Positions 1-29,335 of a DNA stretch of 29,335 nt are shown piece by piece. The position numbers and the translations under genes were made by a program. Source of the stretch: a virus; IMG/VR virus record IMGVR_UViG_3300033144_002764, positions 1 through 29,335 of that record, one strand, 5' to 3'. Each line of letters starts with the position of its first letter. Within the stretch, counting starts at the first letter, position 1. The notes below the pieces were generated by a model. That model saw nothing but the letters and a program-made list of their open reading frames with translations. It did no database searches and was not told the origin of the DNA.

Positions 1-939
1 CTCAAAGAACATTTCTTTGACGTGGTATTAACTGACGAGGCTCAGAAATTACGAGTGGCTGACAGTGACTTCTACTCAAGCGTTTATAACTACACTGACA
101 GTGAAGACACGGTGTTGATTGTCGCTACCGGCACTCCTATATACCACACGCCGCTGGATGGTTTCGCGATGACTAATATTGTGACTCGCGATACTTACAA
201 AACTTATGCAGCGTACAAGCGCAGGTTCTGTGAGCGTAGGTTTTTCAGGATACCTATTAGAAAAAGAAACCGTATGATTAAGGTGCGCGTGGAGAAAATC
301 ACTGGGTATAAAAACTTGGATGAAATGCACACTAAGATGTATGCCAATGCCAGCCGGATAGAGAAGGACGATGTCTGGACTCTCAAAGAACCGAGGATCA
401 TTCGTAAACGGGTAACCATGTCCGCAGCTCACCGGAAAATCTACAGCCGGATGGCAAACGAGCGGATGATGGAGTTGCCTGATGACAGGGTGATCACCGC
501 CAGACAAACCGTGCAACTGCGAGAGTATTTAATGCAGATAGCGTGCAACCCTCACCTGTACACCGACAAGGATGTGACGGACAATTTGTTTATTATGTTT
601 CAACAAGTTCTGAATGAAATAGGTCAGGATTCCAAGGTGATTGTTTACGCTCACCACAACACCACGGTGGTGGGGCTGTACGATAGGCTTGAGGAATATA
701 AGCCCGCTCTAATATACGGAGGAGAGCAAAGTTCGAACGCTAAAAATGCGAAGGAAGAGAAAAGGTTTCGCAAGGACGACTCCTGTCGTATCCTCTGCGC
801 CAACCCAGAAAGTGCAGGTGTTGGTTTAAATTTCCAGCACGTTTGCCACGACATAATTTTTTATGAACCCACTTCAATTCACGGTAAATTTTCACAAGCC
901 ATGGATCGAGTAGTCAGAGGAGGTCAAGAGTATGCTTGA
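1..939 (+). CDS. SNF2/DEAD-like superfamily 2 helicase, C-terminal part (partial at window edge)
   Basis: The frame is open from base 1, so the N-terminus (including Walker A) lies outside the window. Seen: a Walker B box DEAQ (codons at about 34-45), the motif III-like ATGTP, a helicase C domain with ESAGVGLNF (motif V), and QAMDRVVRGGQ (motif VI, arginine fingers). The DEAQ box and QAxDRVxRxGQ pattern are typical of SNF2-type ATP-dependent DNA translocases. Phage versions act in replication and recombination (compare T5 D10 and T4 UvsW, both SF2). The protein stops only three residues after the motif VI Gln. Family members normally continue for 40-70 residues with a beta strand and a conserved tail. 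A tail-like sequence is present downstream in another frame (932-1018), so the 3' end is probably damaged. The stop codon overlaps the -35 box of a promoter candidate for the next gene. Confidence 0.85.
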   Translation, partial: LKEHFFDVVLTDEAQKLRVADSDFYSSVYNYTDSEDTVLIVATGTPIYHTPLDGFAMTNIVTRDTYKTYAAYKRRFCERRFFRIPIRKRNRMIKVRVEKITGYKNLDEMHTKMYANASRIEKDDVWTLKEPRIIRKRVTMSAAHRKIYSRMANERMMELPDDRVITARQTVQLREYLMQIACNPHLYTDKDVTDNLFIMFQQVLNEIGQDSKVIVYAHHNTTVVGLYDRLEEYKPALIYGGEQSSNAKNAKEEKRFRKDDSCRILCANPESAGVGLNFQHVCHDIIFYEPTSIHGKFSQAMDRVVRGGQEYA

Positions 940-1018
940 CAATAGTGCTAAGGCTGGTATCGTCAATTGTGATAAGTCCACCTTCTCAAAGTGGATTTAC
1001 GGAGACGAAAGTCGTTAA
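932..1018 (+). pseudogene. Out-of-frame C-terminal remnant of the helicase, or a 28-residue ORF
   Basis: An ATG at 932 sits 7 bases after AGGAGG (919-924) and opens a 28-codon frame ending at 1018. The peptide contains MLDNSAKAGIVNCDKSTF and then WIYG. From memory, phage SNF2-like helicases end with a stretch of this kind (a short Met-Leu helix, an Asn/Val before Asp-Lys, then an aliphatic residue and Gly). I therefore read it as the lost C-terminal tail of the preceding helicase, in the +1 frame relative to it. The roughly 25-30 residues that should join motif VI to this tail are absent from all three frames, which suggests a deletion and not a one-base slip. An independently translated micro-protein is possible because the ribosome binding site is good. 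Confidence 0.4.
936..963 (+). promoter_or_regulatory. Candidate sigma70-type promoter for the replication genes
   Basis: A perfect -35 box TTGACA (936-941) is followed by a 16-base spacer and TATCGT (958-963), with TG at 955-956 forming an extended -10. Transcription would start near 970, giving a leader of about 80 bases before the start codon at 1054. The leader can form a 9-bp hairpin (973-981 with 991-999, one G-T pair). This is a pattern match only. Confidence 0.5.
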
Positions 1019-1053
1019 TTATATTTACATCAATCTGAAACTGGAGAATGACA

Positions 1054-1911
1054 ATGGCTTTGAAAAAAGGCACAGTAGTACCAAAATCCACTGCTGACAA
1101 AAAAGACAGCAAACCCGCACCACGCACCCGCGCTTCTACCAAGAAGGAAACTAAAAAAGTCACAGCAGCCGAGGAACTGCCCTTCGATAAGGGCACCCCT
1201 GCGGACGAGCAAACTGTGACCGAAGTGGATCACGAGCAGGAGGCTGTGGATCACGCTCTTGGCCGAGAACAGGAGCAGCCCGACAAGCAGGCCCCTGAGT
1301 CCGAGTCCCGCGAAGTAACCACTACCCAACCTGATCGTCTACCTGCGAAAGCACCCAGCGGAGGCCAGATGATAGCTGAGATGGCTGACGCAGGTTTCGA
1401 AGGTCTGGAGTTAGGTTTCGGTTCCTTCCCTATCATTGCTTTGAAGACCGATGGGGAATTCGTAGACACGGAGGAGACTTCTTACGACGAGGAATTTCTG
1501 TGTATAGTCAACAGCTCTCGTGTGAAGTACGTGGTAAAAAACACCAGAACCGAGAACGCCAAGGACGAGGAACTCGTGTACAGCTACGACAACGAAACGG
1601 ACACCAACGGACTCCCCATTCAGGCAACCATTGACGAGTGGGCCGAGCAGGGTTGGGGTTATGAATCCAAGCCTTACACTGAAGTGTTCGCCACTTTGGT
1701 TGACGAGGAGGGTAACCCCGGTAACTCAGTGTTGCTGTCCATACCGAAAACTTCTCGTACTCGCTTCTCTGGGTACTGCGCTCAACAACGTATGCGCAAA
1801 GGGCTGATGCCTAATGCGTACGTGACTCGCTGCTTGGTCGGGGCGAAGATTCAAAACGTTGACTTCCCGTTCTACCCGTGGTCGTTCGAATTCGTGGGTG
1901 AATTAGAGTAG
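1054..1911 (+). CDS. Putative single-stranded DNA binding-like replication protein (285 aa)
   Basis: I chose the ATG at 1054 because GGAG at 1043-1046 is 7 bases upstream; the in-frame ATG at 1048 is too close to that site. Residues 1-110 are rich in Lys, Glu, Pro and Gln and look disordered. Residues 115-285 are compact, beginning with the motif FGSFPIIALK (122-131) and rich in aromatic and acidic residues, with paired Tyr/Phe near the end (FPFYPWSFEF). I know similar proteins only as phage hypothetical proteins next to DNA polymerase genes. The location directly before the polymerase, the disordered arm and the aromatic-rich beta-like domain would fit a single-stranded DNA binding protein, but no diagnostic motif proves it. 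The gene is followed by a 13-bp hairpin. Confidence 0.45.
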   Translation: MALKKGTVVPKSTADKKDSKPAPRTRASTKKETKKVTAAEELPFDKGTPADEQTVTEVDHEQEAVDHALGREQEQPDKQAPESESREVTTTQPDRLPAKAPSGGQMIAEMADAGFEGLELGFGSFPIIALKTDGEFVDTEETSYDEEFLCIVNSSRVKYVVKNTRTENAKDEELVYSYDNETDTNGLPIQATIDEWAEQGWGYESKPYTEVFATLVDEEGNPGNSVLLSIPKTSRTRFSGYCAQQRMRKGLMPNAYVTRCLVGAKIQNVDFPFYPWSFEFVGELE

Positions 1912-1933
1912 CCAAGTAAACTGCAAGTAGCAC

Positions 1934-1968
1934 CTATTTAGGGCCTAGATAGGCCCTAAATAGTCTTT
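1934..1968 (+). terminator. Perfect 13-bp hairpin, terminator or attenuator upstream of the polymerase gene
   Basis: Arms 1934-1946 and 1951-1963 are perfectly complementary (13 bp) with a 4-base loop AGAT, followed by only a short TCTTT. The stem core GGGCCT is GC-rich with AT-rich ends. It lies 23 bases after the previous stop and 29 bases before the polymerase start codon. It could be a partial intrinsic terminator that lowers polymerase expression relative to the upstream protein, an mRNA stabilising or processing structure, or a protein-binding palindrome. Confidence 0.6.
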
Positions 1969-1992
1969 AGAACTGAAACCGAGGAAACTCAT

Positions 1993-4900
1993 ATGAAAGA
2001 CATTCTTGACATCAAAGGGCTGCTCATGCACTCCTTCTTCAGATGTAAAGGCTCCGGCTCCCCGTACAGGGATGCTAACGGAGATCAAGTAGCCTCAGCC
2101 GAGGCAGCATTCACCACCTTCCTAGACACTTACCTGCTACCTATACTGGACAACGCCGAGCCTATCGACGTGATCGCTGTGTGGGAGGGAGGTAACATTC
2201 GTCGTCGAGAAATCTATAGCGGGTACAAGGAGAAAAGAGCGGCTAGGGAGACTGACCCTGTAGTCACAGAGCAGTTGGACAAACTGTACAATCTCACCAA
2301 AAGTTTTATGCTAGGTATCGGGGCTACCAACGCGGTCACTGACACTGTAGAGGCTGACGACACGATTGCATTCATCGCACTCAACCTGCAAGAACCCTGT
2401 GCGGTATACACCATTGACGCTGATCTCATGCAGTTGCATGACACGGAAGCCGAGTACCCTGTTAATGTTTTCTACCGGGGCGAGTTTGCTGAGGACTTTG
2501 AACTATCAGTTCCCCCTGAGTTGATTGCTATAAACAAAGCGCTGCTGGGTGACAAGTCCGACGAGTACATCGGTGTCAAGGGCTTTGGTGAGAAATCGTG
2601 GGATCATCTGGTAGCCAACTTCGGGCTGGACGGTATGGCTGAGTTAGCCTTGATTGCAGCGGGTCGCAAGAAGAGGGAGCTAGGCGATATAGTAGAAGAA
2701 TCCAATGATCCCAAGCTGCGGATGATCCTCGAAAACTTCAGCACATTCTGCAAGATGTACCAACTGGCTATCCTGCATCCTGAGTGGTGCGAGTCCACGT
2801 ACAAGCGCAAGCTGATCCGTACGCAGTGGCATCGACGCCTGCCCAATCAGGAGCGCGTAGAAACCGTGCTGGAAATCACCGGCAACGAAGACCTGATGGA
2901 CAGGATCGAGCGCTACATGCCCAAGCTATGGTTGGTGTCGTCCAGTAACGTAGACGAACTGTTGTACGAGAGCGACATCCTAGACGATCTGAACCATCGG
3001 CCTGTAGCGTTTGACTACGAGACCTACGATCTAAACAAGTTCCCCAACTTCAAACTGAACAACCCTGATTATGTGGACACGCTCAGCGCCATGATAGCCG
3101 GGGTATCCTTCACGTGGGGGGTGAACTACAGCAAGACGATCTACATCCCGTTCCAGCATCTGGACAAAGAGAACAACTGCGCAATGCAGGTCATGATCGA
3201 CATGTTCAATGAGATTGAGAATTTCGTAGTCCACAACAGCTCGTTTGAAGAAGTAGTATCTCGTATGAGCTTACCTCCTGAAATTGCCGCACAGTTATTC
3301 GGGGTCACTGACACCATGATCACCTCTGTCTACGTGGATGAAAATGAACGCAAGTCTCTGAAGCATCGGGCCTTGCATCATTTCAACTACACGCAGACTA
3401 CGTACAAGGAGTTGATGGATCAGTACGGGGTGAGTGGCATGGACGAGTTGACCTCCGATCAGGTATGTGAATATGGCGCGGACGACAGTATCGTGACCGC
3501 TCACCTGTTTCATCTGCACGACATGATTATGCAGTTAGAACACACTCGTGACTTCTGCTACGAGAATGAGTTTATTACAGCCTCCGTGTTCAACAGCAGT
3601 TTTATTGAAGGGTGCCGTATCGATAGTGAGCAACTTGACAGGATGCGTGTTCGTGACGGTAAGATTCGCAAGGTCTCCGAGGCTAAGCTGCGGGGGATAT
3701 TAGCGGATGGATGCACCGAGGAGGATATGGAGGCCACGGAGCTGTACATGGCGGAAATACAGGACTTCGAAATCGCCAATATGAAAGCCAACGACAAAAC
3801 GGAGGAGCAGATATCGGACAAGTTGCAAGGGATTCGTGAACGCTTTCTGGCTAACACCAAGTACGAGCCGTACGTGGTGGAGGTAGTTCCCTACGCCTTT
3901 ATACCTACGGTGAATAAGTTCAAGGATATCTTCCTAAAACTAAACCCGGACTTAACCGAGGAGGGGGATTTTCTTCAAACTGTGGCACCCACCAAGATCA
4001 GCGAGGAGTTCAAGGAAAAGCAGGGTCGATGGCCTGTGGAAGTGACTTTGCTAATGGAACTGGTCTTGAAGGCAGCGCATCAGTTCAAGGCGCGTTCTGG
4101 ACCTGAGTATGACGAGCTGAGCGACTACGTAACGACTGTGATGGCCGACAAGTCCAAGACCAAAGCCTCCGGATTCGAAATGAATTTAGACAGCCCGGTT
4201 CAAACGGCTTACCTGCTGTACGGAATGCTGGCCTTGCCTATACGACACTACACTGACCCCGCTATCGGTTCGGCTAGGCAGGAGTTAGGCTTCTCCGGCC
4301 CACCGGCTACCAACAAGAAGGCCGTAGAGATAGCTATGGCCGAGGACGCTTTCGAGGGGACGCCAGAACGGGAGGCACTAGAACTGGTAAAGAAAATCAA
4401 GGAAATCGATACGAAATTCAAGTTTTACTACCGACCATACCCCAACTGGATACACCCCAACACAGGTAACATCCATCCTTCCATACTGAGCTGCGCCACC
4501 ACAACCCGAAGACCTACTGGAAGCTCACCTAACAGCCTGCAAGTGAAGAAAGGGGATATCCGGTCCATCTACCTGCCGGTCAGGGACGATCATGTTCTCA
4601 TTGCCCCTGATTTTCACGGGCAGGAGCTGCGCATACTGGCCAGTGAGTCCATGGATGAAGTCTTGCTCGATGCCTACCTAGGTGACGTGCTGAAGGACGT
4701 GCACGGCCTTACAGCGTCCGCTATCCTGCCCAAATTAGCTCAGGCGCTGAAACCTGCCCTGTTTAAGAAGATACTATACGAGGAGGGCAAGCGATCCCAG
4801 TCTTACGAGCAATTCGTGGAGTGGAGAAAATCGGACGAGTTCAAAGAGTTCGCGAACTGGGTGCGGGACAAACGAGCCAAGCCCTGTAACTTTCTTGTGA

Positions 4901-5496
4901 ACTACGAGGGAGGGGCATCGACTTTATCGACAGATATGCTGGTGCCTAAGGAGGATGCTCAGCAGTTTATCAATGGTATGTTCGATCTGTATCCCGGCGT
5001 TCCGAAGTTTCAGAAACAGTCTCACAAACTGGCGGCTGAGTATGGGTACGTAGCTACTGCCTTTGGCAACCGTCGACACATGACCCCTGACATCGTGCAC
5101 AGAAATGACATGCTACGAATGCGCATGGAACGCCAAGCCTCCAACTCACGTATACAAGGCTGTGCGGCTGACATACTGAAGGTGGTAGTCCGAGAGGCTC
5201 ACGAGACCGGCCTGCTGTCCGACACCGGGACTGTAATTATTGCCCCTGTGTACGACGAGCTGGTTAACTCTGTCCCGATTATTCACGCTGCGGAGTTCTG
5301 CCCTAGGTTGCAGAAAATAATGGACTTGACTCCCCCCGGTCACGCCGTGCCGATGATGTCTGAATTCTCTGTTGGGTTCGACTGGTACAACATGATCGAG
5401 ATCGGTACGGACACCAGTGAGAAAGTGGTTGGCGAAGCCATCGTGGAAGCCAAGGCTAAACGCGCAGAATTTATTGCGAAGGAGAAAACATATTGA
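1993..5496 (+). CDS. Family A DNA polymerase with 5'-nuclease, 3'-5' exonuclease and polymerase domains (1167 aa)
   Basis: This is a Pol I-like three-domain replicase. The 5'-nuclease (FEN) domain covers about residues 1-300: Asp6, the arch region RRREIYSGYKEKR, EADD at 120-123, TIDADL at 140-145, and the helix-hairpin-helix GDKSDEYIGVKGFGEK from 186. The proofreading domain spans about 325-520: Exo I DYE (341-343), Exo II HNSSFE (414-419), Exo III Y494-D498. The polymerase domain has TRRPTGSSPNSLQ, motif A DFHGQELR (873-880), motif B with K963, F967 and Y971, and motif C YDE (1087-1089). F967 occupies the Phe762 position of E. coli Pol I. Oddities: Glu65 and Glu419 stand where Asp is usual, Tyr1087 replaces the motif C His, and Glu972 replaces the motif B Gly. 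GAGGA at 1981-1985 fixes the start. It is longer than Pol I (928 aa), with extra sequence in the thumb/linker region (about 590-730). Phage polymerases usually leave the FEN domain on a separate gene. Confidence 0.95.
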   Translation: MKDILDIKGLLMHSFFRCKGSGSPYRDANGDQVASAEAAFTTFLDTYLLPILDNAEPIDVIAVWEGGNIRRREIYSGYKEKRAARETDPVVTEQLDKLYNLTKSFMLGIGATNAVTDTVEADDTIAFIALNLQEPCAVYTIDADLMQLHDTEAEYPVNVFYRGEFAEDFELSVPPELIAINKALLGDKSDEYIGVKGFGEKSWDHLVANFGLDGMAELALIAAGRKKRELGDIVEESNDPKLRMILENFSTFCKMYQLAILHPEWCESTYKRKLIRTQWHRRLPNQERVETVLEITGNEDLMDRIERYMPKLWLVSSSNVDELLYESDILDDLNHRPVAFDYETYDLNKFPNFKLNNPDYVDTLSAMIAGVSFTWGVNYSKTIYIPFQHLDKENNCAMQVMIDMFNEIENFVVHNSSFEEVVSRMSLPPEIAAQLFGVTDTMITSVYVDENERKSLKHRALHHFNYTQTTYKELMDQYGVSGMDELTSDQVCEYGADDSIVTAHLFHLHDMIMQLEHTRDFCYENEFITASVFNSSFIEGCRIDSEQLDRMRVRDGKIRKVSEAKLRGILADGCTEEDMEATELYMAEIQDFEIANMKANDKTEEQISDKLQGIRERFLANTKYEPYVVEVVPYAFIPTVNKFKDIFLKLNPDLTEEGDFLQTVAPTKISEEFKEKQGRWPVEVTLLMELVLKAAHQFKARSGPEYDELSDYVTTVMADKSKTKASGFEMNLDSPVQTAYLLYGMLALPIRHYTDPAIGSARQELGFSGPPATNKKAVEIAMAEDAFEGTPEREALELVKKIKEIDTKFKFYYRPYPNWIHPNTGNIHPSILSCATTTRRPTGSSPNSLQVKKGDIRSIYLPVRDDHVLIAPDFHGQELRILASESMDEVLLDAYLGDVLKDVHGLTASAILPKLAQALKPALFKKILYEEGKRSQSYEQFVEWRKSDEFKEFANWVRDKRAKPCNFLVNYEGGASTLSTDMLVPKEDAQQFINGMFDLYPGVPKFQKQSHKLAAEYGYVATAFGNRRHMTPDIVHRNDMLRMRMERQASNSRIQGCAADILKVVVREAHETGLLSDTGTVIIAPVYDELVNSVPIIHAAEFCPRLQKIMDLTPPGHAVPMMSEFSVGFDWYNMIEIGTDTSEKVVGEAIVEAKAKRAEFIAKEKTY

Positions 5497-5711
5497 GTAA
5501 GTATTTTGCAGTAGGGCAGTACGACACCAGCGGGGACTACGTTCCCTACATCGAGCACATACGAGTGTACAAGGCAGGGGATAGAATGGTGACAGAGGAC
5601 GGAATTAAGTTTGCGGTCAAAGATGAATACGAGGACTGGGTGTCCCCGACAATGCTAGAGCTTGGTTTGAAATCTGTGATCAAGATCATGGAGCACTCTG
5701 ACATTGGTTAG
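5493..5711 (+). CDS. Small protein of unknown function (72 aa)
   Basis: The TTG start at 5493 overlaps the polymerase stop (TTGA) and has GGAG at 5481-5484, 8 bases upstream. The next in-frame ATG would remove almost half the protein. The product is acidic and aromatic-rich, with VGQYDTSGDYVPYIEHIRVYKAGD near the N-terminus in two segments (about 7-16 and 17-30). It has no membrane segment and no motif I recognise. Translational coupling to the polymerase suggests a replication-associated role, which is inference from position only. Confidence 0.65.
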   Translation: MSKYFAVGQYDTSGDYVPYIEHIRVYKAGDRMVTEDGIKFAVKDEYEDWVSPTMLELGLKSVIKIMEHSDIG

Positions 5712-6054
5712 GCGAGGCCAGCCCCCTTACTTGGAATGCTCAAGTAGGGGTGACCGGAGGTTTAGCGCTTTCTTCGCAATGGTGGACGGAAAATCAATAG
5801 AGAGGAGATACCAAGAGTCCAAAAGATTTGCTGACGGTTCACCTGCACTATCGTGGAAAGATGCACTAGGCAGGAAACCGTCGAATACCACGGAAGTGAG
5901 GCAGCTCTACTCCCAACTGTGGGATCAGTATATTCAAGAGCACCCCGAGCTGCTAGCTGTGTTGAAAGAGGCCACAGGCTTGAGCGATGTGTTCGGCCAG
6001 CCTGTTCACGTTTGCCAAGCTATAGAACTATGGAGAATTCGAAATGAAAATTGA
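5704..6054 (+). CDS. Conserved-looking phage protein with CSSRGDRRFSAF signature (about 116 aa)
   Basis: The frame runs from a TTG at 5704, overlapping the previous stop by 8 bases, to 6054. A second TTG at 5731 is also possible, as the recognisable part begins at Cys12. Seen: CSSRGDRRFSAF at 12-23, then YQESKRFADG and SWKDALGRKP, then LYSQLWDQYIQEHPELLAVL and GLSDVFGQPVHVCQAIELWR. From memory, phage and plasmid proteins with a SSRGDxRFSAF opening and an ALGRKP-like motif are widespread but uncharacterised. I cannot assign an enzyme activity. It ends 11 bases inside the next helicase gene. A hairpin covers the start region (5723-5750). Confidence 0.6.
   Translation: MVRRGQPPYLECSSRGDRRFSAFFAMVDGKSIERRYQESKRFADGSPALSWKDALGRKPSNTTEVRQLYSQLWDQYIQEHPELLAVLKEATGLSDVFGQPVHVCQAIELWRIRNEN
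5723..5750 (+). promoter_or_regulatory. Hairpin over the start region of the CSSRGD-family gene
   Basis: CCCC (5723-5726) plus TACTTG (5728-5733) pair with CAAGTA (5741-5746) plus GGGG (5747-5750), leaving one bulged T and a 7-base loop. In RNA this 10-bp stem lies 19-47 bases after the first possible start codon and contains the alternative TTG start at 5731. It could choose between the two starts or limit translation. Confidence 0.4.
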
Positions 6055-7363
6055 AAAATTGAGTGACGATCAACAACTAGGTTTAGCTACGATTGTTGAC
6101 TTCATCAAAGGCCCCCAGCGGACGCTGGTGTTAAAGGGTATCGCTGGCACTGGCAAGTCCACACTAATCCAAATGATTGCCAGCTATTTCCACGGTGATA
6201 AATATTTCTGCTTTACTGCCCCCACCAACAAAGCTACCAAGGTTCTGCGGGACATGAGCAGAGAGCAGCAAGCTGGTGTCAGCAGCATTTGTACTATTCA
6301 CAGTCTGCTGGGTCTGGTGCTTACACCGGAGGGGGCTATCAAAACCCTGAAGACTCGCGGAGAGCGGGATGAAGTAGCCTATGCAGATGTGATAGTGATC
6401 GACGAAGGCTCCATGATCGGCCTGGAAATGAGTCAGCGCATTGAGGCTGTTCTGAACACCTACCCACAACTGAAGGTAATTTACATGGGTGACCCTATGC
6501 AGTTGCCTCCGATTGGTGAAGAGTCTTCCCCTGTATTTCACACTTCTCAGGTAATTGTAGAGTTGATCGAGATAGTCAGGCAAGCCAAAGACAATCCGAT
6601 CATCCAGCTATGTTCCGACATCCGAGATTCTATTGTATCCGGAAAGCGAAGCTTTAATCTCGAAACTGTAAAGACCCCCGAAGGTAACGGAATTTTCTGC
6701 TTACCTCGCAAGATGTTTATTGACTGGAGCCGTAAGGCTTACTCTTCAGACGCCTACAAAGACGATCCGAATTCCTTCAAGACCATCGCGTGGCGCAACG
6801 TGACCGTGGACGACTCCAACGATCTGATACGGCGTGCCCTGTATCCGGCTAATGCGGACGGCAGTATGGAGGCTTTCATGCCCGACGAGCGGGTCGTAGT
6901 AGCTGCCCCGGTATCTGATCAATGGGGCAATGAAATTCTGGCCCACACCGACTCCGAAGGCATAGTGAAGGACAAGCAGTTGCTGCCGGTGCACCCTTGG
7001 GTCAAGGCTCACGGAGAATTCAAGGTCTACAAGCTTATGGTTGATTTCTACGGTCTAGGCAAGGTGCCCTGCTTTGCGCTGCATCCGGACTCAGAACGGG
7101 ACTACAAGAAGACCCTCTCTAAGCTCTCTAAACAGGCCCACAAGACGAGTTCGATGTGGGGGTCCTTCTGGGCGTTCAAGGAGTCGTTCCATGACGTACG
7201 CTACGCTCACGCTGTGACATCCCATCGTTCGCAGGGGTCCACATATGAGACCGTGTTTGTGAAGCCGGGGGATATCCTGCTAAACCGTAACAGGGTTGAA
7301 TCTTTCAAGTCCCTGTATGTGTCCTGCTCAAGGGCCAGCAAGAATCTGATTATTTTAAACTGA
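6044..7363 (+). CDS. SF1B DNA helicase, Dda/RecD-like (439 aa)
   Basis: This is an ATP-driven 5'-3' DNA helicase of the Dda/RecD2/Pif1 type. Seen: Q-motif region DDQQ (8-11), Walker A GIAGTGKST (32-40), motif Ia TAPTNKAT (58-65), Walker B VIVIDEGSMI with D120-E121, motif III MGDPMQLPPIGE, and near the C-terminus SHRSQGSTYETVFV (motif V) and YVSCSRASKNL (motif VI). The length matches T4 Dda (439 aa). Dda-type helicases load at forks, displace bound proteins and help start replication and recombination. The ATG at 6044 overlaps the upstream frame by 11 bases and has GGAG just upstream. It is followed after 9 bases by the nuclease gene. Confidence 0.93.
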   Translation: MKIEKLSDDQQLGLATIVDFIKGPQRTLVLKGIAGTGKSTLIQMIASYFHGDKYFCFTAPTNKATKVLRDMSREQQAGVSSICTIHSLLGLVLTPEGAIKTLKTRGERDEVAYADVIVIDEGSMIGLEMSQRIEAVLNTYPQLKVIYMGDPMQLPPIGEESSPVFHTSQVIVELIEIVRQAKDNPIIQLCSDIRDSIVSGKRSFNLETVKTPEGNGIFCLPRKMFIDWSRKAYSSDAYKDDPNSFKTIAWRNVTVDDSNDLIRRALYPANADGSMEAFMPDERVVVAAPVSDQWGNEILAHTDSEGIVKDKQLLPVHPWVKAHGEFKVYKLMVDFYGLGKVPCFALHPDSERDYKKTLSKLSKQAHKTSSMWGSFWAFKESFHDVRYAHAVTSHRSQGSTYETVFVKPGDILLNRNRVESFKSLYVSCSRASKNLIILN

Positions 7364-7372
7364 GGAGGAGAG

Positions 7373-7885
7373 ATGCATAGCAAAGATATAAGACACGAAC
7401 ATCTTACCAAGGCGTGCCAGTTGAAATCTGCTGCTCTTGGCAAATGGTGGGAGCACGAGATCGAGCTGGTCTTCCGGGACATGGAGGAGTTGTACAAGTT
7501 CCACTCCGTGCGCCTGTACGATACAACCACAGCCGGGGCGTTTATGCCTTCCACAGACGGAGACTACATTTGCATGAGTAACGGCAGTGGAATTTTGGTG
7601 GAGGCTAAGTGCTCAGCCAAGCACAGCACGCTAATAGCCGGAGCCTCCAGCCTGATCCCGAAGAAACAGGTCTTGGCTCACCGTCTATGGGCACGCGCCA
7701 AAGGGCGAAGCTTATTTCTGTTCGCCTCAGTAGGTGCTAACAGGTTCGAAGTCTGGGGCGGGTTGTACGTGGCTGGCTGCCGGGTATCCGGCGAGAAGCT
7801 GGTGGAGGCGCAGGGATTGCTGTACTCAAGCCCCCTTACTGACGGGGAATTTTGGCGCAACATGAGAGGAGCATTTACATGCTGA
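7373..7885 (+). CDS. PD-(D/E)XK nuclease, RecU/Holliday junction resolvase-like (170 aa)
   Basis: The active-site pattern is visible: GKWWEHEIE (23-31) supplies the first helix acidic residue, STDGDYI (60-66) the Asp, and ILVEAKCS (74-81) the E-x-K core with E77 and K79, followed by a helix with a lysine pair. This order fits RecU/Hjc-like resolvases and related phage nucleases that cut branched DNA using magnesium. Length is in the family range (150-200). GAGGAGGAG sits directly upstream of the ATG. The last 7 bases overlap the SbcD-like gene, so the products are probably made together. A Cas4-like or restriction-type PD-(D/E)XK enzyme is the alternative, but no cysteine cluster for an iron-sulfur site is seen. 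Confidence 0.75.
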   Translation: MHSKDIRHEHLTKACQLKSAALGKWWEHEIELVFRDMEELYKFHSVRLYDTTTAGAFMPSTDGDYICMSNGSGILVEAKCSAKHSTLIAGASSLIPKKQVLAHRLWARAKGRSLFLFASVGANRFEVWGGLYVAGCRVSGEKLVEAQGLLYSSPLTDGEFWRNMRGAFTC

Positions 7886-8955
7886 TATTTTTGACCGATC
7901 CCCATATCGGGGTTAATCGCAAGGCGAACACTACACTGGCCTCAAGGCGGCTGTTGTACGAGCGAACAATCAAGACACCTGTGGAAGGGCTGGTTAACCT
8001 CAGGGAATCCCAGCTTAACGCAGTGATTTGTCTGGGTGATTTGTTCGATACCTACAGCAACAAGGAACAGACGATATTGGATGCTGCTGCGGTGTGTAGT
8101 GGTATTGACTTCTGCCTCGCAGGCAACCACGACTCTATTAACGATTCCACCAAGGAAAGCTCACTGGGATTGATAGATGAAATGTGCGCTACCCGGATAA
8201 TACGAGCGCCGGTAGGCAAGTCTTTATGGTACACCGAGCAGTTCAAGCTGGCCGAGAATGACGTGCGCGTTTACATGGTGCCTCACCACTCTGCTCAGGA
8301 ACTGTTTGAAGCTTCACTAATCGAGTGCGCTGATGACGCTGGAGACGAGGCTATCAACATCGTGCTGGTGCATTGCAACTACGGGCTGTCGGAGGGTATG
8401 CTCAACGACACCACGCTCAATCTCACGGAGGAAGACGTGGAGTATCTGCTGGACAACGGCATAGATTATGTCTTATTCGGTCACGACCATGGGAGCAGAG
8501 AACCTGAGCACTGGGAGGGTAGGGTGCGTATCCTTGGCAACACCCAGCCCACCAGCTTTTCAGACATAGGGGACAAGTACATCACCACGTTTGACGGCTT
8601 GGAATTCACGAAGCACCTGATCTGGGACAGCCACAAACGGTACGTAGAGCTGGACGTGGCCAACGACTGGCCTGAGCTGTCTTCAGAGGTAGAGTTTGTG
8701 AATGTAGCAGGGGAAGTGCAGCCTGCCAATGCTATCTACGTAGGCAAGATGATACAAGCACTGTGGGACGCCTATCCAAATATGCTAGCCATACGCAACT
8801 CAGTAAAGATCAAGGAGATCGAGCAAGGGCTGGAAGTCAAGCCGGGGGAGATGTCTACCGCTACCATTTTCGAACTGGTGGACGCACACCTGAAAGACTC
8901 CGACCTGTATCCATTGTGGCAGAAAATGACAGAGGGCTTACAACAAGAATCTTAG
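7879..8955 (+). CDS. sbcD-like: SbcD/Mre11-like exonuclease subunit (358 aa)
   Basis: This is a calcineurin-like metallophosphoesterase with all metal-binding motifs: DPH (7-9), GDLFD (53-57), GNHD (82-85), H165 in VHCNYG, and GHDH (201-204). Paired with the SbcC/Rad50-like protein encoded next, it should form a manganese-dependent nuclease that opens hairpins and resects DNA ends, like T4 gp47 or T5 D12. I place the start at the ATG at 7879, which follows GAGAGGA and puts the DxH motif at residues 7-9 as in the family. An upstream in-frame ATG at 7852 lies inside the nuclease gene and would add nine residues. A 23-bp palindrome overlaps its stop codon. Confidence 0.93.
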   Translation: MLIFLTDPHIGVNRKANTTLASRRLLYERTIKTPVEGLVNLRESQLNAVICLGDLFDTYSNKEQTILDAAAVCSGIDFCLAGNHDSINDSTKESSLGLIDEMCATRIIRAPVGKSLWYTEQFKLAENDVRVYMVPHHSAQELFEASLIECADDAGDEAINIVLVHCNYGLSEGMLNDTTLNLTEEDVEYLLDNGIDYVLFGHDHGSREPEHWEGRVRILGNTQPTSFSDIGDKYITTFDGLEFTKHLIWDSHKRYVELDVANDWPELSSEVEFVNVAGEVQPANAIYVGKMIQALWDAYPNMLAIRNSVKIKEIEQGLEVKPGEMSTATIFELVDAHLKDSDLYPLWQKMTEGLQQES

Positions 8956-8970
8956 GAAATTCCTAAGATT
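8948..8970. repeat. Near-perfect 23-bp palindrome between the SbcD-like and SbcC-like genes
   Basis: Bases 8948-8958 are the exact reverse complement of 8960-8970, with a single central base. It overlaps the end of the SbcD-like gene (stop at 8953-8955) and ends 16 bases before the SbcC-like start codon. There is no T-run after it, so it is a poor terminator. As RNA it forms a 9-bp stem with a 5-base loop that could stall a transcript, protect it or control SbcC translation. As DNA it could bind a dimeric regulator. Confidence 0.55.
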
Positions 8971-8986
8971 TAAACCGGGAACCGAA

Positions 8987-11152
8987 ATGCTTACATCAAT
9001 CTATTTAGAAAATTTCAAGAAGCACAAAAAGCTGAGAGTGGAATTCACTCCCGGCGTGAACGTAATACTGGGACAGAACTACGCGGGTAAGACCACGATA
9101 CTTGAGGCCATCGCCTACGCCTTCCGTGGGCCTCTGGCTGTGGAAGGTGGCAACAGCGTAATTCAACATGATGACGGGGGCAAAGTCAAAGTCGTGTTGA
9201 ATTTCGAGGCCGATGGTTGCGACTGGATTTTAGTGCGCAAGCAGGACACGGCGTCACTGGAGTCCAACGATGGCCGCATGGCTAACGGCACCACGCCTGT
9301 GAATGGGTTGCTGCGAGACCTGATGGGATTCGACGCCAAGCTGTTCAACGTATTGAAGTACAGCGAACAGGGTGATACTCAGCTCCTCCTGAAAGAGGGT
9401 GAGACCAAGGTCAACCAGATGCTGGAAAGGTTGAGCGGCATCGACCTTGTGGACGTGATACTGAACAACCTGAAAACCTACAAGACAGTAGCCAGTGGCA
9501 TTATGGACGGCTTGGAAACTGTGACTGGTGAGCAGATAGGAAATCAGGAGATTCGAACCAACAATGTAGAGATCAAGGCAGCGCAGTTATTGAAAGCTAC
9601 CGGAACTGCTAGTCTGGGCTACGACAGTGCGTTGAAGTCCCGAGACCGGACTAAAGAGACCTTGTCTACCCTGCGTGAAGCTCGTAACGATCAGATAAAA
9701 ATAATGCAGGATCAGGCACGCATTCAAAGCAGCATAGACGACAAGACTGCGCAGCTAGCCGAGTATGAAACTGAGCAGGAAGAATTTGAAGACTTAACCG
9801 ACGAGACAGTGGAGAGCAAGGAGGTTGAAGTAACTCAGGCCGAAACCCGATTCGGAGAATACTCCAGCCTGTCGCATGACTGGAATGCTAAATCTAGAGC
9901 CGTGAATACCTGCCAAACCGCGATCACGAAAGCTGAAGAAGAGATTGAGGAGCTTCAGAGCCGCAAGGAAGCCGCTGAGCAAAGTTTGAAGTCGGCCATG
10001 ACTATAGCGGAACTCAGCAAACGAGAGGATACTTACAGAACTCTTGCCAGACGTGAGGACAAGCTGATAGACGCCATGGAAAACGGTGTGTGTGAAACCT
10101 GCCATAGACCTTTCGAAGGCGCTGAGGATGCTGAGGTATTACAGACGGAACTGGATCAAGTACGGGAATCCTTGGACCCAGCTAACGCCGCTTATCGAGA
10201 GGGGCAAAAGGATATGGAGCGTACTAGTGATTTAAATTCAGAAGTGACTCGTATTGAAGCGTACATAGATTCGCACACCACCGCTCTTAACGAATCCCAT
10301 AACCAGAAGTACGAGGCAGAGCGTGCCGTGGCAGATGTGAACCAAAAGTTGAAAGACCTGAAAAAAGGACCTAGCATTCTACCCGAGGGCGAGATAGAGA
10401 ATCTTCAAAACGAATTAACCGACATGCTCAAGCGCAATGTCAAGAGGTTGCACCTGATCGAGATGGTAGCCAAGACCAGCAACTCCTTGGGAATGAAGCA
10501 ACAGAGCTTCGCTGATCTTCCAGTGTTCGAACCCATTGACGACGAGGATTACGAGCACGCTCAAGCGCATCTGGATGAAGCGGAGTCTAATTTCCGAATT
10601 GCCAGTAACGATTACGCCACGTTGCAGGGCGATCTTAAGCTGGCAGAGTCCACCGCTGCGCATGAACTGGCTCGTCTGAAGGATATGAAACGTGTTATAG
10701 AAGACAGCTCCAAGTACACAGCTCAGATTGACAAAGCTGACAGGCTGTCCAAGTTTCTGCGCAAAAACAGGACTACCCTGCTGTCCAACATCTGGGCCAC
10801 AGTGTTAGCTCAGGCTTCCTACGTGATAGGAATGATCACTGGCGGGGCTGTAGACAGCGTCCTGCGCATTGAAGGAATAGGGCTAGCCTATCGAGAGGGT
10901 GGCCGAGATAAGCCCATAGCGGCTGCCTCAGGCTGTCAGAAGACGGTAATCGGGGTGGCGATACGCTCAGCGATAGCAAAACTCTTCGAAGGTCACCTGA
11001 AATTCATGTTACTGGACGAAATATCCAGTGACATGGACTCAGAGCACGTCTCAGCGACGATGGCGATACTGGAGCAGCTAAACGACCAGATCATTTTAAT
11101 CACCCACAGCGATGCTGAGCTGCGTGACAGCCACAACATTATTGAGTTGTAA
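8987..11152 (+). CDS. sbcC-like: SbcC/Rad50-like SMC-type ATPase (721 aa)
   Basis: The N-terminus MLTSIYLENFKKH is typical of the family. Walker A is GQNYAGKTT (29-37). A long coiled coil (about 180-600) is interrupted near its middle by a zinc-hook motif CETC (369-372) followed by HRPF. The ABC signature is SGCQK (648-652), Walker B FMLLDE (D677, E678), then a SSDMD D-loop and an ITHSD H-loop. It tethers and remodels DNA ends as the partner of the upstream SbcD-like nuclease, like T4 gp46 or T5 D13. At 721 residues it is shorter than E. coli SbcC (1048) but longer than T4 gp46 (560). Oddities are Tyr32 where Walker A normally has Gly, and Cys650 in place of the second Gly of SGGQ. The stop overlaps the next start (TAATG). 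Confidence 0.93.
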   Translation: MLTSIYLENFKKHKKLRVEFTPGVNVILGQNYAGKTTILEAIAYAFRGPLAVEGGNSVIQHDDGGKVKVVLNFEADGCDWILVRKQDTASLESNDGRMANGTTPVNGLLRDLMGFDAKLFNVLKYSEQGDTQLLLKEGETKVNQMLERLSGIDLVDVILNNLKTYKTVASGIMDGLETVTGEQIGNQEIRTNNVEIKAAQLLKATGTASLGYDSALKSRDRTKETLSTLREARNDQIKIMQDQARIQSSIDDKTAQLAEYETEQEEFEDLTDETVESKEVEVTQAETRFGEYSSLSHDWNAKSRAVNTCQTAITKAEEEIEELQSRKEAAEQSLKSAMTIAELSKREDTYRTLARREDKLIDAMENGVCETCHRPFEGAEDAEVLQTELDQVRESLDPANAAYREGQKDMERTSDLNSEVTRIEAYIDSHTTALNESHNQKYEAERAVADVNQKLKDLKKGPSILPEGEIENLQNELTDMLKRNVKRLHLIEMVAKTSNSLGMKQQSFADLPVFEPIDDEDYEHAQAHLDEAESNFRIASNDYATLQGDLKLAESTAAHELARLKDMKRVIEDSSKYTAQIDKADRLSKFLRKNRTTLLSNIWATVLAQASYVIGMITGGAVDSVLRIEGIGLAYREGGRDKPIAAASGCQKTVIGVAIRSAIAKLFEGHLKFMLLDEISSDMDSEHVSATMAILEQLNDQIILITHSDAELRDSHNIIEL

Positions 11153-11574
11153 TGAAAAATTACACTCTGATTTTGCTGCACATTCTGGTAAAGCAACTCC
11201 CCCTCGGTATCGTCCCTTGCCTCTGGAATCCACCTATAGCGCTGCAAGGGAAATTATCTATGCACGCCTTAGCCAGCTTGGCTACATACGGGTACGCAGA
11301 GGTAAATGTAAATGGTATTTACCGTGCTACGAAAAAGGGGATCGCGTATGCAGAGGCCAACGCCAACCCTGCTACTGAATCGTCCGAAGACAAGGTACGA
11401 GAGGCTATTGACAATGCCATGGCTTACAACTTGAGCCTTGACCAAGCAAAGTTAATGTTGGAACCTAAAATCACCCTCAGCGACCAAAGCTGTCAGTCAA
11501 TAGCCAAAAACTACCCTTACTCGTGGTTGGATATAAAGAAGGTGTTTGGGTCGCACCCTACTACTGAGTTGTAA
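11152..11574 (+). CDS. Small winged-helix-like protein, unknown role (140 aa, or 104 aa from 11260)
   Basis: The first ATG (11152) overlaps the SbcC-like stop but has no clear ribosome binding site. A second ATG at 11260 follows AAGGGA by 8 bases and starts just before the part that looks like a folded protein. The segment LASLATYGYAEVNVNGIYRA with TKKGIAY after it (about residues 40-66 of the long form) resembles the recognition helix and wing of a winged-helix protein. The C-terminal half is helical with no recognisable motif. As the last gene of the plus-strand block it could be a regulator or a DNA-binding accessory of SbcCD. The 3' end overlaps the convergent tail hub gene by 14 bases. 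An alternative frame at 11112-11378 is less convincing. Confidence 0.5.
   Translation: MKNYTLILLHILVKQLPLGIVPCLWNPPIALQGKLSMHALASLATYGYAEVNVNGIYRATKKGIAYAEANANPATESSEDKVREAIDNAMAYNLSLDQAKLMLEPKITLSDQSCQSIAKNYPYSWLDIKKVFGSHPTTEL
11561..11574. other. Convergent overlap of the plus-strand and minus-strand gene blocks
   Basis: The stop codon of the plus-strand small gene (11572-11574) and that of the minus-strand hub gene (11561-11563) lie past each other, giving a 14-base 3' overlap. No hairpin with a T-run is visible on either side, so RNA polymerases from the two blocks would run into each other's genes. Confidence 0.85.
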
Positions 11575-14500
11575 TCCAGTACTGCCTGCGGGTAATGCTG
11601 GTGTCCATGAGAATTCGGGTACCAGCATCATTCAATCCTAGAATCCTTTCCATCACATCAGGGGCGTAACCGTTCCCGACCACTTCATCCCCGTTGACCG
11701 CGATAACAAAGTACGGATTGTCGTGGCTCCAGTCTGAACTGTTGAGGGCGCCAGAGCTAATCAAGATACGATTCAGCGTCCCGTAGTAGTGCATCCCTTC
11801 CTTGTTAAATTCTCCAGTACCTTCCTTAGCCGCCGTCCCATCGTTGTTCGGGTACAAATCTGTCACGTTGTAATACGGCCGATGGTTCTGAGCCACGATA
11901 TCATCACACACCTGATCGCTGTACACAAAATAGACGTAAGTAGCGTCCGCCGCTAGTTTAGTATTGACGTTGTCTATCCCACCTGTGACCGAGGCCGGGG
12001 TCATGGTCCTACCTACTGCGTGGGCATATTCCCAGCCCGGAACCGAAGCCCCGTTGGCTAGGTAATAGGTGTAATACTGAGTGTCCAGCACAGTAAAAGC
12101 TACGCCGCTCTCTCCCGCTACCATATCCACAATCACATTCGGCAACCCTACCCGCCCCAGCGCAGTAAACAAAGTTTCTACCAGCGTAGATGTGCTCGGA
12201 GTCAGACGCTGCAACATGTTGGTGTGGGCCACCCCGGCATTCAGATGCAAATCCTGAGACATACAAATCACGTTATCCGCAGTCCAAGTCTTAGTAACTC
12301 GGTAGGCCCAGATCGGGGTGCCTGTCAGAACCGTGTAATCGTTTTCAAGGTCGGGTTGAATCTTGGTCTGGCTCCCCCCGGTTAATAGAGTGCGATGAAG
12401 CGCACCGGTAGCCGTAGTACCCGTGTGGGTCTGCGCGTTGTCCGTGATATAGATGTACGTCGAATCCATCAACACCTGAGTAGCCGAAGTGAAGCCGCCG
12501 TCCGCGATGGTAAATGAGTTGTCTATGGTGATGTCCACAGTAGCCACAGTAGCCACCTTGAAATTGGTGCCGTCCTGAGTCCAAACTACCTTGGCTGAGG
12601 TTGCCGCAGCTCCAGAGATGTCGATGTGATCTGGAGTACCACTGGTTAACATCCCATTACAATTACCCCCACTGATCGTGGACGATACCCCACCGTTCTC
12701 GTTACACACATAAATCGTAGCATCGTTCCCTGCTCCTGTGATCAACACGAACGAACGGTCGGCGCACACGTACTTATACTGCTTGGCAACCGTAGGGTCA
12801 GTATGAGTAAAATCCAAAGCGTTACCTATCTGAGCTATGTGATCCTCAAAGGCATCCATATAAACGTCGCGGCGAAAACTCTGAATCTTAATTCTCTGTA
12901 GGCTCTCTAAACTGCTGCTGTTGTAGAAGCAGTGAATTTCCACAAAAACATCCGGGCTTACCTTGCCATCTATTGTTAAGCCTTCCTCAACAGTTTTGTT
13001 TAAAGTAATGGATGCCCCTGTCACCGTAGTATTCAGTATGACCGTACCATCGTGAGCCTTGGCTGTAATGGTGGTCCTGATATCTCCAGATTCCGCAGAG
13101 CTGCTATAATTCAGAGCAGAAGGTGGCGTACCCACCGTCAAGGTCTTATCGTCATACACCCACGATATGGTCATTTGTGTGGAACTGTAAGCGACCTCGG
13201 GTCTTTTAGGAGACTGAGGACGATCCGCACGAGCTTTACCTGTCAACCCTATCGTGGGTGAGTCTGCGTAGCTCAGTAGGTCACTGAAGGTTCTAGTCTG
13301 CAACCTGTAGTTACTGGTGACGCCATTGGCTATCGCTATGTTGTTGAGGTTACCGTACGACCGCTGCACGTTCACGGCGCTGTCCAGCACAAATGCAGTT
13401 TCTCCTGCGGCTGATACGTGGTACTGCGTGACAGTGTCAAACCCAGATCGTGGGCAAGTTAAGGTGTAAGTTAAATCCCCATTGTCCACGAAATTGGTAA
13501 TGATCAGTATCTCTTCCCCTATAATTAACACGGCATCCGAAGAGGCTACAATATCTGTAATTTGATCCGGGGTAGGTTCGAAGCCATCATGAGCGGACAA
13601 CACTATGGTAACGATTGTATCCGTAGGCGAGTCACCTAGATAGGTGTCTGCTGCGAGATCAAATATCAGAGACACAGGGACTTCCGGACTAATCTCCCCT
13701 GCGTTATCATTGAGCCTGAACGAGGTAGTGTCACCAGTAGGAGTCTCAGACAAAATATAGAACGTGTCTAGAGCCAGATCGTAGTAAGGAAAGTCAGCAT
13801 CCGACAACGCGTTAAACAGAAAATAGTAGGGAGCGGGTACTGCTCTGTAGAGCGTACTTGCTAACGCGACCTGCGAGTCGATGCTAGTCCAGTCCGAAAC
13901 TATTGCTCCTGTGCCCATGCCGAACACTTGAGTCAGTCCTGTGTAATCCTGAACAGTGTCTTGTAACAGAGTGAGTCTGACTTTCGTAGTCTCGAAATCC
14001 CCGTAATCTATATCTAAGATTCGGAATCTTACAGTAGCTAAATCGTATTCCTCCCACGTGACTTCGGCCACGGCTCCCACCTGTAAATTCCAACCTTCCT
14101 TGTTGATGATAATCACGCACTTGGTTAAAGGGAACGACAACAGCTTCAGGTCTCTAGCGCCTGTCTTAGCCGCCAGCCCTTGTGATCGTATTCCCTTGTA
14201 CACCACGGTCTTCGATACATGCCCACCTTGTATATCCAAGTTAGCTGAATTGTGGACACTCAGCGATGCCTTATCGTAGTTAATCTTATCAGTGTACTCG
14301 ACAACAATCTCATTGATCGTAGCACTCCATGCTGTTCGCTCGTAGGACACAAAAGAATCGATGTTATTTGAATCCAAAGTAATGGAAGACGTATCCGTAT
14401 CTCTCATAATATTAATCGCCAACTTTCCGGACGCAGGTTCAGTGTATAAAACCCCGTTGATATGCGTCAGCACTTCTCGTATGAATTTCTTAACGGAGAT

Positions 14501-15145
14501 CGAGGATGCCAGTCTAAGGGACAGCCCTACGCCCTCCGCTTTTAAGGTAGTGGCCACAGCGCTGAACGTGGTGAGGTTTACATCCTCAAGAGCCAACCCA
14601 AGCCCCCACGATTTATCAAACAGACATTCATCCAGAACTGCCCCCGGATTGGCATCGAAACCGTCAGTGGCTGAAGCCATGCCTTCTGCTACAACTTCGC
14701 TCTCCGAAACGGTGATAGCGGAAACTCTTTCGCTGCGACGATACATCCGAAACTCCCACGGTCGCATCGTAGGATTCATTGAACAGATGTAGGGCCTTTC
14801 CGCCGTTACTGTAGTCAGACCTACGCAAGGCACTACCCCTAACCCTGCTGGCAATCCTGCATCGATTGAGATTTTGTTATTCAAGTAATTCAAGGAAGTT
14901 TGCCCTACCGCACCAAACTGAAATCTCAGTTGGCCTACTATACCCCCGCCTTTTTTACGCCCTCCGAACAAATCCTCTTTATCTATAAAGGGATCAGAGC
15001 CATCTACGTAATTGCCATTAGCCAGTATCACCTTCTTTGTATCGTTTGTGTATATTGCATGAATTTCAGTAGCCGAGCCTTGGCACAGGGCGAACTGCAA
15101 TCCCAGATAGTACTTGTAACCGATAACGACACTGCTGCTGCCCAT
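11561..15145 (-). CDS. Tail hub / tip attachment protein, main part (GTA megatron/J-like, 1194 aa)
   Basis: The first residues after the start, VVIGYKYYLGLQFALCQG, match the early part of phage hub proteins that precede a 'Putative phage tail protein' (Phage_tail_3-type) domain. That domain is visible around 210-400, including INEIVVEYTD and an alternating beta pattern up to RLTLLQDT. A fibronectin-like linker follows (about 635-765, from RADRPQSPKRP). The C-terminal 420 residues are rich in Gly, Thr and Asp with repeated short strands, compatible with a beta propeller or receptor-binding region. The N-terminal approximately 70 residues of the family are encoded separately at 15356-15583. An AAGGAG site 11 bases before the ATG supports a genuine independent start, and TAATG couples it to the 74-residue gene. 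It probably caps the tail tip and contacts the host surface. Confidence 0.8.
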   Translation of the reverse strand: MGSSSVVIGYKYYLGLQFALCQGSATEIHAIYTNDTKKVILANGNYVDGSDPFIDKEDLFGGRKKGGGIVGQLRFQFGAVGQTSLNYLNNKISIDAGLPAGLGVVPCVGLTTVTAERPYICSMNPTMRPWEFRMYRRSERVSAITVSESEVVAEGMASATDGFDANPGAVLDECLFDKSWGLGLALEDVNLTTFSAVATTLKAEGVGLSLRLASSISVKKFIREVLTHINGVLYTEPASGKLAINIMRDTDTSSITLDSNNIDSFVSYERTAWSATINEIVVEYTDKINYDKASLSVHNSANLDIQGGHVSKTVVYKGIRSQGLAAKTGARDLKLLSFPLTKCVIIINKEGWNLQVGAVAEVTWEEYDLATVRFRILDIDYGDFETTKVRLTLLQDTVQDYTGLTQVFGMGTGAIVSDWTSIDSQVALASTLYRAVPAPYYFLFNALSDADFPYYDLALDTFYILSETPTGDTTSFRLNDNAGEISPEVPVSLIFDLAADTYLGDSPTDTIVTIVLSAHDGFEPTPDQITDIVASSDAVLIIGEEILIITNFVDNGDLTYTLTCPRSGFDTVTQYHVSAAGETAFVLDSAVNVQRSYGNLNNIAIANGVTSNYRLQTRTFSDLLSYADSPTIGLTGKARADRPQSPKRPEVAYSSTQMTISWVYDDKTLTVGTPPSALNYSSSAESGDIRTTITAKAHDGTVILNTTVTGASITLNKTVEEGLTIDGKVSPDVFVEIHCFYNSSSLESLQRIKIQSFRRDVYMDAFEDHIAQIGNALDFTHTDPTVAKQYKYVCADRSFVLITGAGNDATIYVCNENGGVSSTISGGNCNGMLTSGTPDHIDISGAAATSAKVVWTQDGTNFKVATVATVDITIDNSFTIADGGFTSATQVLMDSTYIYITDNAQTHTGTTATGALHRTLLTGGSQTKIQPDLENDYTVLTGTPIWAYRVTKTWTADNVICMSQDLHLNAGVAHTNMLQRLTPSTSTLVETLFTALGRVGLPNVIVDMVAGESGVAFTVLDTQYYTYYLANGASVPGWEYAHAVGRTMTPASVTGGIDNVNTKLAADATYVYFVYSDQVCDDIVAQNHRPYYNVTDLYPNNDGTAAKEGTGEFNKEGMHYYGTLNRILISSGALNSSDWSHDNPYFVIAVNGDEVVGNGYAPDVMERILGLNDAGTRILMDTSITRRQYWITTQ

Positions 15146-15369
15146 TAGGTTTTAAACTCCTTCTTTGCTAGCTCAATAGCGGCCAAAATATCAGGATGCG
15201 ATACAGGTTCCAGTTCTGATACCAAAGCCCCCCCTTGCAATATAAACTTCCTCCATAACTTCTTACCGTACAGTTGAACGATGACGGCTCTCATTCCTTT
15301 AGAGCACAGGTGGAGTTGCCTAGTGTGCTCTGATGTTACTACTGGCTCGTTAGCTCTACTTACCAGCAT
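15145..15369 (-). CDS. Small protein inserted between the two hub gene pieces (74 aa)
   Basis: The ATG at 15369 lies inside the end of the 75-residue hub fragment gene (14-base overlap) and follows AGAGG by about 8 bases. The stop overlaps the start of the 1194-residue hub gene. The sequence contains HLCSKGMRAVIVQLYGKKLW followed by an aliphatic C-terminal helix (DILAAIELAKKEF). I recall short proteins with a C-x-[RK]-G-x-R motif and a similar length lying at the same place in tail modules of some proteobacterial phages, with no known function. This likeness is from memory and is weak. It has no nuclease or splicing motif, so it is not an obvious homing element. The tight coupling to both hub pieces suggests a role in tail tip assembly. 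Confidence 0.7.
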   Translation of the reverse strand: MLVSRANEPVVTSEHTRQLHLCSKGMRAVIVQLYGKKLWRKFILQGGALVSELEPVSHPDILAAIELAKKEFKT

Positions 15370-15583
15370 CAGTTTTAACCTCTGTAGTTCTCAGGTCGCC
15401 GTACCATAACACGTTGGCACCCTTTACCAGAAAGGTGCCAAAAATAACGGCATACGGGTCTCCCTGTCCTACGACTGGGGCATCGAAATCCTCCAGCGTG
15501 GCTGCTTCGGGTGCGTCAGGGGAATCTGAAAACAACATGGTTATTATAAGACTGATTGCTATTTGCGCTACGAATGCCCACAT
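15356..15583 (-). CDS. N-terminal piece of the tail hub protein with a hydrophobic segment (75 aa)
   Basis: Residues 3-18 form a hydrophobic stretch (FVAQIAISLIITMLF), then an acidic linker, then FGTFLVKGANVLWYGDLRT (48-66). The pattern of a GT-hydrophobic-x-G-x-NV-hydrophobic-WYGDLRT block is, from memory, the N-terminal signature of GTA megatron/J-like hub proteins, where it is followed directly by the GYKYYLG block. Here that next block begins the 1194-residue gene, so one normally continuous protein is split. No ribosome binding site is visible. The gene starts 4 bases after the DUF2163 stop and is probably translated by coupling. Confidence 0.75.
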   Translation of the reverse strand: MWAFVAQIAISLIITMLFSDSPDAPEAATLEDFDAPVVGQGDPYAVIFGTFLVKGANVLWYGDLRTTEVKTDAGK

Positions 15584-15587
15584 AATA

Positions 15588-16526
15588 TTAATTCAACGGT
15601 GTACGGAAAACTGTGGCGAAAGGCTCGTCCGAAGTTAAGTACGGAACGCCTCCGAAATTAGCATAATTATTAAATTTGAAATGACATGCTAAGACTTGGC
15701 GGGTGCACCCCGGAGCTAACGTCACAGTATGGGTAGCCCCTATGTTAGGCAACGGGTGATCGATGTTGACCGTGATCGTGCTTTTATTGCCGACCCCTGC
15801 TAGATCGTAGGTGTAGCTCTCGATGCCCACGATATATTTAAACCCTGTTACGTTGTCGGTGTAATGCAAAGTGCCGCCGTGGTAGTGAGTGGTATGCTCG
15901 TAGACAGAATCCAATCGAGTGTCCTGCCATCCTCCCCCTGCCATAGGCTCCTCTTCCATCTCCAAAGACAGCGGACTGAACACTTCGGTTATCGTACCCA
16001 ACCGAGAGAACGCCAGCTTGCTTAACCGGCAATCAGTAGGGGAGTACAGCGCATAAGGGCAGTGAACTGCAACTCTGCGTCTAAGCGCCAGTCTGTCCAA
16101 CACTTTAAATTTACTTTCGCAGGTTAAGAAGGCTTTGTTACCTTTAAAGCTAGCCGAAGTCACAGTACCTTTCCAAAATATCATATTTTCGGGATCGGTA
16201 ATTGAACCCAGATCAGAGTCATACCCCACTGCCAAATCCAAAGTAACTCCTCCATGGGGGGGCACCGAAATAAATGCCGCAGCAACTGGGTTATCCCTGT
16301 GCACTTCTATCTGAACAGCGTTAGAAACTGTAGACATAGTTTGTTTGATCTTAGAGCTTTTGATCGGTATGGCCGTGTAAATGGTGGAAGGCACATCTGG
16401 ATCGGCCCAGTCTTCGTCCCGGTTGGTGTACCTGTAATCGAACCACGAGCCATCTCCTATGTAGAAATGATATAGCTCACGAGCAGATATCTGCTCAGCA
16501 ATCTCATAATCATTTCTAATTGCCAT
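15588..16526 (-). CDS. Tail tip hub protein, DUF2163 / phage BR0599 type (312 aa)
   Basis: The C-terminus carries the recognisable BR0599 pattern: a GC motif followed by a Cys-containing strand and NNYANFGGVPYLTSDEPF (about 285-302). The N-terminal two-thirds is a beta-rich domain typical of DUF2163, including a CPYALYSPTDC segment. In gene transfer agents and lambdoid-style siphophages this protein sits between the distal tail protein and the large hub, and forms part of the baseplate ring. The order here matches that layout. The ATG overlaps the stop of the preceding gene (TAATG), with AGGA 7 bases upstream. I see no separate NlpC/P60 peptidase gene, which often follows DUF2163 genes. Confidence 0.8.
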   Translation of the reverse strand: MAIRNDYEIAEQISARELYHFYIGDGSWFDYRYTNRDEDWADPDVPSTIYTAIPIKSSKIKQTMSTVSNAVQIEVHRDNPVAAAFISVPPHGGVTLDLAVGYDSDLGSITDPENMIFWKGTVTSASFKGNKAFLTCESKFKVLDRLALRRRVAVHCPYALYSPTDCRLSKLAFSRLGTITEVFSPLSLEMEEEPMAGGGWQDTRLDSVYEHTTHYHGGTLHYTDNVTGFKYIVGIESYTYDLAGVGNKSTITVNIDHPLPNIGATHTVTLAPGCTRQVLACHFKFNNYANFGGVPYLTSDEPFATVFRTPLN

Positions 16527-19500
16527 TAATATGTCCTAAACAGTAGACCCACTTCGACCTCGACTATAGAGGGAGTGATCCATTTCAAAGGTATGGAGTC
16601 AGAGCTAAAACGCGTGTATCTCATTATCGTTACCTTTTTAATATTTGCAACTGTAAGTTCTATGGATGCGTGAATGGCTGTGTCTATACTGAGCTTCGAC
16701 TCGTCATCCCCCGTCAAGGTAATGGCTGTAATAGATCGATAGTAGAACTTGTCTAATGCATCCAGTTCATAAGTCTCGATGGATATGTCCAGACCCCCCT
16801 TGGAACTGTCGTACGTCCTAGACAGCAAGGAATCTTGTATGGTGATCGCGTTGGTGGTAGCGGCTGCAAGTACGCTAGCTGTCACGGTAAGATCGTGTCG
16901 CTCAGGTATAAACCAGAAGGAACGGTACCTACCTGCGATGTAAGTCATCCAATCCAAAAATTGTTTAACTTGAGCGTTCCCAGATATCACCCACACGTGG
17001 TCCTCTACTAACTCGGAGGTAGCATACCTGCTTTCTATCAGAGGAAAGCTGGCCACAGAATCGTGAGTAAAGGCTTCCGTGCGAATCGACACTGACTCCA
17101 AATCTCCTCTGTAAGTTACTAAATCAAATACCGGAGCCGGGGCAGAGAAAGAAGGAGGTTGATACGTTACTATCAGGGGGTCAGCAGCCACGTTGACCCA
17201 GTTATTTTTTAATGACTCAAAGACGGTAGTCAGTTTGCCTACCTTGTCAGTGATGGTTTCGTAGTTGAACCTGTTGCGCATGGAGTATATCCCGGCAGGA
17301 TAAACTCGTTTGCCTTGCACGTGAGATAGGCTTACTCCTTCCGCTTCGATATCAATGTAAGTTGACTGAGACGCATCCGCAATCTCTGACACCTCGTCAA
17401 TTATTATGCCGTTATAGAACGCAATAAACCCCCCTGTTTGAAACTTACCGTCACTGTTGTCTAAGAATATCCGGGTATCAGGGGAGCTTAAGGCTGCGGT
17501 TAGCTGATGTTCGAACATCCACAGGGGTACCACGGTAGGGAACTCCGCAGCGAAAGTTGAGGTGTTAAACAATCTCTGTCTCTCCGCATTTAAAGCAGAG
17601 TGAGATAACTTTTGAGTGACCTTGGGAAAAGTCCTAAGCTGTCTCCTTTGCTCTGACTTATCCTTGGCCACTACCAGAGAAGTGGCCCACTCGCACACCT
17701 GCTCTATAGGCACGTTCCATTGGTGTCCGAACCCCCAAACAGATACAATCTGGTACACGAAACTAAAAACGGTTGTAAAGACAGAGTTGTCGAAGGTAGC
17801 AGTAAACGTCAAGTCCAACCCCGGTAAAATATCTTTCGGTATCGTCACGAAAAATCCTAGGGTGCCTCCTGCTACGATAGTGGTACCTACTCCGAACCCG
17901 GTAATAGTAACGCTTGAGGTAGGCCCGTTTAATATGGTGACTTCCTGTGTAACGTTGGTTTGGTTTAACAACGTTACTTGCAACCGGGTATCCATGACCA
18001 ACCAACCTGCATCTCTAGGCTGCGGAGAAACTACAACGACCTTGGTTATTCCAGCCAGACTCAGGTCTGGAAATTGTATTTCATCAAAGCTGCCGTCATC
18101 CAGCGCCAATGTCAGGACAGTGTAAGACGGGTTGAACTGCGCGTTAACAACAAGGTTGTCAGTGTCTCCTGTTATGTCCTCGTGCAGGATAACCTCCTCG
18201 TACCTCCAATTATCATCTAAGTCCCCCTCGTACAGCCACTGGGAAATCAAGGGTAACGAGGTGTTCGAATGTATAGACAAAAACCGGCCTCCAGCATTCC
18301 ACTTATCCACCTTAGATAAGTGCTGAGCTATCAGCATATTATCCACGGCTTCCGTAGTTGCATCGGTCTGATCTGTAACGATGTTTACGGTCCTGAGAGA
18401 CCCTGTGATTATAGTAGTGATATCGTAAGGAGTAGTAAGTCGATATGCGTTAAACGCTTGAGAGAATGCGGCGGCTGGACAGACGTAAATTAGTCCGTCC
18501 TGTGAAAACCACAGCGATTGATTGCTGCCCGAAGCGGATAACTCCGGGTCATCCTGTACCGTATATCCTACGTCCAAGGAGGTAAGATCAAATGGAATCG
18601 TTAACAGGTAGCTACGGTTACCTGCGTTAGGTGCGTTGCTTCCCCCGATCAGAGCCGTGCCGTTGGTATTGAAGTGAGGCACCCTCATGTAAGATATGAA
18701 AGCCGCAACTATAGAGTGGAATGTAGGGTTAGACAGATCGTAAGGACTCGCTAAATCAAATCTAGTGGGGTAAAACTTAGCACCAGTCTCCCCAAAACTA
18801 GCTACTATCATGTTCCCGTTATTAGCAAAAGTGAATCCAGTGAAGTAGTCGAACGTGCGACCGCTACCAGCTTCGTATTCGTTAACCAAAGTGCTGCTGG
18901 GAATCTTTCTTTTATACGTGTACGTGCTCAGTGAAAACTGGGGGCTGGCCAGCGTTAAGGCGTAGTCGTATATAAACCCGTTGTCACCCAGCAGCATCAT
19001 AGCTGACCCTGTATCAGATACCCATAAATCGTATACAGCCGTAGAGATTTCATCGATCTCACTTACCCACCATCTATCCGGAGAAATTTGAACGTTGGCG
19101 TTGTGATCGATAGGGAGAGCGATAGCCCACAGTCTGGTAGATAAATTGGCATGTACTTTGTGCACTCCGTCATTGCCACAATAGAAAAGGTTGTTACCTG
19201 TTCTGTCCCACTTCACATTGTGCACTTCAGTCATAGTGGCTAATGGGCCTGCTCCGTCACTTCGGTCAGTGGACTTCAACGCATCCGCACCAGTGTCCTC
19301 GTTGCTTATAGCATCGCGAGGTACAAAGGCGGTGTCGGAATCGAAAGTTTGCAGCTCGTCGTTATTGCTAACCTGAACGAACTGCAATCCGTCTGCTGTC
19401 ATATCAAACCCGAAGGTGATTTCGTTGGGGGCCGTGGATGTGCCTATTATAATTGTGGCACCCCCGGTGCCCTCGCTGCTGATCGTAGATAAATCGCCGG

Positions 19501-19855
19501 GAGTGCTCATGAGCAGTGACTTGTAATTAGGCCACTGTGCCGAGGTCCCATCCACGTCAAGAATAGAGACTACGATCCATGACGCATCTGCGTTACAACG
19601 GATACCACATAGCTGATCGAAGCTGGGGTTGTCGAACAGAGGGCCTACATCGTACGACTGCCCTGAGTAGCTGCCGGAACCGGGATTGTGTGCCTCTGAC
19701 AAGTCGTACTTGTAGATGGTGTCTGAAGTACGGCCAGCCATGAACAGCAGCAGACCGTCCTCCGTGACACAGAACCCTGAAGGATCAGTGTCCTGAGCCG
19801 TGCAGTTCAGGGATCGATTGGTATAAACAGGTTCTGTTAAATCAAAAAAGGCCAT
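16526..19855 (-). CDS. Dit-like tail tip protein with N-terminal propeller-like extension (1109 aa)
   Basis: The C-terminal 400 residues (from about 700) resemble the distal tail/DUF2460-like proteins of GTA-type tails: VPIEQVCEWATS, then EQRRQLRTFP and FPTVVPLWMFEHQL, then RVYPAGIYSMRN, and a Trp/Phe-rich FWFIPERHDL. Residues 1-560 contain repeats of the form Y/F-D/R-L-(T/S)-x-P-Y-D-(L/I) (for example FDLTEPVY at 4, YDLSEA near 50, FDLASPYDLS near 363, YRLTTPYDIT near 470) separated by hydrophobic strand pairs. From memory, marine phage tail proteins carry similar L-S-T-x-(Y/W)-D-L repeats predicted to form beta propellers. A 300-aa Dit-type core has thus gained a large exposed domain, likely for host surface binding. 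It lies between the tape measure and DUF2163 genes. Confidence 0.75.
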   Translation of the reverse strand: MAFFDLTEPVYTNRSLNCTAQDTDPSGFCVTEDGLLLFMAGRTSDTIYKYDLSEAHNPGSGSYSGQSYDVGPLFDNPSFDQLCGIRCNADASWIVVSILDVDGTSAQWPNYKSLLMSTPGDLSTISSEGTGGATIIIGTSTAPNEITFGFDMTADGLQFVQVSNNDELQTFDSDTAFVPRDAISNEDTGADALKSTDRSDGAGPLATMTEVHNVKWDRTGNNLFYCGNDGVHKVHANLSTRLWAIALPIDHNANVQISPDRWWVSEIDEISTAVYDLWVSDTGSAMMLLGDNGFIYDYALTLASPQFSLSTYTYKRKIPSSTLVNEYEAGSGRTFDYFTGFTFANNGNMIVASFGETGAKFYPTRFDLASPYDLSNPTFHSIVAAFISYMRVPHFNTNGTALIGGSNAPNAGNRSYLLTIPFDLTSLDVGYTVQDDPELSASGSNQSLWFSQDGLIYVCPAAAFSQAFNAYRLTTPYDITTIITGSLRTVNIVTDQTDATTEAVDNMLIAQHLSKVDKWNAGGRFLSIHSNTSLPLISQWLYEGDLDDNWRYEEVILHEDITGDTDNLVVNAQFNPSYTVLTLALDDGSFDEIQFPDLSLAGITKVVVVSPQPRDAGWLVMDTRLQVTLLNQTNVTQEVTILNGPTSSVTITGFGVGTTIVAGGTLGFFVTIPKDILPGLDLTFTATFDNSVFTTVFSFVYQIVSVWGFGHQWNVPIEQVCEWATSLVVAKDKSEQRRQLRTFPKVTQKLSHSALNAERQRLFNTSTFAAEFPTVVPLWMFEHQLTAALSSPDTRIFLDNSDGKFQTGGFIAFYNGIIIDEVSEIADASQSTYIDIEAEGVSLSHVQGKRVYPAGIYSMRNRFNYETITDKVGKLTTVFESLKNNWVNVAADPLIVTYQPPSFSAPAPVFDLVTYRGDLESVSIRTEAFTHDSVASFPLIESRYATSELVEDHVWVISGNAQVKQFLDWMTYIAGRYRSFWFIPERHDLTVTASVLAAATTNAITIQDSLLSRTYDSSKGGLDISIETYELDALDKFYYRSITAITLTGDDESKLSIDTAIHASIELTVANIKKVTIMRYTRFSSDSIPLKWITPSIVEVEVGLLFRTY

Positions 19856-19867
19856 GCAAGTTTTAAC

Positions 19868-22800
19868 CTACTGGTAAGATTCAATAGCTGATGCGTTTCT
19901 CTGGTTGGTGCTAACGATAATGCGCTCACCTTCCTCGCTGCGCATAGCATCCATAAGTTCATCCTCCGAGTGCAGTACCAAGACTTTAGTCCTAGCATCT
20001 ACATTAGGCGCAGGCATGTTAGCTATCGCTTTGGAAATTTTATTCATAGCAGTCGAGCCGCTACTGACCACACCTCCCTTGGCTAGATTTAGGGCAGGCA
20101 GCTTCATGGTGTTGAGTGCGTTGATAAACGGCTCTCCAAGGTAGTCCACGGCGCGTGTAGTTAATACTCCCTCCCCTGACGTTAGCGCAACTGGCTCTTT
20201 CTTCCCATCAGCCCCCACGATCACACCGGGCACTTTATCTATACCCGCTTGTCCCCGGACAACGCCTCCTTTTTGCATATGGATAACGCCACCTTTACGA
20301 AAAGCGGCGGTACTGGCTGCGGCATACTGGGCAGATGTGTTAGCCGTGAGGGCTATCGTGTTGGCAGACAAAGCTGTCAGTTGCCCTGCCCCTTGTGCAG
20401 CCAGTTGAGCCGCTTTTAGTTTATCGAATGCGGCATTGGCGGCTAGTCGTAGAGCCTGTGCCTCGATGCCGCTGGTGTTAGATACGAGAGCATTAGCTAC
20501 GTTTTGCAACTGCTGTGTATTTGCTGCTTGATCTTCTGTTTGCTGGTCTTCCTCGCCTACCTCTTCCCCCGCAATCGCTTCTTCAACCCCGGCCCCACTT
20601 ATAATTGCAGAGGTGTCCCCGCCTCCCGCATTGGGAGTAGTGATAACGACATTGTTGGCGTTGATAGCTACTTGTTCTTTTATGTCACTTCGGTTAAAGC
20701 CAAAGCTGTCAGATAAGAATGTCAGAGTAGCGTCCATGCCCCGTTGCACCAGACCTTGCAGAGCACTGTCCGCGAACTTTTGAAAGACACTAGCGATGCC
20801 GACCCTCAAACCCTCCCCTACACTCTCAATAAATGTTCGTATAGTTCTGGGGCTGTCGCTGTACCACTCAACAATTGAATCCTGTATGGCCTGAGTCCTG
20901 AAATTTTCAAACGTGAGGAAGTACCCATTCAGTTGTTCCGTCACCCTGAACAGTTCTCCTGCAACTTGCCCCGCAGCCATGCTGGCCTCCAGCATGGCCA
21001 GTTCCAATTCAGCCAGTCGGTCAGGAGTGGCTCCTTCAGTGCGCTCTCTTTCCAGAGTTTCTTTGGCCAGTACGTTGCGCTCCAGTGCGAACTTGAGTTG
21101 CACCCTTAACGCCTTTTCCAATTCCTGCTGTTGTTCCGTGACTGTAGGACCGGCTCCGGACGTGTTAGCAAATGCCAGACCTGCTTGCGTATCTACATCT
21201 CCGCGCACACGAGATAACGCTAGCACCCTTTTCCTATCGAGCGCAGCTATCTCTTGTTTTTGGCGGTTGATGTCTTCTTGTAATTTTAAGTCATCGCGCT
21301 TGAGCGCTTCGGTCTCACGTGTAAGCCTTATGTCCTGTCGAGACAATTGCAGCTTACTTACTTCAACATCCAGAATTTTATTCCGGATGCCGAATAAGCG
21401 CTCGTTCAACCGGGCTACGTCTTTGAGGCTACCCGCTCCTACGGCCTCACTTAAAGCCTTCTCTACGAGTTGTTCCTGAACCTCCAATCGCTTTTGCTGA
21501 GCATCCAGTATCTGTAGTTCAACTTTTAAGCCTATATCTTCCGTTGCTATCCTAGCATCGGACACAATCTTCAGCCGGTCTATACCCAACTGAGCCAACC
21601 GAGCCTGCGCCCTTTCCATTTTCTTTCGATCTTTACGTTGGGTGATCTCCTCCCCGAACTCTTCCTTAAGCTCATTAACGTAATTAATTTGCATAAACAG
21701 TTCCCTGTCTTTTTCTTTCAGCAGTAGGTTGCGCTTGCCTATAATCGGATTGCTCTCATTTTCATCTATGAGTAGTTTCAGGTTCTTTTTCTTGGCCTGC
21801 TTTATCTGTTGATCCAGATCAAAAATCTGGCGATAAGTGTCTGGGTCCCGTATAAACGTAGGCTGGAACAGTTCTTTTTTATCCTGTGGAGAAGTCGCCT
21901 CCAGAGCAGTCAAGGTTTTAATTATCTCGATCAGCCTATTCGCGGCGTCCGATGTAATCTGCTTCTCACCACGGCGGAAGTCAGGGGCACCTCCTTGCCT
22001 TCTGCCTAAGATGTTCTCAGCCTGAAATTTACGTCTAGCCGCAGGGTCGTCCACCAACTTTTGAAACTGCAAGTCTCTAAGAGTGGCTGTTAACTGGGGT
22101 CTGTCGCTGAGAAGTTTAACCCTCTCTGGGGATAAAGTGCCTACCACCGCGAGAGTAGCCGCCAACTTGTCAAACAGGGTTTGGTTACCTTTGATTATAG
22201 CTTCTGTCTGAACTCTAGCGACATCAGAAAGTTGCTCCCTGAGCACACCTATTTCTAACAAATCTGATTGATCCGTTTTTGAAATTGAGCGAGTGCGTTT
22301 TACGAGGCTTATACCCTCTCCAACAGCGGCAGCGCCAAGCCTGCTAATATTGCCTGCGGAGACCCTGCGGTCTATCTCAGACTCCCGTTGTATCAGTTCC
22401 TGCTCCACAATAGCCAGCTCACCTAATAAGGTGTCGATGAACTCAATACTCTTTTCCCCGATAACAGCGAACTTAGTTTTTAGGGACTGCACCCGAATGG
22501 ATATGTCGTTTGTTGACCCAGCTTCTTTAAGCAGCAGCTCCAAGTCTAGAGAGCTGGCTTCCAGCCTGTCCGCGTGAAGCTCAGATTGGCGCTGTGCAAT
22601 TTTATTAATTCTGTCTATATTTTTGGCGTATAGATCAATGAATGCGAGAAGTGACTGGAAGGTCTTTGTGGACCCTTCCACGTGCTCGGTAACGAACGCC
22701 TGTGTGGCTAATCTGATCTCTTCAGTATCAGCCCCGAAGGTGGCCAGCAGAGCCTCCTGCTGAGAGTTAGCTGTACCCTGCCCTTCCGCGTCTAAAGCTT

Positions 22801-25800
22801 GTTGCAAACGTTTTTTGAAATCCGCCTGAATACCCTTAGCCGCTTGTAAACTCTCTACCCGGCTATTGGACAGAAAATTAATTTGCTCCTCTATCGCAGC
22901 AACTCCTTCCTCTCCAAACCCAGTAAGGTCTGCCAGTCTTTTAAACGCTGCTTTGTAACCGGGTGACCCCTTTTCAAACCCTGTTGTACGATAAGACTCC
23001 AGCAGGATTTCAATCTGCTTCAGAGCTTCATCTCCAACACCTTCAAATGTCTGCGCCAACACCAAGTCGTAGTTTTTAGCGATAGCTAAATTGCGTTCTA
23101 AAGCCGCAGCCACGGAACTAGACTTTGCCCGGTATATACCCTGATCTTGATTCTCTTGGGAGGGGCGAAAAGAATCCGCAGAGGCTATGTCAGTATCCAG
23201 TTCCTGCCTTTGCTTTTCCAGCCGAGCAGTTCTAGCTTGCAGTGCTGCTCTGCGAGCCTTGAGCTTTGAATTCTCGTCTTCCCGGTCAGTCAGAAAATGT
23301 TCTAGCAGTAGAGATGTTGCCGTTATGACCGCACCTATCGCAGTGACTCCGAGCAGCAACCTAGCTACTCCCAGTCCTTTGAATGCTAACCCGACAGTTT
23401 TAATTTTATCAAAAAATCCCAACACCCCTGAGCGCAGAGGCCCTACAAACGCACTAGGATTGCTCCCTTTGAATAGAGACCCCAGCGCACCCCTTCCTTT
23501 GAATAACGCCAGCACGCTGACTACAGCAATGGCTGTGTTCAACGAGGCTGCATCCACAAGAGGAGTCTTACCTTGCGCACGCTGTTCCAGTTGGTCGATG
23601 CCTATAGCCGCACCCCCCACGGCACCTCCAATACCGGCAGCAAATTTAGCGATAGGTGTACGCCCCAGCACCGCCCCCAGTAGTGCGCCTCCCACTGCGC
23701 TAGTCAGGATGTCAGACGCTCCAGCCTTCCCTAGAGATTTAGCTTCAAGGCTGAGATCGGTAATGGCCTGTATGGCGTCCGTGGCTCCGTCTACCAAGTC
23801 CTCTAGGGAACGTATAGGCCCTTCTGCAATGTCGGCAGCAAGTACCGTCATTGCTGCTCCCAAGTTGTCTGCTGAGTTAGCCAATGATTCCATCTGGGTA
23901 GCCGAGGCCACAAATACTTGGTCACCGGATGCCAGTTGAGTCTCAGCTCTTTCCAGATTCTCCAGATTGTTAACCAGCGCGGTGAGGGCGTTGGTGGCAC
24001 GTACATCGAAACCTCTAGTCAAGGTCTTTCGGCCAGCGCCCGAGAGACCCAGTCGACGCAGTTCACGAGCGGCAGATAGCAGGGGGTTCAAATCTCGGGT
24101 AAACCCGAAGAATTTATCTCGTACTTCTTTCCCGGTCAAAGCCTCCCCAAGGTCTTTATATCGTTGCACCAGCGCTTTAGTCGTTCTACTATCGGGGCTA
24201 AATAATTCGATCATTCCTTGGCGAAGACCAGTCGCAGTAGTGGAGGCTTTGAGACCTGCATTCCTTAACGTAGTTACCGCTGACAAGTATTGTTCGGAAG
24301 TTAGGTTATACTGCCTTGCCACCTGAGCTGAGATACCGAGTATTACTTTCAGGTCCTGCCCTGTAAGCTTCGATATGTTAATGGCCTTAGTTAACTGGTT
24401 GGTGATATCCAGATCGTCCAGTTCCGTAAACACGTTACGCATGGTGGAGACAAGATCGGCTGCTGTAGCTATCTCAGTTTCAGTGCCCGCTGCAAATTTA
24501 GACACTGCTTCCAGAGCCTTCGGTAACTCAGCGACACTTACTCCCGCTTGAGCTAAAATCCGTGCCCCTTTAGCTACTTCACTGGTAGTAAATTTGGTCT
24601 CAATCGCCACACGTTTGATGGCTGACGAAATAGAAATCATCTCATCGTTGGTAGCGTCCGCGATAGCTTTGATGCTAAACAGCGCCTTGTCTAATTCAAC
24701 CACAGATCGAGTTAACGCGTTGAAGGCCCCCAGCGCCTGATACAGAGCACCATACCCTAAGGCATATCTGAAAAACTGACGAATCAGCAGGGACGACTGC
24801 CCTAGCTGATTGTTCATTTGGCCGGAGGCTTTAGCAATACCCTGCTTGGCCCTGACAACCTGAGAGGCTACAGTGTTTAGACGCTCGTATTCCCTGCCGA
24901 GCCGTTGCTGCTGAACGATAGCAGCTTGATCGAGTTTGCCTAACCGCTTGCTGGTGTTCTCCATCTGCCGAACTGTCTCGGGGGAGAACTGCCCCTCATG
25001 GCGTTTTCCTAATGCTGCTGCGCTTACCTGTGCGCCTTGGATACGTGTACGCAAGCTGCCGACATCCGCAACTTGACGACGAGCTTCAGCCGGGGTTGTT
25101 GGAGTCGCACGCTTTAAACCTTGCAACTGTTTACGGAATTGTGACATCGACGCAGAGTTACGAGATCGAGCGATAGCCGCAGCTTTGTCGGCTCGGGTTG
25201 TGGCCTGAGTGGCCTTGGTCAGTTCCTGTTGTTGCTTCGTTGCCGCTTTTTGAGACTGGCCTAAGTGGTCTACATTTTTGCTGAGGTTAGACGCTGTCTT
25301 TCTGGTGGCCTCCATGGCCGCTGTCAGCCCCTTAATAGATTTGGTTCCCAGTGTAACGTCTCGCCCGGTTAACGGGTCGAATAGCGACTTACCAGTTTGG
25401 AATTTATCCAGCTCAGGCAGAAATTTAGCAAGGCGTTTCTGCGACTCGAAATACGCATTTACTCGTCTCTGCTGCCCCGGCGTAAAGTCGGTACCGCCTG
25501 TAAGCAACTTATCCTTTACAGCGCGACCTAAATTTCTTTCCGCGTTGACGACTTCCTTGGTCGCCTCGCGAACCTTGGCCGTAGTCTCCAGAGCTTTCTG
25601 GCGGATGAAATCTAGAGGGGATAACTTTCCTCCTGCTTCTTCGGTTCTAGCCCTTTTGGAGTCAATGCCTCTCGCTATATCCTGAAGTTTTTTGGTGTCC
25701 TTATCGTATTGGCGTTGGAAGTTTCTAAACTGCGAAGGCCCCATCTTAGCGACTTCAGGAGACAGCCCTATCGCCCCGGCCTCTGTAATCTTCAGGCCGC

Positions 25801-25930
25801 TCAATGCGGCCTTGGCAGCAGCGTTAATCTGCTTCTGTAACCCGGCGCCTGTTTTGACAAACCTTACCTTCTCTGGCTTGATATCCAGAGAGGCAGGTAT
25901 TGTAATAGGTAAGACTCTTTTTGCTGGCAT
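19868..25930 (-). CDS. Tape measure protein (2020 aa)
   Basis: This is the longest gene of the window. The N-terminal 350 residues are basic and helical. A TP901-type tape measure core lies at about 355-620 (a Phe/Tyr-rich LLIRQFFRYALGYGALYQAL segment, then ELDKALFSIKAIADA). Two hydrophobic regions follow near 743-770 (Gly/Ala-rich) and 855-885, which could enter the host membrane. Long coiled coil fills about 900-1700. The C-terminus has the usual GGVVRGQAGIDKVPGVIVG and LTSGEGVL block before an LNTMK segment. It sets tail length: at the usual 1.5 angstroms per residue, about 300 nm. The ATG is 3 bases after the chaperone stop. The next gene starts 12 bases after its stop. Confidence 0.95.
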   Translation of the reverse strand: MPAKRVLPITIPASLDIKPEKVRFVKTGAGLQKQINAAAKAALSGLKITEAGAIGLSPEVAKMGPSQFRNFQRQYDKDTKKLQDIARGIDSKRARTEEAGGKLSPLDFIRQKALETTAKVREATKEVVNAERNLGRAVKDKLLTGGTDFTPGQQRRVNAYFESQKRLAKFLPELDKFQTGKSLFDPLTGRDVTLGTKSIKGLTAAMEATRKTASNLSKNVDHLGQSQKAATKQQQELTKATQATTRADKAAAIARSRNSASMSQFRKQLQGLKRATPTTPAEARRQVADVGSLRTRIQGAQVSAAALGKRHEGQFSPETVRQMENTSKRLGKLDQAAIVQQQRLGREYERLNTVASQVVRAKQGIAKASGQMNNQLGQSSLLIRQFFRYALGYGALYQALGAFNALTRSVVELDKALFSIKAIADATNDEMISISSAIKRVAIETKFTTSEVAKGARILAQAGVSVAELPKALEAVSKFAAGTETEIATAADLVSTMRNVFTELDDLDITNQLTKAINISKLTGQDLKVILGISAQVARQYNLTSEQYLSAVTTLRNAGLKASTTATGLRQGMIELFSPDSRTTKALVQRYKDLGEALTGKEVRDKFFGFTRDLNPLLSAARELRRLGLSGAGRKTLTRGFDVRATNALTALVNNLENLERAETQLASGDQVFVASATQMESLANSADNLGAAMTVLAADIAEGPIRSLEDLVDGATDAIQAITDLSLEAKSLGKAGASDILTSAVGGALLGAVLGRTPIAKFAAGIGGAVGGAAIGIDQLEQRAQGKTPLVDAASLNTAIAVVSVLALFKGRGALGSLFKGSNPSAFVGPLRSGVLGFFDKIKTVGLAFKGLGVARLLLGVTAIGAVITATSLLLEHFLTDREDENSKLKARRAALQARTARLEKQRQELDTDIASADSFRPSQENQDQGIYRAKSSSVAAALERNLAIAKNYDLVLAQTFEGVGDEALKQIEILLESYRTTGFEKGSPGYKAAFKRLADLTGFGEEGVAAIEEQINFLSNSRVESLQAAKGIQADFKKRLQQALDAEGQGTANSQQEALLATFGADTEEIRLATQAFVTEHVEGSTKTFQSLLAFIDLYAKNIDRINKIAQRQSELHADRLEASSLDLELLLKEAGSTNDISIRVQSLKTKFAVIGEKSIEFIDTLLGELAIVEQELIQRESEIDRRVSAGNISRLGAAAVGEGISLVKRTRSISKTDQSDLLEIGVLREQLSDVARVQTEAIIKGNQTLFDKLAATLAVVGTLSPERVKLLSDRPQLTATLRDLQFQKLVDDPAARRKFQAENILGRRQGGAPDFRRGEKQITSDAANRLIEIIKTLTALEATSPQDKKELFQPTFIRDPDTYRQIFDLDQQIKQAKKKNLKLLIDENESNPIIGKRNLLLKEKDRELFMQINYVNELKEEFGEEITQRKDRKKMERAQARLAQLGIDRLKIVSDARIATEDIGLKVELQILDAQQKRLEVQEQLVEKALSEAVGAGSLKDVARLNERLFGIRNKILDVEVSKLQLSRQDIRLTRETEALKRDDLKLQEDINRQKQEIAALDRKRVLALSRVRGDVDTQAGLAFANTSGAGPTVTEQQQELEKALRVQLKFALERNVLAKETLERERTEGATPDRLAELELAMLEASMAAGQVAGELFRVTEQLNGYFLTFENFRTQAIQDSIVEWYSDSPRTIRTFIESVGEGLRVGIASVFQKFADSALQGLVQRGMDATLTFLSDSFGFNRSDIKEQVAINANNVVITTPNAGGGDTSAIISGAGVEEAIAGEEVGEEDQQTEDQAANTQQLQNVANALVSNTSGIEAQALRLAANAAFDKLKAAQLAAQGAGQLTALSANTIALTANTSAQYAAASTAAFRKGGVIHMQKGGVVRGQAGIDKVPGVIVGADGKKEPVALTSGEGVLTTRAVDYLGEPFINALNTMKLPALNLAKGGVVSSGSTAMNKISKAIANMPAPNVDARTKVLVLHSEDELMDAMRSEEGERIIVSTNQRNASAIESYQ

Positions 25931-25933
25931 GGC

Positions 25934-26506
25934 TTAAAACCCCAATTTATTCAGGTTAGCAATGGATGACTGTGAGATGCTACCATCTGCGTCACGCTCT
26001 AGCTTAGGCAGGTTCTCGTTATCCTTACTGGTCTTGTCGTACCCTCCTCCAAAGCCGTACATGGATTGCTCAAACCCAGTTACTATTTTCTTCCATCGGT
26101 AATCTTGCCTTAGTCGAAGCATCTCGGTTACAACGTTAAAATCACACTTGCAGTATAGGTGGTGAGCTTTTTCAAAATCAAAGTCAGTAACGTAGAGACA
26201 TAGCTCAACCGGGTTTAGTTTGGAAACCCATTGAAGTTCCTCAGTACCCATATGCTTAGACAGGAGAGGGGTCTCAGATTCTTCAGTTCGTTTAGAAATT
26301 TCATCATCTTTTTGCTTGAGCTTAAGGGCTATTGCAGCCACTTCCTTACTCGCCAATTTACGCTGCCAAGACGTTTCGTACGCCTTCTTAATCGCGTCCT
26401 CGATACTGATATTTTTGGTTTCCTCTATAAGGTTACCTAAAATTTCCAGAAATAAAAAGCTAATACGGGTTTCCGCAGTAGCATGATCCCTGAATATACT
26501 GGGCAT
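25934..26506 (-). CDS. Probable tail assembly chaperone (190 aa)
   Basis: The call is mainly positional: in siphophages the gene between major tail protein and tape measure encodes the chaperone that coats the tape measure. The product is helical, charged, with Glu/Lys-rich central helices and a polar C-terminal tail, as such proteins are. Only one frame is present. I found no second overlapping frame and no convincing slippery heptamer for the usual frameshifted longer form. The ATG at 26506 (a TTG at 26512 is in frame) has no ribosome binding site. It follows immediately on the T-run of the terminator at 26510-26541, so expression must rely on terminator read-through and unusual initiation. 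Confidence 0.6.
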   Translation of the reverse strand: MPSIFRDHATAETRISFLFLEILGNLIEETKNISIEDAIKKAYETSWQRKLASKEVAAIALKLKQKDDEISKRTEESETPLLSKHMGTEELQWVSKLNPVELCLYVTDFDFEKAHHLYCKCDFNVVTEMLRLRQDYRWKKIVTGFEQSMYGFGGGYDKTSKDNENLPKLERDADGSISQSSIANLNKLGF

Positions 26507-26509
26507 ATG

Positions 26510-26541
26510 CAAATAAAAAGGCCATCGGAAGATGGCCTTTT
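26510..26541 (-). terminator. Intrinsic terminator after the major tail protein gene
   Basis: Read on the minus strand, GGCCATC, loop TTCC, GATGGCC, then TTTTTATTT. With flanking A/T pairs the stem reaches 11 bp. It begins 28 bases after the major tail protein stop. It should cut most transcripts there, so that the major tail protein (needed in hundreds of copies) is made far more than the downstream tape measure and tip proteins. Confidence 0.9.
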
Positions 26542-26569
26542 ATAACACAGGTGGGAACTGAATGTCTTG

Positions 26570-27388
26570 TTACTTGTCTGCGCCCTGAGCGAACAACCCG
26601 GTCGGGTGGGTCGGGATAATGTTGGCGAGATGGTTCAGTGCCGCCCCGGCTGCGTAGTCGGCAGCAGAGGGTTCCAACAGTTTAATGCTCAGTTCCGTTG
26701 ACGCGAAGTCCTCTGCGTTGGTGCCGTAGGACATGCCGCCTGAGAGCGCTGCTTTCCAGAAACTGAAAATACCCGGTCTGGAGTTACGCTGCGTTTGGAT
26801 CAAGGTAACCGAGAAGTAGTTGGTAGCGCTGATATTACCAACTGCGGATTGCTCAGCCCGGAACAGCAGGTCTCCTATCTGGGGCGCGAAAGTGGTCGGG
26901 GTACCCGCGTCGAGCGTGAGTTCATCCACGGCAACAGAAACTACGCGACAGAAGTTCACCAGAGCAGGGTCAGTGGCCGAGTGAAGTACGAAGGTGTCAC
27001 CAAGTGACCAGTTCGCCCCCTCGCCTGTGGGTAGCGCAAGTGTGGTACCCGCCGCATCAACCGCATCAAGGGTGACGGAGTCCGTAGATACCGCAGTGAC
27101 ATACGATGCCACCGGGTTGCCCAGCATGAAGTCTACGTTACGTTTGGAGTACTCTCGCAGAGTCGCGGTCATACTGGATTCCTGAGACACGATGGCCGTG
27201 TCGATCAGTTTCTGGGGGAAACCACCCAGAAGGTCTACTGCATTCTGAGACACTTCGATAGTAGCGTTATCAATAACGCCTATACTGTGTGCCTGTTCCA
27301 GCACGCCTGCCGAGGCCAACGGCCCGATTCGAAGTTCGGCGGTACCGATACTAAATTTGTTTGTTTGAGCAGAGCCAAGGTTAGCCAT
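26570..27388 (-). CDS. Major tail (tube) protein (272 aa)
   Basis: Position directly upstream of the chaperone and tape measure genes and the strong terminator behind it point to the tail tube subunit. The sequence begins MANLGSAQTNKFSIGTAELR and continues with alternating strand patterns, a VLEQAHSIGVIDNATIEVSQ segment that resembles tube proteins of the HK97/lambda-fold type, and a C-terminal SIKLLEPSAADYAAG stretch typical of their last strand and helix. I chose the ATG at 27388, which has GGAG 8 bases upstream; the GTG at 27397 overlaps that site. The 73-base gap upstream can form a small hairpin just before the ribosome site. Codon use looks more uniform here than in neighbours, in line with high expression. 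Confidence 0.88.
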   Translation of the reverse strand: MANLGSAQTNKFSIGTAELRIGPLASAGVLEQAHSIGVIDNATIEVSQNAVDLLGGFPQKLIDTAIVSQESSMTATLREYSKRNVDFMLGNPVASYVTAVSTDSVTLDAVDAAGTTLALPTGEGANWSLGDTFVLHSATDPALVNFCRVVSVAVDELTLDAGTPTTFAPQIGDLLFRAEQSAVGNISATNYFSVTLIQTQRNSRPGIFSFWKAALSGGMSYGTNAEDFASTELSIKLLEPSAADYAAGAALNHLANIIPTHPTGLFAQGADK

Positions 27389-27470
27389 AACTGTCACTCC
27401 TGATTGTTCGATTAATCAATAAAATCAGCACCGGGCTTACACCCTTGGCTGGCTTAGGGGGTAGTGTACC

Positions 27471-28427
27471 TTATTTGTATGTTAATGCCAGTGTTCGAAG
27501 CCTCTCAATAATCAGAGGGGTAAGTCTAGAAAACAACTTGCTTATAAAAGGCCGCTTAGCTTCGTTAATCGCCAAAAGCTGTAATAGGTCAGGACCCGCC
27601 TGACTATCTATACCCAGATCACCTACTATTTTCAGTGTGTCTCTCTGCGTGGCTACCGCAGTAAACAGCAAATCTGCGAAATCCTTACCTAACGGGTTGG
27701 ACGCAAAGATAGGTATAGTTTTCGGCATCAAAAGACGCCCTTTGAATCCACCGACCTTGATAACCTTACCCCCTCGGATGCTAGTGTGGCCTCTCCGAGC
27801 TGACCATTTAACCGTGTTCGCGTCGAAACTGAACCCGGTACGCGATCCTGTTTTTGTGATCGTATGCCTTAATGGAGTGTGAAATATGTTACCGGCCCCT
27901 CCTGCAACTAGGCTATGAGTCATCTCATGCAGGGGTCTACCCGGAGGTTTGCTGGCCGTGCTTCTATCCCCTCTTTCGTACCAAAAACGTTTGGTATGTT
28001 TGGTATGGGCTGTACGAGAGCCTTTCTTATACATACGCCTTATCGATTTCCAATACGATCTGGATAAATCAGGCCATGGGTCTGTACGAAAACTTGTAAA
28101 ACCCGCGTCTATGGCTTTAGACCCGCCTCTACCCGCCCCTTTTACTTTAGGTAACCTGCTGGGATCGCTCAACAACCTGTGCAAAACTAGAAAGCCATGC
28201 CCCAGATTCCTATTCGCAGCGTTTGTAAACTGGGACAGGACTAGGTTAGTTTCTTTTGTCAGGGCTGGCGTGCCCTTTACCGCATTAAATATTAAATCCG
28301 ACACGTTACTTCTAGGGCTGGTCATTCGATCTGTGATGCGTTTGATCAAGACTCCGTTTTTTGAAAATAGCTCTTTCGGGACAACGAAAATCCTGCCAGC
28401 ATCCAGATGTAGCGTAATTTGGGCCAC
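27471..28427 (-). CDS. Neck or tail-completion protein candidate (318 aa)
   Basis: It starts with GTG directly after the preceding stop (TAAGTG). The protein is basic, with a Lys/Arg/His-rich centre (MYKKGSRTAHTKHTKRFWY, about 131-149), then PGRPLHEMTHSLVAGG and long helices at the C-terminus. The sequence order (basic segment, a PL-x-T/S-x-L-like element, beta-rich middle) and the position before the major tail protein suggest an analogue of lambda gpZ or HK97 gp10 neck/tail-completion proteins. It is longer than those (about 110-200). I do not recognise a family with confidence. The HEMTH sequence fits the zincin HExxH pattern but may be coincidental. Confidence 0.5.
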   Translation of the reverse strand: MAQITLHLDAGRIFVVPKELFSKNGVLIKRITDRMTSPRSNVSDLIFNAVKGTPALTKETNLVLSQFTNAANRNLGHGFLVLHRLLSDPSRLPKVKGAGRGGSKAIDAGFTSFRTDPWPDLSRSYWKSIRRMYKKGSRTAHTKHTKRFWYERGDRSTASKPPGRPLHEMTHSLVAGGAGNIFHTPLRHTITKTGSRTGFSFDANTVKWSARRGHTSIRGGKVIKVGGFKGRLLMPKTIPIFASNPLGKDFADLLFTAVATQRDTLKIVGDLGIDSQAGPDLLQLLAINEAKRPFISKLFSRLTPLIIERLRTLALTYK

Positions 28428-28886
28428 TTAAATTGCCCTTAAGCACTTGGCGGATATAGTCAACATCCGCACCCCTGACTCCCGATCCATGACTTGGGGG
28501 TCTACCCCGCTGTCGATAAACAGTATAGAACCCTCGGGGGCTGTCGGGTCAGGCACAGATACCGTGCTGTAATCTAGTATGTCTACCCACGTGCCTCTCT
28601 TGAAGGTGGCTTTGATCTGGGACACCAGCCCCAGCAACTCGTAGTTAGATGGGTCGGAGGTGGTCTTGACCCCTACTGCAAACGCCAGCGAGTACATAGG
28701 GTCTTGCGGGTCTTCATCCATGTTCAGGAAACGCCACACCAGAACTGAAGTTTCTCCTGTCAGCTTGGTCGCAGCATTCACTGTGTCATCCGCGTCCACG
28801 AAATCTATACTCAGGGTGTCAGCTAAATCTTTGGTCATTTTGTCCAGAGTGGATTTAGCCTCTAGAATAAAAGTGGCTTCGCTCAT
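28428..28886 (-). CDS. Tail terminator-like protein (152 aa)
   Basis: The protein has a helical N-terminus and then a strand pattern with YSLAFAVGVKTTSDPSNYEL, a following helix with LVSQIKATFKRG, and a last strand ESGVRMLTISAKCL. This mixture of a 'v-st-dps' strand, helix, and final R-x-hydrophobic strand resembles tail terminators of the lambda gpU type that cap the tail tube and dock on the head. Size and position (between head closure and major tail protein genes) fit. AGGAG lies 9 bases before the ATG. Its start would form an ATGA overlap with the preceding gene if the 23-bp duplication in that gene were removed. Confidence 0.6.
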   Translation of the reverse strand: MSEATFILEAKSTLDKMTKDLADTLSIDFVDADDTVNAATKLTGETSVLVWRFLNMDEDPQDPMYSLAFAVGVKTTSDPSNYELLGLVSQIKATFKRGTWVDILDYSTVSVPDPTAPEGSILFIDSGVDPQVMDRESGVRMLTISAKCLRAI

Positions 28887-28932
28887 GCAGCGGCACTCCT
28901 TTTGTTCATCCTGACTCCCTTAAGACTGATCA

Positions 28933-29325
28933 TCAGAAAGACTTCCAGAATATCATAGACGATGTTGTTGACCCTGAGTTCATGATCGGTGGTGATCGGT
29001 ATTCATGATCGGTGGTGATCGGTACAGAGGCAGGCAGCACACCTATCATGCCTGAGTAAATCACCCCGTCGAATTCTCCTGAGTTGGCCGAGGTTAGCTT
29101 ATCGAAATCCATGGGGAAGGTGTCTATCACCGTGGGGGTATTGCCCATAGATGTTCCGGAAGCCGCCGTCCCGGTTACCAAACTCAACATCTCTCCGGTA
29201 TAGTCAGCACGTTGAATCAGATAAATGTTGTTGTATATCTCGTCCCTCGATATGTCCACGTTCTTTGCAGTGATCAAGTACGTGTTACCTGCGGGGTCCC
29301 TGAGAGCTTCGTAAGTGGAGGGCAA
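28933..29325 (-). pseudogene. Probable head-closure/stopper protein, C-terminus shifted by a 23-bp duplication
   Basis: The TTG at 29325 has GGAG 6 bases upstream, so the gene may be complete at its 5' end, although the frame stays open for the few bases left in the window. The present frame gives 130 residues, ending in a low-sense Ser/Pro-rich tail after residue 108. Deleting one copy of the tandem 23-bp unit (28979-29024) gives a 139-residue protein ending DHELRVNNIVYDILEVF, then an LKGVRMNK tail. This resembles the last strands of head-tail stopper proteins (a D-x-hydrophobic strand, then 'Y-D-I-x-E-V'). The restored frame stops in an ATGA overlap with the next gene. The function assignment rests on position and this C-terminal pattern. 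The frame lesion is directly visible. Confidence 0.6.
28979..29024. repeat. Tandem duplication of a 23-bp unit inside a coding region
   Basis: Units 28979-29001 and 29002-29024 are identical over 23 bases. Each unit also contains the 7-base word GATCGGT twice, 10 bases apart, a likely seed for slippage. Because 23 is not a multiple of three, the second unit changes the reading frame of the minus-strand gene. Confidence 0.95.
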
Positions 29326-29335
29326 CCCTTTCTCC

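Follow-up and report, generated by a model that had tools for sequence, protein, structure and literature searches.

The question raised by this locus is whether a perfect tandem duplication that throws a phage structural gene out of frame belongs to the phage or arose when its genome was assembled. The DNA analyzed here, which we call the window, comprises all 29,335 bases of one IMG/VR virus record. Two identical 23-bp units stand side by side on its plus strand at positions 28979-29001 (sequence TTCATGATCGGTGGTGATCGGTA) and 29002-29024, as an earlier sequence-only reading of the window had described. This is the only perfect tandem duplication of at least 15 bp in the 29,335-nt window, and a 23-bp tandem duplication appears in none of 50 shuffled windows. 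Either copy could be the extra one; the two are indistinguishable. The run of matches in the array equals its period exactly, without flanking microhomology, a pattern that chance alone often gives. The DNA of the array shows no hairpin tendency (fold z +1.6), and hairpin-driven slippage is rejected on this ground. Slippage between internal TGATCGGT copies is likewise rejected, as it would alter the length by 10 bp and not by 23.

The duplication lies in a minus-strand reading frame (28933-29335) whose 5' end is beyond the window. As assembled, this frame is truncated: the ORF at 29325-28933 encodes 130 aa from a TTG, terminates at 28933, and its last residues are out of frame. With a single unit, the frame is open as far as a stop at 28883-28885. 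The 3' end displaced by the array, on the minus strand at 28883-28978 (LRVNNIVYDILEVFLMISLKGVRMNKRSAAA followed by the stop), is homologous to the C-terminal ends of all four intact relatives, and its stop overlaps the ATG of the next gene (28884-28886) in a minus-strand ATGA at 28883-28886. The proposal that removal of one unit yields an open frame ending in this overlap is thus upheld, but the 139 residues assigned to the product are not the full gene, whose 5' part is found on another contig; the intact relatives are 196-200 aa long. Codon usage in the displaced tail is the best of the three frames, yet below that of typical genes, and for this reason we rely on homology.

Intact relatives of the gene are found at L018:7077-7676 (199 aa, the closest), L020:3522-4115, L003:4158-4748 and L023:1501-2100. 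The repeat is absent in all four, and each has a full C-terminus. Aligned with the DNA of L018, the second unit of the window is an exact 23-nt insertion, with no other gap in the aligned 3' part of the gene; the duplication breaks the frame of the minus-strand head-tail gene. The 31 residues that follow the array in the one-unit frame align without gaps to the end of the L018 protein with a score of 60, reached by 0 of 20,000 shuffles. The scores are 36 against L020 (30 of 20,000 shuffles) and 31 against L003 (74 of 20,000); none of the other frames of the same bases comes near the score of the one-unit frame, and the tail as assembled gives no alignment to the C-termini of the relatives. It had been set beforehand that the claim should fall if the restored C-terminus aligned with no homologue; the alignment to the L018 end lets it survive. 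The stop/start overlap is also conserved, as ATGA in L018, L020 and L023 and as TGATG in L003. Judged by these alignments, the one-copy form of the gene is the conserved form. The additional 23 bp are a derived insertion; through the frameshift that they cause, the protein fold described below loses its last beta-strands. Searches for the 23-bp unit gave no other IMG/VR contig and no record of a relative. Annotated phages yielded no match to the window fragment or to L003, either by DNA or by tblastn search, and a match to Nocardioides in genome contigs is short and weak.

The sequence-only reading guessed that the gene encodes a head-tail stopper. No Pfam or PHROG profile matches the window fragment or L003, and the joined reading has no match in Pfam. 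The structure was modelled on the relative L018 and not on the window copy. An AlphaFold2 model from five rows has a pLDDT of 74 and a pTM of 0.69; an earlier prediction from three rows was poor (pLDDT 40) and was left out of the fold search. Foldseek places SPP1 gp16 first (E 4e-4), and so does VIA-align (7z4w, Z 11.6, 100 residues, rmsd 2.7), over residues 73-199 of the model. Lower-ranked matches are mostly neck, connector and stopper proteins of tailed phages. Among viral models, the top matches include an uncharacterized 179-aa protein of Caulobacter phage Seuss, encoded at the syntenic position. SPP1 gp16 and other siphovirus and myovirus stoppers (PDB 7z4w, 2kca, 8k37, 6tba) share the fold of the C-terminal ~100 residues of the L018 model, and the gp16-type proteins are encoded at the same position, after an adaptor-like gene in the head-tail module. 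They differ in being 100-125 residues long, whereas members of the present family have about 200 with an extra N-terminal part and lack a Pfam or PHROG profile match; the window copy, moreover, is frame-broken. What the duplication throws out of frame corresponds to the last three strands of the L018 model (residues 168-171, 174-184 and 187-198).

The gene order of the region agrees with the fold. On the minus strand, positions 29222-29335 of the window (114 bases) recur without a mismatch at the end of IMG/VR contig 3300033144_004451 (L002/L009). This contig is 15,584 bp long; it has genes for terminase, portal, protease, capsid and an adaptor-like protein as well as the beginning of the stopper gene, and it ends about 200 bp short of the array, after the overlap. 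Read as one, the two contigs show a siphovirus head-tail module in this order: capsid, a small ORF, an adaptor-like gene (82% to JWF-type g1), the stopper gene, a g4-like gene (93%), a g3-like gene (weak) and the tail tube. The stopper gene thus sits between the adaptor and the terminator/tail-tube genes. The gene that follows it (28428-28886, minus strand, 152 aa) is intact, and its profile matches the gene that immediately precedes the tail tube in phages of the JWF/Seuss type, which suggests that it occupies the tail-terminator position; a search of IMG/VR with patterns built from this gene turned up no relative. Syntenic capsid, adaptor, stopper-position and tail-tube genes are present in siphoviruses of about 80 kb (Caulobacter phage Seuss, Achromobacter phage JWF, Xylophilus phage Lumi and Acinetobacter phage EAb13), where the stopper is undetectable by BLAST and the 179-aa Seuss protein is linked to ours by its fold match to the L018 model. 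The two genes after the stopper (27471-28886) seem to be reversed relative to JWF- and Seuss-type phages, with the terminator-like gene before the g3-like one, for which the match is weak. Fold and gene order together support the assignment of the window gene, on the strength of the L018 model, as a probable head-tail stopper of SPP1 gp16 fold in an uncultivated siphovirus, and the original guess holds. In SPP1, gp16 seals the portal channel once packaging is complete and figures in a list of proteins that the phage requires to multiply (PMC6316719); by analogy in fold and position, the window gene may close the channel in the same way and be needed for virions.

Two other features of these contigs are recorded here. 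Between the structural genes and the amidase of contig 3300033144_004451 lies a gene (L009:2632-3792) for a full-length glycosyl hydrolase family 10 protein of xylanase type (PF00331, E 3.6e-73) with a signal-like N-terminus, which was not found in four related contigs. The window itself holds a replication and repair block at 1993-11152, with a family A DNA polymerase that has a 5'-3' exonuclease domain, a RecD/PIF1-like helicase and an SbcD/SbcC-like pair.

The position of the array bears on where the second copy came from. As the window is a complete record, the array lies 311-357 bp from the contig end, and the stopper gene is cut by that end. On the overlapping contig the N-terminal part of the same gene, at L009:15379-15420 (L002:5908-5949), is a net 19 bp short relative to L018, about 190 bp before the contig end. 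At the other end of the window, an SNF2-type helicase gene (1-939) is also frame-broken, being 62 bp short relative to L026 at about position 925, some 0.93 kb from that end; both losses are measured against diverged relatives (about 50% protein identity), so the lengths in the true genome are estimates. The conserved C-terminal residues of the helicase follow in a different frame (923-1015), preceded, as it happens, by an AGGAGGT and an ATG (region 712-1015), and the stretch missing from the window is present in the helicases of many other phages. Relatives match the frames of the window over 26.8 kb, and only the stopper and helicase genes change frame; where relatives match, the interior of the window has no frame break. 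Each of the three breaks (+23, -62 and -19) is at most about 1 kb away from the end of a contig. For a position drawn at random, the probability of lying no farther than 357 bp from a window end is 0.024 and that of lying no farther than 936 bp is 0.064; on the other contig, a distance of at most 195 bp from an end has a probability of 0.025. These distances were picked post hoc, and the values serve as a guide and not as a test. Comparable errors were described by Chen et al. 2020 (PMC7111523), who report local assembly errors, assembly that halts at uncertain points, perfect overlaps of scaffold ends and wrong protein-coding sequences as a result. The present case likewise combines frame-breaking indels near contig ends with a perfect overlap to a second contig end, although the 114-bp overlap corresponds to no obvious k-mer length.

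The clustering of breaks at contig ends points to an assembly error, or to a variant located at an assembly breakpoint. It is because this break and two others cluster in this way that we favor assembly error over the other origins: the second copy would be an error made near the end of a metagenome contig, and the phage itself would carry one copy and an intact stopper gene. With a probability of roughly 60%, then, we infer a stopper gene with a derived 23-bp insertion whose second copy most likely comes from assembly, in a phage that most likely has the one-copy form. There are also considerations against an assembly error. A k-mer assembler with k above 23 normally needs reads that span the junction, and perfect in-frame tandem duplications occur in two contigs of the phage group, one of 30 bp in an Ala/Glu-rich 125-aa ORF adjoining the capsid gene (L009:14537-14597) and one of 66 bp in a long repeat protein (L010:19328-19464), so duplications do arise there.

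These in-frame duplications lend some credit to a recent tandem-duplication mutation, which would be real in the phage that was sampled, or among a minority of its population; genomes of this kind would lack a working stopper and would persist only in a defective form or by complementation in mixed infections. A duplication without a single mismatch, next to a single copy in the relatives, fits a recent event, and a real indel polymorphism could halt assembly at this point and produce the same clustering at contig ends. Against such a mutation stand the independent breaks in the stopper gene on L002 and in the helicase gene, both near contig ends and with none in the interior; the copies, moreover, are not flanked by microhomology, even if chance often has this result. 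We consider it the chief rival to assembly error, possible but less likely as the origin of the second copy.

Alternatively, the truncated product may be functional, or ribosomal frameshifting may restore the tail, which directly follows the array, one frame away, and is open to its stop. Yet the tail is kept in one frame in all four relatives and supplies strands of the fold (L018 model, residues 168-198), inspection by eye reveals no slippery heptamer at the array, and the N-terminal part of the gene is likewise out of frame on L002. Both versions are very unlikely.

Besides assembly error and recent mutation, the sequence-only reading raised a third origin, a contingency switch in which slippage between the two 23-bp units toggles head-tail joining off and on. 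Slippage can in principle delete one unit of a 23-bp tandem repeat. The array, however, has two units only, it is present in none of the four intact relatives, and its copy number does not vary among them. The gene is of a kind that every virion needs, and a halt in virion completion is without evident use; should the gene be essential, as is recorded for gp16 of SPP1 (PMC6316719), the off-variants would yield no infectious particles. A literature search for phase-variable structural genes of phages gave nothing relevant. We regard the switch as extremely improbable, and hardly any weight attaches to its corollary, a real and reversible two-unit form in which slippage-inactivated stopper genes are maintained in part of a phage population. 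Among the three origins proposed, assembly error is thus preferred on account of the contig-end clustering, a real mutation is possible, and the switch is unsupported.

On the favored reading, the case illustrates how a single small error that breaks the frame close to the end of a contig conceals an essential-looking phage gene from annotation and can mimic a biological switch. Were the duplication real and reversible after all, it would represent an unexpected on/off control of virion assembly. The analysis also identifies, in a group of uncultivated siphoviruses, a putative family of stopper proteins without a match in Pfam or PHROG.
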